From: Hyphomicrobiales bacterium
GTDB lineage: Bacteria; Pseudomonadota; Alphaproteobacteria; Rhizobiales; Rhizobiaceae
NCBI GenBank assembly: GCA_900474095.1
Contig: UCOA01000052.1
Location: forward strand, 1 to 64,000
Length of the DNA: 64,000 nt
Direction: 5' to 3'
Shown here: positions 1 through 64,000 of the stretch, piece after piece
Layout: every line of letters begins with the position of its first letter
Numbering within the stretch: position 1 is the first letter of the stretch
The notes under the pieces: model-generated
What the model was told of the DNA's origin: nothing
The model's input: the letters and a program-made list of their open reading frames with translations, nothing else
Database searches by the model: none
Program-made: the position numbers and the translations under genes

Positions 1-24
1 CTGCCGGCTCGGCAAGCCGGGATT

Positions 25-480
25 TCAGTTTTCGTCGGCGGTCTTCATCCCGGCAAGGAAGCGCTTGATCATGTCGCGGGTGCCAGGGCCGGTCTTGGCC
101 AGGGCTTCGGCTATGCGCCGCGACTGTGGTTCGGCCAAGGCTCTTGCCAGCGTCTTGCCTTCCTTCGTTGTATAGAGCTTGCGCTGCCTGCGGTCCTCCG
201 GTCCAGCAACTTGGTGAATATATCCTGAATCGATGAGCTGTTTCAAAACACGTGCAAGGCTTTGCTTGGTGATCCTCAACGTTTCGAGCAGATCGGCAAC
301 GGTCATGCCGGGCTCGCGGTCGACGAAATGCAGCACGCGGTGATGCGCCCGGCCAAAGCCGCGTTTTTCGAGAATCGCATCGGGATCCGAGGTGAAATCC
401 CGATATGCGAAGAAGAACAACTCGATGATTTCAAAGTCCACCGCGTCCGTCATGTCTGTCCCGGCCGGAGAGGGGTTCAT
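25..480 (-). CDS. MarR-family transcriptional regulator
   Basis: Winged-helix DNA-binding protein of about 151 residues, the usual MarR length. The recognition-helix region (TKQSLARVLKQLIDSGY) and the basic wing (GPEDRRQRKLY) are visible in the middle, followed by a helical dimerisation tail. I chose the ATG at 480 because AGAAGG lies just upstream. A GTG at 534 and an ATG at 453 are also in frame and cannot be excluded. The gene is divergent from ilvE, and an 11-bp perfect inverted repeat lies in the shared upstream region, which suggests autoregulation. The ligand and regulon cannot be read from the sequence. Family assignment is firm; any control of ilvE is only inferred from position. Confidence 0.9.
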   Translation of the reverse strand: MNPSPAGTDMTDAVDFEIIELFFFAYRDFTSDPDAILEKRGFGRAHHRVLHFVDREPGMTVADLLETLRITKQSLARVLKQLIDSGYIHQVAGPEDRRQRKLYTTKEGKTLARALAEPQSRRIAEALAKTGPGTRDMIKRFLAGMKTADEN

Positions 481-556
481 ATCGGCCTTCTGGTTCGGCT
501 GTCCTGCCACGCCGTCATTTCCTTTCAACTGCACCGCACTTTGCGAAATTTTCGAT

Positions 557-585
557 AAAATATGTCAGCTATGTTGACATATTTT
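557..585. promoter_or_regulatory. Perfect inverted repeat, probable MarR operator
   Basis: The arms AAAATATGTCA (557-567) and TGACATATTTT (575-585) are exact reverse complements around a 7-bp spacer. MarR dimers typically bind AT-rich palindromes of this kind near their own promoter. It sits upstream of the marR start and about 200 bp upstream of ilvE. Binding by this MarR is inference. Confidence 0.55.
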
Positions 586-781
586 TTCGCGATTGGTAAG
601 CGTCTGACCTCAGAAGGGCGAACATTCTGACGCAGGTCCGTCATTGAAGATAGGCCGTGCAGCTCTGATCGCCAATCCAAAATCACCAAAACTGATTTTC
701 CTCGCTCCAGTTTGACGGTAAAACTGAAACACGAAGACAATCAACGCTAAGAATGGCGGTTACGCGCCGGAGGATGAGACG

Positions 782-1672
782 ATGGCAGCAGTTCCCTTTG
801 ATCAGTTGGACGGTCAGATCTGGTTCAACGGTGAATTCGTCGATTGGAAGGACGCGAAAATCCATGTGCTCACGCACGGCCTGCATTATGCCAGCGCCGT
901 CTTCGAGGGCGAGCGCGCCTATGGCGGCCGTGTCTTCAAGCTGACCGAGCACAATCAGCGCCTCCATAAGTCGGCCGAAATCCTCGGCTTCACCATTCCG
1001 TATTCGGTCGAGGAGCTGGATGCGGCGACGATCGAGCTTTTGAAACGTCAGGGCTTTTCTGAAGCCTATGTCCGGCCGATCGCCTGGCGTGGTTCGGAGT
1101 CAATGGGCGTTTCGGCCCAGAACAACCGCATCAACGTCTCCATCGCCATCTGGCAGTGGGGCAGCTATTTCAACCCGGCCGAAAAGCTCAAGGGCATCCG
1201 CCTCGATATCGCCGAATATCGCCGTCCGGACCCGAAGACCGCGCCTTGCGCCTCCAAGGCCGCCGGGCTCTACATGATCTGCACGATCTCCAAGCATGCC
1301 GCCGAAGCCAAGGGCTATGCGGATGCGATGATGCTCGACTATCGCGGCCAGGTCGCGGAGGCGACCGGCGCCAACATCTTCTTCGTCAAGGATGGCGTCA
1401 TCCACACGCCGACACCGGATTGCTTCCTCAACGGCATCACCCGCCAGACGGTTATCGAGCTTGCCCAGCGCCGCGGCTACGAGGTGGTCGAGCGGGTAAT
1501 CATGCCGGAAGAACTTGCAGGCTTCACCGAGTGCTTCCTGACCGGATCGGCCGCCGAAGTGACGCCGGTCTCCGAGATCGGCCCCTACACTTTCAAGCCG
1601 GCCACGATTTCCGAGACACTGATGAACGACTACACGAAGGAAGTCTATCCGGTGCCCGCTGCCGCCGAATGA
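782..1672 (+). CDS. ilvE: Branched-chain amino acid aminotransferase
   Basis: PLP-dependent fold-type IV transaminase that interconverts leucine, isoleucine and valine with their 2-oxo acids in the cytoplasm. It has 296 residues, typical for the family. The start region carries the family pattern WFNGEFVDWKDAKIHVLTHGLHY, shown here as residues about 14-36. The PLP lysine is K159 in CASKAAGLY, and the C-terminal part holds the LTGSAAEVTPV loop. GGATGAGACG precedes the ATG. A divergent MarR gene lies upstream and a RIME-type repeat follows directly. The call is secure at family level. Specificity for branched-chain rather than D-amino acids is inferred from the overall match. Confidence 0.93.
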   Translation: MAAVPFDQLDGQIWFNGEFVDWKDAKIHVLTHGLHYASAVFEGERAYGGRVFKLTEHNQRLHKSAEILGFTIPYSVEELDAATIELLKRQGFSEAYVRPIAWRGSESMGVSAQNNRINVSIAIWQWGSYFNPAEKLKGIRLDIAEYRRPDPKTAPCASKAAGLYMICTISKHAAEAKGYADAMMLDYRGQVAEATGANIFFVKDGVIHTPTPDCFLNGITRQTVIELAQRRGYEVVERVIMPEELAGFTECFLTGSAAEVTPVSEIGPYTFKPATISETLMNDYTKEVYPVPAAAE

Positions 1673-1679
1673 CTACACC

Positions 1680-1779
1680 GCATAATGCCTTAGATCGGAA
1701 TCGATGTAAGGATAAATTATGCAGCAGTTTCAAAGTGCTACAGCGTCCTTTGCGCGTCGGGTTTGACGCGCGGCGCTGT
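1680..1779 (+). repeat. RIME-type intergenic mosaic repeat, copy 1
   Basis: About 100 bp with two palindromic modules. The first pairs around TTAGATCGGAATCGATGTAA next to a GCAG end. The second pairs GCGCGTC with GACGCGC. The same sequence recurs near 23.6, 36.8, 43.6 and 54.2 kb, always between genes. This matches the Rhizobium-specific intergenic mosaic elements known from rhizobia. The family name is assigned from memory of structure and host, not from a search. Confidence 0.8.
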
Positions 1780-2123
1780 CAAAGGCCGGATCTTCTTTAA
1801 AGGGGAGAGAGGCGGCGTGGCGTGCCGCCTTCGTTTATCGCGGAACTGATCATCCGCAGGGGCAGGACGCGCAGAGACAGCGCGAGAATCATTTCCGGCC
1901 CATCACCAGCTGCTTCGCCGCCGAACAGGCGAAAACGGCTCTTCGTTTTGCCAACTGCCTCAAAATTCTGGCCTTGTCAGGCTTCTCCCGCAGTCATTCG
2001 ACCGTCGCGTAACCGGACGCCCCGCTATTCCAGGCGCCGCGTAACCGCGCTTTCTGCCGGTGTTCCCTGTGGAACTGCGAAAGTCCTGACAATGCAAAAT
2101 ACTGGAATTGTTCCGCTTTTTTC
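1780..2123. other. Intergenic stretch without a supported gene
   Basis: Between the repeat and the small membrane gene I see no convincing coding frame. One frame is open from about 1822, but its translation is arginine- and serine-rich, resembles no family and has no ribosome site. A short hairpin (GGCGG/CCGCC near 1811-1830) lacks a T-run. Confidence 0.5.
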
Positions 2124-2149
2124 GGAACCTTCGAGCAATGGCGGGGGTT
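2124..2149 (+). promoter_or_regulatory. Possible EcfG-type (general stress) promoter
   Basis: GGAAC at 2124-2128 is followed after 17 bases by GGTT at 2146-2149. The alphaproteobacterial EcfG consensus is GGAAC, 16-17 bases, CGTT, so this matches 8 of 9 fixed positions. Transcription would start about 20 bases before the small membrane gene at 2175. A match this loose can arise by chance. Confidence 0.3.
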
Positions 2150-2174
2150 TAGACGCCACAGAGAGGATATTGGG

Positions 2175-2339
2175 ATGCAACAGGACATCACCCGGGACTC
2201 GAATTCGGTCGCACACCAGTTGCGCCCCGTCGTCATCACCGTCGTCGTCGCCAAGCTTGCCGTTTTCGCCCTGCTGATGACGACGATCAACTTCCAGGCT
2301 CCGTTGCCGGCCCCTGTCGAAGTCGCGGAAGCCCGGTAG
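2175..2339 (+). CDS. Small single-span membrane protein, 54 residues
   Basis: A short reading frame with a good ribosome site (GAGAGGA about 7 bases upstream). The protein has a polar N-terminus of about 17 residues, one hydrophobic segment from about residue 19 to 37 (VVITVVVAKLAVFALLMTTI) and a short proline/acidic tail. It probably sits as a single span in the inner membrane. I recognise no family. It lies ahead of the MBL-fold hydrolase with a 123-bp gap, and a possible EcfG promoter lies upstream, a setting in which small stress-induced membrane proteins occur in this class. Coding status is supported by ribosome site and composition only. Confidence 0.55.
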   Translation: MQQDITRDSNSVAHQLRPVVITVVVAKLAVFALLMTTINFQAPLPAPVEVAEAR

Positions 2340-2462
2340 CGCGCGTTACCCGGCGCGATGGCAGCGCTGGTGATCTTAGAAGCTGGTTCCAACCGATTGA
2401 CCGTTTTCAATACGCCGTATCCGTCCTATATGCGTCGTATCAGAGGTTCGCAGCGAGGCGGC

Positions 2463-3104
2463 ATGTTACAGGCGGGCATCATTCCGGTTACCCATTTCCA
2501 GCAGAACTGCACGGTGTTGTTCGATACCGACACCAAGGAGGGTGTGGTCGTCGATCCCGGCGGGGACGTCGATGTCATCCTCCAGACCATCAAGGAAAAC
2601 GGGATCACCCTGAAGGCGATCTGGCTGACCCACGGCCATATCGATCACGCCGGTGGCGCCAAGGAACTCGCCCAGGCCTTGAACCTCGATATCATCGGGC
2701 CGCACAAGGACGATCTGCCTTTGCTCGAAAGGCTCGAAGGCCAGGCGGAAAGATTTGGGCTGGCGATGAAGGTCGAGAATGTGCTGCCGGACCGGTGGCT
2801 GGAAGAGGGCGATACGGTCTCCTTCGGTGATCACGTCTTCGAAGTGCTGCACTGTCCCGGCCATGCGCCCGGCCATGTCGTCTATTTCAACCGCAAACAG
2901 GGGTTCGCCCATGTCGGCGACGTCTTGTTTCGCGGCTCGATCGGCCGGACGGATCTTCCCGGCGGCAACCACCAGCAACTTCTTCACTCGATTCGGGACA
3001 AGATCCTGCCGCTCGGCGATGATGTCGGCTTCATCTGCGGCCACGGGCCGGGGGGCCAGATCGGCGAGGAGCGCCGCACCAATCCTTACCTCCGCGGCTT
3101 GTAG
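2463..3104 (+). CDS. MBL-fold metallo-hydrolase, glyoxalase II-like (YcbL type)
   Basis: Cytoplasmic metallo-beta-lactamase-fold hydrolase of 213 residues, close in form to short glyoxalase II-like enzymes that hydrolyse thioesters. The metal signature THGHIDH gives H57, H59, D61 and H62. Further ligands are H134 in CPGHAPGH, D153 in HVGDVLF and H194 in CGHGPGG. The ATG at 2463 is preferred because AGCGAGG precedes it and the protein then begins at the domain. A longer frame from 2358 adds an unlikely N-terminus. A strong hairpin terminator follows. The physiological substrate is not determinable here. Confidence 0.88.
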   Translation: MLQAGIIPVTHFQQNCTVLFDTDTKEGVVVDPGGDVDVILQTIKENGITLKAIWLTHGHIDHAGGAKELAQALNLDIIGPHKDDLPLLERLEGQAERFGLAMKVENVLPDRWLEEGDTVSFGDHVFEVLHCPGHAPGHVVYFNRKQGFAHVGDVLFRGSIGRTDLPGGNHQQLLHSIRDKILPLGDDVGFICGHGPGGQIGEERRTNPYLRGL

Positions 3105-3146
3105 CTGGCGCGGCGAACTGAGGCGGGGCACCGAAAGCAGGGCAAC

Positions 3147-3182
3147 AAAAAAGGCACGTGCCGATCGGCGCGTGCCTTTTTC
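3147..3182. terminator. Bidirectional intrinsic terminator
   Basis: The stem GGCACG/CGTGCC is flanked by A-run and T-run (3147-3152 and 3177-3181). It lies between the MBL hydrolase (+) and the BA14K gene (-), which converge, and can serve both. Confidence 0.8.
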
Positions 3183-3199
3183 GAAGTGACAGTGCGGTC

Positions 3200-3610
3200 T
3201 TAGCCGGCCCTGCAGAAATACTCCCGGCCGTCATAACCGACGAAGGTGCCGGACTGCGAATCAAACGAGCGATAGCGCTGCGAGCAATAGCGATACCAGC
3301 CGGGGGTCCAGGGCTCCAATCCGCCATAGGTCTCGACCACGACGGGGCGGGCGCGGCGATAGACCGGGCGCGGTTCGTAATATTCGGGCTCCGGATCGAC
3401 ATAAACCCGTTCCTGATAGCGCGGCTGGCTGGCAAGCGCGCCGCCGATAACTACGCCCGTGGCAAGACCGAGTGCGCCGAGCGCGACCGCATCACCGTTG
3501 TTGTGGTGGTGCCGGCGGCGCCAATCCTCAGCCTGCGCGGACGTTACTGTCGGGATGACGGTTGCCGCGGTTGCAAGGGCGAGAACGGCAGCTTTGATAC
3601 ATGAGTTCAT
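3200..3610 (-). CDS. BA14K-family secreted/membrane protein
   Basis: 136 residues. A signal peptide spans about residues 1-27, ending TSAQA before the basic stretch WRRRHHHNNGD. A glycine/alanine hydrophobic segment follows (about 40-60, LGALGLATGVVIGGAL), then a tyrosine/proline-rich linker. The C-terminal BA14K-like module carries YCSQRYRSFDSQSGTFVGYDG and a final cysteine. BA14K proteins were first described as immunoreactive Brucella antigens with lectin-like activity and are frequent in Rhizobiales. The ribosome site CAGGATCG supports the start. It ends against a shared terminator with the MBL gene. Its role here is unknown. Confidence 0.87.
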   Translation of the reverse strand: MNSCIKAAVLALATAATVIPTVTSAQAEDWRRRHHHNNGDAVALGALGLATGVVIGGALASQPRYQERVYVDPEPEYYEPRPVYRRARPVVVETYGGLEPWTPGWYRYCSQRYRSFDSQSGTFVGYDGREYFCRAG

Positions 3611-3695
3611 TGTTTCGATCCTGTTTTGGGCCGGACCATTTCAGTCCTTGTTAATGACAACAGGTTATTGTGGCGAAACTGAACGCAGCCTGAAT

Positions 3696-3723
3696 GAAAA
3701 AAACCCGGCAGCGAGGCCGGGCT
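3696..3723 (-). terminator. Intrinsic terminator of the cold-shock gene
   Basis: On the minus strand CCCGGC and GCCGGG form a stem, followed by a run of seven T (plus-strand A-run 3697-3703). It lies about 35 bases after the csp stop. Confidence 0.8.
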
Positions 3724-3756
3724 TCCACTTGAATCTCTCTGTCGAGGTTCGGCGGC

Positions 3757-3972
3757 TTAGGCCGAGACCTGCAAGTTGACCGCTTTCGGCCCTTTGCCGC
3801 GGCGATCCGGTTCCGTGTCGAAGCTGACCTTCTGATTTTCCGACAGTCCATTCAGGCCCGAGGCCTGCACTGCGGAGATATGCACGAAGATGTCGGCGCC
3901 ACCATTATCGGGTTTGATGAAACCAAAGCCCTTGTCGGTGTTGAAGAATTTAACAATGCCAGTCTCGGCCAT
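3757..3972 (-). CDS. CspA-family cold-shock protein
   Basis: 71-residue single OB-fold nucleic-acid chaperone that binds single-stranded RNA and DNA in the cytoplasm. Both RNA-binding motifs are intact: KGFGFI (RNP1, residues 14-19) and DIFVHI (RNP2, 27-32). The length is standard. The gene is followed by its own terminator and preceded by a long non-coding AT-rich interval, as is common for csp genes whose leaders control translation. Rhizobia carry several csp paralogues and I cannot say which one this is. There is no sign that the protein is unusual. Confidence 0.95.
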
Positions 3973-4556
3973 GCGTCAGGTCCTTTTTCCTCTGCCCGGA
4001 TGCGGCGGGCAGCATTACAATGTTTGCCCCAGGGGCGTGCGGCAGGCAGTTCTCGACTATGAGGAAAGGGTCCTGTAATTGCAGCCAGCCATCGAAAAAC
4101 TCTGTCTTTGTCTGACTGCCCGGTCCATTTTGCGTGCCCGGCGCGCATTATTTAAAGGTCTTCCCGTGTTCGCAAATTGCCCGAACCCGATAAGCTTGCT
4201 GTGTTTATTTTAAATTGGCAAGCAAAAGTTTTTTGAAACAAGTGTGCCAGCCCGTTTGTTCAAAAAGCAGTCAAATGACCAAAAATATGATTTTTCTACT
4301 GATATATTGCAAGCTATTGAAAAATTTTTGATTTTCGTCATGTTGCTTGTTTTTTAGGCCGTTTGCGCCATGATATGTCGCAGAACGCCAAGAAGCTCGG
4401 TATCTGTCCGAAGGCGCCGCCAAATATTGACCATAAGATTAAAGCTTGCCGCGTCATCAAGTTACTCGACCAAACGCGCAAAATCAGGCTCCAGGCCCTG
4501 GCGCTTCGTCAGTCCGGGTATGATCGCGTATGATCAGCATGCCGACCACCTGGCCT
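3973..4556. other. Long intergenic interval with an AT-rich core
   Basis: This 584-bp gap separates the divergent side of csp from the end of the sugar dehydrogenase. The part at about 4190-4365 is clearly AT-rich, with many A and T runs, unlike the GC-rich surroundings. The csp promoter and leader must lie in the left part. A possible 52-residue gene is described separately. I see no tRNA or clear terminator. Confidence 0.6.
4375..4533 (+). CDS. Possible small basic protein, 52 residues
   Basis: The open frame begins MSQNAKKLGICPKAPPNID and ends ALALRQSGYDRV just before the convergent sugar dehydrogenase. The protein would be lysine/arginine-rich with two cysteines and no membrane span. It follows directly on the AT-rich stretch. 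There is no clear Shine-Dalgarno sequence, and an overlapping frame starts at 4370. I recognise no family. It could equally be the decayed end of an older gene. Confidence 0.25.
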   Translation: MSQNAKKLGICPKAPPNIDHKIKACRVIKLLDQTRKIRLQALALRQSGYDRV

Positions 4557-5711
4557 TCAGCTTTTCTTGTCCGCGGCGGAGATGCGCAACAGCCGGCCAT
4601 CGTCTCCGTCCGTCACCACAAGCACCGCGCCGTCGGGCGCCACCTTGACATCGCGGATACGGCCGAATTCGCCTTCGAACAGGCGTTCCTCCGAAATGAT
4701 CTTGCCGCTTTCATCGCGCTCCAGCCGCGCCAACAGCTGGTACTTCAGCGCCGATACCAGCAGGTTGCCGTCCCATTGCGGGAACATCGCGCCGTGATAG
4801 ACGTCGATCGCGCCCGGCGCGATGGAGGGATCCCAGTAGTAGAGCGGCTGTTCGTAGCCTTCGGCCGCCTGGCCAACGCCAATCTCGGCGCCGGAATAAT
4901 CTTTGCCATAGGTGATGACCGGCCAGCCGTAGTTCTTGCCCGGCTGCGGCGCGTTGACTTCATCGCCGCCACGCGCGCCATGCTCGACCGTCAGCAGCTG
5001 GCCCGATTGTGGATCGATGACAATGCCCTGCGGATTGCGGTGTCCCTTGGACCAGAGCTCGGGCAGGCCGGTGTTGCCGTCCTTGTAAGGATTGTTTGCG
5101 GGAATGCTGCCGTCCGGGTTGATGTGCAGGATGGAACCCGCATGATCGCGCATGTCCTGCGCCCGATCCCGCTCGCCGCGATCGCCGATCCCGAAGAACA
5201 GGCTGCCGTCGGAAGCGAAGACGATGCGCGACCCGAAATGCTGGCCCTTGCCGGTGAATTTGTTCATCCGGAAGAGTTCCTTGACGTCGGTCAGGTTCTT
5301 TGCGTCCTTTGAAAGCACGCCGCGCACGATTGCCGTTCCATAGCGGCTACCCTCCGCGACGGCCATCGACAGGAAAAGCGTGCGGTTTGTTCCAAAGCCG
5401 GGATCGAGCGCGACGTCGAGAAGCCCGCCTTGTCCTTTGCGCACACTCTTCGGAACGCCGCCGATCGGCGAGGATGCCTTGCCGTCGCGAATGATGCGAA
5501 GCTTGCCGCCAAGCTCCGTGACGATGAAGGCGCCGTCAGGCATCACTTCGACGGACCAGGGATTGTCGAGCCCGGAGGCAAGCGTTTCGACTTGAACGGG
5601 CGCCTTCTCAGTCGAAAATTGCACAGCGTCGTCAGCTGCGAGGGAAGGGCCTGCGAAGAGGACCATCGCTAGACCGGCGGCCTTATGCAGGTTTTCAAGC
5701 GTCTTCTTCAT
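4557..5711 (-). CDS. PQQ-type soluble sugar dehydrogenase (YliI/Asd-like)
   Basis: Secreted beta-propeller dehydrogenase of 384 residues, the size of the soluble aldose sugar dehydrogenase family. An N-terminal signal peptide (MKKTLENLHKAAGLAMVLF, ending SLAADD) points to the periplasm. Family landmarks include LDNPWSVEVMPDG, GQGGLLDVALDPGF, FGIGDRGERDRAQD, GHRNPQGIVIDP and EHGARGGDEVN. The start at 5711 follows a strong GGAGGGCGAG site. An upstream in-frame ATG would only add six residues. It reads in the same direction as the sortase genes, 58 bp after them, so it may be co-transcribed. The sugar substrate and cofactor use are inferred from family. Confidence 0.85.
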   Translation of the reverse strand: MKKTLENLHKAAGLAMVLFAGPSLAADDAVQFSTEKAPVQVETLASGLDNPWSVEVMPDGAFIVTELGGKLRIIRDGKASSPIGGVPKSVRKGQGGLLDVALDPGFGTNRTLFLSMAVAEGSRYGTAIVRGVLSKDAKNLTDVKELFRMNKFTGKGQHFGSRIVFASDGSLFFGIGDRGERDRAQDMRDHAGSILHINPDGSIPANNPYKDGNTGLPELWSKGHRNPQGIVIDPQSGQLLTVEHGARGGDEVNAPQPGKNYGWPVITYGKDYSGAEIGVGQAAEGYEQPLYYWDPSIAPGAIDVYHGAMFPQWDGNLLVSALKYQLLARLERDESGKIISEERLFEGEFGRIRDVKVAPDGAVLVVTDGDDGRLLRISAADKKS

Positions 5712-5769
5712 CTCGCCCTCCATTCGCACTCTGAAAAGCTGGGGTCAGGCGCGAAGGGATCAAGCCCGA

Positions 5770-6456
5770 TCAAAAGGATTTTACCGACAGTTGACTGGCG
5801 CTGTCGAGTGCGGACAGCGTCGCTTGGGCGGTATCGGGCACAAGCTCCGCATTGACGATATAGCGCAAGGGACCCTGCTCGGTCGCATCGAATGGCCAGC
5901 AGGTGGCAAGCGCCAGGTTGCGGCCGGGCGCATCCGCGTTGATGCCGCTTTCGTCCCAACGGGCGATCCTGCTCGATCGGACGCGGAATGTCAGGTTCGC
6001 GCCATCCTTGCGGGTGACCATCAGAAGGTCGCCCGGCTTGACGTCCTTTAGCCAGCGGAAATGCGTGTCGCGATGGGCGGCAATGACGGAGGTGCCGAGT
6101 TCGCCCGGTGGCGGCGTGTTCGCAAGCCGCGCCGGACCGAAAGCCAGCGCCTCGCCACTGGCGCCCGACAGCACGACCGCCGTCTTGCCGATGCGTGGCG
6201 CGGTGATCTCCGCCTCGGTCGCAAAGTCGGCCCAGGGCCAGGGTTTGACATTGGTCTCACCGTGCAGCTGCGCCTCGAAGCTTCGCTTCAGCAGTACCTG
6301 CGAAATCTCGGCCTTCGCCTTCATGTAGAAGCCTTTGCCGACCAGCATCAGGCCGGCAATCGCGATGAGGGAAATGCCTGCGAGCACCAGTGTTTCCAAC
6401 ATGCTGAGGCGCGCCAGAAAGCCGCCACGCCGGTTCATCGTCTGATTATTGGACAC
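5770..6456 (-). CDS. Class GN (Gram-negative) sortase
   Basis: Membrane-anchored cysteine transpeptidase of 228 residues. An N-terminal span covers about residues 19-41 and the catalytic domain follows. The triad is visible: H128 in SVIAAHRDTHF, C186 in LALATCWPF and R198 in GPLRYIV. This matches the proteobacterial sortase family always found beside a VIT/VWA substrate. The start is a GTG with GGAGG about nine bases upstream, and it overlaps the end of the substrate gene by 11 bp, which indicates translational coupling. Cleavage presumably occurs in the LPQTA signal of that neighbour. What the freed threonine is joined to in a Gram-negative envelope is unknown. Confidence 0.93.
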   Translation of the reverse strand: MSNNQTMNRRGGFLARLSMLETLVLAGISLIAIAGLMLVGKGFYMKAKAEISQVLLKRSFEAQLHGETNVKPWPWADFATEAEITAPRIGKTAVVLSGASGEALAFGPARLANTPPPGELGTSVIAAHRDTHFRWLKDVKPGDLLMVTRKDGANLTFRVRSSRIARWDESGINADAPGRNLALATCWPFDATEQGPLRYIVNAELVPDTAQATLSALDSASQLSVKSF

Positions 6457-8797
6457 GGCTGCGCGCCTCCAGGATGAGGCCCCGCATCTGCCAGCGCCAC
6501 AGGCCGAAGGTGGATGCCGCCATCACGGCAATGGCAAGCAGCATCAGGCCGATGAGGATATACCGGTCGGCAAGCGTCGCCGTTTGCGGCAGGTTCACCT
6601 GATTGCCCGCTTCCGCGATCAGGCTGGCGGCCCGCGCCGTTGGTGCTGCGGCCATCCGGTCGGCGACCACGATCGCCTGTTCTTCGCTCTGCTGGAGCGC
6701 GGCCTTGCGCTGATCCTCCGGCAACGCCTGGGGCGCCTTCTTGCCGAACACCTTCTCGAAATCCCAACCCTCGGGCAGGTTGAGTGGCACTTCGGTGCCG
6801 GCAACAGGTTGGCCGGCCGGACGCGACGGCGTCACGTCGACGGCAACAAGGCTGGTGACCCGCGAAACGAGATGATGGGCAAGTGCTACTGTCTCGATCT
6901 GCTTGTCGAGCACTGCCGCGTCGTTCAGGGCATAGGCGTTGGCTTCGAGGTCGTCGATCTTGCGGCGCGCCCAGAGCTTGGCAATGCCCTTGCCTTCGGA
7001 CGCCTTGGCAACATCCATCTCGACGTGCCAAGACTGGCCACCGGTCTTGCCGGTGATCTGAAGCTTGCCGGCAGCCGAGGCACCGTCGAGCTGTGCGGTC
7101 AGGACGACCGGCTCGCCGCGATAGAGGTCTGGCATCGGGTTCGGCGTGATATCCTGGGTATTCGTGCCTTCGAAGGTTACGGCGATGTCGGTCATCGCTG
7201 GATTTTCCAGCTTGTCGAACAGTTCGCCCATCCTGGCGGCGACCTGGTCCTCCGAGCCGATCAGCGTGAAGGTGCCGCGGCCGAGTTCAGCGGCCTTGGT
7301 CATGAAATGGGTGTTGGGCGCCGAGCCGATGCCGACGGTGAAGACGCGGGCGTCGCCGCGGTTCTTGGATATCTCCGCGAACAATTGCGCCTCGTTGCCG
7401 ATCGCTCCATCCGTCAGAAACACGACCTGCCGCAATGCACCGGGCTCGATCGATCCCTGGGTGCGAAGGGCTGCCTCCAGCGCCGGCAGCATTTCCGTGC
7501 CGCCATCCGCCGTCAGGCCGCGGACGAAGGCGATTGCATCCTCGCGCTTGTCCGGCGCCGCCGGCACAAGGGAGGGAAAATGCACGCTCATCGTGTCATC
7601 GAAACGGATGACGTTGAACCTGTCTTCCGGCCGCAGCTTGGAGATTGCAAGCGCCAGGCTTTCGCGCGCCTGTTCGATCGATTTGCCGGCCATCGAGCCG
7701 GAATTGTCGATGACGAAGATGACTTCGCGCTTCGGATGCATTTCCGGGGTGGCGTCGATGGTCGGTGGCGTGACGAAGCCGAGCAGATAGGTCTTCCCGT
7801 CGGCCGTCTCGCGGAAGAGACCGGCACGCGGCGCCTTGCCGGCAGCTGCGTTCCAGCTCAATTCGAAATCCTTGTCGGCCGGCACGCTGCCGTTCTTCAG
7901 GGTGATCCTGCGCGCCGCGTCATCGACTGTCTGGACGTCTGTCTCGTGGAACGGCGTGGCGACAGTGCCAATCGGGAAGCCGGCGTTGAGATTGACCGTC
8001 AGCGTCACCGGATTGACCTTTGCATTCTCCGCCGGATCGAGCACGGGTGCTGTGATCTTGCCGCGGTCCGGCACCGGATCGCTGACGGCAAAGCCTGATT
8101 TGGGATCGAGATCGACGGTCTCAACGATCGGATCGGGATTGTAGCGTGGTGCGACGACCATCGGGAACCGCAACGAGAACGCGCCGCCCGACTGATGCAC
8201 GCTGCTCTGATATTCGATCTGCACGACGATGGTTTCGCCGGGGCCGATATTGGCGACCTGATTGGTAAAGATGTTCGGGCGCTGCTGTTCGAGAAGGGCT
8301 GTCTTCTTTCCTGCGGCCTTGGCTTCCTCATAGACCTTGCGGGCTTCTTCGCGCGCCTTGATCTCGCCCTCGATGAAGCGCTCGCCGATCTGCATCTTCA
8401 GCGTATCGACGGCGGAGTTTTCCGGCAACGGGAATACGTAGGTGCCCTCGACCCAGCCCTTGCTTGGGTTCTGGAACCGCTGTGTGACGCGGGTACGCAG
8501 GATCGGGCCGTTGACGTCGATCTGAACGTCGGTCGCCAACCGCGGCGCCTCGACGAAGGAGCCGGGCTCCTTGGAGGGGAAGAGCAGGGCGCCTGTGCCC
8601 ATGTCGTTGGGGTGCACATAGCCTGCGAAGTGCTGCGGTTTGGTTTCTCCGGTCTCGGCCGAAGCCTGCGAGAAAAAGCCCATGACGAAAAACAGGACGA
8701 CCGTCACGGCGACAAGCACTGCGACCAGCAGATATTCGACGTATCGCGTGTACTGGCGGCGCGGTATCGTGGCGCCGATTTCGGTATCGACAAACAT
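6446..8797 (-). CDS. Sortase substrate with VIT and von Willebrand A domains
   Basis: 783-residue envelope protein. In order: a short cytoplasmic N-terminus; a membrane span (about 19-43, LLVAVLVAVTVVLFFVMGFF); a VIT domain (about 70-200, including WVEGTYVFPLPENSAVDTL); a VWA domain starting near REVIFVIDNSGSMAGKS, with an intact DxSxS metal site; and a C-terminal sorting signal. That signal is LPQTA at 736, then a hydrophobic segment and basic residues. This is the layout of the family known as marine proteobacterial sortase target proteins. The ATG at 8797 was preferred over an upstream GTG-side extension because it puts the span at the N-terminus. It is the first gene of a run with the sortase. 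Confidence 0.92.
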   Translation of the reverse strand: MFVDTEIGATIPRRQYTRYVEYLLVAVLVAVTVVLFFVMGFFSQASAETGETKPQHFAGYVHPNDMGTGALLFPSKEPGSFVEAPRLATDVQIDVNGPILRTRVTQRFQNPSKGWVEGTYVFPLPENSAVDTLKMQIGERFIEGEIKAREEARKVYEEAKAAGKKTALLEQQRPNIFTNQVANIGPGETIVVQIEYQSSVHQSGGAFSLRFPMVVAPRYNPDPIVETVDLDPKSGFAVSDPVPDRGKITAPVLDPAENAKVNPVTLTVNLNAGFPIGTVATPFHETDVQTVDDAARRITLKNGSVPADKDFELSWNAAAGKAPRAGLFRETADGKTYLLGFVTPPTIDATPEMHPKREVIFVIDNSGSMAGKSIEQARESLALAISKLRPEDRFNVIRFDDTMSVHFPSLVPAAPDKREDAIAFVRGLTADGGTEMLPALEAALRTQGSIEPGALRQVVFLTDGAIGNEAQLFAEISKNRGDARVFTVGIGSAPNTHFMTKAAELGRGTFTLIGSEDQVAARMGELFDKLENPAMTDIAVTFEGTNTQDITPNPMPDLYRGEPVVLTAQLDGASAAGKLQITGKTGGQSWHVEMDVAKASEGKGIAKLWARRKIDDLEANAYALNDAAVLDKQIETVALAHHLVSRVTSLVAVDVTPSRPAGQPVAGTEVPLNLPEGWDFEKVFGKKAPQALPEDQRKAALQQSEEQAIVVADRMAAAPTARAASLIAEAGNQVNLPQTATLADRYILIGLMLLAIAVMAASTFGLWRWQMRGLILEARSRVQ

Positions 8798-10467
<1,670 letters not shown>

Positions 10468-10493
10468 AACTAGGTTGATACCGTCACAATGGG

Positions 10494-10518
10494 CCCGCCG
10501 GAAACGGCGGGCTTTTTT
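10494..10518 (+). terminator. Intrinsic terminator of the aminotransferase gene
   Basis: CCCGCCG, a GAAA loop, CGGCGGG and then six T in a row. The arms are a perfect 7-bp match. Confidence 0.9.
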
Positions 10519-10680
10519 GTTGGCCAGATTCCGGCCAGCCCACAGGATCCGCTCCGCCGCTTCGCCTTCCCACGTAGCAACATCTAGCCTAACCGCTGCA
10601 AATTCCTGTCCCGGACACGCCATGCGGGTTCCGCTCTCGCCTCTTTCCCGTTAAACCATCGCCTGTCGAGGAGCCAGGTC

Positions 10681-11862
10681 ATGAACATCGCGCCGCATCA
10701 CAGGATCTATATCTGCTTCTTCCTGTTCGCCGTCTCGCTCGGCGCGCTTCTGGCGCGCATGCCCGATCTCCAGGTGGCCTTGGGCGTCAACAAGTCCGAA
10801 CTCGGATTGACGCTGATCGGCATGGCGATCGGGGCGCTGATCTCGCTAACGCTTTCCTCGCCGCTGATCGCCCATCTCGGTGCTCGCACCACCGCCTTTA
10901 TCACGGTCCTCGGCACGGCGGCGGCCTTCGCATTCGTGCCCTGGGTCGGCGCGGCCCCCTTGGTGTTCTGCATTTTGTTTTGCGCCGGGCTTCTGGCCGG
11001 GGCGCTGGAAATCAACCTCAACGTCGAGATCGACCGCATCGAGGCGCAGCTCGGGCGCGGAATCATGAACCGGGCACATGGCTTCTGGAGTCTCGGCTTC
11101 TTCGTCACCGCGCTGATCGCCTCCGTCGTCCGCCAGGCTGAAATATCGATGCAGGTTCATCTGGCCGTGACGCTTGCCGTCGTTCTCGTCGCCGGCACGA
11201 TCGCCATTTCCGGCATTCGCAACGCTCCGGCGCGCGTCTTGTCGCATGAGACAAACGCGCCGCTTCTGGCGCTGCCGACCATCGGGCTCCTGCCGCTCTG
11301 CATCATCGGGGTCGCCGCCTTTCTGGTGGAGGGCGCAGGCATCGACTGGTCGGCCATCTACATGCGCGATGTCTTTTCGGTTGAACCGTTCATCGGTGGC
11401 CTCGGGCTGACGCTGTTCACCTTCTTCATGGCGATGGCCCGGCTGTTCGTCGATCCCGTGGTCGACCGCTTTGGCGCCCGCGCGGTTGCATCGGCTCTTC
11501 TCATCCTGTCGGGCATCGGTATCGCAGCGGTGTGGCTTGCGCCGCACCCTTACGTCGCGCTCGCCGGTTTCGCGCTGATGGGAGCCGGCTGCAGCGCCGT
11601 CTATCCTCTGGCGGTTTCGGCGGCAGCCCAGCGCACCGACCGCGCTGCCCAAGTGAACGTCGCAGCACTCGGGCAGGTGACCTTCATCGTGTTCTTCCTT
11701 GCGCCGCCACTGCTCGGCTTCGTCGCAGAACATGCCGGTATTCGCACCTCCTACCTCATCTGCCTGCCACTCGTCGTCTACGCGCTGTTTTCCGTGAAGG
11801 CGCTGGCACCGCGGCGGGATGTAGGTGATCCGGTGAATTCGACCGCCGTCACGCAGGGCTGA
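10681..11862 (+). CDS. MFS transporter
   Basis: 393-residue inner-membrane protein with about twelve hydrophobic segments in two halves, the standard MFS size. The N-terminus (HHRIYICFFLFAVSLGALLA, then RMPDLQVALGVNKSELGL) resembles the sugar/fucose-permease-like branch of predicted exporters. AGGAG precedes the ATG. It is monocistronic by position, convergent with the transglycosylase 200 bp further on. No substrate can be assigned. Confidence 0.85.
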   Translation: MNIAPHHRIYICFFLFAVSLGALLARMPDLQVALGVNKSELGLTLIGMAIGALISLTLSSPLIAHLGARTTAFITVLGTAAAFAFVPWVGAAPLVFCILFCAGLLAGALEINLNVEIDRIEAQLGRGIMNRAHGFWSLGFFVTALIASVVRQAEISMQVHLAVTLAVVLVAGTIAISGIRNAPARVLSHETNAPLLALPTIGLLPLCIIGVAAFLVEGAGIDWSAIYMRDVFSVEPFIGGLGLTLFTFFMAMARLFVDPVVDRFGARAVASALLILSGIGIAAVWLAPHPYVALAGFALMGAGCSAVYPLAVSAAAQRTDRAAQVNVAALGQVTFIVFFLAPPLLGFVAEHAGIRTSYLICLPLVVYALFSVKALAPRRDVGDPVNSTAVTQG

Positions 11863-12061
11863 ATTCCGGGGCGTACCGTCTGCCGCCGATCCGGCGGGTG
11901 ATCAGCGCGTCCCGTGCCGGTGCGACCATGCGCACAGCGATAGCGGCTCCTGGCGCAGGAGGTCCTCGACCATCCGACACGTCTGATCGATCGGCGCGAA
12001 ACGCTGGAACGCTCGGCTGCCTGCCGCCGCACAAGCCAGGGTCCGGTAGCCGGGCAAGCCC

Positions 12062-13018
12062 TCAGTTCTTGAACACGATGCAGGCGCCGCCGCCCTTGCG
12101 AATTGCGGAGCAGACCACTTCGGCCTCCCGTCTTGTCTCGCGGCCGATGCGGGCCGCATAGCGCAGGCGGTTGCCGAAGGCCCGGTTGCGCTCCCGTAGG
12201 ATCAGTGGCTTTTCCGCATTGAGCGGCGACGGCATGCGCTTGACGGTAGCAAGGAACAGTCGCTGCGCCACCGATTTGTGGAAATGTGCCGAAAGTTGCG
12301 CGCCCCAGGGCGCCCAGGTGCCTTCCTCTTCAAACACCACGTCCTTAAGGCGGCGTTTGTCGGCAAGGGCGGTGCAGGCATCGTAGAACGGCTTGTCCTT
12401 GTCGAGCCTGAGATCGAGCGTCTCCGGCGGATTGTCCTTCCATTCCTCCACCGGGTGGGCGGTGATGGAGAGTACATAGGCGCGCGTCTCATGAGGCAGG
12501 TTGCCGGTGCGCAGAAATGTCTCCAGCCCGCCTTCACCGGCATTGTAGGCTGCGGCGGCAAGGCCGAGATTGCCGAAGCGGTCGCGCAGGTTGTCAAGGT
12601 ATTCGGCCGATTCCCCCAAGGCTTCCAACGCATCGAAGCTGTTGGAAAGCCCGCGCAGCTTCGCCGTCGAGGGAATGAACTGCGCGATCCCCTCGGCTCC
12701 CTTCGGGCTGACGGCATCCGGACGGAACAGGCTTTCCTTCCAGATCAACCGTGCGAAGAAATCAGGCGGCAGCGCGTTGGTCTCAGCGAAATGGCCAAGG
12801 GCAGTGCAGATGTCGCGGCTGTAGCTGTGGGCGCGAACGCAGAGTGTCGCATTTGGCGTTCTGGCGGAATAGATGCAGGGTGGCGCGCGCCATTCCGATT
12901 GGGCGATGGCGATAGTTGCGCTCGAGATTGTCACGATGCCAAAGGTTGCGGCAAACAGCACCGCAAGCCACGCCTGATCATGCCGCTGTCTCTCGTGCCT
13001 CATCCGCACCTGGGCCAT
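12062..13018 (-). CDS. Lytic transglycosylase (SLT domain)
   Basis: 318-residue periplasmic murein-cleaving enzyme. A hydrophobic N-terminal segment (about 16-39) ends AIAQS and is a likely signal peptide or anchor. The SLT domain follows: the catalytic glutamate is E95 in IWKESLFRP, with the family blocks GAEGIAQFIPSTA and AAAYNAGEGG. The C-terminal 100 residues carry a cysteine-rich tail of unknown function. The start could also be the ATG 15 bases downstream; neither has a strong ribosome site. It lies after the terminator of the Old Yellow Enzyme gene, so it is probably transcribed alone. Confidence 0.88.
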   Translation of the reverse strand: MAQVRMRHERQRHDQAWLAVLFAATFGIVTISSATIAIAQSEWRAPPCIYSARTPNATLCVRAHSYSRDICTALGHFAETNALPPDFFARLIWKESLFRPDAVSPKGAEGIAQFIPSTAKLRGLSNSFDALEALGESAEYLDNLRDRFGNLGLAAAAYNAGEGGLETFLRTGNLPHETRAYVLSITAHPVEEWKDNPPETLDLRLDKDKPFYDACTALADKRRLKDVVFEEEGTWAPWGAQLSAHFHKSVAQRLFLATVKRMPSPLNAEKPLILRERNRAFGNRLRYAARIGRETRREAEVVCSAIRKGGGACIVFKN

Positions 13019-13135
13019 CCGCCAAAGATCTCGACGGTCCTTGATAGCACCGATGCAGCGGGACGGGGAGAGGGCCTATGACTAATCCGGTTCTTCGACG
13101 AAACGATCAAACACGGGTTGTGATGCCCCTTGCTC

Positions 13136-13162
13136 AAAAATCCCGCCCTGTCAGGGCGGGAT
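13136..13162 (-). terminator. Intrinsic terminator of the alkene reductase gene
   Basis: TCCCGCCCTG and CAGGGCGGGA form a 10-bp stem. On the minus strand a T-run (plus-strand A at 13136-13140) follows. It lies 20 bases after the reductase stop. Confidence 0.85.
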
Positions 13163-13181
13163 TGAGAGATTTGAACGATTT

Positions 13182-14303
13182 CTAGGCGACCTGCTCGAGC
13201 AGCGGATAGTCGGTATAACCCTTGGCGCCGCCGCCATAGAAGGTGGCCTGGTCCGGTGCATTGAGCGGCGCGTTGTTCTTCAGGCGCTGCACCAGGTCCG
13301 GATTGGCGATGAAGGGCTTGCCGAAGGCGACGAGGTCGGTCTTGCCCTGCTCGACGGCCTCGACGGCGAGTTCGCGGTCGTAGCCGTTGTTGGTCATCCA
13401 TGCGGCCTCGCCGCCGGCCTTTTCATAGGCCTGGCACAACGCCTTGTAGTCGAACGGGTGGTCGCCCTGCTGGAAATCGCGCGGGCCGCCGGTCGCACCT
13501 TCGATGATATGGATATAGGCGAGCTTGTACTTCGCCAGGCCTTCGACGACGTAGGTGAAGAGCACTTGCGCGTTTGGATCGGACGAGTCATTGGCAGGTG
13601 TTACCGGCGAAATGCGGATGCCGGTGCGGCCTTCGCCGATTTCCTTGGTGATCGCATCAACGACTTCGAACAGGAAGCGGGCGCGATTCTCGATCGGGCC
13701 GCCGTACTGGTCGGTGCGCACGTTCGAGCCGGAACGCAGGAACTGGTCGATGAGGTAGCCATTGGCTGCATGGATTTCGACGCCGTCGAAACCGGCATCG
13801 ATAGCCGCTCGCGCTGCCTTGCGATAGTCTTCGAGGATGCCGGGAATTTCGGCGAGTTCGAGTGCGCGGGGCTCGGAGGTTTCGGCGAACGTGCCTGTGC
13901 CGTCTTCGTTGACGAGGTAGGTCTTCGATTTCGCCTGGATGGCCGAGGCCGACACCGGCTTTCCGCCGTTCGGCTGCAGCGATGTGTGGGAGATCCGGCC
14001 GACATGCCACATCTGCACGACGATCTTGCCGCCGGCCCTGTGCACGGCTGAGGTGACTTGCCTCCAGCCGTCCAGCGCTTCCTCGCTATAGAGGCCGGGA
14101 ACGTCGGCATAACCCTGACCCTGATGGGTGATCGCGGTCGCTTCGGTGATCAAGAGCCCGGCGCTGGCGCGCTGTTCGTAATAGGTGACGTTCAGTGTGT
14201 TCGGAACGGCACCCGGAGAGCGGTTGCGCGTCAGCGGCGCCATCACGATGCGGTTGGCAAGCTCGATGTCGCCGATCTTGATCGGGTCGAAGAGGGAAGT
14301 CAT
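13182..14303 (-). CDS. nemA: Alkene reductase, Old Yellow Enzyme family
   Basis: FMN- and NADPH-dependent reductase of 373 residues that reduces activated C=C bonds such as N-ethylmaleimide, and often nitrate esters. The barrel begins IELANRIVMAPLTRNRSPG. The flavin/substrate block is about residues 180-200 (GVEIHAANGYLIDQFLRSG), and the C-terminus has the phosphate-binding FGKPFIANPDLVQRL. AAGGAC precedes the ATG. An ArsR regulator lies upstream on the same strand with four 19-bp repeats between them, so the pair looks like a self-regulated electrophile-response unit comparable to nemRA. That link is inference; the enzyme family is secure. Confidence 0.92.
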   Translation of the reverse strand: MTSLFDPIKIGDIELANRIVMAPLTRNRSPGAVPNTLNVTYYEQRASAGLLITEATAITHQGQGYADVPGLYSEEALDGWRQVTSAVHRAGGKIVVQMWHVGRISHTSLQPNGGKPVSASAIQAKSKTYLVNEDGTGTFAETSEPRALELAEIPGILEDYRKAARAAIDAGFDGVEIHAANGYLIDQFLRSGSNVRTDQYGGPIENRARFLFEVVDAITKEIGEGRTGIRISPVTPANDSSDPNAQVLFTYVVEGLAKYKLAYIHIIEGATGGPRDFQQGDHPFDYKALCQAYEKAGGEAAWMTNNGYDRELAVEAVEQGKTDLVAFGKPFIANPDLVQRLKNNAPLNAPDQATFYGGGAKGYTDYPLLEQVA

Positions 14304-14341
14304 GGGAAGTCCTTTTCGTTCGTTGCGGGGATAGTCATTCA

Positions 14342-14417
14342 GGGAGGATAAGGGCTGGCTGGGAGGATAAGGGCTGGCTGGGAGGATAAGGGCTGGCTGG
14401 GAGGATAAGGGCTGGCG
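14342..14417. repeat. Four tandem copies of a 19-bp repeat
   Basis: The unit GGGAGGATAAGGGCTGGCT occurs four times head to tail. Copies 1-3 are identical and copy 4 differs in its last base. They fill most of the 126-bp space between the ArsR stop and the reductase start. The unit length is neither a codon multiple nor close to two helical turns. Confidence 0.95.
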
Positions 14418-14429
14418 GGCGGATCGCCG

Positions 14430-14723
14430 TCAGAGCGTGTTGCCTATGTCTTTCAGGAACGCCTGGATGGTCTCTTCGTTCCTTTTGTAGAAAATCCACT
14501 GGCCGATACGTTTGGTGGTGACGAGACCGGCGCGCTGCAGGATCGCCAGATGGCCGGAGACGGTCGATTGCGAAAGACCGCAGCGCTCGAACTGGCTGGC
14601 GCAAATGCCCATGGCCAGCGGATGATGCTGGTCGGAAAAATGCGCTTCCGGTTCCTTCATCCATCCCAGCATCTCCATGCGCTTCGGATGCGCCAGTGCC
14701 TTGAGGATCTCGTCCTTGTCCAT
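14430..14723 (-). CDS. ArsR/SmtB-family regulator
   Basis: 97-residue winged-helix repressor from the ATG at 14723, which has AAGG upstream; an ATG seven codons earlier is also possible. The recognition helix is in CGLSQSTVSGHLAILQRAGL (about 48-67) and the wing in TTKRIGQWIFYKR. Two cysteines, C41 and C48, flank the start of the recognition region; this could be a thiol or metal sensing site. It reads into the alkene reductase gene, whose substrates are electrophiles. Control of that gene is inferred from order and strand. Confidence 0.88.
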   Translation of the reverse strand: MDKDEILKALAHPKRMEMLGWMKEPEAHFSDQHHPLAMGICASQFERCGLSQSTVSGHLAILQRAGLVTTKRIGQWIFYKRNEETIQAFLKDIGNTL

Positions 14724-14816
14724 CAATCGACCTTGTATCGCCAAATCTCGATATACCGATATGTAGATCGTGTTTGTCCGATATTCAAATCACGTCTCTG
14801 TGAGGGGATTCTGGGC

Positions 14817-14940
14817 AAAAAAAGAGGGCCACGGGAAAACCGGGCCCTTTAAGTGTGAAGGTCAAAAACCTCCAGAGGGGAACAGCTGCTGCGGTGGCAC
14901 TGGGAGGAAAAAGACCACCATCTGCATCAGCTGGATTGGA
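14817..14940 (-). ncRNA. abcR: AbcR-like small RNA, copy distal to lsrB
   Basis: Minus-strand small RNA of about 120 nt inferred from sequence. It ends in a strong terminator: a GGGCC-type stem followed by seven T (plus-strand A at 14817-14823). The core at 14867-14912 is identical over 46 bases to the second copy at 15074-15119. That core carries CCTCCC and TTCCCCTC on the RNA strand, which are complementary to ribosome-binding sites. Tandem AbcR1/AbcR2 (alpha-r15 family) RNAs beside a LysR gene are known from Sinorhizobium, Agrobacterium and Brucella, where they work with Hfq on ABC-transporter mRNAs. The exact 5' end and which copy is AbcR1 are not determined. Confidence 0.82.
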
Positions 14941-15019
14941 TATGGGAAAAGGGGCTGCGCAATTCAACCCGCGGCGCCGAGAAAAATTGCAACTTTTGGG
15001 ATGTACCTGAAATCAAGGC

Positions 15020-15150
15020 AAAAAAAGAGGGCCACAAGAAAACTTGGGCCCTTTATAGTTATGAAGGTAATTAAACCTCCAGAGGGGAACAGCTGCTGCG
15101 GTGGCACTGGGAGGAAAAAAGCCACCAAACTGCATCAGCTGCAGTCGATA
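15020..15150 (-). ncRNA. abcR: AbcR-like small RNA, copy proximal to lsrB
   Basis: Second copy of the same RNA, about 130 nt. The terminator stem is GGGCC, CAAG, a short A loop, CTTG and GGCCC, followed by seven T on the RNA strand (plus-strand A at 15020-15026). It shares the 46-base core with the distal copy, but the terminator loop and the 5' part have diverged. The 5' end is placed only approximately by the end of similarity (TGATGCAG region near 15135). It lies about 200 bp downstream of the lsrB stop on the same strand. Separate promoters are likely, since the sequences upstream of the two copies differ. Confidence 0.82.
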
Positions 15151-15346
15151 TGATGGTTTTTTGGGCGAACTGCAATGATTTAATATGCATGACAGCCATG
15201 TGCCGGACGCAGCCCTGCGCAATTTTCAAGCGATTTAAATCGCTTATGTCGTTGAGATTATCAAGGCCGTGGCGATAAACGAGTTAAAACAGGAGTTTGT
15301 CGAGGAGGAATTAGAGAGCATTTTTTGTGCAACTGCGAAGAGGACT

Positions 15347-16243
15347 TTAGAAGTTCCAGTTGCGCGCCTTTGCAACGATGAAATCACGGAAGACTTTCAA
15401 CTTGGCGGCGTTCTTCATCTCGTCGGGATAGCAGAAATAGGTGTCGAAGGACGGAATGGCGGCACCGATCGGCAGTTGAATGAGGCCGGGATCACGACCG
15501 ACGATATAGTCGGGCATCATGGCGATGCCGATGCCGAGAAGGCAGGCGCGCTTGATCGAGGTCTGGCTGTTGATCTGCAGATGCGAGGGGCGGGGATTGT
15601 CCTGGTCGCGCCCGGCGATCTCCAGCCAGTTGACGTCGAGCAGGTAGTTCGGCGCAGGCTCGCCGAAGGTGATGATGCGGTGATTGTCGAGATCGTCGAC
15701 CGACTGCGGCTCGCCGTACTTGTTGATGTAGGATGGCGCCGCATAGACGTGCATGTGCACGGTGAAGAGCTTGCGCTGGATCAGGTCGGACTGCTGCGGC
15801 TGACGCAGCCGGATGGCGCAGTCGGCATGGCGCATGTTAACGTCCAGCTCCTCGTTGTCGAGGATCAGCTGCACCTGCATTTCCGGGTAGAGCGAGAGGA
15901 ACTCCTGCACCTTGTCGGTAAGCCAGCCCTGGCCGAGGCCGACGGTCGTGGTGATGCGCAGCTTGCCGCTCGGCTTGTCGGTGGTCTCGGTCAGCTGAAC
16001 CTTGACGCTTTCGAGCTTCATCAGCACTTCGTGGGCGGTGCGATAGAGGATTTCGCCCTGTTCGGTGAGGATCAGGCCGCGGGCATGGCGATGGAACAGC
16101 TTGATGCCGACGTCCTGCTCGAGCGAGCTCACCTGGCGGCTGATGGCCGATTGGGAAAGGTGCAGCTTGTCGGCCGCATGGGTGAAAGATCCCGCTTCCG
16201 CCGCCGCATGGAAAATGCGCAGTTTGTCCCAGTCTAGCGGCAT
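15347..16243 (-). CDS. lsrB: LysR-family regulator LsrB/VtlR
   Basis: 298-residue LysR-type regulator from the ATG at 16243 (MPLDWDKLRIFHAAAEAGSF), preceded by GGGGGG. The N-terminal helix-turn-helix is in LHLSQSAISRQVSSLEQDVG (28-46); the effector domain follows. Orthologues are LsrB of Sinorhizobium and VtlR of Brucella and Agrobacterium, needed for symbiosis or virulence and for expression of AbcR RNAs and small proteins. The placement between trxB and the AbcR pair is the same as in those genomes. Cysteines are at 142, 234 and 271. LsrB activity is reported to depend on redox-sensitive cysteines, and C142 and C234 are candidates here. Confidence 0.9.
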   Translation of the reverse strand: MPLDWDKLRIFHAAAEAGSFTHAADKLHLSQSAISRQVSSLEQDVGIKLFHRHARGLILTEQGEILYRTAHEVLMKLESVKVQLTETTDKPSGKLRITTTVGLGQGWLTDKVQEFLSLYPEMQVQLILDNEELDVNMRHADCAIRLRQPQQSDLIQRKLFTVHMHVYAAPSYINKYGEPQSVDDLDNHRIITFGEPAPNYLLDVNWLEIAGRDQDNPRPSHLQINSQTSIKRACLLGIGIAMMPDYIVGRDPGLIQLPIGAAIPSFDTYFCYPDEMKNAAKLKVFRDFIVAKARNWNF

Positions 16244-16356
16244 AGAGCCCCCCATAAAGGCTCGTGGCGGAAAACGGCCTCGTTGTTTCCCGCCAGAGAG
16301 CTGATTGTCTGTTCCCACTCAGGAGCGAGAATTCCCGCTCCAATTGTTCGCGGCTT

Positions 16357-17331
16357 CTATTCGGCCGCAATTGCGACGGGCATATGGCCCGCCAGGTATT
16401 TTTCGGCTTCGAGCGCAGCCATGCAGCCCATTCCGGCGGCCGTGACCGCCTGGCGATAGATGTCGTCCGTAACGTCGCCGGCCGCGTAGACGCCAGGCAC
16501 GTCCGTGGCGGTCGAATCGGCGGCCGTCCACAGGTAGCCGTTGGGCTTCAGGCGCAGCTTGTCCTTGAAGAGCTCGACCGCCGGCGCATGGCCGATGGCG
16601 ACGAAAACGCCGTCGATTGGCATTTCGCTCGTGTCGCCGGTGCGGGTGTTGCGCAGCTTGACGCCGTTGACCGAGGCCGGCATCGGTGGCTTAGCCGGGC
16701 TGCCGAGATATTCGACAACCTCGTGATCCCAGATCACCTTGATGTTTTCCTTGGCGAACAGCCGCTCCTGAAGGATTTTTTCCGAGCGGAAGCTGTCGCG
16801 GCGGTGAATGACCGTCACGGTCTTGGCAAGGTTCGAAAGATAGAGAGCTTCCTCGACTGCCGAGTTGCCACCGCCGACGACGATCACGTCCTTGTTGCGA
16901 TAGAAGAAGCCGTCGCAGGTGGCGCAGGCCGAAACGCCAAAACCCTGGAAGGTGGCCTCGCTCTCGATGCCGAGCCATTTGGCCTTGGCGCCGGTAGCGA
17001 TGATCAGAACATCGGCCGTCCAGTCGGTGCCGCTGTCGGTCGTGAGCTTGAACGGCCGCACCGAGAGATCGACGCTGGTGACGAGATCGCTGACGATCTC
17101 GGTGCCGACATGTTGGGCCTGCTTGAGCATCTGCTCCATCATCCACGGACCCTGGACCGGATCCGCATACCCCGGATAGTTCTCGACGTCGGTGGTGATC
17201 ATCAACTGGCCACCCTGTTCCATGCCGGCGATCAGAACCGGATTGAGCATTGCACGCGCCGAATAGATGGCGGCGGTGTAGCCAGCCGGGCCTGAACCGA
17301 TGATGAGAACTTTGGTGTGTCGGGCAGTCAT
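16357..17331 (-). CDS. trxB: Thioredoxin reductase
   Basis: FAD/NADPH flavoenzyme of 324 residues that reduces thioredoxin in the cytoplasm. The FAD site is GSGPAG at 12-17, the redox-active CATC gives C136 and C139, the NADPH site is GGGNSAVEEAL, and the C-terminal FAD block is GVYAAGDVTD. The start at 17331 fits the conserved N-terminus; an ATG twelve codons upstream gives an unlikely extension. It reads towards lsrB with a 113-bp gap, so the two may be partly co-transcribed, which fits the oxidative-stress role reported for LsrB. Confidence 0.96.
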   Translation of the reverse strand: MTARHTKVLIIGSGPAGYTAAIYSARAMLNPVLIAGMEQGGQLMITTDVENYPGYADPVQGPWMMEQMLKQAQHVGTEIVSDLVTSVDLSVRPFKLTTDSGTDWTADVLIIATGAKAKWLGIESEATFQGFGVSACATCDGFFYRNKDVIVVGGGNSAVEEALYLSNLAKTVTVIHRRDSFRSEKILQERLFAKENIKVIWDHEVVEYLGSPAKPPMPASVNGVKLRNTRTGDTSEMPIDGVFVAIGHAPAVELFKDKLRLKPNGYLWTAADSTATDVPGVYAAGDVTDDIYRQAVTAAGMGCMAALEAEKYLAGHMPVAIAAE

Positions 17332-17538
17332 GAGCCGGGTCCTTCGATCGTCGGAACGGTATAACACCGTCCGGCTTCGTCATATGGTGAGAAATTGTTT
17401 CCTTAGTCTAGGGATTCCGGCAGCCTTGTTTCAAGGGCAGCCCCGTTGATACACACAGATGTGTTGCCCGATTGCCCCGGTTTGGCGAGGTTTTTGTGCA
17501 TGCCGGGCAAAGACGCTCTCGTTTTTTCATCCTAATAC

Positions 17539-18645
17539 GTGTTACCGACAAAACGTGTGACAATCGCCGATCGGACAGAAGTGGCAGTGAACAAGCGGCA
17601 ATCTCCATATCCGTTTCGCAATCCCGGCGATTTCGACTACGGCCGCACGCTTTTTCACCGGTTCGGCACCTGGCTCGACAGCCGCCGCGTTACGTCCCGC
17701 CGAAAGAGCAATAGCGAAACCGTGCCGTTGTCGCTTTTGTGGCCCGCAACCTTCCGGCCGCTGCGGAAGACGGATGTGCCGCTGCTTTTCCTGGCGCACA
17801 ACGATCTCAAATTCATGCGGTCGCTGCTTGCGCACTACCGCCGGCTGGGCGTCAGCCGCTTCATCTGCGTCGACGATCAGTCCGATGACGGCACGCGTGA
17901 GTTTCTTTGCGCGCAGTCCGACGTCGACGTGTGGACCTCCGGTGTGCGCTATCGCGAGGCAAGGCGCGGCAAGCTGTGGCGCGAGGCCCTGTTTGCCCGC
18001 TACGGCAAGAACCGCTGGTATCTCAACATCGACGCCGATGAGTACCTCGTCTACGATCGTTGTTTCGAACGGCCGCTGCCGGACCTGATCGCCCGGCTCG
18101 AAAGCCTGGGCGTGCGCCGGTTCGCGGCCCCGATGATAGACATGTATCCCGGCGGCCAGGTCAGCGCCTTTGCCTTCGACGGTTCGACGGACGCCATGCC
18201 ATGGGAGATTGCCGATTGCATCGATGGCAGCGGCTATGTCATCGAAAAGACCAAGCGGTTCCTCAGCCTTGCGGGCGGCCCGCGGAGGCGGAAGTTTGCA
18301 GCTGAGGCCGAGATGATGAAATACCCGCTGATGTACTGGGACGACGATTGCAGCTTCGGCGTCAGCATCCACCAGCCGCTGCCCTTCGACCGCAATTTCT
18401 CGCCGATCTCCGGCGTGCTGCTGCATTTCAAGTTCTTTGCCGATTATCACGAGAAAACCCGTCAGGCCGTGGAGGACAAGCAGTATTTCGGCGGCGCACG
18501 CGAGTACCAGCGCATTCTCGACACGGTTGCCGCCAGCGGCGAACTCGATTTCGTCTATGAAGACACGCTGCAATATTCATCGCCGCAACAGTTGATCGAA
18601 CGCGGCTTCATGCAGCCGATCTGGGCTGCCGGGGCGGGGGCCTGA
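17539..18645 (+). CDS. Glycosyltransferase family 2-like protein
   Basis: 368 residues. The central domain (about 80-300) has the GT-A features VPLLFLAHNDLKFMRSLL, a DDQSDDGT nucleotide-sugar loop and the metal-binding DADEY. It resembles the glyco_tranf_2_4 group, which acts on surface polysaccharides. The first 70 residues are basic and unlike the family, and the start is doubtful: the frame opens with GTG at 17539, and a second in-frame GTG lies near 17587. It begins a co-directional run (gaps of 7, 50, 15, 13 and 7 bp) that includes an acyltransferase, lrp, a methyltransferase and two further glycosyltransferases. Acceptor and sugar are unknown. Confidence 0.8.
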   Translation: MLPTKRVTIADRTEVAVNKRQSPYPFRNPGDFDYGRTLFHRFGTWLDSRRVTSRRKSNSETVPLSLLWPATFRPLRKTDVPLLFLAHNDLKFMRSLLAHYRRLGVSRFICVDDQSDDGTREFLCAQSDVDVWTSGVRYREARRGKLWREALFARYGKNRWYLNIDADEYLVYDRCFERPLPDLIARLESLGVRRFAAPMIDMYPGGQVSAFAFDGSTDAMPWEIADCIDGSGYVIEKTKRFLSLAGGPRRRKFAAEAEMMKYPLMYWDDDCSFGVSIHQPLPFDRNFSPISGVLLHFKFFADYHEKTRQAVEDKQYFGGAREYQRILDTVAASGELDFVYEDTLQYSSPQQLIERGFMQPIWAAGAGA

Positions 18646-18652
18646 GAGCGTC

Positions 18653-19186
18653 ATGCGCATCGGATCGCTTTCGCATTATTACTGTCTCCTTCGCGGGCTT
18701 GTGATGCCGGGATATTTGCGCGTCGGCCGCAAAGCCCGGATCAAGCAGGGCGCGTTCATCGATGCCTATCGCGGTCGGGTGGTGATCGGCGATCGGTTCA
18801 AGATCCATCGGGGCGGTTTCATCGACGTGCAGAAGGGTAACATCGAGATCGGTTCGAACGTCTCGATCAATCCGTATAGTATCCTTTACGGTCTCGGCGG
18901 GATCAGGATCGGCAATGACGTGCGGATCGCCGCCCATGTCGTCATCGTTTCCTTCGATCACCGTTATGAAGACGTCTCCAAAGCCATCACGATGCAGGGC
19001 GTCGCCGCCAAGCCGATTGTCATCGAGGATGATGTCTGGATCGGTGCCGGCGCGAAGATCTTGGGCGGCTCGCATATCGCCAAAGGTTGCGTCATCGGGG
19101 CGAATGCCGTGCTCAAGGGCAAGACCGAACCCTATGGAATTTACGTTGGCAGCCCGGCGCGGCTCTTGAAGTACCGCGGGCAATAA
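18653..19186 (+). CDS. Hexapeptide-repeat acyltransferase
   Basis: 177-residue left-handed beta-helix acyltransferase (WcaF/CatB-like). Irregular hexapeptide repeats run through most of the protein (IGDRFKIHRGGFIDV, IGSNVSINPYSIL, IGNDVRIAAHVVIV). The catalytic-type histidine lies in SFDHRYEDV, and the family C-terminus IYVGSPARLLKY is intact. Such enzymes O-acetylate sugars of surface polysaccharides. It starts 7 bp after the glycosyltransferase stop, which implies one transcript and a shared pathway. The acyl donor is presumably acetyl-CoA. Confidence 0.87.
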   Translation: MRIGSLSHYYCLLRGLVMPGYLRVGRKARIKQGAFIDAYRGRVVIGDRFKIHRGGFIDVQKGNIEIGSNVSINPYSILYGLGGIRIGNDVRIAAHVVIVSFDHRYEDVSKAITMQGVAAKPIVIEDDVWIGAGAKILGGSHIAKGCVIGANAVLKGKTEPYGIYVGSPARLLKYRGQ

Positions 19187-19236
19187 CAGGAAGCGGCCCG
19201 CAAGCGGCCGATCGAACAGAAACGGGAAGCTCAACC

Positions 19237-19707
19237 ATGGTGATGCGCGTCGAACTTGATGCAATCGATATGAAGATTCTGCGCGAGCTTCAGAACGACG
19301 GCCGGATGACCAATGTCGAGCTTGCCGAACGGGTGGGCATATCGGCGCCGCCGTGTCTCAGGCGCGTGCGCAAGCTGGAGGAGGCCGGCATCATCCGCGG
19401 CTATCGCGCGCTTCTGAATGCTCCGGCACTCGGCTATGATCTGGTTGCCTTCTGCATGGTCGGCCTCAAGCACCAGTCGGATGCCAATCTGAAGGCTTTT
19501 GCCAAGCAGACGGCCAATTGGCCGCTGGTGCGCGAGGCGTGGATGGTCTCGGGCGAATCCGATTTTCTCCTTCAGTGCGTGGCCGAAAACCTTGCAGCAT
19601 TTCAGGATTTCGTTATTGAGGAGCTCACGGCCACGGAGAACGTGGATACCGTGCGCACGATGCTGACCATCCGGCAAGTCAAGGATGTTGCTCTCATAGA
19701 GATCTAG
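19237..19707 (+). CDS. lrp: Lrp/AsnC-family regulator
   Basis: 156 residues from ATG 19237 (GGGAAG upstream), standard for the family. The N-terminal helix-turn-helix is in MTNVELAERVGISAPPCLRRVRKLEEAGII, here about residues 21-50. The C-terminal RAM ligand domain follows (AWMVSGESDFLLQCVAEN). An lrp gene adjoining LPS-core genes is reported from Sinorhizobium meliloti. It sits inside the glycosyltransferase run with short spacings, so it is probably translated from the same mRNA. Whether it controls these genes or amino-acid metabolism cannot be read here. Confidence 0.92.
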   Translation: MVMRVELDAIDMKILRELQNDGRMTNVELAERVGISAPPCLRRVRKLEEAGIIRGYRALLNAPALGYDLVAFCMVGLKHQSDANLKAFAKQTANWPLVREAWMVSGESDFLLQCVAENLAAFQDFVIEELTATENVDTVRTMLTIRQVKDVALIEI

Positions 19708-19722
19708 GTCGCTTCCGCGCTG

Positions 19723-20460
19723 GTGTCTCCGGTTGTCACGATAGGATCAGGTGTTTTGAAAAGACTGCTGCGATCGCTGCGCAAGAGCCTCCGGTATATG
19801 TTCAACGTGCGCACCGTCCGGCTGGGCGGAGTTACGATTGATACGACCGTCGGTCATATTCCTGAAAACGTCCGGGAACTGATTTTTCGCGAGATCTACG
19901 AAGACACCGAGCGCGACCTGATCGGCAAGATTCTGAAACCCGGCATGCGCACGCTTGAAATCGGCACCGGTATCGGCTTCGTCAGCCTGGTTGCCGCCCG
20001 CATCTGCGGCGAACACAATGTCTTCTGCTATGAGGCCAATCCGGAGTTGGAGCCGACAATCAAAAGAAATTTTGCGCTGAACGGTCTGACGCCGAACCTC
20101 ACCATGCGCGCGGTCACCGTGGACGGTGCGCCGATCACCTTCTTCAAGAGCGACAACATCATTTCCTCCAGCGTCTACGATCGCAAGCGCAACGACATGC
20201 AGATCCTGGTCGAAAGCGAGGCGCTTTCGGATGTTCTTGCAAAGCATGATCCCTCGGCATTGATCATGGATGTCGAAGGTGCCGAAATCCAGCTGCTCGG
20301 AGATGTCGACCTGAGGAACGTTGCCGATATCATCGTCGAGCTGCATCCGCATATCGTCGGCGAAGAGGCCGTCACGGCACTTATTTCCAACCTGAAGGAC
20401 CGCGGGTACGTCATGCTGAGCAACAACCGCAAGACATCCCATTTCGCGCGCGCGGCCTGA
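19723..20460 (+). CDS. FkbM-family methyltransferase
   Basis: S-adenosylmethionine-dependent methyltransferase of 245 residues as drawn. The SAM-binding loop is TLEIGTGIGFVSLVAARI, and the family block LIMDVEGAEIQLLGD (about 190-204) is intact. FkbM proteins often O-methylate sugars of lipopolysaccharide or other glycans, consistent with the surrounding glycosyltransferases. The start is uncertain: GTG at 19723 gives this length, while TTG at 19756 has a better ribosome site (AGGATCAGG) and gives 234 residues. The N-terminus shows no signal peptide. Confidence 0.85.
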   Translation: MSPVVTIGSGVLKRLLRSLRKSLRYMFNVRTVRLGGVTIDTTVGHIPENVRELIFREIYEDTERDLIGKILKPGMRTLEIGTGIGFVSLVAARICGEHNVFCYEANPELEPTIKRNFALNGLTPNLTMRAVTVDGAPITFFKSDNIISSSVYDRKRNDMQILVESEALSDVLAKHDPSALIMDVEGAEIQLLGDVDLRNVADIIVELHPHIVGEEAVTALISNLKDRGYVMLSNNRKTSHFARAA

Positions 20461-20473
20461 AGGGCACCCTTTC

Positions 20474-21298
20474 ATGCCATCGAAACTCCCGCTTTCCGCC
20501 TTCATCATCTGCCTGAACGAGGAGGCCTATCTCGGCAATTGCATCGAGAGCCTGGGAGGCTGCGCGGAAATCGTCATCGTCGATTCTGGCTCTACCGACG
20601 GCACGGCGGCACTGGTGCAGTCCTATATCGACAAGGCCTGGCCGATCCGGTTCCTGTTCGAAGCCTGGCGCGGCTATGCCGGACAGAAGCAGTTCGCGCT
20701 CGACCAGTGCAAAGAGCCGTGGTGCCTGAACATCGATGCCGACGAGCGGCTGGACCAACCCTTGCAGGCTTTGCTCCCGTCGCTTCTCGAAGCCCCGGCA
20801 GAGACCGTCGGCTGGCGTATTGCCCGCCGGCCCTATCTGATCGGCTACGGCTATACGCCGGAGACGGTGCGCGAGCGCAAGAACCTGCGGCTGATCCGCA
20901 AGGGAAGGGGTGCTTACGATCTTTCCCAGAAGGTCCATGAAGGCATCGTGCCGGACGGCAAGGTCGAGGCGGCGGCGACCGGCAGCCTCCTGCACTACCG
21001 GCCGCTGATCCTCGATGAGCAGATCCTCAAGGAAAACAAATATTCGACGCTGAAGGCTGACCAGCAGTTTATGGCCGGCAAGCCGCCGCGCGCCTACAAG
21101 ATGATATTCAGCCCGCCGCTCTATTTTCTGCGGCTCTATTTCCGCAACGGCCTTTGGCGTTGCGGCTTTCCCGGCTTCATCGAGGCGGCGACGGGAGGCA
21201 TGTACGCCTTCCTGACGGCAGCCAAGATCTACCAGCGGCACGCCCTCAGGCGGAAGCCGAATTTCGACGACATGGAGCGCGCGCGGCGCGGCAAATGA
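20474..21298 (+). CDS. Glycosyltransferase family 2, LPS core type
   Basis: 274-residue GT-A glycosyltransferase like WaaE/KdtX. The start is PLSAFIICLNEEAYLGNCIE, the nucleotide-sugar loop VDSGSTDGT follows, and the metal-binding NIDADERL is at about 93-100. The C-terminal half has an amphipathic, aromatic-rich segment suited to membrane association. It begins 13 bp after the methyltransferase and ends 7 bp before the next glycosyltransferase. By position it corresponds to the LpsC/LpsD genes of S. meliloti, but I cannot say which, so no symbol is given. Confidence 0.88.
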   Translation: MPSKLPLSAFIICLNEEAYLGNCIESLGGCAEIVIVDSGSTDGTAALVQSYIDKAWPIRFLFEAWRGYAGQKQFALDQCKEPWCLNIDADERLDQPLQALLPSLLEAPAETVGWRIARRPYLIGYGYTPETVRERKNLRLIRKGRGAYDLSQKVHEGIVPDGKVEAAATGSLLHYRPLILDEQILKENKYSTLKADQQFMAGKPPRAYKMIFSPPLYFLRLYFRNGLWRCGFPGFIEAATGGMYAFLTAAKIYQRHALRRKPNFDDMERARRGK

Positions 21299-21305
21299 GG
21301 ACCGC

Positions 21306-22328
21306 ATGAAGGTTATGCATTATCACTTCGGCAAGGACGGCGGCGCCGAGCGCTTCTTCGTCCACCTCGTCAATGCGCTCGCCCGGCGCGGCGTCGAACA
21401 GACCGCCGTCATCCGTCCGAACCGTCTGTGGCGCAAGGACGTCGAGCCTCATGCCCGGCTGATCGAAAGCAATTTCCGCAACCTGTCGCCGGATCGCATC
21501 CTGCTGCCGCTGAAGGTCAAGCACCTGGCGCGCCGCGAAAAGCCGGATGCGCTGTTTTCCTGGGCGACGCGGGCAAGCCGCCTGATGCCGAACTACAAGG
21601 GCTGCATCAAGATCTCGCGGCTCGGCGACTATCCGACCAATCTCAGCTACTTCAAGAACACCGACGTGCTGGTCTGCAACACGCCGGGGATCGGCGAGCA
21701 TGTGCGCCGGATCGGCTGGAAGCGCGGCGTCGAGATCATTTCCAACTTCACCAACACCGAGCGCGTCACGCCGATCGACCGCAGGAGCCTCGATACGCCG
21801 GAAGACGCGCCGGTCGTCATGTCGATGGGCCGCTTCGTGCCGCGCAAGGGCTTCGCGCTGCTGACGGAAGCGGTGGCGAAGCTGCCGGGCGTCTATCTCT
21901 GGCTCGCCGGCGATGGCGAGGAGATGGAGAATGTCCGCAAGCTCGCTGCCGATCTCGGCGTTGCCGATCGCGTTCGCTTCCTCGGCTGGCAGAAGGACAC
22001 GCGCCCTTACGTGGCGGCCGCCGACGTCTTCGTCATGCCGTCAAGCCACGAGCCGCTCGGCAACGTCATTCTCGAGGCCTGGGCACAGCAGAAACCGGTT
22101 GTCTCCAGCCGGTCCGAGGGACCGACATGGTTCATGCGCGACGGTGAAAACGGCCTGCTCGTCGATATTGGCGATACCGACGGTTTCAGCAGGGCGATCG
22201 AACGGTTGATTAACGACAGGCACCTTGCCGATCACGTCGCCTTGGGCGGCCACGAGACCCTGATGGGGCAGTTTTCCGAGGAGGCGGTTGCCAACGCCTA
22301 TATCGAGTTGTTCAAGCGTAAGCCTTAG
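21306..22328 (+). CDS. lpsE: Glycosyltransferase family 4, LPS core (LpsE-like)
   Basis: 340-residue GT-B retaining glycosyltransferase. The N-terminal acceptor domain begins MKVMHYHFGKDGGAERFFVH. The C-terminal donor domain has SMGRFVPRKGF and the EX7E-type block EPLGNVILEAWAQQKPVV. GAGGACCGC precedes the ATG. It is the last gene of the rightward run and converges on lpsB, the same arrangement of LPS-core genes described near greA in S. meliloti; the lpsE name follows from that. Its sugar donor is unproven. Confidence 0.83.
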   Translation: MKVMHYHFGKDGGAERFFVHLVNALARRGVEQTAVIRPNRLWRKDVEPHARLIESNFRNLSPDRILLPLKVKHLARREKPDALFSWATRASRLMPNYKGCIKISRLGDYPTNLSYFKNTDVLVCNTPGIGEHVRRIGWKRGVEIISNFTNTERVTPIDRRSLDTPEDAPVVMSMGRFVPRKGFALLTEAVAKLPGVYLWLAGDGEEMENVRKLAADLGVADRVRFLGWQKDTRPYVAAADVFVMPSSHEPLGNVILEAWAQQKPVVSSRSEGPTWFMRDGENGLLVDIGDTDGFSRAIERLINDRHLADHVALGGHETLMGQFSEEAVANAYIELFKRKP

Positions 22329-22378
22329 GTTTAGAAGGCTTTTTCGGTTGAACGGACTGCACGTATTGTCGGCTAAGC

Positions 22379-22463
22379 GGGGAGAGGGGATTTGCCCCGA
22401 CTTTGCCGCATGTCCCTTCTCCCCTTTCGACGGGGAGAAGGTGCCCGACAGGGCGGATGAGGG
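22379..22463 (-). repeat. Rhizobial hairpin repeat, copy between lpsE and lpsB
   Basis: CCTTCTCCCC and GGGGAGAAGG form a 10-bp hairpin (22415-22441), followed by GCCCGACAGGGCGGATGAGGG. The same sequence in the opposite orientation occurs at 60.06 kb. It fills the space between two convergent genes and may act as their terminator. It belongs to the abundant intergenic palindromes of rhizobial genomes; I am not sure of the family name. Confidence 0.75.
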
Positions 22464-22487
22464 ACAGCGCAGAAAGTTGTTGAGCGA

Positions 22488-23558
22488 TCAACCGCAAACC
22501 GTATCGGACAAGAGCATTTCATAGACCGCACCGATCCTCGATGCCTCGCCCTCGATGCTGAACGTCGTGGTCGCGCGTGCGAGCCCCCGGTCACCGGCCA
22601 GTCTTGCGCGCTCCGCATCGTCCATGAACCTGGCGGCGGCCTCCGCCATTTCCATCAGCGCGTTTGCCGCAATGAGGACGCCGGTTTCTTCCACACCTGT
22701 CACCAGCAATTCCGAAAAGGCGCCGACATCGGTCGCTACGACCGGCACCTGTGTCGCCATCGCCTCGAGCGGGGTCAGCCCGAACCCTTCCCAGCGCTGC
22801 GGCGCGATGAACAGGTCGAGCGCCCGGTACCAGTCCGGTATGTTCGTATGCTCGCCGACAAACAGGATGCGATCGGAAAGACCGGCCTGTTTTACTTTTT
22901 CCCTCAGCTCGTTTTCGAAGGAGACGTGCGCCGCCGTCGCCCGGCCGGCGACGATGGCGATCCAGTCCGGACGGCTTGGCAGGAGATTGATCATGCTGTC
23001 GACGAACAGGTCAGTGCCCTTCTGCCGCCGCACCCGGCCGAAGCAGCCAGCGATTTTCCTGTCCGCCGGGAGGCCCAGCGCCGCCTTGGCCGCGGCCTTG
23101 TCGGGTGCGGGGAAAAAACGCCGTGTGTCGATGCCGTGCATGATCGTCGTGCTTGGCACGTCGAGATAGGCGGCAGTGCGGTTGCTGGTGGCGATCACCG
23201 CGTCCATCCGCCGGATCAGGAATTTGGTCCAGCCCGAATGTCTGCGCTGCGAGGCGGAGGTGAAGACGATCTTGAGCTTCATCCGCAGGAGATCGCGCAA
23301 CACGATCGCCGGCAGCATCTCGACATTGCGCCGGGCGTGCCAGACCCGCAGCACGCGGTTTTTCGGACGCCCCCACAGCCGAAGCAATGCGGAATAGCCG
23401 ATATGGGGCAAACCAGCGGGCAAGCCGGGGCCTAAGGTCGCGACCTTCTGGCCCAGCGCGCGTTGCACCGGAACAAGCTGAATGATCGTCGAGGTGACGC
23501 CGGAAAGGCGACGCTTGAAGTTCGGCGCGATGATCTCGACGTCGCTGATGTCTTCCAC
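22488..23558 (-). CDS. lpsB: LPS core glycosyltransferase LpsB/LpcC
   Basis: 356-residue GT-B family 4 enzyme, the length of LpsB of Sinorhizobium and LpcC of R. leguminosarum, which transfers mannose to Kdo in the inner LPS core. Landmarks: APNFKRRLSGVTSTIIQLVP at the N-terminus, HGIDTRRFFPAPDKA, GRVRRQKGTDLFVDSM and the donor-site block EGFGLTPLEAMATQVPVV. It lies downstream of greA on the same strand, separated by a RIME repeat and a terminator, and faces lpsE. Loss of this gene is known to alter the LPS core and symbiosis in relatives. The mannosyl specificity is transferred from that knowledge. Confidence 0.88.
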   Translation of the reverse strand: MEDISDVEIIAPNFKRRLSGVTSTIIQLVPVQRALGQKVATLGPGLPAGLPHIGYSALLRLWGRPKNRVLRVWHARRNVEMLPAIVLRDLLRMKLKIVFTSASQRRHSGWTKFLIRRMDAVIATSNRTAAYLDVPSTTIMHGIDTRRFFPAPDKAAAKAALGLPADRKIAGCFGRVRRQKGTDLFVDSMINLLPSRPDWIAIVAGRATAAHVSFENELREKVKQAGLSDRILFVGEHTNIPDWYRALDLFIAPQRWEGFGLTPLEAMATQVPVVATDVGAFSELLVTGVEETGVLIAANALMEMAEAAARFMDDAERARLAGDRGLARATTTFSIEGEASRIGAVYEMLLSDTVCG

Positions 23559-23585
23559 GCTTGCGTGCCCTTGTTCGTCTAACAG

Positions 23586-23625
23586 AAAAAGCCCGGAGGC
23601 AGCTTTGGGGGCCGTCCGGGCTTTT
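23586..23625. terminator. Bidirectional intrinsic terminator after greA
   Basis: AAAAAGCCCGGA (23586-23597) pairs with TCCGGGCTTTT (23615-23625). For the leftward greA transcript it comes after the RIME repeat and 28 bases before the lpsB start. Confidence 0.75.
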
Positions 23626-23626
23626 A

Positions 23627-23730
23627 CTGCATAATTCCTTAAATCGGAATCGATCTAAGGACAAAATTATGCAGCATCTCAAGCTGTTTCAGCGACCTTT
23701 GCGCGTCTGAACAGACGCGCGGCGCTGTCA
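23627..23730 (+). repeat. RIME-type repeat, copy 2
   Basis: Full-length copy, with both palindromes: CCTTAAATCGGAATCGAT with its partner, and GCGCGTC/GACGCGC. It lies between greA and lpsB, so the leftward transcript from greA runs through it before the terminator. Confidence 0.8.
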
Positions 23731-23746
23731 TGCAATATGCCAGGGA

Positions 23747-24223
23747 TCAGCCCCAGTTGATCGCTAGGATTTCGTAGGCCTTTGAGCCGCCGGGAGCGAC
23801 GACTTCGATCGAATCGCCAACTTCCTTGCCGATCAGCGCGCGGGCAATCGGCGAGGAGATCGAGATGCGGCCCTGCTTTACGTCGGCTTCTTGGTCGCCG
23901 ACGATCTGGTAGGTCTTGTTCTCTTCGGTGTCCTCGTCGACCAGCTTCACGGTTGCGCCGAACTTGATCTTCGAGCCGGACATCTTCGACAGGTCGATCA
24001 CTTCGGCACGGGCGACGTAGTCCTCGAGCTCGCCGATGCGGCCTTCATTGTGGCTCTGGGCTTCCTTGGCCGCGTGATATTCGGCATTTTCCGAAAGGTC
24101 GCCATGGGCGCGTGCTTCGGAAATGGCTTCGATGATCCGCGGGCGCTCTTCCTGCTGACGCCAACGCAGCTCTTCCTGCAGCTTGACGAATCCGCTCTGA
24201 GTCATCGGCACTTTATCGACCAT
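23747..24223 (-). CDS. greA: Transcription elongation factor GreA
   Basis: 158 residues from the ATG at 24223 (AAGGAC upstream), the standard GreA length. The N-terminal coiled coil that enters the RNA polymerase channel covers about residues 1-75 ([38 protein letters not shown]). The C-terminal FKBP-like domain follows ([18 protein letters not shown]). GreA stimulates transcript cleavage to rescue backtracked polymerase. Upstream in-frame ATGs would add up to 33 unrelated residues. It is divergent from the EcfG-dependent operon. Confidence 0.96.
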
Positions 24224-24422
24224 TTCACTGTCCTTCATAGTCCGCACGGAGCCCTCAAAAGGTGGGCTCGGCGCAAAAGAAAACGGTCGCCGGAGAGTTA
24301 ACTCCGGAACCGTCCGAAACATTTGAACGACGCTTATAGCAGAAAGCGGAGTGCAAAAGCCAGATTATTCGGACGAGACGCAGGACCGGCGAAGCGCATT
24401 GCAGGCCGAAACCGACGCAATG

Positions 24423-24447
24423 GGAACAATCTCGATGCATGATCGTT
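24423..24447 (+). promoter_or_regulatory. EcfG (general stress sigma factor) promoter
   Basis: GGAAC at 24423-24427, a 16-base spacer, and CGTT at 24444-24447. This is an exact match to the EcfG/RpoE2 consensus of alphaproteobacteria. Transcription would start around 24453-24456, about 20 bases before the first gene of a three-gene run that includes a stress-type oxidoreductase. Confidence 0.8.
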
Positions 24448-24472
24448 GCTCCGGCAAGACGAGGATCAGATC

Positions 24473-24769
24473 ATGCCGCACCCATCACCGGAACATCTTG
24501 AAGGCAGGCTCAACGCCCATCGAAAGCTCTTCATCGCGCTTTCGGCGTTCATCGCCGCAAGCGGCGAAGGCCGGGCGTTTCTCGAGCGCCTCGCGTCGGA
24601 AAGCGAAACTGTTTCCGATCACGAGGAGGACCCGGGCATCGAGCCTGATGATGGCTTCGCGATCCAGCAGATCGCCGACGACGAGATGCAATCGATCGTC
24701 AAGGCGGCGCTATCGCGGATACAGGCCGCAGAAAGCGAGGAGCAGCGGCGCAGGGATATTGCTCCGTGA
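24473..24769 (+). CDS. Small acidic protein of unknown function, first gene of a stress operon
   Basis: 98 residues, starting MPHPSPEHLEGRLNAHRKLF, with GAGGATCAG as ribosome site. The sequence is mostly helical and acidic (ETVSDHEEDPGIEPDD in the middle) with no membrane span, cysteine or signal peptide. I recognise no named family. It is the first gene after the EcfG promoter and is 13 bp from the next gene, so it is likely co-expressed under general stress. Coding status is supported by ribosome site, spacing and codon usage like its neighbours. Confidence 0.75.
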   Translation: MPHPSPEHLEGRLNAHRKLFIALSAFIAASGEGRAFLERLASESETVSDHEEDPGIEPDDGFAIQQIADDEMQSIVKAALSRIQAAESEEQRRRDIAP

Positions 24770-24782
24770 ACGAGGTGAGATC

Positions 24783-25127
24783 ATGCAGGATCGCCCGCAG
24801 GACAAGTTGAAGCTCTACCGACTGGTTCCCGTTGCAGCCGCCAATGATCCCAATTGGGATAATGCCGATTACCAGGGTGAGGTGGTCGTTCGCGCCTTCT
24901 CGGCCGCGGACGCTCGGGTCGTGGCCGCGCAGGCGGAACTCGATTTCACCGAGATCGATGCCTCGCCGGCCGAAGGCAATTCCACCCGCGATGCCAGCGC
25001 GTTCCGCAACGAGCGGCTCTATACGGTGGTCGAAATGCTGGACCGCCAGGGGCTTGCGGATGGACCGCGCGGAGTGGTCGAGGGCCTCGTTTCAGTCGGC
25101 ACCATCAAGCCGACGCAGATTCCGTGA
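24783..25127 (+). CDS. Protein of unknown function, second gene of the stress operon
   Basis: 114 residues, begins MQDRPQDKLKLYRLVPVAA, with GAGGTGAGA upstream. The protein looks soluble and mixed alpha/beta; the part AFSAADARVVAAQAELDF could form a long helix, and the C-terminal third (NERLYTVVEMLDRQGL) reads as a second helix. No cofactor motif, signal or membrane span is visible. I do not recognise the family. It sits 18 bp before the SDR gene, so it probably shares the EcfG-driven transcript. Confidence 0.78.
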   Translation: MQDRPQDKLKLYRLVPVAAANDPNWDNADYQGEVVVRAFSAADARVVAAQAELDFTEIDASPAEGNSTRDASAFRNERLYTVVEMLDRQGLADGPRGVVEGLVSVGTIKPTQIP

Positions 25128-25145
25128 GACAAAAGGAGAAAGACC

Positions 25146-26126
25146 ATGGCTGCACAGTTAAGCCAAGCTGCCCGCACCGCGGAAAAACAGCGCGATATTC
25201 AAAAACAGGTCGCCAAGGCCGACGCCAAGGACAAGCAGCAGAAGTCCGCAAAACCGAAGGCGATGCAGGCCGGCGCGCGGCTTTATCCGGTGCCTCCGTT
25301 TCCGAAGCAGCATCAGCCGAAACCCGGTGCAGAATACAAGCTCGATCCCTCTCCCTTGTACGATGCGCCGTTTTACAAGGGCTCCGGCAAACTCGAGGGC
25401 AAGGTGGCGATGATCACCGGCGGCGATAGCGGTATCGGCCGCGCGGTCGCGGTGCTCTTTGCCCGCGAGGGCGCGGACGTGGCAATCCTTCATCTTGCAG
25501 AGGGCCGGGATGCGGAAGACACCGTGAAGGCGATCGAAGCCGAGGGCCGCAGGGGCATGGCCATTCCCGGCGACGTCAAGGACCGAACCTTTTGCCACAA
25601 AGCCGTAGCGGCCGTGGTCGAGGCCTTCGGCAAGCTGGATGTGCTGGTCAACAATGCCGCCTTCCAGGTCCATACCGCCGATGTGCTCGATCTGACGGAA
25701 GAGCATTTCGACGAAACGCTGAAGACCAATCTTTATGGCTATTTCTTCATGGCGCAGGCCGTTGTCCCGCACATGAAGGAAGGCAGCGCCATCATCAACA
25801 CCGGCTCCGTCACTGGCCTCGAAGGCAGCAAGCAGCTCCTGGACTATTCGATGACCAAGGGGGGCATCCATGCCTTCACCCGCGCGCTGTCCGGACAGCT
25901 CGTCGAAAAGGGCATCCGCGTCAACGCCATCGCTCCCGGCCCGGTTTGGACGCCGCTCAATCCGTCCGACAAGGAGGCGGAGGACGTGTCCAAATTCGGT
26001 TCCGACACTCCGATGAAACGCCCAGCCCAACCGGAAGAAATCGCGCCCGCCTACGTCTTCCTCGCCTCGCCGCAATGTTCGAGCTACATCACCGGCGAGA
26101 TCCTGCCGATCGTGGGCGGATATTGA
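25146..26126 (+). CDS. SDR oxidoreductase, stress type (YghA/YhdF-like)
   Basis: 326-residue short-chain dehydrogenase. An 80-residue N-terminal extension, lysine-rich then proline-rich, precedes the Rossmann domain, as in the E. coli YghA and B. subtilis YhdF group. The NAD(P) motif is TGGDSGIG at 91-98, NNAA at about 169-172, and the catalytic pair is Y234 and K238 in DYSMTKGG. GGAGAAAG precedes the start. Relatives are general-stress proteins in other bacteria, in agreement with the upstream EcfG promoter. The substrate is unknown. Confidence 0.9.
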   Translation: MAAQLSQAARTAEKQRDIQKQVAKADAKDKQQKSAKPKAMQAGARLYPVPPFPKQHQPKPGAEYKLDPSPLYDAPFYKGSGKLEGKVAMITGGDSGIGRAVAVLFAREGADVAILHLAEGRDAEDTVKAIEAEGRRGMAIPGDVKDRTFCHKAVAAVVEAFGKLDVLVNNAAFQVHTADVLDLTEEHFDETLKTNLYGYFFMAQAVVPHMKEGSAIINTGSVTGLEGSKQLLDYSMTKGGIHAFTRALSGQLVEKGIRVNAIAPGPVWTPLNPSDKEAEDVSKFGSDTPMKRPAQPEEIAPAYVFLASPQCSSYITGEILPIVGGY

Positions 26127-26232
26127 TCGGGGTACTTGAAAGCGGAAAAATCGATGCGCTAGCAAAAATAGGGCTTTACCTCAACTGCACTTGAGGTTGT
26201 AACAGTCACGCTTCTTTACTGGAGACGGAAGC

Positions 26233-27678
26233 ATGACGACAGACAATATCCCCTGCATCGAAGCGCAGATGGCAGCTCCGCCCGTTGAATTATCGGCCGG
26301 ATGGGCCGAACTTTTGCAGCCGCGCCATCTGGTGTCGACGATCACGCTGTGCCTCGGCGTAGCCCTCTTTGCCTTCAACGAATTCTTCATCTCGACGGCG
26401 CTGCCGACGGCCGTCGAAGATCTTGGTGGCGCCGCTCTCCTCTCCTGGGCCTTCACTCTCTATCTCGTCTTCGCCATCATCGGCGGCATGGTGGCCGCCA
26501 ATCTGAAGCAGCGGTTCGGAGCGCGAAACACGCTTCTTGTGTCCGCAATCATATTCATAGCCGGCACCGTGTCTGCAACATTCGCCACGGACATGACGCA
26601 GGTTCTTGCCGGCCGCCTGCTGCAAGGGGCGGGCGAGGGCATTGTCGCAGCACTCTGCTATGCGCTCATCCCCGAGCTCTTTCCGCCGCGCCTCGTGCCG
26701 AAAGTGTTCGGCGCCGAAGCGATTGTCTGGGCGCTGGCCGCATTCTCCGGACCGCTCGTCGCCGGTGGCCTGACGGAGCATTTCTCCTGGCGCACCGCCT
26801 TTTTCGTCAGCATTCCGGTGGCTGCCCTCTTCATTCTTTTGGTGCTGTGCATCGTTCCGCACGGTGTCTCGGGTCTACAGAAGGCACCTTCCATCCCGTT
26901 CGCACGATTGGCTTCGGCAGGTTTCGGCATCCTGATGATCTCGCTTTCCGGCGCGGTTGGCAGCACGGCGCCGATGGCTTTGCTGCTTTCCGGTGCCATG
27001 GTCGTGCTCACGGCCGTCGTCTATCTCGACCGCCGCTCGGCGAACCCGGGGCTGCCCAAGGCTGCATTCACCGCGGACAAAGCATTGGGAACGGGTCTTT
27101 GGGTCATCCTGCTGATGCCGCTTGCCCAGGCCGCCGGCACGGTCTTCCTCGTCTACAGCCTGCAGCATCTGTGGCAGCTCGGACCGACCGCGGCCGGCGC
27201 CTTGAGCGCCGTCATGGCGATCTCCTGGAGCCTCACCGCGATTGTCGTTGCCAGCCTGCCATCTCTTGCGCTGCGCAACCGCGTCATGCTGGCGGGGCCG
27301 GTTCTGCTTCTCGCCGGTCTGGCGGCGGTCATGGCCGCGATCGGCTCGGGCGCGCTATGGCTGGTCGTGCCGGGACAGGTTATGATCGGCGCCGGCTTCG
27401 GCACCTCATGGGGCACGCTCAGCCAGTTGATGATGGATGTGTCCACCGATACCGAGCGCGACCGGACTTCGGCCATGCTGCCGACCCTGCAGTCGGCCGG
27501 CTACGCGATCGGCGCCGCCTTTTTCGGCCTCATCGCCAATACCATGGGTTTTGGCGAGGCCGAAACGCTCCGCCACGCGATGCTCGTGGTTTTCGCCACC
27601 GGATGCGTGATCGCAGCGGTGTCTGTCTTCTTCGGATTGAGGACGGGAACCCGTGCGCGCCGGCAAGCCAAATTCTGA
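26233..27678 (+). CDS. MFS multidrug-type transporter
   Basis: 481-residue inner-membrane protein with about 14 hydrophobic segments, the DHA2 drug:H+ antiporter layout. Motif A-like sequence NLKQRFGARNTLLVSAIIF and a motif C-like region GPLVAGGLTEHFSWRTAFF are present. GGAGACGGAAGC is a good ribosome site. It follows the SDR gene by 106 bp and could be its own unit. It ends at a hairpin shared with carB. Substrates cannot be inferred. Confidence 0.87.
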   Translation: MTTDNIPCIEAQMAAPPVELSAGWAELLQPRHLVSTITLCLGVALFAFNEFFISTALPTAVEDLGGAALLSWAFTLYLVFAIIGGMVAANLKQRFGARNTLLVSAIIFIAGTVSATFATDMTQVLAGRLLQGAGEGIVAALCYALIPELFPPRLVPKVFGAEAIVWALAAFSGPLVAGGLTEHFSWRTAFFVSIPVAALFILLVLCIVPHGVSGLQKAPSIPFARLASAGFGILMISLSGAVGSTAPMALLLSGAMVVLTAVVYLDRRSANPGLPKAAFTADKALGTGLWVILLMPLAQAAGTVFLVYSLQHLWQLGPTAAGALSAVMAISWSLTAIVVASLPSLALRNRVMLAGPVLLLAGLAAVMAAIGSGALWLVVPGQVMIGAGFGTSWGTLSQLMMDVSTDTERDRTSAMLPTLQSAGYAIGAAFFGLIANTMGFGEAETLRHAMLVVFATGCVIAAVSVFFGLRTGTRARRQAKF

Positions 27679-27691
27679 GACGCGGAATATT

Positions 27692-27713
27692 AAAACGGCG
27701 CCCGCAGGCGCCG
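27692..27713 (-). terminator. Intrinsic terminator of carB
   Basis: CGGCGCC, a CGCA loop and GGCGCCG form a perfect 7-bp stem. On the minus strand TTTTA follows. It lies just after the carB stop, in the 44-bp gap to the convergent MFS gene. Confidence 0.75.
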
Positions 27714-27722
27714 CTCAGACCA

Positions 27723-30700
27723 TCAATCCTGGAAATAGCTCTGCAGCGTCCGCACCTCGAGGCTTCCAGCTTTCAGCGCCTTGATCGCACGGGCCGCGGC
27801 CTCCGCGCCGGCCATGGTCGTGTAATAGGGCACCTTCTGCATCAGCGTAGCGCGGCGCAGCGATTTCGAATCCGAGATCGCCTTGTTGCTGTCCGTCGTG
27901 TTGATGACGAGGTGGACCTGGCGGTTTCGGATGGCATCCTCGATGTGCGGACGGCCTTCCTGGACCTTGTTGATCTTGGTGGCGGTTATGCCGTTTTCGC
28001 CGAGGAAGCGGGCGGTGCCACCGGTCGCCATGATCTTGAAGCCGATTTCCGTCAGGATGCGGATGGCCGGCAGGACACGCTGCTTGTCCTCGTCGCGCAC
28101 CGAGACGAACACCGTGCCTTCGCGCGGCAGGTCTACGCCGGCGCCGAGCTGTGCCTTGGCGAAGGCGAGCGCGAAGTCGGTATCGAGGCCAATGACTTCG
28201 CCGGTCGAGCGCATTTCCGGCCCGAGCAGGATGTCGACGCCGGGGAAGCGGGCGAAGGGGAACACGGCTTCCTTGACGGCGATATGCTTCAGGTTGCGCG
28301 GGTCCGGCTTCTTGCCATAGGCAGCGATTGCATCATCGAGCTTTTCGCCGGCCATGATGCGGGCAGCGATCTTGGCGATCGGCGCGCCGATCGTCTTCGC
28401 CACGAAGGGCACCGTGCGCGAGGCGCGCGGGTTGACTTCGAGAACGTAGATGGTGCCGTCCTTGATGGCGTACTGCACGTTCATCAGGCCACCGACATTG
28501 AGGGCCTTGGCCATCGCCTTGGTCTGACGCTCCAGTTCGTCGACAATCTCGTCGGACAGCGTGTAGACCGGCAGCGAGCAGGCACTGTCGCCCGAGTGGA
28601 TACCGGCCTCTTCGATATGCTCCATGATGCCGGAAATGAAAACCGTCTCGCCGTCTGAGAGCGCATCGACGTCCACCTCGACCGCATTGTTCAGATAGCT
28701 GTCGAACAGAAGCGGGTTCTTGCCGAGCAGCGTGTTGATCTGGCCGGTCTTGTCGTTCGGGTAGCGCTGCTTGATGTCTTCCGGCACCAGTTCCGGCACG
28801 GTGTCGAGCAGGTAGGTCTGCAGCATCGATTCCGAATGGATGATCTGCATCGCCCGGCCGCCGAGAACATACGAAGGGCGCACGACCAGCGGGAAGCCGA
28901 TTTCCGACGCCACGAGGCGCGCCTGTTCGACCGAATAGGCGATGCCGTTGTTCGGCTGGTTGAGGTCGAGCTTCTGCAGGAGCTTCTGGAACCGGTCGCG
29001 GTCTTCGGCAAGATCGATCATGTCGGGTGCGGTGCCGAGGATCGGGATGCCGTTCTTTTCAAGCGCTTCTGCAAGCTTCAGCGGCGTCTGGCCGCCGAAC
29101 TGGACAATGACGCCGACGAGGGTTCCGTTTTCCTGCTCGGCGCGCATGATCTCGATCACGTCTTCGGCCGTCAGCGGTTCGAAATAGAGCCGGTCGGAAG
29201 TGTCGTAGTCGGTCGAGACTGTTTCCGGGTTGCAGTTGACCATGATCGCCTCATAGCCGGCGTCCTTCAGCGCGAAGGCGGCATGGCAGCAGCAATAGTC
29301 GAACTCGATGCCCTGGCCGATACGGTTCGGACCGCCGCCGAGGATGACCACCTTCTTGCGGTCGGAAATCTGCGCTTCGGAGCGGGCCGCTCCGTTGAAG
29401 GGCATCTCGTAGGTCGAATACATATAGGCCGTCGGCGAAGCGAATTCGGCGGCGCAGGTGTCGATGCGCTTGTAGACCGGGCGCACGTTCAGCCTGTTGC
29501 GCAGTTCGGCGACTTCCTTCGGCCGCTTGGCCGAAAGCGTCGCCAGCCGCGCGTCGGAGAAACCCATGGCCTTCAGCATGCGCAGGTTTTCTGCGTCTTC
29601 CGGCAGGCCGTGCTCGCGCACGCGCTCTTCCATGTCGACGATCGCCTTGAACTGGGCGATGAACCACGGATCGATCTTCGAGCCGTCATGCACATCGGCC
29701 TCGCTCATGCCCATGCGCAGGGCCTGGGCAACCATGCGCAGGCGGTCCGGCGTCGGCGTGCCGATCGCGGCTCGGATGGCGTTGTGGTTGTCGCCATCGT
29801 CCTTTTCGAGGCCGGGGATCTCGATTTCATCAAGGCCGGTCAAGCCCGTTTCCAGGCCACGCAGCGCCTTCTGCAGCGATTCGGCAAAGGTGCGGCCGAT
29901 CGCCATGACCTCGCCGACCGACTTCATCGCCGTCGTCAGCGTCGTGCCGGCGCCCGGGAATTTTTCAAAGGCAAAGCGCGGGATCTTGGTGACGACGTAG
30001 TCGATCGACGGTTCGAAGGACGCGGGCGTCGCCCCGCCGGTAATGTCGTTGTCGAGTTCGTCGAGCGTATAGCCGACAGCGAGCTTGGCAGCGACCTTGG
30101 CGATCGGGAAGCCGGTAGCCTTCGAGGCAAGCGCCGACGAGCGCGAAACGCGCGGGTTCATCTCGATGACGACGAGGCGGCCATTTTCCGGATTGACGGC
30201 GAACTGCACGTTCGAGCCGCCGGTCTCGACGCCGATCTCGCGCAACACCGCGATCGAGGCGTTGCGCATGATCTGGTATTCCTTGTCGGTCAAGGTCAGC
30301 GCCGGCGCAACCGTGATCGAATCGCCGGTATGGACGCCCATCGGGTCGATGTTCTCGATCGAGCAGATGATGATGCAGTTGTCCGCCGTGTCGCGGACCA
30401 CTTCCATCTCGTATTCCTTCCAGCCGAGCACCGATTCCTCGATCAGAACCTCGGTGGTGGGCGAGGCGTCGAGGCCGGAATTGATGATCTCGAAGAATTC
30501 CGAGCGGTTGTAGGCGATGCCGCCGCCGGTACCGCCCATGGTGAAGGAGGGGCGGATGATCGTCGGCAGGCCGATCTCGTCGAGAGCCTGCGCGGCCACC
30601 GCCATCGCATGGCTCATATAGCGCTGCTTGCGGTCGGTCTCGCCGAGGTTCCAGTGGTTTTCGAGTTCGTCCAGCGCCTTGTCGAGTTCGGCGCCGGTAA

Positions 30701-31217
30701 GCTGCGCCTTTACCTTGGCGCGCTCGGCCTCGTGAACCTTGCGATCGTGATCCTTGATCTCGGTGGCGTTGGCGAGCATCGACTTCGGGGTTTCGAGCCC
30801 GATGCGCTTCATCGCCTCGCGGAACAGCGCCCGGTCCTCGGCCATGTCGATCGCGGCCGGCTTGGCGCCGATCATCTCGACATTGTAGCGGTCGAGAACG
30901 CCCATTCTCTTGAGGGAAAGCGCCGTGTTCAGCGCCGTCTGGCCGCCCATCGTCGGCAGCAGGGCGTCCGGCCGTTCCTTGGCGATGATCTTGGCGACGA
31001 CTTCAGGCGTGATCGGCTCGACATAGGTCGCGTCGGCCAGATTCGGATCGGTCATGATCGTCGCCGGGTTGGAGTTGACCAGGATGACCCTGTAGCCCTC
31101 TTCCTTCAGTGCCTTGCAGGCCTGCGTGCCTGAATAGTCGAATTCGCAAGCCTGGCCGATGACGATCGGACCCGCGCCGATGATGAGGATCGATTTGATG
31201 TCTTGGCGCTTTGGCAT
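27723..31217 (-). CDS. carB: Carbamoyl-phosphate synthase large subunit
   Basis: 1164 residues, standard for the rhizobial enzyme. It makes carbamoyl phosphate from bicarbonate, ATP and ammonia delivered by CarA, for pyrimidine and arginine synthesis. Two homologous ATP-grasp halves are visible: the first begins [20 protein letters not shown], the second [19 protein letters not shown] at about 630. Each carries an intact EMNPR/EVNPR metal site ([15 protein letters not shown] and [14 protein letters not shown]). The last 130 residues form the allosteric MGS-like domain (FISVRD-type to TGGTARFL). The start at 31217 fits [14 protein letters not shown]. Its partner carA is 16 kb away at 47.1 kb. 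Confidence 0.98.
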
Positions 31218-31558
31218 GGTCTCTATCCGCTTTTCAGCTTGCGCGAAAAACCGGCCAGGGTGGGAAATCACCGGCCGGGGCGCACATGCTTGGTCTTTTC
31301 AGGCTAGAAGCGGCTTATAGGGAAATGTGTGAGGGAGCGGAACCCCGAAAATGCGTCAATGGACAGGAAAAGTGGCAGACGCGGTAAGGCGAACGGCTTG
31401 CTGTCTGTCAGTCATGTGACGCAGGCCCCATCTGTGCCGGAAAACGCCCGGTCTGCGGATAACCATAGGTCGGGTAACCGTCAGGCTCGGCGCGCTTCTG
31501 TTCTCCTTGCGCTGCTCGTCCGCAACTCGATAATATCGATGACCTGAAGGAGGCTTGC

Positions 31559-32548
31559 ATGACCAATCCCTCGGCGCCCATTTCGTTGAGCATTCCCACA
31601 TTCGACGATATCCGGATCGCGCAGACGCGCATTTCCGGCGCCGCGCACCGCACGCCCGTGCTGACATCGCGAACAGCGGATGAGATAGCGAAGGCTACTC
31701 TGTTCTTTAAAGCAGAAAATATGCAGCGGGCCGGCGCCTTCAAATTCCGTGGCGCTTACAACGCCGTCGCTGCCTTGGACGCATCGGCACGGCAAAATGG
31801 CGTCGTCGCATATTCGTCCGGCAATCATGCTCAGGCACTCGCCTATGCCGCAAGGCTCCAGGGCGTTTCTGCGACGATCGTGATGCCGCTGGACGCGCCC
31901 GATATTAAAGTGGCGGCGACCAAGGGCTATGGCGCCGAGGTGATCTTTTACGACCGGTACACGGACGATCGCGAGGAAATAAGCCGCCGCCTTGCTGTGG
32001 AGCGGGGCGCTACGCTCATTCCACCTTATGACCATCCGGATGTGATTGCCGGACAGGGCACGGCCGCACTGGAACTGATCGAGGAGGTCGGAGAGATCGA
32101 TATGCTCGTCGTGCCCCTGGGGGGCGGCGGCTTGCTAGCCGGCAGTGCCCTGAGCGCTGCCGCGTTGTCGCCCAACTGCGCTATCCTCGGCGTCGAGCCG
32201 GAGGCGGGCAATGATGGCCAGCAATCATTGCGCAAAGGCGAGATCGTTCATATCCCGGCACCGAAATCCATCGCGGACGGCGCGATCGTCACCCACATCG
32301 GTATCCGCAACTTTGCGATCCTGAAAGGCAGGGTTGACGAGATCGCGACGGTTAGCGATGCCCAACTGGTCGAGACCATGCGGTTCTTCGCCGAGCGCAT
32401 GAAGATCATTGTCGAGCCGACCGGCTGTCTGGCCGCAGCGGCCGTCATGCATGGCGCCATCGCCTGTTCCGGCAGGCGCGTCGGCGTCCTGTTGAGCGGC
32501 GGCAATGTCGATCTCAAAACGTTCAATATTCTCCTGGGCAACAACTGA
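31559..32548 (+). CDS. Threonine/serine dehydratase, PLP-dependent
   Basis: 329-residue fold-type II PLP enzyme that deaminates threonine (and serine) to the 2-oxo acid. The PLP lysine is K62 in AFKFRGAYNA, the serine loop is SSGNHAQ at 86-92, and the phosphate-binding glycine loop is PLGGGGLLAG. It lacks the C-terminal regulatory domains of biosynthetic IlvA, so it is a catabolic TdcB-like or serine-racemase-like form. A strong ribosome site (GAAGGAGG) precedes the ATG. It is divergent from carB and convergent with a cyclase gene. A threonine-to-glycine route also lies in this window at 58.9-61.3 kb. Confidence 0.88.
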   Translation: MTNPSAPISLSIPTFDDIRIAQTRISGAAHRTPVLTSRTADEIAKATLFFKAENMQRAGAFKFRGAYNAVAALDASARQNGVVAYSSGNHAQALAYAARLQGVSATIVMPLDAPDIKVAATKGYGAEVIFYDRYTDDREEISRRLAVERGATLIPPYDHPDVIAGQGTAALELIEEVGEIDMLVVPLGGGGLLAGSALSAAALSPNCAILGVEPEAGNDGQQSLRKGEIVHIPAPKSIADGAIVTHIGIRNFAILKGRVDEIATVSDAQLVETMRFFAERMKIIVEPTGCLAAAAVMHGAIACSGRRVGVLLSGGNVDLKTFNILLGNN

Positions 32549-32622
32549 GTTTTCAGCGTTTTGGAGACAGGCTTACGGCACATGAGAGCCGGAAAATTCC
32601 CTGGCCGAATAACCTCGGTCTC

Positions 32623-34032
32623 TCACGGAATCGTAAAGATGTTGATCTGGTCGGTAATGCCGCGCAGCGTGACGTTGTGCGACATTGGAGCCAGGCCGCG
32701 CTCCGACAGGAGGTTGGATGCGCGGGGATCTTCAAGGACCGAGCCTGTGGCGAAAATCTCGCGAGACGTAGCCAGATGCTGCACGCGAGAGGCGATGTTG
32801 ACAGTCTGTCCGAAATAATCCTGCCGCTCGTTGAGGCTTACCGCGATGCATGGCCCCTCATGGATGCCGATTTTCAAAAGCAGGTCCTCGCTGCCGCGTT
32901 GCTCGTTGAGCTTGCGCATCGCCTCGCGCATCCGCATGGCTGCCGCGACAGCCCGGTCGGGCGTTGGAAACGTCGCCATCACCGCGTCGCCGATCGTCTT
33001 CACGACCGCACCGGCCTCCGCGCTGACAATCTCGTGCAAGATGCTGAAATGCGTCTTCACCAGATCGAAGGCCGCAAGATCGCCAACCCGCTCGTACAGT
33101 TCGGTCGAGCCGCGCAGGTCGGTGAAAAGGAAGGTGAGGCTGGTGATCTTCAGCCGCTGGTCCACGTCGATCGTGTCGGTGCGGTAGATGTCGCGGAACG
33201 TCTGGTTGGTGAGCAGGCGTTTTGCCGTCAGAAACGGGCGCCGGCGCCCGAGCAGATCGTGCAGCGCATCGTTTGCCAGGCACACGGACGGCAGGGTGCG
33301 AACCTCGGTGTGATTTTCCACCATGATCCGTACGGGGCCGGGCCGCAGCTCCAGCGTCTCGCGGTGCTGGAATCCGCGGTCGAAGACGAGCGAAAGGCTC
33401 GTTCGTTCCTTCGTTGGCTCGCCCTTCACGTCGAGGAACTGCGCTGCATGCGTCACCGGTTCGAAGACCATCACGAAGCCTTCCGGCAACTGCAGCGATA
33501 TGACCGCCTTTTCCCCCGAAGGCAGTTCGAGCGCCTCGAGAACGAACTCGTCGACCTTTGCCTCGTAATCGTCCTCAGGCATGTCAATGCCCGAGCCCCA
33601 GTAGATCTGGCGGAAATATTCGAGCGGCGGCAGTTCGTGGGGATTATGAGCTTCGATGTGGCGCACGCGCGGATTGACCGTGAAGGTCACTTCGACCATT
33701 TCGTCGAGCGTCGGCTCGTAACCGGCGGCACAGAGCGCACAGGTATATTCGTCGTTCTGAACGGTCTTGAGTGAGGTATTGGCATCGAGCACGCCGCCGC
33801 AGCCGGGGCAAAGCACGTTCCACGACATCTCGAACAGGCCGAGCCGCGACGCATGCAGGAACCCCTTGATCGCCTGCTCCTCGTCGAGCCCTTCGCTTGC
33901 GGCAAACGCCAGCGCATTCACACGCCCGAGCTTGCGGTCCGGCGCGTCACGGACGAGCCGCTCGATGGCATCGACAATGTCAGGCTTTGCCGATTGGCGC
34001 AGCACCGCGAATAAAGACTGGGCTTCACTCAT
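32623..34032 (-). CDS. Class III adenylate/guanylate cyclase with zinc ribbon
   Basis: 469 residues. The N-terminal half is a soluble sensor-like region with two CxxC pairs (C75/C78 in CPGCGGVL, C98/C101 in CALCAAGY) that look like a zinc ribbon. A beta-rich middle part follows (about 110-290). The C-terminal cyclase domain begins LTFLFTDLRGSTELYERVGD; its metal aspartates are in FTDLRG and KTIGDAVMATF, and a purine-site block is YFGQTVNIASRVQ. No membrane span is present, so it is cytoplasmic. Such multi-cyclase sets are typical of rhizobia. Product (cAMP or cGMP) and input are unknown. Confidence 0.87.
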   Translation of the reverse strand: MSEAQSLFAVLRQSAKPDIVDAIERLVRDAPDRKLGRVNALAFAASEGLDEEQAIKGFLHASRLGLFEMSWNVLCPGCGGVLDANTSLKTVQNDEYTCALCAAGYEPTLDEMVEVTFTVNPRVRHIEAHNPHELPPLEYFRQIYWGSGIDMPEDDYEAKVDEFVLEALELPSGEKAVISLQLPEGFVMVFEPVTHAAQFLDVKGEPTKERTSLSLVFDRGFQHRETLELRPGPVRIMVENHTEVRTLPSVCLANDALHDLLGRRRPFLTAKRLLTNQTFRDIYRTDTIDVDQRLKITSLTFLFTDLRGSTELYERVGDLAAFDLVKTHFSILHEIVSAEAGAVVKTIGDAVMATFPTPDRAVAAAMRMREAMRKLNEQRGSEDLLLKIGIHEGPCIAVSLNERQDYFGQTVNIASRVQHLATSREIFATGSVLEDPRASNLLSERGLAPMSHNVTLRGITDQINIFTIP

Positions 34033-34600
34033 CCGCGCAGTCTACACCAAATCCGATGTGCGGACAGCGTTTGCTTTGGACTTGCGATGCCTTTTTGCAG
34101 ACTGTGTTTGCGACGCGGGGTTCCGATATTGGCTCGGTCGAACGCGTCCGACCTCAACCCTCTACCGTCGTCAAGCTAGTGGAGCGTGCCTCGAAAAGGC
34201 CGACTCCGGCCGCAGGTTTAAAAACGGCCGTTCTGTCTTCACCGCGAGTGCGGCACAGAAGATGGCCAGCGAAAAAAGACGCCGCCTAAATTCAGAGCGC
34301 CTTCGCGGACCGCGCGTATATTAAATTCATGTTTTACCTTATAATATCATCGTCGACCGAGCAGATTGAGCGGCGAGCTTGGTGCCATTTTGGGGGAGTC
34401 GAGAAATGTCAGGTGATTTCTGGGAGAATATCCACGCTTCATCCGCGGCGCCATCGTGATCTTTTCTGTCGGTGTTGCTGCTCCCGGCGCGTGACAATCC
34501 TCGGTCATTCCGAGGCAAGAGGTTGCGGGGCCAAGCTGCTTCACCATTCAATGAACACAACCGATATGTTCCGTTATCCGGTCTCCTAAAGGAAAACGAC
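34033..34600. other. Long intergenic region before the HlyD gene
   Basis: 568 bp with no clear gene. It holds an A/T-rich segment with TATAAT at 34340-34345, a very short frame at 34406 with a strong ribosome site, and the leader of the HlyD gene. The left part contains broken frames and no recognisable family. Confidence 0.55.
34406..34459 (+). CDS. Possible 17-residue leader peptide
   Basis: The frame MSGDFWENIHASSAAPS is preceded by GGGGGAG seven bases upstream, a very strong ribosome site for so short a frame. It lies about 60 bases downstream of a TATAAT-like box and 141 bases before the HlyD gene. It could be an upstream leader frame or a chance match. No attenuator structure is evident. 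Confidence 0.25.
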   Translation: MSGDFWENIHASSAAPS

Positions 34601-35704
34601 GTGGCGTCCGACGAACAATCAATCGAGCCCGCAGCGGCTGAACCAACCGGCAATCCCCTGCGCAAGGTGGCGCTGATCATCGTCCTGGTGGCGACCTTCC
34701 TGTTCGTCCTTTCCATTTTCATGGAGCGACGGACGCCGTCGTCTTCCCAAGCCCTCGTTCAGGCCTATGTCGTCGGTATCGCTTCAGAAGTGGCGGGACG
34801 GGTTGTCGAGGTCAATGTGACCGACAATTCCCGTGTCGAGCCGGATCAGGTCCTGTTCCGCATCGATCCGAGTCGCTACCAGATCGCGGTTGCCGAAGCG
34901 GAAGCTGCCCTTGCCCAGGTTGGGCAGACGATCGGCGCTTCGACGGCGACCGTCGATTCCGTTCAGGCACAGCTTGTCGAGGCGAAGGCCAACCGCGACA
35001 ATCTGAGCGATATCGCGTCGCGCGCTGATACGCTGTGGAAACGCGGCGTCTATGCAAAAGCGCAGTACGACGAAGCGAAATCCGAGTTCGATCAGGCCGA
35101 AGCATCGGTCAAGGCGGCCGAGGCGGAGCTTGTCCGGGCGCGGGAAGAACTGGGTCCGGCGGGCAATGACAATCCGCAACTCAGGGAGGCTCTGGCCGCG
35201 CTGGAGCGGGCGCAACTCGATCTCTTGCGGACCACCGTCCGCGCGCCTTCGGCGGGCGTCGTCACGAACCTTCAGCTCTCGATCGGCAAGGTCGTCAGCG
35301 TCGGACAGTCGGCGATGACGTTCATCGATATAGGGACGGTCTGGATCGCGGCGGCGTACAAGGAAAACAGCCTCGAGAACGTGGCGGTCAACAACACCGC
35401 GGAAGTCCTTTTCGATGCCTTGCCCGGGAAACTGTTCTCAGCCAAGGTCGAAAGCGTCGGCCTCGGCGTATCGCAGAGCAACACCGACCCGAATACCGGC
35501 CTGCCGACGATCCGGGAGGACAGTGGCTGGGTGAGGGAGCCGCAGCTTTTCCCCGTCCGTCTGATCCTCGATGACCCTCGTCCAAAGGGGGTGCGCTACG
35601 GCTCGCAGGCGACCGTCGTCATCTATACCGGCGATAATCCCGTGACCAATGCCTGGGGCTATTTCTGGATCCGCGTTCTTTCGGTCCTGACCTATGCCGG
35701 CTGA
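34601..35704 (+). CDS. HlyD/EmrA-family membrane fusion protein
   Basis: 367-residue periplasmic adaptor anchored by one N-terminal span (about 27-46, VALIIVLVATFLFVLSIFM). It is followed by the biotinyl-lipoyl half motif (VGIASEVAGRVVEVNV), a long coiled-coil hairpin (about 110-200) and the barrel (LRTTVRAPSAGVVTNLQL). I chose the GTG at 34601 because AAAGGAAAA precedes it; an upstream frame start adds an unlike N-terminus. It overlaps the next gene by 11 bp. The pair matches known YibH-type adaptor plus DUF2955 permease units that export small molecules. Confidence 0.9.
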   Translation: MASDEQSIEPAAAEPTGNPLRKVALIIVLVATFLFVLSIFMERRTPSSSQALVQAYVVGIASEVAGRVVEVNVTDNSRVEPDQVLFRIDPSRYQIAVAEAEAALAQVGQTIGASTATVDSVQAQLVEAKANRDNLSDIASRADTLWKRGVYAKAQYDEAKSEFDQAEASVKAAEAELVRAREELGPAGNDNPQLREALAALERAQLDLLRTTVRAPSAGVVTNLQLSIGKVVSVGQSAMTFIDIGTVWIAAAYKENSLENVAVNNTAEVLFDALPGKLFSAKVESVGLGVSQSNTDPNTGLPTIREDSGWVREPQLFPVRLILDDPRPKGVRYGSQATVVIYTGDNPVTNAWGYFWIRVLSVLTYAG

Positions 35705-36743
35705 CGGACGCCCCGAAACGGATCACGCGGGAGCGGTCGCCGAGCAGTGGCGCAAGGGCATGCGGGTCGCCCTTGCGGTCTCGTTCGGCTTCACGGCTTC
35801 GGTGGCGCTCGGGGCGATCATCCCGTTTCTCGGGCCGCTGTTTGCCGCCCAATTCCTGCTGTCGAGTTCGAGGCCAATGCCGCTTGGCAAGACGGTGGGA
35901 ATGGCGGTGCTGATCCTCGTGGCCGGCGCGTTCTTCATGGTCCTGACGGGCTTGTTCCAGGATCGGCCGTTCACGTTTCTCATGTTGCTCGGACTGATCT
36001 ATTTCTGCTGCTTCCTGGCGCAGGCAAGCGGCAAGGGCGGGCCGGCCGGCTTCCTCGTGCTGGTGGTGGCGATCATCGTGCCACTGCTTCGCGTCCTCAA
36101 CATCGAACTTGCGAGTTCCATCCTGTCCATCCTCGTTACCGGCGTCCTGACCGGCGCAGGCCTGGCGTGGCTTGCGCATGCGATCGTGCCGGAAACAGCG
36201 ATTGAAAAACCTCAACCGCAACAGGGGAGTGCGCAGGCCCATCCCTATCTGCGCGCGCTTGCCAATGCGGCGATCCTGCTCTCGACCGTCACGATCTGTC
36301 TGACCAGCAATGAATTGGGCGCCGCCATGGTCATCCCGATCACCGTGACGTCGCTGCTGGGCCAGCTTGATATCGTCTCAAGCGGCCGCGCAGCACTTGG
36401 CCTCGTCATCGTCAACCTGTTCGGCGGCATCGTGGCATCCGTCGCCTATGCTTTTTTGAACGTCCGCCCCAACCTGTTGTCGATGTTCGTCATCGTGCTT
36501 GTCGTCGCACTCCTCATCGGCGGACGCGCAGCCGCACGGTCACCCGATGCAAAGATATATGCCGGCGCGCTAACGACATTCCTCATCCTGTTCGGCCTTG
36601 GCGTGTCGCCGCTGCCGGGAAGTGCGGCGGAATCCTTTGCGACCCGCATTCTCTATGTCGCGGCCGCAATTCTCTACACGTTCGTTACGGCAGGCCTGCT
36701 CTGGACGCGACCTGAGGCCGCCAAGCCAAGTCGCGCCGGTTAG
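35694..36743 (+). CDS. DUF2955-family inner-membrane permease (FUSC-like)
   Basis: 349-residue membrane protein with two sets of about five hydrophobic segments separated by a short polar loop (about 165-185, PQPQQGSAQ). This resembles half-size aromatic-acid exporter/FUSC proteins. Its start overlaps the end of the HlyD-family gene, so the two are translationally coupled and probably form one efflux system with an outer-membrane channel encoded elsewhere. No soluble domain is fused. The substrate is not evident. A partial RIME repeat begins just after the stop. Confidence 0.85.
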   Translation: MPADGRPETDHAGAVAEQWRKGMRVALAVSFGFTASVALGAIIPFLGPLFAAQFLLSSSRPMPLGKTVGMAVLILVAGAFFMVLTGLFQDRPFTFLMLLGLIYFCCFLAQASGKGGPAGFLVLVVAIIVPLLRVLNIELASSILSILVTGVLTGAGLAWLAHAIVPETAIEKPQPQQGSAQAHPYLRALANAAILLSTVTICLTSNELGAAMVIPITVTSLLGQLDIVSSGRAALGLVIVNLFGGIVASVAYAFLNVRPNLLSMFVIVLVVALLIGGRAAARSPDAKIYAGALTTFLILFGLGVSPLPGSAAESFATRILYVAAAILYTFVTAGLLWTRPEAAKPSRAG

Positions 36744-36746
36744 GGC

Positions 36747-36808
36747 ACTTATGCGGCAGTTTCAAAGTGCTACAGCGTCCTTCGCGCGTCAGGTTTGACG
36801 CGCGGCGC
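36747..36808 (+). repeat. RIME-type repeat, truncated copy 3
   Basis: Only the right half is present: the GCAGTTTCAAAGTGCTACAG part and the GCGCGTC/GACGCGC palindrome. The first palindrome found in copies 1 and 2 is missing. It lies between the DUF2955 gene and the alcohol dehydrogenase, which converge. Confidence 0.75.
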
Positions 36809-36911
36809 GTGGCAGCCGTGCCGAGCTGCTTCCGCGCCGGTCCCTGGGCCGGAACGATCCGGTCGTCCTCCCTGTCCGATAGAAAACAGAAAGGTCGTAC
36901 TCTGGCGAGGT

Positions 36912-37940
36912 TTATACGCGGCTGGTCATCACCAGCACCTTCACCTCGCCCGCGGCCGGCGGGTTGCGGATCACGTCCGGGGCCTCCTCCAGCGTGATTT
37001 TTCGCGAGATCAGCTTCTCGACATTGATCACCCCGGAAGCCACGAGGTCGGCGGCGCGGCGGTGGGTGAAGGGGTTGATGAAGGAACCGAGCACGCGCAG
37101 TTCCCGGAAGAGGATGTCGAACGGCTCGATCCTCACCTGGTCACCCTGCGCCATGACGCCGAGAATGACGACCGTGCCGCCGGCCCTGGCGAGCCGGGTC
37201 GATTGCTCGACGGTCTCTGCAACGCCAGCACATTCGATCACCACATCCACCCCGCCCGGAACGAGGCCGCCGGCTCCAGCAATCTGCGTGACGATGTCGG
37301 CGGAGGAGGGATCGACGCTTGCCGTCGCACCGAGCTCCTCGGCCAGCTTCCGTTTCGCTTCCTGCCGGGTGGAGAGAATGACGGTCGTTGCACCGGCGAG
37401 CCGCGCAAGCTGAACCGTCAAAAGCCCGATGACGCCGCCGCCAAGCACCACGACGGAAGAACCCGCCTTGATCTGTGCCATGTCGACGCCGTGCAGGCAG
37501 CAGGCGAGCGGTTCGCAAAAGGCGCCGTGCGTCGCGGGCAGGTCGAGCGGGATCTCGAAGGCCTGTTTCTGCGGCACGATGACATAGTCGGCAAAGCCAC
37601 CGTCGCGGCCGATGCCGATGGCTTTCAGGTTGCGACAGAGATTGACCCGGCCTGCCTGGCATTGCGGGCAGCGGCCGCAGGAGATATTCGGGTCGCCGGT
37701 GATGCGGGCGCCGAGCCTGAAGCCTTTGACGTCCTCGCCCATCGCCTCGATGATGCCGCAGAATTCATGGCCGAGCGTCACCGGTGGGGTCGATGGGAAT
37801 TCGCCGTGCAAAAGGTGGCGGTCGGTGCCGCAGATGCCGCAGGCCTCGACGCGGACCAGCAGGTCGTCTGGTCCGGGAACGGGCTTCTCGATCTCGCGCA
37901 CGGCCAGATTGCCGATCGATTCCAGCCGCATGGCTTTCAT
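36912..37940 (-). CDS. Zinc-dependent alcohol/polyol dehydrogenase
   Basis: 342-residue medium-chain dehydrogenase of the sorbitol/threonine dehydrogenase group. Catalytic zinc ligands are C37 in CGICGTD and H58/E59 in GHEF. The structural zinc loop is CGRCPQCQAGRVNLC. The NAD site is VVLGGGVIGLL. Start 37940 follows GGAGGAACG; the frame is open further upstream but without family resemblance. It is divergent from the metallopeptidase gene. A sugar-alcohol substrate is likely by family, but none can be named. Confidence 0.9.
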   Translation of the reverse strand: MKAMRLESIGNLAVREIEKPVPGPDDLLVRVEACGICGTDRHLLHGEFPSTPPVTLGHEFCGIIEAMGEDVKGFRLGARITGDPNISCGRCPQCQAGRVNLCRNLKAIGIGRDGGFADYVIVPQKQAFEIPLDLPATHGAFCEPLACCLHGVDMAQIKAGSSVVVLGGGVIGLLTVQLARLAGATTVILSTRQEAKRKLAEELGATASVDPSSADIVTQIAGAGGLVPGGVDVVIECAGVAETVEQSTRLARAGGTVVILGVMAQGDQVRIEPFDILFRELRVLGSFINPFTHRRAADLVASGVINVEKLISRKITLEEAPDVIRNPPAAGEVKVLVMTSRV

Positions 37941-38126
37941 GTCATCGTTCCTCCCAAACAACGACCGCCATACTGACACGACAAAGCCGACGCTGCCAAC
38001 GGCATCGTCATGAAAACGGCCTCGCAACTTTATCGTTTTGATCTTGCACAAAATTGCGTCTCGCGCGTTATATGGTTGCTAACAAAGGCTCGACGGCCGC
38101 TAAAGCAGAGACTGGGAGATCGCACC

Positions 38127-39059
38127 ATGGAATGGAAAGGCCGCCGCCAATCGGGCAATGTCGAGGACGTTCGTGGATCAAGCCCCTCCCGTGGCGGCTT
38201 GGGCGGCAATCCCTTCGGGCGGGGCGGTGGCTTCCGCATTCCGACCGGCGGTGGCGGGCGCGGCGGCGGCATGAGCATCGGCACGATTATCTTCCTAGTC
38301 GTCATCTATTTCGTCCTGAAGATGATGGGTATCGACCTCCTGCAGGTGATGGAGGGCGGGCAGGTCAGCTCGCCCGGCATCGAGCAAACCGAATCGCAGT
38401 CACCGCGAGGCTCTGCTCAGGAGGAGGAAACCAAAGCCTTCGTCTCGACGGTGCTGGCCGAGACCGAAGACACCTGGAACGGCATCTTCCAGGCAAACGG
38501 CGAAACCTACCAGGAGCCCAGGCTTGTCCTCTTCCGCGACGGCATCAACTCGGCCTGCGGCATGGCCTCGTCCGCCAGCGGCCCGTTCTATTGCCCTGGC
38601 GACCAGAAGGTCTACCTCGACATGGCCTTCTTCGATGAACTGGCTCAGCGCTTCGACGCTTCGGGTGATTTCGCCGAGGCCTACGTGATCGCCCATGAGG
38701 TCGGCCATCACGTGCAGAACTTGCTCGGCATCCTGCCGAAGGTGAATGCCCAGCGTCAACGCATGAGCGAGGCCGCCTCCAACCAGATGTCGATCCGGGT
38801 CGAGCTGCAGGCTGATTGCTTCGCCGGCATCTGGGGCAAATACACCGAGCAGAAGGGGATACTCGAACAGGGCGACCTCGAAGAGGCGCTGAACGCCGCC
38901 ACCCAGATCGGTGACGACACGCTGCAGAAGCGCAGCCAGGGTTACGTCGTTCCGGAAAGCTTCAACCACGGCACGTCGGCCCAGCGCTCCACTTGGTTCA
39001 AGCGCGGCTTCGACAGCGGCAAACTTTCGGCCTGTGATTCGTTCAACAGCGATATCTGA
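38127..39059 (+). CDS. Neutral zinc metallopeptidase (YpfJ family)
   Basis: 310 residues. A glycine/arginine-rich cytoplasmic N-terminus (about 1-48) leads into one membrane span (51-68, IGTIIFLVVIYFVLKMMG). The periplasmic domain carries the zinc-binding HEVGHH at 190-195 and the downstream block VELQADCFAGIWG. This is the DUF/YpfJ layout. GGGAGA precedes the ATG. Two small secreted proteins follow on the same strand but 165 bp away. Function in the family is poorly known. Confidence 0.9.
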   Translation: MEWKGRRQSGNVEDVRGSSPSRGGLGGNPFGRGGGFRIPTGGGGRGGGMSIGTIIFLVVIYFVLKMMGIDLLQVMEGGQVSSPGIEQTESQSPRGSAQEEETKAFVSTVLAETEDTWNGIFQANGETYQEPRLVLFRDGINSACGMASSASGPFYCPGDQKVYLDMAFFDELAQRFDASGDFAEAYVIAHEVGHHVQNLLGILPKVNAQRQRMSEAASNQMSIRVELQADCFAGIWGKYTEQKGILEQGDLEEALNAATQIGDDTLQKRSQGYVVPESFNHGTSAQRSTWFKRGFDSGKLSACDSFNSDI

Positions 39060-39223
39060 CGGCGGTGACAGAGGGTCTGCAGCCGCTCCCCGGGCGCAGG
39101 AATTTGCTGCGCTTAAAAAAATGTGTTCGCGCATGGCGCCTGATCGCAAAACGAGCAGGCGCGACCTATATCTCCTTCTATTGAACGGCGCGCCATGCGG
39201 ATTGCTGCTGAAGGAGAATAGTC

Positions 39224-39559
39224 ATGAGGAAATTCGTCGCACTCGTATTTGCTGCGGGCGCTCTGGCCCTGCCTGTCGCGCCTCCCGCCGGTGCGGAAAC
39301 GCTCGGCAACATTCTTTTCGGACGCCCCCTGGAGCCCGGATTGCTCGTGATCGTCATGCGGCCAACTTATCATGGTGACGAAGATCGTATTCCCTCGATC
39401 TATCGCTATCCCTCTCCCGAAACCGTCGCCCGCGCACAGAATGAAATCGCATCCGATCCCGTTCTCAGAGAGGCTCTGGTACGCCGGAATATCCAGCCGC
39501 AGAACGTCCTTGCCGTTCAGACTGCTGCGAGCGGTGGCAAGATCATTTATGCGCGCTGA
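39224..39559 (+). CDS. Small secreted protein, tandem paralogue A
   Basis: 111 residues with a signal peptide (MRKFVALVFAAGALALPVA, ending GAETLG). The mature part is about 85 residues with no cysteine. The segment from about residue 60 (IYRYPSPETVARAQNEIASD) to the end (QTAASGGKIIYAR) aligns closely with the next gene's product. AAGGAG precedes the ATG. I recognise no named family. The two genes lie in tandem 142 bp apart and must derive from duplication. Location is probably periplasmic or extracellular. Confidence 0.78.
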   Translation: MRKFVALVFAAGALALPVAPPAGAETLGNILFGRPLEPGLLVIVMRPTYHGDEDRIPSIYRYPSPETVARAQNEIASDPVLREALVRRNIQPQNVLAVQTAASGGKIIYAR

Positions 39560-39701
39560 TCGCCAAACAGCTCTCCCGTCGGGCCTATGGCAATCGCACC
39601 GGCGGAAGTGACGGACATGTTTTTTGCGAAACTGTTCGGGCGCTTTGCCCGTATCGGTACGGAGCCGTTCGCTCGTCCATGAGGAAACAAGGAGAAAGAG
39701 A

Positions 39702-40016
39702 GTGAAAAACGCCCTGCTCGTGACGCTTTCCGCCGCACTCGCAATAACCGTCGCAAGCGCCGTCTCGCCCGCCCATGCCCAGCGAGCCCCCGGCATCACG
39801 ATCGTCATGATCCGCAACTATTACGGTCCGGACGATTTCCAGCAGGTATCGCCGATCTACCGGCATCCTTCGCCGCAGACGCTCGCGAAAGCGCAGCAGG
39901 AGATCAGGTCGAATCCGAATATCCGCGCCCTCCTGCAAAGGAGGGGCATTTCCTTTCGAAACGTCGTCGGCGTCCAGACCGCCCTCAACGGCGGCAAGGT
40001 CGTCTATGTGAGGTGA
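39702..40016 (+). CDS. Small secreted protein, tandem paralogue B
   Basis: 104 residues from a GTG start with AAGGAG upstream. Signal peptide residues are about 1-27 (ending SPAHAQRAPG). The mature protein shares with its upstream neighbour the pattern IYRxPSPxTxAxAQxEI, then a short helix, RR(G/N)I, NV and VQTAxxGGKxxYxR. Roughly half of the mature residues are identical. The two paralogues differ mainly in the first 30 mature residues. No function is known to me. Confidence 0.78.
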   Translation: MKNALLVTLSAALAITVASAVSPAHAQRAPGITIVMIRNYYGPDDFQQVSPIYRHPSPQTLAKAQQEIRSNPNIRALLQRRGISFRNVVGVQTALNGGKVVYVR

Positions 40017-40080
40017 CGCGTCAGCGGTAGTGGACTGCCGCTGTCAGTGCAGCGCCCGTCATTCACAGCGCGACAGGCCA

Positions 40081-41430
40081 ATGCTATTCTGGCGCATGCG
40101 GCCAAGCACTCGATATGCGCGAAGTGGCGAACTCAACATTGCCTATCAGGTTGTCGGCGATGGACCGATCGATATTATCTATGTTCCCGGCTGGGTGTCC
40201 AATCTCGACCATGCATGGGAATTTCCCCGCATGGTCCATGTGTTTGAGCGGCTGAGCGCTTTTGCTCGCCTGATCCTGTTCGACAAGCGCGGAACCGGGC
40301 TCTCCGACCGCAACGTCGGCTTCCCGACGCTTGAGCAGCGCATGCAGGACGTGCAGGCCGTTATGAATGCGGCCGGCTCGCGCCGCGCGGTCCTGATGGG
40401 GACCTCGGAGGGCGGCAATATGTGCATGCTCTTTGCGGCTACCTATCCCGAGCGGACCGTAGCGCTGGTGCTGAACGGCTCCTTCGCGAAGGGCCTGTGG
40501 GCAGCGGACTATCCGTGGGCAAAGACCCCGGAGCAGGTCGAGGAAGAACTTGCCTCGCTCGCGCGCGACTGGGGAGGGGCGTTCGACCTTAGCAATGCTG
40601 CACCGAGTCTCGTCGACGACAGGCAGGCGCGGGAGTGGCTTGCCGGCTACCTGCGCAATTCCGCCTCGCCGCAGGATGCGATCGCGCTATGGCGCTGGAA
40701 TACGGAAATCGACGTCCGCAGCATCCTGAGCGCCATTCATGTTCCCACCCTTGTCTTGCACCGGACGGGCGACCGCTGGGTGAACGTGGAGGAGGGCCGC
40801 TTCGTCGCGAACGGCATTCAGGGCGCCAAATGGGCGGAACTACCGGGCGATGACCATGTGATCTGGGCAGGCGATACGGACCGCACCCTTGACGAGATCG
40901 AGGAGTTCCTCACCGGTATTCGCCCGGAGCCCGCTTCGCAGCGTATTCTTCTGACCGTGCTCTTTACCGACATCGTCGGATCGACCTCACTGGCCGCGGA
41001 ATTGGGCGACGGGCAATGGCGGGATTTACTACTCCGGCACAACGACGTCGTGCGGATGGAACTGCGCCGGTTCGAAGGCGCGGAAGTCAACACCACCGGC
41101 GACGGATTTCTGGCCGCCTTCCAGGCTCCGACCAAGGCCATCCGGTGTGCCGGTGCGATCCGCGACCACGCGAGGGAGATCGGTCTCGATATTCGCGCCG
41201 CCCTGCATACCGGCGAATGCGAACGACGTGGCAATGATCTGAGCGGGATCGCCGTGCATCTCGCCTCACGGCTGCTCGCCCATGCCGGCACCGGCGATGT
41301 CATCGTGTCGCGGACGGTCAAGGACCTTGTCGTCGGATCCGGCATCGTGTTTGAGGAGCGCGCCGAACTCCAACTGCGTGACGTCCCCGGTACGTGGCAG
41401 ATCTATGCCGCCAACCCTGAACCCGAATAG
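40081..41430 (+). CDS. Alpha/beta-hydrolase fused to a class III nucleotide cyclase
   Basis: 449 residues from ATG 40081; an ATG five codons later is also possible. Residues about 10-280 form an alpha/beta-hydrolase domain with FDKRGTGLSDR, the nucleophile elbow MGTSEGGN and the late histidine in LPGDDHVIW. Residues about 295-445 form a cyclase catalytic domain, LTVLFTDIVGSTSLAAELGD, with the second metal site in VNTTGDGFLAAF. No membrane span is present. This fusion is known in rhizobia and actinobacteria, where the hydrolase part probably senses a small molecule. The ligand and product are unknown. It is convergent with the aldo/keto reductase. Confidence 0.88.
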   Translation: MLFWRMRPSTRYARSGELNIAYQVVGDGPIDIIYVPGWVSNLDHAWEFPRMVHVFERLSAFARLILFDKRGTGLSDRNVGFPTLEQRMQDVQAVMNAAGSRRAVLMGTSEGGNMCMLFAATYPERTVALVLNGSFAKGLWAADYPWAKTPEQVEEELASLARDWGGAFDLSNAAPSLVDDRQAREWLAGYLRNSASPQDAIALWRWNTEIDVRSILSAIHVPTLVLHRTGDRWVNVEEGRFVANGIQGAKWAELPGDDHVIWAGDTDRTLDEIEEFLTGIRPEPASQRILLTVLFTDIVGSTSLAAELGDGQWRDLLLRHNDVVRMELRRFEGAEVNTTGDGFLAAFQAPTKAIRCAGAIRDHAREIGLDIRAALHTGECERRGNDLSGIAVHLASRLLAHAGTGDVIVSRTVKDLVVGSGIVFEERAELQLRDVPGTWQIYAANPEPE

Positions 41431-41458
41431 GGCGCAGGGTTGGCGGGATCGAGGCTGC

Positions 41459-42454
41459 TTATTTCTCGCTGTCCAAATGCGCGAGCATGGTTTCCGGATA
41501 ACGCCCGCCCGCAGCGGCATTCTGCGGTACGGCGGTCTCGATCGCAGCAAGATCGGCGGCGGACAGATGCACGGCCTGCGATCCGAGTGCTTCCTCCAGC
41601 CGTTCGACCTTGCGCGCTCCGATCAGCGGAATGATGTCGCGGCCCTGTGCCGCGACCCAGGCAATGGCGATCTGCGCGACCGTCACGCCCTTTGTTTCGG
41701 CGATCTGGCGCAATGCCTCGACGAGCGCCAGGTTCCTTTCGACATTCTTGCCTTGAAAACGCGGGCTGTGGGCGCGGAAATCGCCCTTGCTCTGTCCATC
41801 GCCCTTCTGCCAATGGCCGCTGATCAGGCCGCGCGACAGCACGCCATAGGCGGTGATGCCGATGCCGAGATCGCGGCATTGGGGCAGGATCTTGTCCTCG
41901 ATGCCGCGCGAGATTAGCGAGTACTCGATCTGCAGGTCGACGATCGGATGCACCGCTGCGGCCCGGCGGATGGTCTCGGCGCCGACCTCGGAGAGACCGA
42001 TATGACGGACATAACCAGCCTTGATCATGTCGGCGATGGCGCCCACCGTTTCCTCGATCGGCACGTTCGGGTCGAGCCGGGCAGGGCGGTAGATGTCGAT
42101 ATGGTCGACGCCCAGCCGCTGCAGCGAATAGGTGACGAAGTTCTTCAGTGCGGCTGGCCGGTTGTCCGTGCCGTTGAAGCCGCCGGCGACGTCGCGCAGC
42201 GCGCCGGTCTTGACGCTGATGATAATCTTGTCGCGGGAAACGCCCTTCAGCGCTTCGCCGATCAGCATCTCGTTATGGCCCATGCCATAGAAATCGCCGG
42301 TATCGAGGAGGTTGATGCCGGCATCGATCGCCGCATGGATGGTGGCGATGCCGTCTGCCCGGTGGGAAGGCCCGTATATTCCGGACATGCCCATGCAGCC
42401 GAGGCCGAGGGTTGAGATGGAAGGTCCAGCCTTGCCGAGTCGAACATGTTTCAT
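41459..42454 (-). CDS. Aldo/keto reductase with altered catalytic histidine
   Basis: 331-residue NADPH-dependent TIM-barrel reductase. The tetrad aspartate, tyrosine and lysine are visible as D51, Y56 and K82 (LLDTGDFYGMG and VKTG). At the usual QHR site the sequence is YRPARLDP, so the catalytic histidine position is A125. The cofactor blocks GLSEVGAETIRRA and IPLIGARKVERLEE are intact. A LysR gene is divergent from it and is its likely regulator. Whether this enzyme reduces aldehydes, or is one of the many related forms with other activity, is open. Confidence 0.87.
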   Translation of the reverse strand: MKHVRLGKAGPSISTLGLGCMGMSGIYGPSHRADGIATIHAAIDAGINLLDTGDFYGMGHNEMLIGEALKGVSRDKIIISVKTGALRDVAGGFNGTDNRPAALKNFVTYSLQRLGVDHIDIYRPARLDPNVPIEETVGAIADMIKAGYVRHIGLSEVGAETIRRAAAVHPIVDLQIEYSLISRGIEDKILPQCRDLGIGITAYGVLSRGLISGHWQKGDGQSKGDFRAHSPRFQGKNVERNLALVEALRQIAETKGVTVAQIAIAWVAAQGRDIIPLIGARKVERLEEALGSQAVHLSAADLAAIETAVPQNAAAGGRYPETMLAHLDSEK

Positions 42455-42570
42455 GTCGCTTCTCCTGTTTCTGCTGCAGCGGCGGCGTTTTGTCTGGCAG
42501 CGGTTTTATCGTGATCTGCTTTGTGCGATAATCCGTAACAGCATGCACAAGCTGTTTGGAAAATCGCACA

Positions 42571-43470
42571 ATGACCGACTTGCCGCTGGCCGACCTCGAT
42601 GCCTTCACTGCCATCGCGCGTGAGCGTAGCTTTCGTGCCGCGGCTCGTAAGCGCGGCGTTTCGGCGTCATCGCTGAGCGAGGCACTCAGACGGCTGGAAG
42701 AGCGTCTCGGTGTTCGCCTGCTCAACCGCACGACCCGCAGCGTCACGTTGACGGAGGCGGGCGAACACCTGATTGAACGGCTATCGCCGGCGCTCGGCGA
42801 AGTCGCTTCGGCACTCGAACAGGTCAACAGCTTTCGCGACAACGCCACCGGGACACTGCGCCTCAACGTCGCCACCGTCGTCGCCCGCGCCGTCCTGCCG
42901 GACATCGCCGCCGATTTTTTGAAAGCCTATCCCGGCATAAACCTTGAGGTCAGTGGCGACGACAGTTTCATCGACGTTCTGGCCGCCGGCTTCGACGCCG
43001 GCGTGCGCTATGACGAAAGGCTGGAAAAGGACATGATCGCCGTGCCGATCGGCCCGCGCATCCAGCGTTTCGTCACCGCTGCCGCACCGGCCTATCTCGC
43101 CGCGAACGGCGAACCGCGCCATCCCCGCGAGGTGCTGGATCACACCTGCATCCGCCACCGTTTCGCCAGCGGCTCGTCTCCTTCATGGGAGTTCGAGCGG
43201 GGCGACGAGGTGATCCGCATCTCGCCGCCCGCCCGCATCACCACAAATACCCTCGAACTGCAGATCGCCGCCGCGATCGCCGGCCTCGGGATCATCGCCA
43301 CGTTCGAGGAATTTCTGGCGCCCGCGATCGCCCGCGGCCAGCTTGTCCCGATCCTCGAAGACTGGATGTCGCCCTTTCCCGGCCCCTATCTCTATTATGC
43401 CGGCCGCAAACATATGCCGCCACCGCTCAGGGCCTTTGTCGATTTCCTCAAAAGCCGACCGCGCAGCTGA
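42571..43470 (+). CDS. LysR-family regulator
   Basis: 299 residues from the ATG at 42571. The helix-turn-helix is in RSFRAAARKRGVSASSLSEA (about 16-35), followed by the linker LEERLGVRLLNRTTRSVTLT. The C-terminal effector domain is typical of the group that controls neighbouring oxidoreductases (GDDSFIDVLAAGFDAGVRYD). It is divergent from the aldo/keto reductase, 116 bp apart, the usual setting for LysR control of that gene. A TTG fifteen bases upstream is in frame but less likely. The inducer is unknown. Confidence 0.9.
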   Translation: MTDLPLADLDAFTAIARERSFRAAARKRGVSASSLSEALRRLEERLGVRLLNRTTRSVTLTEAGEHLIERLSPALGEVASALEQVNSFRDNATGTLRLNVATVVARAVLPDIAADFLKAYPGINLEVSGDDSFIDVLAAGFDAGVRYDERLEKDMIAVPIGPRIQRFVTAAAPAYLAANGEPRHPREVLDHTCIRHRFASGSSPSWEFERGDEVIRISPPARITTNTLELQIAAAIAGLGIIATFEEFLAPAIARGQLVPILEDWMSPFPGPYLYYAGRKHMPPPLRAFVDFLKSRPRS

Positions 43471-43613
43471 GCGCTGCGGCATTGACATCAATGTTCCCGA
43501 AGCACCCATCAAGAACATTGAAATGTTCACGGATTGTTTCGGTGGAATATTTTCGATAAAGACGGTGTGCAAGGTTCCGTTCGCGTTCCGTATTCGTTTG
43601 CAGCAGCCCGCCA

Positions 43614-43723
43614 CTACAGCGCCGCGCGCCAAATATGACGCGCAAAGGACGCTGTAGCGCGCTTTAAAACTGCTGCATAATTTCATCCTTAAATCGATTC
43701 CGATTTAAGGAATTATGCAGCAG
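43614..43723 (-). repeat. RIME-type repeat, copy 4, abutting an MFS gene
   Basis: Full-length copy in reverse orientation: the GCGCGCC/GACGCGC palindrome comes first and the TTAAATCGATTCCGATTTAA palindrome last. It ends 11 bases before the ATG of the transporter at 43735, so the repeat forms its immediate leader. Confidence 0.8.
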
Positions 43724-43734
43724 AGGTTTGTTCG

Positions 43735-44991
43735 ATGATCGATGCCAGATCTGCGCGACGCGGCCTGTTCCTCGTTTTTCTCATTCTGTTCCTCGACATC
43801 ATGGGCATCGCCATCATCGTGCCGGTGCTGCCCGCCTATCTGAGCGAACTCACCGGCGACACGATCAGCGAGGCGGCGGTCGATGGCGGCTGGCTGATGC
43901 TGGTCTATTCGGGCATGCAATTCATCTTCGCGCCGTTCATTGGAAACCTGTCCGACCGTTTCGGCCGCCGGCCGGTCCTGCTTGCCTCGGTGCTGACCTT
44001 TGCGCTCGACAACCTGATCTGCGCGCTCGCCCTAAGCTACTGGATGCTGTTCGTCGGCCGGGTACTGGCCGGCATCAGCGGCGCCAGTTTCTCGACCGCG
44101 GCTGCCTATATCGCCGATGTCAGCGATGACACCAATCGGGCAAAGAATTTCGGCCTGATCGGCATCGCCTTCGGCACCGGCTTCGCGCTCGGGCCTGTGC
44201 TTGGCGGTCTGCTTGGCGAATTCGGCCCGCGCATTCCTTTCTACGGCGCCGCCGCGCTGTCCTTCGTCAATTTCCTGGTGGCACTGTTTCTGCTGCCGGA
44301 GACGCTGGAAAGCCACAATCGCCGCCGCTTCGAATGGAAGCGCGCCAACCCGCTCGGCGCCTTGAAACAGATGCGCGGCTATCCCGGCATCAGCTGGGTG
44401 CTGCTTGTCTTCTTTCTTCTCTGGCAGGCGCATGCGGTCTATCCGGCCGTCTGGTCCTTCGTCGCCTCCTATCGCTACAACTGGAGCGAGGGGCAGATCG
44501 GCCTGTCGCTCGGCATTTTCGGCATCTGCGGCGCGCTCGTCATGGCCTTCGTGCTGCCGAAAGCGATCCCGCTGCTCGGCGAATGGAAGACCGGTGCGGT
44601 CGGACTGATCTTCACCGGCCTCGGCCTCATCGGTTATGCGCTGTCGAGCGAGGGCTGGATGATCTATGCCGTCATCCTCATTACCTGCCTGGAATCGCTC
44701 GCCGATCCACCGCTGCGCAGCATCGCGTCGGCCAAGGTGCCGCCCTCGGCACAGGGCGAGTTGCAGGGCGCGCTATCCAGCATTTCCAGCTTCACCACCA
44801 TTCTCGGCCCGCTGATCTTCGCTCACATCTTCAGTGTCTTCACCGCGCCGCAAGCGCTCGTCACCTTTGCCGGCGCGCCCTATGTTCTCGCCGCCGTCTT
44901 CCTCGCAGCAGCCGTTGCGATCTATCTTTTGAAGGTGCGGCCGGCGATCATTCCGGCGGACGGCGGTGAACGAGCCGCCCAGTCGATCTGA
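43735..44991 (+). CDS. MFS transporter of the TCR/Tet type
   Basis: 418-residue, twelve-span inner-membrane antiporter. The N-terminal block [21 protein letters not shown], motif A in [16 protein letters not shown] and motif C-like [18 protein letters not shown] are characteristic of tetracycline-resistance-like exporters. Most such rhizobial genes are not linked to tetracycline resistance, so substrate is left open. The ribosome site GAGG lies at the very end of the upstream RIME element. The next gene, a MATE exporter, is on the same strand 170 bp on. Confidence 0.9.
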
Positions 44992-45161
44992 TGCCACCAA
45001 CTTCAAGAGCCCGAAAAACGATCAATTTTTGTGATGTTTAGATGAAAAAATAAGCACTTTGGCCTTTGTTGCTGGTGCTTTACCGGTGGTTGTTCTATTT
45101 CGGTATCATCCGTCATGCGGCCCATACCGGCTGCGACGAAGCCAAGGGCTTAAACCTCATC

Positions 45162-46568
45162 ATGCTGACTTCGACCCACACCCAAACGGGCGTCCGCACC
45201 GATAATTCATGGTCTTCGCATTATCGCGCCAGCATCGTGCTCGGCGTGCCCTTCGTCGGCGCGCAGCTGGCGCAATTCGCAATCCACGCCACGGATGTCC
45301 TGATGGTCGGCCGGCTCGGCACGACCGAGCTTGCGGCGATGGTTCTTGCCGCGCAAACCTTCTTTACCGTCTTCATCTTCGGTTCCGGCTTTGCCAATGC
45401 CGTCATCCCGATGGTGGCGCAGGCACATGGGCGGGGCGACCGTATCGCCGTCCGCCGCGCCGTGCGCATGGGCATGTGGGCCGTGCTCGGCTATGGCGTG
45501 CTGACCGCGCCGCTGTTGTGGCATGCCGAAACCGTGCTGCGCGCCATGGGCCAGCAGCCGGCGGTCGCGGCGCTTGCCGGCAGCTATCTGCGCATCGCGC
45601 TTTGGGGCATGTTCCCGGCGCTGCTGTTCATGGTGTTGCGCGGTTTCCTCAGTGCACTCGAGCGCGCCGGCGTCATCCTCTACGTCACGATTGCCGTGCT
45701 CGCCGCCAATGCGGCGCTTTGTTACCTCTTAATCTTCGGCCATTTCGGCGCGCCGGCGCTCGGCATCGTGGGCGCCGCGATCTCGGCCCTGGCCGTCAAT
45801 ACGCTGAGCTTCGTGCTGCTCTTCGCCTATATCCAGGTCACGGCGGAAACGCGCGGCTACGAGATCTTTGTCCGTTTCTGGCGCTCCGACTGGCCGATTT
45901 TGAAAGAGGTTGTCAAGCTTGGCCTGCCAATCGCCGTGACCATCCTCGCCGAAGTCAGCCTGTTCACCGTCGCCTCGCTGCTGATGGGCATGATCGGCAC
46001 CGTCGAGCTCGCGGCTCATGGCATCGCGCTGCAGTTTGCCTCGATCGCCTTCATGGTGCCGCTCGGCCTCGCGCAGGTGGCGACGGTCAGGATCGGTCTC
46101 GCCCATGGCCGGCGCGACGCGGAGGGGATCAAGCGCGCGGCGATAGCGGTCCTCGTGCTAGGGTCAGCCTTCGCGCTCATCAGCAGCGCCATCTTCGCGC
46201 TCTTCTCGCATGAATTGGCTGCCCTCTATCTCGATACGCGGCGGCCGGATGCGGCGCAGGTACTCGCCTATGCCGGGCCGCTGATCGTCATTGCCGGCGC
46301 CTTCCAACTGGTCGATGGGGTGCAGGCGCTGGCCGCCGGCATGCTGCGCGGCCTCAAGGACACGACGGTGCCGATGATCCTGGCGCTGGTCTCCTATTGG
46401 GCGATTGGCTTCGTCGCGGCCTATGTGCTTGCCTTTCATGCCGGCTTCGGCGGCGTTGGCGTCTGGTACGGCTTCGTCCTCGGCCTCGCCGCCGCCAGCG
46501 TCTCCCTCACCTGGCGCTTCTTCCGCTTCCTGTCGCAGGAAAGGAAGACGCTGGCCTTGCCGGCGTAG
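45162..46568 (+). CDS. MATE-family efflux transporter
   Basis: 468 residues with about twelve hydrophobic segments in two MatE halves, the usual NorM size. It exchanges cations for drugs or metabolites across the inner membrane. The first half has FAIHATDVLMVGRLGTTELA and the second begins near LPIAVTILAEVSLFTVASLL. AAGGG precedes the ATG at 45162; the frame is open upstream but without homology. No regulator is adjacent. Specificity is unknown. Confidence 0.92.
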   Translation: MLTSTHTQTGVRTDNSWSSHYRASIVLGVPFVGAQLAQFAIHATDVLMVGRLGTTELAAMVLAAQTFFTVFIFGSGFANAVIPMVAQAHGRGDRIAVRRAVRMGMWAVLGYGVLTAPLLWHAETVLRAMGQQPAVAALAGSYLRIALWGMFPALLFMVLRGFLSALERAGVILYVTIAVLAANAALCYLLIFGHFGAPALGIVGAAISALAVNTLSFVLLFAYIQVTAETRGYEIFVRFWRSDWPILKEVVKLGLPIAVTILAEVSLFTVASLLMGMIGTVELAAHGIALQFASIAFMVPLGLAQVATVRIGLAHGRRDAEGIKRAAIAVLVLGSAFALISSAIFALFSHELAALYLDTRRPDAAQVLAYAGPLIVIAGAFQLVDGVQALAAGMLRGLKDTTVPMILALVSYWAIGFVAAYVLAFHAGFGGVGVWYGFVLGLAAASVSLTWRFFRFLSQERKTLALPA

Positions 46569-46658
46569 GACCGGCGAGCGGGATCAAAAGCAGCGTCATT
46601 TTGTTCTTGATACGTTCCGGTTTCTGCCGTATCACTCACGCATCGGATGGAGGAACAC

Positions 46659-47042
46659 ATGAGCGCCTATGCGACTGTCGGGACACTGGATCATGCAAAA
46701 TCGGTTGTCTTCTATGATGCGGCCCTGGCTACGGTCGGCTGGGCCGCGCATGCCAATTATCCGGGCTGGCGCGGCTATTCGGTAGGTGCCACCGGCGAGG
46801 GCTTCGTCCTCTGGGTCTGTGAACCGTTCAACAGTGAACCGGCAGTGCCCGGCAATGGCACGATGGTTGGTTTCATGGCGAAATCCCATACCGCGGTCGA
46901 GGCCTTCTACGAGGCGGCGCTGGCGAACGGTGGCACCGACGAGGGCGCTCCCGGGCCGCGTCCGCGATACGGACCGAACTGGTACTCCGCCTATATGCGC
47001 GATCCGGCCGGCAACAAGCTCGCGGTGGTATTTAACGGTTAA
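46659..47042 (+). CDS. VOC-family (glyoxalase-fold) protein
   Basis: 127 residues, one vicinal-oxygen-chelate domain with paired beta-alpha-beta-beta-beta modules. The C-terminal signature YSAYMRDPAGNKLAVVF is clear. GGAGG sits directly upstream. Metal ligands common in lyase members are not obvious at the N-terminus, where the usual histidine region reads LDHAKSVVFYDAAL. It might be a dioxygenase-like or binding protein. It converges on carA with a shared terminator. Confidence 0.87.
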   Translation: MSAYATVGTLDHAKSVVFYDAALATVGWAAHANYPGWRGYSVGATGEGFVLWVCEPFNSEPAVPGNGTMVGFMAKSHTAVEAFYEAALANGGTDEGAPGPRPRYGPNWYSAYMRDPAGNKLAVVFNG

Positions 47043-47046
47043 ACGC

Positions 47047-47080
47047 AAAGCCCCGGCAGTCCAAAGAATGCCGGGGCTTT
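47047..47080. terminator. Bidirectional terminator between VOC gene and carA
   Basis: AAAGCCCCGGCA (47047-47058) and TGCCGGGGCTTT (47069-47080) form a perfect 12-bp stem around a 10-base loop, between two convergent genes. Confidence 0.85.
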
Positions 47081-47105
47081 GTCATTTCCAGAACGTCTTT
47101 AGCGC

Positions 47106-48311
47106 TCAGCGCTCCGCCAAAGCCGGTTCGCCCTTTTTCTCGCGCACCAGGTTGATGAAGCGGCGGAAGAGGTAGTGGCTGTCCTGGGGGCCGGGCGATG
47201 CTTCCGGGTGATGCTGCACGGAGAAGACCGGCTTGCCGGTGACGCGCAGGCCGCAATTGGTGCCGTCGAACAGCGAAACGTGAGTCTCCTCAACGCCTTC
47301 CGGCAGCGACTTGGAGTCGACTGCGAAGCCGTGGTTCATGGAGACGATCTCGACCTTGCCCGTCGTGTGGTCCTTGACCGGATGGTTGGCGCCATGGTGG
47401 CCCTGGTGCATCTTCTCGGTCCTGGCGCCGAGCGCCAGACCCAGCATCTGGTGACCGAGGCAGATGCCGAACAGCGGGATATCGCTTTTAATGAGGTCCT
47501 TGATCACCGGAACCGCATATTCGCCGGTCGCCGCCGGGTCGCCCGGGCCGTTCGACAGAAAGATGCCGTCCGGCTTCTGGGCAAGCACTTCCTCGGCGCT
47601 GGTCGTTGCCGGCATGACGGTGACCTTGCAGCCGAGGCCGGCGAAGAGACGCAGAATGTTGCGCTTGACGCCGAAATCGAGCGCCACGACGTGATGCGTC
47701 GTCTCGGTTTCGCCAAGCGCGCCGTAGCCCTCGTCCCAGACCCAGGGCTTTTCGCTCCAGCGCGACGACTGGCCGGAGGAGGCGACCTTGGCAAGGTCGA
47801 GGCCCTCGAGCCCGCTCCAGGCTTTCGCTTCAGCCTTCAGTTCATCGAGGCTGAAGACGCCGCTCGGATCATGCGCAATCACCGCGTTCGGTGCGCCGTT
47901 CTCGCGGATCCAGGCGGTCAGCGCCCGTGTGTCGATGCCGCAGAGGCCGATGATGCCGCGCGCCTTCAGCCAGGCGTCGAGATGTTTTGCCGCACGGTAG
48001 CTCGAAGGGTCGGTGATGTCGGCCTTGAAGATGACCCCGACGGCTCCGTGGCGGGCTGCCGGGGTCAGATCTTCGATGTCCTCGTCATTGGCGCCGATAT
48101 TGCCGATATGCGGAAAGGTGAAGGTGACGATCTGGCCGAGATAGGAGGGGTCGGTCATGATCTCTTGGTAACCGGTCAGTGCCGTGTTGAAGACCACTTC
48201 GGCCTGTACCTTGCCGGTGGCGCCGATGCCCTTGCCTTCGATGACGGTGCCGTCGGCCAGAACGAGCAGGGCGGTTGGTTTTGCGGTGGTCCAGGGCGCG
48301 GTCGCGGTCAT
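47106..48311 (-). CDS. carA: Carbamoyl-phosphate synthase small subunit
   Basis: 401 residues from the ATG at 48311 (an ATG three codons upstream is possible). It is the glutaminase that supplies ammonia to CarB. The N-terminal domain begins PTALLVLADGTVIEGKGIG. The C-terminal class I amidotransferase has the nucleophile elbow FGICLGHQMLGLALG and the catalytic His/Glu in HHPEASPGPQD. It is divergent from yqeY by 281 bp. In this window carA and carB lie 16 kb apart, as is normal for rhizobia, so they are not one operon. Confidence 0.97.
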   Translation of the reverse strand: MTATAPWTTAKPTALLVLADGTVIEGKGIGATGKVQAEVVFNTALTGYQEIMTDPSYLGQIVTFTFPHIGNIGANDEDIEDLTPAARHGAVGVIFKADITDPSSYRAAKHLDAWLKARGIIGLCGIDTRALTAWIRENGAPNAVIAHDPSGVFSLDELKAEAKAWSGLEGLDLAKVASSGQSSRWSEKPWVWDEGYGALGETETTHHVVALDFGVKRNILRLFAGLGCKVTVMPATTSAEEVLAQKPDGIFLSNGPGDPAATGEYAVPVIKDLIKSDIPLFGICLGHQMLGLALGARTEKMHQGHHGANHPVKDHTTGKVEIVSMNHGFAVDSKSLPEGVEETHVSLFDGTNCGLRVTGKPVFSVQHHPEASPGPQDSHYLFRRFINLVREKKGEPALAER

Positions 48312-48592
48312 TGTCTTCATCCCGTTCAGGCGGCGCGTGGCAGACGTTCGAGGGAACGCCGACCGGCCGTTTTGGTTCGCAGGCGAGCAGATGCGGGCGA
48401 TGGGCGCGCGCTGTCAGGCCTGGTCACGATGTTGGTGCAGGTGACGGTAAATAGCTGCCGCACCAGGCAAGGTCAATGTTGAAGGCTGGCGCATCCGGCT
48501 TTTTCTGATGCTTTTACCGGTGATTCACGCAATTCGTTTGCTCGTGGCTGTTCGGCTGGTTTATGTAGCGCCATTCAACAGGAGTAAGCACA

Positions 48593-49051
48593 ATGATGCG
48601 CGATCAACTCGCCGCCGCCCTCAAGGATGCGATGAAATCGAAGAATGCCGAGCGGCTTTCCACCATCCGCCTGGTCCAGGCCGAGATCAAGAGCCGCGAT
48701 ATCGCCAATCGCGGAACCGGCAAGGGCGACGCCAGCGATGACGAAATTCTGCAGATCCTGGCAAAGATGGTCAAGCAGCGCGAGGAATCGGCGAAGATAT
48801 ACGAAGAGAACGCCCGTCCCGAACTCGCCGCCAAGGAGCGTGCCGAGATCGTCGTCGTACAGGATTTCATGCCGAAGCAACTGTCGGAAGCGGACGTGCG
48901 GACCAACGTCGCCGCCGCGATCGCCGAAGCTGGCGCGGCCGGCCCGAAGGACATGGGCAAGGTCATGGCGGTGCTGAAGGAGCGTTATGCCGGCCAGATG
49001 GATTTCGCCAAGGCGTCCGCCGTTCTCAAGGAACTGCTGTCAGCTCTCTGA
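48593..49051 (+). CDS. yqeY: GatB/YqeY domain protein
   Basis: 152-residue helical protein, the free-standing version of the tRNA-binding tail of GatB. It starts MMRDQLAAALKDAMKSKNAERL with AGGAG upstream; the second ATG may be used. Landmarks are LVQAEIKSRDIANRGTGKGD and the C-terminal GAAGPKDMGKVMAVLKERYAG. The carA-yqeY-dnaG neighbourhood is conserved in Rhizobiaceae. The biochemical role of free YqeY proteins is uncertain, though a link to amidotransferase or aminoacylation has been proposed. Its 3' end overlaps the stop region of the convergent next gene by 26 bp. Confidence 0.92.
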   Translation: MMRDQLAAALKDAMKSKNAERLSTIRLVQAEIKSRDIANRGTGKGDASDDEILQILAKMVKQREESAKIYEENARPELAAKERAEIVVVQDFMPKQLSEADVRTNVAAAIAEAGAAGPKDMGKVMAVLKERYAGQMDFAKASAVLKELLSAL

Positions 49052-49970
49052 CCGGCGGCATCGACGCGGTTTCCCGATGGAAGACCGCGTCGATGATCGA
49101 GAACTTCTCGGCCTGGTAGATCAGGTACTCCTCGACGAAGCCCTGCGACAGCCAGAGCACATTTTTGCCGGAGATCGTCTCGAAGCCCAGGCTGCCTGTC
49201 GCGGCGGCCTTGCGCATCAGCCGCTTCAGATGCGTCTGCGAAATCATGTAGCGCTGGCAGATATCCGCCGACGAAATCGGACCGACCAGGGTGCGCGGCG
49301 ATTGCGGATCGAAATCGTCGATCATGGAGATGAAACCATCCATGACCACGCCGCCGGAATTGGCCCAGGTGAACAGGTTGAATGTCTCGCCAGGGTTGCG
49401 AACCTCAGGGTTTTCCAGAATTCCCTGCGCTATGGCGGGCTGAAGCCGGGCAAAAAGCGCCGGGTCCTCTGCCAGTTTCGCCGCTCTTGCGCCGCCGTCC
49501 AGATGATCGAGGATGGCGAGATGAGCATAGAGCCACTTCACCACCGATTGCACGGCCACATCCGTCGGCTCCAGCGGCCGCATGCGATTGTCCGGCGGGT
49601 TGTCGCTATGGCGGGCGAAGCGATAGGCGAGCATTTCCTGGAGGAAGGCGGCGGCGGTGTTGCGGCTGGCAATGCCGTGTTCCACCGCGGCCGCGACGAA
49701 ACGTCCGATATAAAGCCCCTTGGTGGGGTCGTTCGGGTCACGCCGGTAGTGCAGCGATATCCCGAGTTGCGCCATCAGCCAGCGCTGATGTGAGGCAAAG
49801 ATCGACATTAGCCGTGGATTTTCATCGAACATCGCCGTCAGTTCGGTGGCGAGCAAGCGCATGGCGACAAAGAAGGCGCTGCTTTTGGCAAGATCACGGG
49901 CTGCGAAAGTCATCAGGCGGGTTCCGGGAGGAGGTTGGCAATTCATGTCTTGGCTGACGTTTTGTAGCAA
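49026..49970 (-). CDS. Conserved protein of unknown function with possible HTH
   Basis: 314 residues as the longest frame; ATGs at 49946 and 49913 give 306 or 295, and none has a clear ribosome site. The protein is soluble and mostly helical. Near the C-terminus (about 235-265) ISSADICQRYMISQTHLKRL followed by MRKAAATGSLGF reads like a helix-turn-helix with wing, so a DNA-binding role is possible. I do not recognise the rest. It converges on yqeY, with which it overlaps by 26 bp, and is divergent from dnaG. A regulatory role is only a guess. Confidence 0.8.
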   Translation of the reverse strand: MLQNVSQDMNCQPPPGTRLMTFAARDLAKSSAFFVAMRLLATELTAMFDENPRLMSIFASHQRWLMAQLGISLHYRRDPNDPTKGLYIGRFVAAAVEHGIASRNTAAAFLQEMLAYRFARHSDNPPDNRMRPLEPTDVAVQSVVKWLYAHLAILDHLDGGARAAKLAEDPALFARLQPAIAQGILENPEVRNPGETFNLFTWANSGGVVMDGFISMIDDFDPQSPRTLVGPISSADICQRYMISQTHLKRLMRKAAATGSLGFETISGKNVLWLSQGFVEEYLIYQAEKFSIIDAVFHRETASMPPVRELTAVP

Positions 49971-50096
49971 CTTTTTATTCTAGGTCGTCTAGCGGCTCTC
50001 GATCTCTCGTCAAGCTGTGAATTGCGGGTATGATGCATAGCCTTGCTGGCGTGGCCCGCGATTGCCGCCTATATGGAAGCCAGCCCAGAGGTATTC

Positions 50097-52151
50097 ATGC
50101 GTTTTTCAAATTCCTTCCTCGACGAGATCCGTGACCGCGTTCCGATATCGGACGTGATCGGCAAGCGCGTCACCTGGGATCGAAAGAAGACCAACGCCTC
50201 GCGCGGCGACTACTGGGCCTGCTGCCCCTTCCACGGCGAGAAATCCCCGAGCTTTCACTGCGAGGACCGCAAGGGCCGCTACCATTGCTTCGGCTGCGGC
50301 GTGTCGGGCGATCATTTCCGTTTTCTCACCGATCTTGACGGCATGGCTTTTCCGGAAGCCGTGCAACAGATCGCCGACCTTGCCGGCATCGCCATGCCGC
50401 AGCCGGACGTCGAGGCCGAGAACCGCGACCGCCAGCGCACTGGCCTGCAGGACGTCATGGAAATGGCAACGCAGTTCTTTGAAGGTCAATTGCAGACTGC
50501 CAACGGCGCCAAGGCGAGGGCCTATCTGCGCGACCGCGGCCTGACCGGGCGCACGATCGAAACCTTCCGGCTCGGCTATGCGCCCGAAAGCCGCAACGCG
50601 CTGAAAGAACATCTGGCCGGAAAGGGCGTGCCGAAGGACCAGATCGAGGCCTGCGGCCTCGTCGTCCACGGACCCGACATCCCGGTCTCCTACGATCGCT
50701 TCCGCGACCGCATCATGTTCCCGATCCTGTCGTCGCGGGAAAAGGTCATCGCCTTTGGCGGCCGTGCCATGTCGCCGGATGCGCCGGCCAAGTATCTCAA
50801 TTCCAATGAGACCGAGCTCTTCCACAAGGGCAACGTGCTCTATAATTTCGCCCGTGCCCGGCGCGCGATGTCGGGGGCCAGCCGCGTCGGCAGCGCCGCG
50901 CAAAACGGAAAACCGGTCGGCAGCGCCGCGCAAAACGAAAATGGCGCGGGGACGATCATCGCCGTCGAAGGCTATATGGACGTGATCGCGCTCCATCAGG
51001 CCGGCATCGAGAATGCCGTAGCACCACTCGGAACGGCGCTCACCGAAAACCAGATGGCACTCTTGTGGAAGCTGACGCAGCAGCCCGTCCTCTGCTTCGA
51101 CGGCGACAGCGCTGGTATTCGCGCTGCCAACCGGGCGGTCGATCTCGCCTTGCCGCATCTGAAGCCCGGTTTTTCTGTGCGCTTCGCCATGCTGCCGGAC
51201 GGCAAGGACCCGGACGATCTCGTCCGCCACGAGGGCCGCGGCCCCTTCGACAAGGTCATGGCCTCGGCCCGCTCGCTGTCGGAAATGGTCTGGCTGCGCG
51301 AGGCGCAGGCTGGAGGTTTCGATACGCCGGAGAGCCGCGCCCAGCTGGAAGCGACATTGAAACAGGTGGTCTCGGTCATTGCCGATGAAAACGTCCGCCG
51401 CCACTACGGCCAGGACATCCGCGACCGGCTAAACCAGTTCTTTCAAGGGACGTCGCGCCAGCAGAACGGCCAGCGAAATTTCGACCGCAACCAGCGCCAG
51501 GGCGGCGCAAACCGAAATGGAGGACAGGGGCGCGGCCAGCAGGGCGGGCGCACCTCCGAGCGCAGCGGCATTTCCGACCGGCTTGCCCGCTCGTCGCTCG
51601 TCAGCGGCCATCAGGCGCTGCCGCCGCTCCGAGAAAGCGTGCTGGCGCTGACTATCGTCAATCAACCGCAACTGCTGTTCGAGGAGTATGACGAGATCTC
51701 CGCGATCGACTATGACAATCGCGACCTGCAGCGCTTCTGGTCGTCGGTGCTCAATGCCGCCGCTGCCAGGGGGCCGCGACTGTCGCGGGAAAACCTCGTC
51801 GAGCAGCTGGAGGCCGAAGGTTTCGGCGACCTGCTGAAATCGCTCGACCAGCAGATCCGCTTCGCCCGCCTCTGGACGGCAACGACCGCTGCCGCCCCCG
51901 AGGATGCGCGCGAAGGCTATATCCAGGCGCTGTCGCTGCACAAGCGCACCAAGGCGCTGCTCTGGCAGCGCCGCGAACTCGAAAGCGAACTTGCCTACGC
52001 CACCGAAGAAGGCGACGCCGACGCCGTCAGCCAGATCCTGCGCAACCTGCAGGAGGTCCAGCTGGAAGTGACGCGGCTCGAAAACCAGGAAGCGATCATC
52101 GACGGTTTCGGCGTGTTGTCGGGACGGGTGAAGGGGCCGGCGGGGAAATAG
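50097..52151 (+). CDS. dnaG: DNA primase
   Basis: 684 residues. It synthesises RNA primers at the replication fork. The N-terminal zinc domain has the CHC2 ligands C43, H46, C64 and C67 (CPFHGEKSPSFH, YHCFGCG). The TOPRIM core contains VIAFGGRAM, IIAVEGYMDVIAL and FDGDSAG. The C-terminal helicase-binding domain follows a glutamine/asparagine/glycine-rich linker (about 460-505). An extra low-complexity stretch around residues 262-288 contains a duplicated VGSAAQN. Start 50097 gives the standard MRFSNSFLDEIR. The gene ends inside the 3' end of a convergent acyltransferase by 56 bp. Confidence 0.97.
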   Translation: MRFSNSFLDEIRDRVPISDVIGKRVTWDRKKTNASRGDYWACCPFHGEKSPSFHCEDRKGRYHCFGCGVSGDHFRFLTDLDGMAFPEAVQQIADLAGIAMPQPDVEAENRDRQRTGLQDVMEMATQFFEGQLQTANGAKARAYLRDRGLTGRTIETFRLGYAPESRNALKEHLAGKGVPKDQIEACGLVVHGPDIPVSYDRFRDRIMFPILSSREKVIAFGGRAMSPDAPAKYLNSNETELFHKGNVLYNFARARRAMSGASRVGSAAQNGKPVGSAAQNENGAGTIIAVEGYMDVIALHQAGIENAVAPLGTALTENQMALLWKLTQQPVLCFDGDSAGIRAANRAVDLALPHLKPGFSVRFAMLPDGKDPDDLVRHEGRGPFDKVMASARSLSEMVWLREAQAGGFDTPESRAQLEATLKQVVSVIADENVRRHYGQDIRDRLNQFFQGTSRQQNGQRNFDRNQRQGGANRNGGQGRGQQGGRTSERSGISDRLARSSLVSGHQALPPLRESVLALTIVNQPQLLFEEYDEISAIDYDNRDLQRFWSSVLNAAAARGPRLSRENLVEQLEAEGFGDLLKSLDQQIRFARLWTATTAAAPEDAREGYIQALSLHKRTKALLWQRRELESELAYATEEGDADAVSQILRNLQEVQLEVTRLENQEAIIDGFGVLSGRVKGPAGK
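50886..50937 (+). repeat. In-frame direct repeat inside dnaG
   Basis: The 22-base unit GTCGGCAGCGCCGCGCAAAA plus CG occurs at 50886-50907 and again at 50916-50937, period 30. In protein it gives VGSAAQN twice just before the TOPRIM block AVEGYMD. Confidence 0.9.
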
Positions 52152-53271
52152 TCAGCCTGTCAGCGGTTACAGCCTGCCTGCTCTGCCCGATGTTGCGGCC
52201 ATACCGGTGGAATGGCAATTCAATGAAGACGTATGAGATCCGCGAGACCACGAGGGCGCCGACCAGCGTTGCAGAAACGAGGACGGCGAATTGCGGCCAG
52301 GGCTCGTTGATGCCGAGGGCCTGGACCGCTTGCAGCATCAGGATCAACACGATCATGTGGGACAGATAAACCGAATAGGCCATGTTGCCGACCCACTGCA
52401 GCGGCCAGGCATTCGCCGCTCGGCTGAAAAGTGCGGCCACCCCGCCTTTCTTTTCCCGGGCGCAGATCACCAGCATGATGACCGTTGCCCAGATCAGATA
52501 GGGCAGAACGCTAGCGGATCGCTGCAGGACCAATCCCGCCAGGACGAGCGCCCAGACCTTCACGACCGGTATCAACCGCACCGGATGACCTTCTTTTTCC
52601 CTGTATTTCATGAAGTAGAATGTCGTGATCCCGAGGGTGAAATCGACAAGCCATCGACCGATGAAGCTTTCCGGCATGCGCGGCAGGATCAAGGCAACAA
52701 TGACGACGCCGATAAGCAGCAGCCCGATACGGATGGCAGTCATCCTCGTTGTCAGGAGGGCGATGAAAAACGGCGCTATCAGATAGTATTGCCATTCCAG
52801 CGATATGCTCCAGGCCTGTCCCAGAAAGGCGTAGTCGGTCGAGGGCAGCAGGCGCGGCGGCACCAGACCATGCAGCGCCGGCAGGTGCGCAGCGATATGC
52901 CATGGCCAATAGGTGATCGTGTCGGCCGCGATCTTTATTCTCGCCGCCTGCATCGCGCCGGCAGATGCATGTACCCAGGTTTCCAGAGCGAGATTTGCCA
53001 GGAGGACTGAGAGTGCCAGGTAAAACAGATAAACCGGGAAAATCCGGAATGCGCGCCGCGTGATGTAGAGACCATAGCTCTCCGGCTTCTTGTCGATCAA
53101 CGCTGCGATTGCAAAGCCGCTCAGGAGGATGAACACGGTGACTGCGTGGAAATTATAGAGCTTCGCTTCGATCAGCCGTCCGTGCAAGGCCGACGCGGTC
53201 GCCACATGCCCGACCACGACCCATATCGCCAAGACCCCGCGCAGGGCTTCAAATTCTTTTACGTAGCGCAT
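52096..53271 (-). CDS. Acyltransferase-3 family membrane protein
   Basis: 391 residues with ten or so membrane spans. The N-terminal block EALRGVLAIWVVVGHVATA carries the conserved histidine and RG of the OafA/ExoZ/NodX family. The RRAFRIFPVYLFYL motif is present, and WSISLEWQYYLIAPFF is intact. These enzymes O-acetylate polysaccharides or lipids at the inner membrane. The start is ATG 53271. The last about 20 residues (PAPSPVPTTRRNRR) overlap the end of dnaG and look like run-on sequence. The acceptor is not evident. Confidence 0.9.
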   Translation of the reverse strand: MRYVKEFEALRGVLAIWVVVGHVATASALHGRLIEAKLYNFHAVTVFILLSGFAIAALIDKKPESYGLYITRRAFRIFPVYLFYLALSVLLANLALETWVHASAGAMQAARIKIAADTITYWPWHIAAHLPALHGLVPPRLLPSTDYAFLGQAWSISLEWQYYLIAPFFIALLTTRMTAIRIGLLLIGVVIVALILPRMPESFIGRWLVDFTLGITTFYFMKYREKEGHPVRLIPVVKVWALVLAGLVLQRSASVLPYLIWATVIMLVICAREKKGGVAALFSRAANAWPLQWVGNMAYSVYLSHMIVLILMLQAVQALGINEPWPQFAVLVSATLVGALVVSRISYVFIELPFHRYGRNIGQSRQAVTADRLTISPPAPSPVPTTRRNRR

Positions 53272-53474
53272 CAAACCACCGTTCGTTGATCCCGTTACGC
53301 CAGCCTTATCGTGGTGCCCTGCAGCAATTTTTAGTCAACGCCAGAGATTTATGCTTAGTTTCTGGAATCGCGGCTGCCGAACTTGAGGCCCCGACGAGCA
53401 AGATGACCTCTTGCCGACCGGCCAGCGAATTGCAAAAGTCACTTACGAGAGCCGTTTTCATAAGGAGGGGAACT

Positions 53475-54110
53475 GTGACTGAAATCACTTTGCTGGCTTT
53501 TGCACTCGTCTCGTTTATCGGCATCGCCACGCCCGGTCCGACGGTGCTTCTGGCGTTGACCAACGGTTCGCGCTTCGGCGTTCGTCGCGCCTTGGTCGGC
53601 ATGTTCGGCGCTGTCCTGTCCGATTTCGTCCTGATCGGCGCCGTCGCCCTCGGCCTTGGGGCGCTGCTGGCGGCTTCCGAATTCTGGTTCTCCGTCGTCA
53701 AATGGATCGGTGCCGGTTATCTTGCTTTTCTTGGCATCATGCTTTTGCGCTCGAAGGGTTCCTTGAACGAGACGCTGCACGGCACGGCGGAGAACGCCTC
53801 CGGATCGCCACGCTCGATCTTCCTCAAAAGTTTCCTGGTCGCAGTCACCAACCCCAAGGGTTATCTGTTCTTCTCCGCCTTCCTGCCGCAGTTCATCGCC
53901 CCGACCGAACCGCAGGTCGCGCAATATGCCGTTCTCGCCCTGGTCTTCGCAGGGATCGATTTTCTCGTCATGTTCGGTTATGCGGCGCTCGGCTCGCAGG
54001 CCGTGCGGGTGCTGAAGACCTCCGGCGCGCTCTGGCTCGACCGCATCTGCGGCGGCGCCCTCCTGGCGCTCGCCGGGTCGCTCGCCTTCTACCGGCGTGC
54101 GACCGTTTGA
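53475..54110 (+). CDS. LysE/RhtB-family amino-acid exporter
   Basis: 211 residues with about six hydrophobic segments, the family's length. The start is GTG 53475, with a near-perfect AAGGAGGGG. The conserved N-terminus IATPGPTVLLALTNGSRFG and the block VAVTNPKGYLFFSAFLPQF are intact. These proteins export amino acids or homoserine-lactone-like compounds. Earlier in-frame starts back to 53286 add an unlike stretch. A RIME repeat follows the gene. The substrate is unknown. Confidence 0.9.
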   Translation: MTEITLLAFALVSFIGIATPGPTVLLALTNGSRFGVRRALVGMFGAVLSDFVLIGAVALGLGALLAASEFWFSVVKWIGAGYLAFLGIMLLRSKGSLNETLHGTAENASGSPRSIFLKSFLVAVTNPKGYLFFSAFLPQFIAPTEPQVAQYAVLALVFAGIDFLVMFGYAALGSQAVRVLKTSGALWLDRICGGALLALAGSLAFYRRATV

Positions 54111-54186
54111 CAGCCGGGCGCAAGCGTCCGAAATTTGCGATGTCCGGACAGGTGAAGGTGCCGGCTGGGAAATAGGCCGACGCATT

Positions 54187-54293
54187 CTACAGCGCCGCGC
54201 GTCAAATATGACGCGCAAAGGACGCTGTAGCACTTTAACGTGCTCCATAATTTTATCCTTAAATCGATTCCGATTTAAGGAACTATGCAGTAG
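54187..54293 (-). repeat. RIME-type repeat, copy 5
   Basis: Full copy in reverse orientation, closely similar to copy 4 (CAGCGCCGCGCGTCAAATAT and TTAAATCGATTCCGATTTAA segments). It lies between the convergent LysE and lectin-like genes. Confidence 0.8.
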
Positions 54294-54418
54294 CCCCCGT
54301 TTCTCAGGGAGATCGAGCGGGTAGGTCAAGGCCGTTTCAGATGCGGCAGGCATGCCCGGCACCCGGTGCCGCGGGGCCGGTAACATGTGATCGAGTGGGC
54401 GTGATCGACCTTGAATGC

Positions 54419-55045
54419 TTAGTTTGCGGCGAAGCAGTAGAAAAGTCCGTCGCCGCCTGTACCCTTGAATGCCTCCTGGGTGCAGCCGCCACGCGTCGCA
54501 TGGGAAGAGTTCCAGGATTTGGCTGCCGCGGAATCGTCGAGGCCTGTGCGGTCGCTGTGGCCGACGATCGCCGCGCCTTCAGCACCATCCATCGTCCAGT
54601 TGCCACAGGTCTCCGGTGCTGCGGTGCCATCTGGTCGCGATCCGGTCAGGATGTCGTGGCGATTCGGCGTGTCGCCGCGCCCGTTGATGACTTCACCTTT
54701 TTCGTTGAGCGCGGTCTGCTTGGTCAGATTGCTCGCGTCGCCGTGCAGCGCGGCAACATCGTCGGCGATTTTTTCGCCTTTCGCGTTGTACCAGGGCCCC
54801 GTGCCGATGCGGTCCTTGGCGTTTTCGGTATCTGTGGAAAGATAAGCCTTCCAGTTCTTGCCGGTCGCGCCGCTGGCGGTCGCGAGCGTGTTGCAATAGG
54901 CATCGGCGCCGGCAAGCCCACCAAGGTCACCCCCTTTTCCGGGATTGGCGCTGGTGACGAAGAAGCTCATGCTGGTGTCCTGCGCGTACGCCCCTGCGAA
55001 CGATAAGGCCAAGGCGGTCGCGGCAAATGCAAGCCTGCGTTTCAT
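54419..55045 (-). CDS. Secreted lectin-like protein
   Basis: 208 residues. A signal peptide covers about 1-21 (MKRRLAFAATALALSFAGAY). The mature protein has four cysteines (51, 147, 188, 204), enough for two disulphides as in C-type-lectin/endostatin-like domains. Family landmarks are GLAGADAYCNTLA, WKAYLSTD, ETCGNWTMDG and the end GLFYCFAAN. An RGD tripeptide lies at 123-125. AGGGAGAG precedes the ATG. It is probably periplasmic or on the cell surface. No ligand is known. An approximate FNR/FixK-type box lies upstream at 55176-55189. Confidence 0.85.
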   Translation of the reverse strand: MKRRLAFAATALALSFAGAYAQDTSMSFFVTSANPGKGGDLGGLAGADAYCNTLATASGATGKNWKAYLSTDTENAKDRIGTGPWYNAKGEKIADDVAALHGDASNLTKQTALNEKGEVINGRGDTPNRHDILTGSRPDGTAAPETCGNWTMDGAEGAAIVGHSDRTGLDDSAAAKSWNSSHATRGGCTQEAFKGTGGDGLFYCFAAN

Positions 55046-55351
55046 CGGTTCTCTCCCTGGTTCGGATTTCGAGCGGGAAAAGTTTAGAGCGGCCAAAGAT
55101 TTGAGTAAAAACGAAATGTCGTGATGAGCGGTGAGGAGCTGACACAAGCGTACACGCAAATACATTCCCGGCAGGTGATTGAGATCAAACGCGAGGAGGG
55201 ATGGCTCGACTTGCGTTGGCTTTTGGCTGTGCGACGCAAGGAAAATAGGAGGGCGACACCGCTCCCGGCTGCTTTGCGATAGCTGGGGATTGAAGCTCGC
55301 CCTAGCCCTTGCACCTATGCCATACTCCCGCTCTCCCACGAAAGCGATTCC
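55046..55351. other. Divergent promoter region, lectin-like gene / recQ
   Basis: 306 bp without a clear gene. A frame at 55124-55282 would encode 52 residues but lacks a ribosome site. GTGAT-TGAG-ATCAA at 55176-55189 matches nine of ten fixed bases of the FNR/FixK consensus; such matches are expected by chance in this length of DNA. Confidence 0.45.
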
Positions 55352-57211
55352 ATGCCGCCCATCCAAAACCGCATCGATCCCCTGTTCGAAGACCAAGGGG
55401 CGAAAAGTCCGCTCGCTGTCCTGAAGCGGGTCTACGGCTATTCGGCCTTTCGCGGCAAGCAGGCGGCCGTGGTCGAACGGGTGGTGGCGGGCGGCGATGC
55501 CGTCGTCTTGTTTCCGACCGGTGCCGGAAAATCGCTCTGCTTCCAGATCCCGGCGCTCTGCCGCGACGGCGTCGGCATCGTCGTCTCGCCGCTAATCGCC
55601 CTGATGCGCGATCAGGTGGAGGCGTTGAAACAGCTCGGCGTCCGGGCGGCGGCGCTCAACTCGTCGCTGACGCGCGAGGAATTCCTCGACGTCCGCCGGG
55701 CGATTGCCAACGGCGATCTCGATCTTCTCTATGTCACGCCAGAACGAATCGTCACTCCGGCCTTCAAGGAGATGATCGGCAATGCGAGGATCGCCCTCTT
55801 TGCGATCGACGAGGCGCATTGCGTTTCCCAATGGGGCCATGATTTTCGCCCGGAATACCGAGAGCTGGGCCAGCTTGCCGAGCATTATCCCGGTGTGCCG
55901 CGCCTGGCACTGACGGCAACGGCCGATCCGCATACCCGCGAAGACATCATCGACAGGCTCGGCCTGCGCGGAGCGCAAGTCTTCACCACCTCGTTCGACC
56001 GCCCGAACATCGCCTACGAGATCGTCGAGCGCGACCAGCCGCGCCAGCAGCTCTTGAGGTTCCTGTCGCGCCACAAGGGGTCGAGCGGCATTGTCTATTG
56101 CCTGTCGCGCGCCAAGGTCGAGGATACGGCCGAATGGCTGAACGGGCAGGGCATCCGCTCGCTCGCCTATCATGCCGGCATGGACCGCACTGTCCGCGAC
56201 GCCAATCAGGACGCGTTCCTGAAGGAGGAAGACCTCTGCCTCGTCGCCACCGTCGCCTTCGGCATGGGCATCGACAAGCCGGACGTGCGCTACGTCGCCC
56301 ATCTTGATCTACCGGGCTCGGTTGAGGCCTATTACCAGGAAACCGGCCGTGCCGGGCGCGACGGGCTACCGTCCGATGTCTGGATGGCCTACGGCATGGC
56401 CGACGTCATCCAGCGCGGCCGGATGATCGACGGGGGCAGCTCGGCCGACGATATCAAACGGGTCGAGCGCGCCAAGCTCAATGCCCTGCTTGCCATCTGC
56501 GAGACGCCGACCTGCCGGAGACAAGCCATCCTTGCCCATTTCGGCGAGACCCATGGGGGCAATTGCGGCAATTGCGACACCTGCATCAAACCCGTCGAGA
56601 CATGGGACGGCACGGATGCCGCCGTAAAGGCGCTCGCCGCCATCTACCGCACCGGCGAACGTTTCGGCACCGGCCATCTGATCGACGTGCTCCTCGGCAA
56701 TATCAACGAGAAGACCACGCGCTTCGGCCATGCCGACATGCCGGTGTTCGGCGCCGGCAAGGACATCCCCTCGAAGACCTGGCAGTCGGTCTATCGGCAA
56801 TTGCTCGCGGCGGGTTTCGTCAGCGTCGACCACGAGGCCTTCGGCGCGCTGAAACTGCAGCCGGAGGCCCGCGCCGTCTTCAAGCGCGAACGCGAAGTCC
56901 GCTTCCGCCAGGACCGCCCGACGACGGGCAAGGCACAGCGCACGACCAAGTCGGGCAACAGCGCTGCAGCGCGCATCGACCTCTCCGATCGCGATCACGA
57001 GCTTTTCCAGAAATTGCGAGCGCTCAGGGCCTCGATCGCCAAGGACATGAACGTCCCGCCTTACGTTATCTTCCCCGATACGACGCTGATGGCGCTCGCC
57101 AGGGAACGCCCGACAAAGGGCGACGACCTTCTCGGCATCCCCGGCATCGGCGCAACCAAGCGCGAACGCTATGGCGACATTTTCCTCGAGGCGATCCGCA
57201 ACGACGGCTGA
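55352..57211 (+). CDS. recQ: ATP-dependent DNA helicase RecQ
   Basis: 619 residues, standard for RecQ. Superfamily 2 helicase with Walker A PTGAGKS at 55-61, the DEAH box in [19 protein letters not shown] and motif VI in [10 protein letters not shown]. The RecQ-C zinc domain carries cysteines in CETPTCRR and CGNCDTC. The C-terminal HRDC domain begins near [14 protein letters not shown]. It unwinds DNA in recombination and fork repair. It ends 8 bp before the convergent SDR gene. Confidence 0.96.
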
Positions 57212-57219
57212 GGCGACGT

Positions 57220-57990
57220 CTACATCCTGACCGTCATGCCGCCGTCGACGGTCAAAACATGGCCGTTGACGAAGGAGGCGGCGTCGCTCGCCAAAAACAG
57301 CGCCGCGCCGGCGATCTCGTCCGGCCGACCCCAGCGCTCAACCGGGATGCGCTGGCGCACGAAGGGCATCAGATCCTCGTCAGCCGCCAGCGCCGCATTG
57401 GTTTCCGTCGCAAACCAGCCCGGCGCGATGGCATTGCTGGTGATGCCGTAGGGCCCGTATTCGACAGCCATCGCCCGCATCAGCCCGGTCAGCCCGTGTT
57501 TGGCGACGGGGTAGATGCCGTCGCCCGGCAGGGCGACATGGCCGTTGATCGAGGTGATCGAAATCAGCCGTCCATGCCCGTGGCTCTTCATGATCGCGGC
57601 CGCGTCCCGCGACAGCGTCGTGGCAGCGATCAGGTCGGTGCGAATGAGATCGATAATCGCCTCGTCGTCGAATTCGGCCAGCGGCCGCCGGTCGCGGGCG
57701 CCGACATTGTTGACGAGGATGTCGAGCCGACCGTGGCTGCGCTCGATATCGGCGAGAGCGGCGCGCTGCGCCTCCCGCTCAGTGGCGTCGAAGGCCGCGG
57801 CTTCCGCGCTGCCGCCCGTCGAAGTAATGGCGGCCACTGCATCCGCAAGCGTGGCCTGCGTGCGCCCGGTGACGATGACATGCGCGCCGGCGTCTGCGAG
57901 CGCGCGGGCGATCTCCAGCCCCAGGCCGCGCCCGCCGCCGGTCACCAGCGCCATCCGGCCTTTCAGGGAAAATCTGTCGAAGATGCTCAT
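57220..57990 (-). CDS. SDR-family oxidoreductase, gluconate 5-dehydrogenase-like
   Basis: 256 residues from ATG 57990 (GGAAGC upstream). NAD(P) motif TGGGRGLG at 17-24, NNVG at 94-97, and catalytic Y160/K164 in YPVAKHG preceded by the serine in ISITSING. The C-terminal [12 protein letters not shown] is classical. The overall pattern resembles gluconate 5-dehydrogenases and 3-oxoacyl reductases. No sugar-acid genes are adjacent, so the substrate is uncertain. The frame is open 17 codons further upstream without resemblance. Confidence 0.87.
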
Positions 57991-58124
57991 GGCGCTTCCA
58001 TCCGTGTCACCGCGTTTCGGTCGAAGTCGATAGGGAGGCAATAGCCTCGGTCAACGCCTGAAGGTCAAGCGCTGGTGAAGTCATCGCGTCCGGCACCCGG
58101 TAACCGACCAGGTGCCGGGCGAAC

Positions 58125-58538
58125 TTACTGCCTCCTGAGTGCTTTCAGAACTTCGGAAGGCTGTGCTTCGACTGCCCAGTTGAATTCCTGCAGGGACAGT
58201 TTCCTGTCTTTGACAGCGGTCATGAACAGCCGGCAAAAGAAACGGGTCGCCTCGATTGGTTGGACCTTGAGTTCTGTGGCTAATTGAGCGAGATCATCCT
58301 GCGACATTCTGTTAGCCGCAAGGCGGGCGTCAAGGCCCCGTTCACAGGTCCCGGCGGCGCGGGCAAGCGTCCGCCTGCTGCTACGAAGGTCATCCAGCCG
58401 CTGTTGCCATTCCCAGTCTGACAGCGCCTGCGGCTCCGCATATCCGGCCTGTTCGGCTGCGAATTGATTGAAAGTGAGGGCAAGAATGCCCAGCGTGATC
58501 AGCAAGCTGCATACGTATATAAACAGAGAATTCTTCAA
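58125..58538 (-). CDS. Small membrane-anchored or secreted protein of unknown function
   Basis: 137 residues with a hydrophobic N-terminus (about 5-24, LFIYVCSLLITLGILALTF) and a helical, charged remainder including two cysteines (FFCRLF and TCERGL). The only near start is TTG at 58538 with no good ribosome site, so the true start is uncertain. The C-terminal part (SLQEFNWAVEAQPSEVLKAL) is well formed and argues for real coding. I recognise no family. It stands between two unrelated genes. Confidence 0.6.
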   Translation of the reverse strand: MKNSLFIYVCSLLITLGILALTFNQFAAEQAGYAEPQALSDWEWQQRLDDLRSSRRTLARAAGTCERGLDARLAANRMSQDDLAQLATELKVQPIEATRFFCRLFMTAVKDRKLSLQEFNWAVEAQPSEVLKALRRQ

Positions 58539-58863
58539 GGATATACACTCGCATGGATTGCTTTTCGTTTGTCAATATGGGGCGGATGACGGTTTTTCGC
58601 CAGACTATAAGGGGCGCTGAGGTGGCTCGCACATTCGTCTAGTTTTGCGCGGCTGATCGTCGCCTCGGCGACGTGCATCATGGTGGTGTCGCGTCATCTC
58701 GGTCGGCATGGTTTGGTCCTTTTTGGACACCCTCATCCCGACATGGCCGTCCAATCGTCCTGTCGCGTCAACGGCATGCCCTGCCGCTGTCTTTCGCTGT
58801 CTTCCACGCAGGAATATGATAGGTCTCCATCGCAACCCGACTTTTAGCTTGGAAAGCGACAAC
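58539..58863. other. Intergenic region upstream of kbl
   Basis: 325 bp without a supported gene on either strand. It should hold the promoter of the threonine-degradation pair and that of the leftward small gene. I see no clear terminator or repeat. Confidence 0.5.
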
Positions 58864-60051
<1,188 letters not shown>

Positions 60052-60056
60052 GGGAT

Positions 60057-60206
60057 TGCCCCTCATCCGGCCTGTCGGCCACCTTCTCCCCGTAAACGGG
60101 GAGAAGGGACAAGCCGCGGGTTTCGATATTCGTATCCGTTGCGGTGCAGGTGGCGATCTCGATCATTCCTTATCCCGCTTGCGGGGAGAGGGCTAGGGTG
60201 AGGGGC
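60057..60206 (+). repeat. Rhizobial hairpin repeat between kbl and tdh
   Basis: Two hairpins: CCTTCTCCCCG/CGGGGAGAAGG (60082-60107), and a second around CCCGCTTGCGGG near 60173-60187. The outer ends CCCCTCATCC and GGGTGAGGGGC pair as well. The first module is shared with 22379-22463 in the opposite orientation. Confidence 0.8.
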
Positions 60207-60239
60207 AGCACGCAGCGCATCGATATCTAAGGAATGAAA

Positions 60240-61274
60240 ATGACAAACATGATGAAGGCGCTTGTTAAAGCCAAACCGGAAGTCGGCCTCTGGATGGAGC
60301 ATGTGCCGGTGCCGGAACCCGGCCCGAATGACGTGCTGATCAAGGTGAAGAAATCCGCGATCTGCGGCACCGATGTGCACATCTGGAACTGGGACCAGTG
60401 GGCGCAGAAGACCATTCCGGTGCCGATGGTCGTCGGCCACGAATTCGTCGGCGAGATCGCCGAGATCGGCTCTGCGGTCACCAAGTACCATGTCGGCGAG
60501 CGCGTCTCGGGCGAGGGCCATATCGTCTGCGGCAAATGCCGCAACTGCCGTGCGGGCAGGGGACATCTCTGCCGCAACACGCTCGGCGTCGGCGTCCACC
60601 GACCCGGCTCCTTCGGCGAGTATGTCTGCATTCCCGAATACAATGTCGTGGCGATCCCCGACGAGGTGCCGGACGAAGTCGCCGCGATCTTCGATCCCTT
60701 CGGCAACGCCGTGCACACCGCGCTCTCCTTCGATCTGGTCGGCGAGGATGTGCTCGTCACCGGCGCCGGCCCGATCGGCATCATGGGCGCCATGGTTGCC
60801 AAGCGCTCCGGCGCGCGCAAGGTCGTCATCACCGACATCAACCCGGTGCGGCTGGCGCTCGCCGAAAAGGTCGGCATCGATTATGTCGTCGATGCTTCGA
60901 AGGAGAATCTGGCGGATGTGATGACCCGGATTGGCATGACCGAAGGTTTCGACGTCGGGCTCGAAATGTCCGGTGCCGCACCGGCCTTCCGCGACATGAT
61001 CGACAAGATGAACAATGGCGGCAAGATCGCCATCCTCGGCATCGCGCCGACCGGCTTCGAGATCGACTGGAACAAGGTCATCTTCAAGATGCTCAACCTC
61101 AAAGGCATCTACGGCCGCGAGATGTTCGAAACCTGGTACAAGATGATCGCCTTCGTGCAAGGCGGGCTCGACCTCTCGCCGATCATCACCCACCGCATCG
61201 GCATCGACGATTTTCGCGATGGTTTCGAGGCGATGCGTTCGGGCAATTCCGGCAAGGTGGTGATGGACTGGTAG
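60240..61274 (+). CDS. tdh: L-threonine 3-dehydrogenase
   Basis: 344 residues, zinc medium-chain dehydrogenase that oxidises threonine to 2-amino-3-oxobutyrate with NAD. Catalytic zinc ligands are C42 in ICGTDVH and H67/E68 in GHEF; the structural zinc loop is [15 protein letters not shown]; the NAD motif is GAGPIGIMG. The ATG at 60240 has AAGGA six bases upstream; an ATG two codons earlier overlaps that site. It works with kbl just upstream. The same tdh/kbl pair lies next to the rpoD gene in Sinorhizobium. Confidence 0.96.
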
Positions 61275-61716
61275 GACTTGCAATGGTTCACTTCGGCCGG
61301 TTATCTCTCTGTGGCGATTCTCTGGACCCTTGTCTTTTTATGAACAGTTCCTACATTTCCGCCAGTGAACTGAATCTTTGAAGCGACGAGCTTGATTCAG
61401 CCTTTTTTGCCGTTTTAAACGGTTTTTCGCCGGAAATGCTTGACGGGACCGAAAATTGTGGGAATCACCATTTCTAATACAGTGGGTGAAATGGGTACGG
61501 CGGATACGATCATCATGAAAATGATGTTTAACCGGCGACGCTGTCGCAGCTGGCCGGTCTAACCTCGGTGTGACTATCGTGGTTAATCAGGAATTAAAGG
61601 TCATCCCGTTACGTCAGGGGTAATGATTCGCGGCAGGAGCGATTGACGCGCCCGAGCCTCGAAAAAGTTTTGCACCGCGCACGCGTTGAATGCTGTCCAA
61701 GGAAAGCGACGAATAC
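61275..61716. other. rpoD upstream region
   Basis: 442 bp between tdh and rpoD with no gene. CCGTTTTAAACGG followed by five T near 61410-61427 is a weak hairpin that may end the tdh transcript. A TTGACG box lies at about 61440, but I see no matching -10 box at a standard distance. Confidence 0.5.
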
Positions 61717-63768
<2,052 letters not shown>

Positions 63769-63797
63769 ACGACAGCGGTAGTCGATTGAAAAAACGG

Positions 63798-63829
63798 AAC
63801 CCGGTCAGTGCAAACTGGCCGGGTTTTTC
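63798..63829 (+). terminator. Intrinsic terminator of rpoD
   Basis: AACCCGGTCAGT and ACTGGCCGGGTT form a long stem with one mismatch around a short loop, followed by five T. It lies 30 bases after the rpoD stop. The remaining 170 bases of the window show no gene. Confidence 0.88.
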
Positions 63830-64000
63830 GTCAAGTCGCAAGCTGTTGATGTCGGCGCCATTCATCCGTTGAGGTCGGTCAATTCCGGCTCCAATCAGCC
63901 GCCCCCGCTCGATCTGCTCACATCTCCCGATGGCTTCGTCTTTCTTGTTCGCTTTGGCCGACAGGACTATACTTCTCTGCTTGCCAATACCTCGAGCTTT

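Follow-up and report, generated by a model that had tools for sequence, protein, structure and literature searches.

A class GN sortase with a single substrate in a Rhizobiaceae genome, probably under ExoS-ChvI envelope-stress control

Class D sortases attach LPxTA-type proteins to diaminopimelate, inter-alpha-inhibitor heavy chains have their C-terminus linked to a glycan, and the ExoS-ChvI stress switch, which functions in plant symbiosis, has been studied in depth. Class GN sortases, Gram-negative forms of the enzymes that attach proteins to the cell surface, are rare and poorly understood. Their family, TIGR03784, was cited as early as 2011, in the portion available of PMC3237569, and excerpts of a 2023 paper describe the Gram-negative role of these sortases as still unknown and their range as limited to halotolerant proteobacteria (PMC10581121). 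In the parts available of the S. meliloti literature, the region upstream of SMc01580 is bound by ChvI (PMC3687685), an SMc01580 reporter is induced by JspA and at pH 6 (PMC10659215), smc01581 is induced by NCR247 (PMC12486126), and ExoS-ChvI governs exopolysaccharide genes as well (PMC10659215). Within the same kind of excerpts, the entry for SMc01580 gives 80% for an Ensifer protein that carries the name marine proteobacterial sortase target (PMC6637203), and SMc01580 and SMc01581 are labelled hypothetical (PMC2651895, PMC8343143, PMC5498481). From gene order, SMc01581 would be the sortase.

The window analysed here is a 64,000-nucleotide stretch from the genome of a soil bacterium of the Rhizobiaceae, and the features under study are collected in Table 1. 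The sortase and substrate open reading frames share 11 bp (6446-6456), as the first-pass annotation had read them, since the substrate frame ends at 6446 and the sortase frame starts at 6456.

Table 1. Coordinates of the sortase locus and its neighbours in the window
Feature	Position	Strand	Basis and remarks
GSDH/PQQ-type sugar dehydrogenase (neighbour, not core)	4557..5729	-	Pfam PF07995
Class GN sortase	5770..6456	-	228 aa, GTG start; TIGR03784 and Pfam Sortase
Catalytic Arg198 codon	5863..5865	-	sequence; kept in 82/82 distinct sequences
Catalytic Cys186 codon	5899..5901	-	sequence; kept in 82/82 distinct sequences
Catalytic His128 codon	6073..6075	-	sequence; kept in 81/82 distinct sequences
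Sortase substrate, VIT/VWA protein	6446..8797	-	783 aa, ATG at 8797; N-terminal signal/anchor and C-terminal sorting signal
Post-motif hydrophobic helix, basic tail and stop codon	6446..6577	-	sequence; helix 742-782 predicted
Sorting motif LPQTA, residues 736-740	6578..6592	-	sequence
VWA domain, residues 358-510	7268..7726	-	Pfam PF13768
VIT domain, residues 89-196	8210..8533	-	Pfam PF08487
ChvI-type box 2, CGCCGCAATTCCGTC	8867..8881	-	starts -84 from substrate ATG; second-best site of window
ChvI-type box 1, CGCCTTGATTTGGTC	8900..8914	-	starts -117 from substrate ATG; best-scoring site of window
Aspartate aminotransferase-like gene (aatA), divergent neighbour, synteny marker	9118..10467	+	NCBIfam aspartate transaminase; tblastn in relatives

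The sortase belongs to class GN, with a TIGR03784 score of 201.8 bits against a cut-off of 158.25, and the triad H128, C186 and R198 was read at exactly the residue numbers given previously. Conservation was counted over 82 distinct aligned sortases (the window's own included) and 81 distinct substrates, which remained after 8 repeats were removed from alignments of 90 and 89 rows, respectively. In the AlphaFold2 model (mean pLDDT 88), a long N-terminal helix at residues 19-64 contains the membrane segment and precedes the sortase domain, and all 50 matches listed by Foldseek were sortases. Among solved structures, the class D sortase domain 2ln7 is the nearest in both sequence and fold; the protein lies outside class D itself, scoring 73.6 and 79.5 bits with NF033746 and NF058671 against cut-offs of 165 and 140.

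The substrate scores 845 bits with TIGR03788 (cut-off 551.65) and contains Pfam VIT and VWA domains. Its C-terminus has the LPxTx-helix-basic arrangement that the first-pass annotation had described. LPxTA is kept in 76 of the 81 distinct substrates, and the 5 that lack it (with LPEAA or LPGAA, for example) adjoin sortases whose H, C and R are intact. Residues D364, S366, S368, T434 and D463 of the VWA domain are invariant among 24 aligned sequences, window included, a pattern in keeping with a metal-binding MIDAS site. When the substrate model was compared with solved structures, the best fold was inter-alpha-inhibitor heavy chain 1 (6fpy; E 9e-37 over 621 columns).

One class GN sortase was found in the 6.4-Mb genome. 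The genome-wide search for further LPxTx-membrane segment-basic tails that had been proposed with the first annotation returned, using the tail alignment, one match at E 1e-26, the substrate itself, followed by a match at E 1.64; 150 of the 151 candidates were scored. A codon-pattern search gave 2 matches, the substrate and one other, against 7 in the reversed control. The claim of one sortase with one cognate substrate stands, and the statement that the pairing is already known in Gram-negative bacteria while the acceptor is not was right (TIGR03784/TIGR03788). The word "complete" holds for the adjacent enzyme and substrate but not for PdsO, PdsR and PdsS, which can be neighbours in other classes and none of which adjoins the pair here. 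Among same-family genomes with TIGR03784, 24 of 25 also carry TIGR03788 above its cut-off, vs 0 of the 174 remaining genomes. In the exception, L051, the catalytic His of the sortase is replaced by Asn, and VIT, VWA and LPxTA are all missing from the adjoining frame, which matches the substrate family only at its two ends (13.2 and 11.4 bits). The rhizobial spread of these sortases exceeds the halotolerant-only range stated in the available part of PMC10581121.

The pairing itself is that of a known family; probable control through ChvI-type boxes is the new part. Of 54 regions, 52 have, ahead of the substrate gene and at a near-constant distance from its start, paired 15-mers of the form N-GCC-N8-GYC spaced exactly 33 bp apart; the genome contains the exact tandem only once. 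A one-line description of Ratib 2018 in PMC9731502 gives the S. meliloti ChvI consensus as N-GCC-N8-GCC, and both boxes of the window follow this one-line version, except that they end in GTC, not GCC. This regulatory region, which the first-pass annotation had missed, ties the operon to ExoS-ChvI. The SMc01580 promoter, the ortholog of the window's substrate promoter, is ChvI-bound and acid-induced as reported in S. meliloti, in the sections available of PMC3687685 and PMC10659215.

A matrix trained on the substrate-upstream sites also picked out the chvI promoter of all 5 Rhizobiaceae examined, where a single box is present rather than a pair. Outside the Rhizobiaceae, 4 of 6 chvI promoters lacked the box (8.4, 4.6, 8.1 and 0.8 bits in L192, L193, L194 and L196), and those of L191 and L187 scored 14.3 and 11.9 bits. 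No site of at least 13.6 bits was found within 500 nt in 10 of 23 same-family loci, and none of the 6 loci from other families of the class had a convincing box upstream of the substrate. Single boxes lack specificity: the genome holds 26 exact matches to one consensus, vs 4 for the reversed control, and a crude test, which wrongly counts box 2 as well, gave an overlap with an open frame for 20 of the 26. These matches yielded no clean regulon, and the single-box scan was dropped as a regulon list. Near the loci studied, none of 695,812 positions scored 16 or more on the matrix, a background that understates what the genome at large contains, since 16 of the 26 genomic matches do so.

A dedicated regulator, PdsR, adjoins the sortase in other classes. 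It groups with ChvI in trees (support 100/97 and 100/96) that included 32 other regulators, a subset of the paralogues picked for closeness to the PdsR model. The same 11-bp repeat is present in 18 of 26 pdsR promoters, and among the 7 loci where pdsO was matched, 5 have GCC-N8-GCC 97-190 bp ahead of this gene; of the other two, L157 has no repeat and L147 has one at -274, which was not counted. Directly before the substrate gene in these classes, the repeat occurred in 2 of 13 loci (L154 at -60, L159 at -379) and was not taken as conserved. A search of the window's genome found neither PdsR nor PdsS over its cut-off (best 223.3 vs 335.7 and 151.6 vs 612.2, the latter with 2 of 33 candidates scored), and at the locus itself pdsO does not adjoin the substrate, the aminotransferase gene standing there instead. 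PdsS is without the two sensor domains of ChvG. At the sequence level, these comparisons suggest close kinship and shared ancestry between PdsR and ChvI, whose genes carry a similar DNA repeat.

The intact catalytic residues, the single LPQTA-tailed substrate and the two boxes support, as far as sequence can, a one-client class GN sortase system, and we think it likely that this system is under ExoS(ChvG)-ChvI envelope-stress control. Acid, antimicrobial-peptide or lipid stress would lead phosphorylated ChvI to switch the operon on. Sec would export the substrate, signal peptidase would trim its N-terminus (at ASA|E, judged by eye), and its C-terminal helix would anchor it in the inner membrane. 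Cys186 would then cleave the Thr739-Ala740 bond and hand the Thr carboxyl to a periplasmic amine, most likely meso-diaminopimelate of peptidoglycan or a precursor. In this way a client with the shape of an inter-alpha-inhibitor heavy chain would become wall-bound, and there its VIT/VWA part may bind a partner and reinforce the envelope.

The boxes could instead serve another OmpR-type regulator, or the aminotransferase gene (572.4 bits with aspartate transaminase, its best NCBIfam match, below the cut-off of 617), which diverges across the same intergenic space; the genome holds 43 matches to the PdsR model, so OmpR-type relatives are many. We regard a coincidental ChvI link of this kind as quite improbable, because the boxes hold their distance to the substrate start, chvI itself is preceded by the same box type in all five Rhizobiaceae, and ChvI binds the orthologous S. 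meliloti region (PMC3687685, in the part available). The PQQ-type dehydrogenase, put forward earlier as a possible functional partner that would have the sortase system serve periplasmic sugar oxidation, does follow in the same direction, 40 bp downstream of the sortase, and does so in 55 of 64 named loci. The partner role fared less well: of 25 same-family stretches, 12 have the gene (one of them at a distance of 4 kb) and 13 lack it, and it is missing from the same-genus relative L038 (L057 is the same record) and from distant carriers, a distribution on which it was rejected as a core part. With no second sorting tail in the genome search either, this partnership seems highly improbable.

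The sortase might only cut: water would resolve the Thr-acyl enzyme, so that the VIT/VWA protein, now soluble, would be released to the periplasm under stress. In favour of this, the tail search gave no second client, and five substrates with motifs like LPEAA or LPGAA adjoin intact sortases; nevertheless, the transpeptidase Cys and Arg are kept in every distinct sequence, a hydrolase would be expected to need no sortase fold, and we consider cutting alone unlikely. Somewhat more credible, if still doubtful, is a polysaccharide, lipid or outer-membrane acceptor, by analogy to the heavy chains. The 621-column match speaks for it, but heavy chains are linked through an Asp with no sortase involved, and the acceptors of known sortases are amines. 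The control of exopolysaccharide genes by ExoS-ChvI, in the available text of PMC10659215, is also on its side. On balance the sortase probably attaches its heavy-chain-like client to peptidoglycan, an acceptor favoured, by analogy, by the class D domain 2ln7 as the nearest solved relative.

The control DNA suggests when a class GN sortase works, and the ExoS-ChvI link suggests the inducing conditions: acid, NCR peptides and loss of phosphatidylcholine. S. meliloti 1021 is a genetically tractable host with a published SMc01580 reporter (PMC10659215, as available in part), so that acceptor and phenotype become testable. More broadly, and as a tentative proposal that may well prove wrong, Gram-negative sortases could be an output branch, ancient in origin, of a single ChvG/ChvI-type envelope-stress pathway, run by dedicated PdsS-PdsR in some lineages and by global ExoS-ChvI in rhizobia through the same 11-bp GCC repeat, in which a heavy-chain-like VIT/VWA protein is covalently fixed to peptidoglycan under stress.

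Compared with known systems, the window pair agrees with the class GN sortase/marine proteobacterial sortase target families (TIGR03784/TIGR03788) in scoring over both cut-offs, in adjacency and in one LPxTA-tailed substrate found, and differs in having ChvI-type boxes instead of adjoining pdsO, pdsR and pdsS. With the pdsO-substrate-sortase clusters and their divergent pdsR-pdsS (TIGR03789, TIGR03787, TIGR03785) it shares the enzyme-substrate pair, a regulator of the same clade and the GCC-N8-GCC repeat found before pdsO; its nearest regulator, however, is ChvI, on another contig, the OmpA-like PdsO does not adjoin it, and the sensor domains of PdsS differ from those of ChvG. Class D sortases have the LPxTA-type motif and the best solved match in common with the window sortase, which falls far under their cut-offs. 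Heavy chain 1 shares the VIT-VWA architecture with the substrate, but at 16% identity, and it is not known to carry a sortase signal. S. meliloti SMc01580/SMc01581, named hypothetical in the portions available of PMC2651895, PMC8343143 and PMC5498481, has both the 80% likeness to the Ensifer sortase target and the ChvI-bound promoter (PMC6637203 and PMC3687685, likewise in part).

The first-pass annotation had described a class GN sortase overlapping by 11 bp a VIT/VWA protein that ends in LPQTA; both ORFs and the overlap were found again here, and its numbering of the catalytic residues (H128, C186 and R198) is correct. Judged by sequence, the pair is a further member of two already known families, TIGR03784 (class GN sortase) and TIGR03788 (its VIT/VWA substrate). 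TIGR03784 has one match in the whole genome (6.4 Mb in 279 contigs). The genome-wide search for other sorting tails that the annotation had proposed, run with a profile of 17 related tails on 150 of 151 candidates, returned one tail at E 1e-26 and none other below E 1.64. Elsewhere in the window, a gene for a BA14K-family small protein (3200-3610, minus strand) is syntenic with the sortase locus in numerous relatives, and an ORF at 14770-15153 (plus strand) holds PPEGNSCCGGTGRKK twice as an exact internal repeat, perhaps a short DNA repeat and not a gene.

Features of the sortase-substrate locus and of its decaying counterpart L051
Feature	Position	Strand	Remark
PQQ-type GSDH dehydrogenase	4557-5729	-	on one side of the pair
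Class GN sortase ORF	5770-6456	-	TIGR03784 over curated cut-off
Substrate ORF	6446-8797	-	TIGR03788 over curated cut-off
ChvI-type boxes	8900-8914 and 8867-8881		sequence pattern
Aspartate aminotransferase-like gene		divergent	on the other side of the pair
Decaying GN sortase locus, promoter box kept	L051:7956-9234	-	

TIGR03784 exceeds its cut-off in 25 of 199 same-family genomes and TIGR03788 in 24, all within the 25. Rhizobium, Pararhizobium and Ensifer/Sinorhizobium are represented among the 64 named relatives, S. meliloti itself being absent; these relatives have 8 records in common with the 25 family loci, and repeats were removed before counting. Every one of the 82 distinct sortases, that of the window included, has the catalytic Cys and Arg, and 81 of them have the His. 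An LPxTA end occurs in 76 of 81 distinct substrates. The C-termini of the other five (in L047, L100, L106, L108 and L113) carry LPEAA, LPGAA, LPAGA, LAAGG or LPKGG, and because all five adjoin intact sortases, motif change alone is no predictor of enzyme loss. Substrates from other classes also show FAQTA, YPQTA, MPQTA or LPQTS; given these variants in both groups, the sorting motif is looser than LPxTG.

The one sortase genome without TIGR03788 over cut-off is that of L051, whose sortase scores 158.7, just above cut-off, and has Asn in place of the catalytic His. The neighboring ORF of 218 residues (186 from an MFLEDE start) matches the substrate family at its two ends only, has FAQSA at the position of LPQTA, and gave no domain in a Pfam scan. 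Its promoter retains a good box (18.0) whose partner, 33 bp away, is weak (9.7). In this single case, decay seems to have affected enzyme and client together. A second, more distant TIGR03788 relative (G065:C300:946-2889, plus strand; 456.8 bits, below cut-off) lies in a genome that has a single match to the GN sortase.

Upstream regions were drawn from 60 named loci (L052-L111, L112-L115 not being used); 53 in which the match starts at residue 1 were kept, 7 were left out, and the window brought the set to 54, all distinct. A pair of N-GCC-N8-GYC boxes at exactly 33 bp spacing occurs in 52 of these, L071 and L100 being the exceptions, and falls within a conserved block in alignments of 36 of the regions in three groups. 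Genome-wide, the tandem pattern has one match at zero mismatches, none at one and six at two; the reversed pattern, as a control, has four in all. Among 23 same-family loci, which overlap in part with the named records, a site scoring 13.6 bits or more lies within 500 nt in 13, and the exact pair is present in 9. A matrix built from 25 distinct substrate-promoter sites was applied to the chvI locus of five Rhizobiaceae; in every one, the highest-scoring site of the locus (16.7-17.7 bits) lies 97-127 bp upstream of the chvI match. That locus is the best match to the model of PdsR, the dedicated regulator beside the sortase in other classes, and adjoins an HprK-type gene and a kinase with Stimulus_sens_1 and Sensor_TM1; from this arrangement we take the genes to be ChvI and ExoS.

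ChvI binding and stress induction are reported by others in a relative, S. meliloti. The ChvI consensus of that species is quoted as 15 bp, N-GCC-N8-GCC (PMC9731502). For SMc01580 and SMc01581, taken as the orthologous substrate and sortase genes, ChvI is reported to bind upstream of SMc01580 (PMC3687685), the SMc01580 reporter to be induced by JspA and at pH 6, with induction curtailed in jspA and lppA mutants (PMC10659215), and smc01581, termed a known direct target, to be induced by NCR247 (PMC12486126, preprint). SMc01580 is also listed in data sets on acid, phosphatidylcholine and Clr (PMC2651895, PMC8343143 and PMC5498481), its identity as a sortase target being taken from a table in PMC6637203.

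At the sequence level, the window shows an intact sortase, a single predicted client and ChvI-type boxes. The sortase model (mean pLDDT 88) has sortases in all of its best 50 structural matches, the best being the class D catalytic domain 2ln7, also the top PDB sequence match. Class D sortases use diaminopimelate, and because of this kinship meso-diaminopimelate is, by analogy, a plausible acceptor, at slightly less than an even chance. The client would be exported, cleaved between T739 and A740 and transferred to meso-diaminopimelate, and its attachment might reinforce the envelope. For the substrate model, of moderate quality (pLDDT 69.6), the top three hits among solved structures are all inter-alpha-inhibitor heavy chain 1, the first of them spanning 621 columns at E 9e-37 (TM 0.54/0.68).

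Across 398 genomes of the phylum, 37 have a TIGR03784 match, which is over cut-off in 33 of them. PdsS, the dedicated kinase, exceeds its cut-off in 17 genomes, 12 of them with a sortase. It did so in none of the 19 sortase-bearing genomes of the window's class, with at most two kinase candidates scored per genome. Five genomes (G537, G510, G467, G564 and G355) have PdsS over cut-off and no TIGR03784 match, reflecting either sortase loss or another target of the regulator. pdsR lies nearby in 8 of 19 further loci, all among the 13 from other classes, and is divergent from the substrate gene in all 8; pdsO, for an OmpA-like protein, is matched in seven loci, weakly in L147, and the three checked all pass TIGR03789.

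In 18 of 26 loci (27 less L236, which gave no pdsR), GGC-N8-GGC occurs within 260 nt upstream of pdsR; shuffles averaged 3.1 and none of 1000 was as high, a comparison that overstates independence since the loci are related to each other. In the 17 loci below 50% GC it occurs in 11, versus 0.7 in shuffles; its distance upstream of pdsR is 90-145 nt in 15 of the 26. Other spacings, namely 21, 22 and 32, are common there as well (14, 14 and 15 loci), as would be expected of sites on one helix face. On the strand of the operon the repeat becomes GCC-N8-GCC; relative to pdsO it sits at -97 to -126 in four loci, and in a fifth at -190.

The literature searched had most subscription papers, Ratib 2018 included, outside its scope; within it, "ChvI" and "sortase" occur together only in PMC6637203, in separate contexts, and nothing relevant connects PdsO, PdsR or PdsS with sortase. 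The regulatory wiring of this pair is a variant not met in print within that literature. The ChvI gene is the top PdsR match of the window's genome (223 bits; next 141), and the adjoining ExoS gene is its top PdsS match among scored candidates, an adjacency shared by each of the seven further genomes of the class that the two lists have in common. In a tree of 53 regulators, 10 PdsR and 11 ChvI-type proteins, each a single group, cluster together against 32 paralogues (support 100/97 and 100/96 under two models; root not inferred). The kinase sensors are different: Stimulus_sens_1 and Sensor_TM1 are present in ExoS but absent from the three PdsS proteins scanned. Here, a global envelope-stress regulator probably takes the place of the dedicated one of other lineages; the two regulators are related and their DNA repeats similar.
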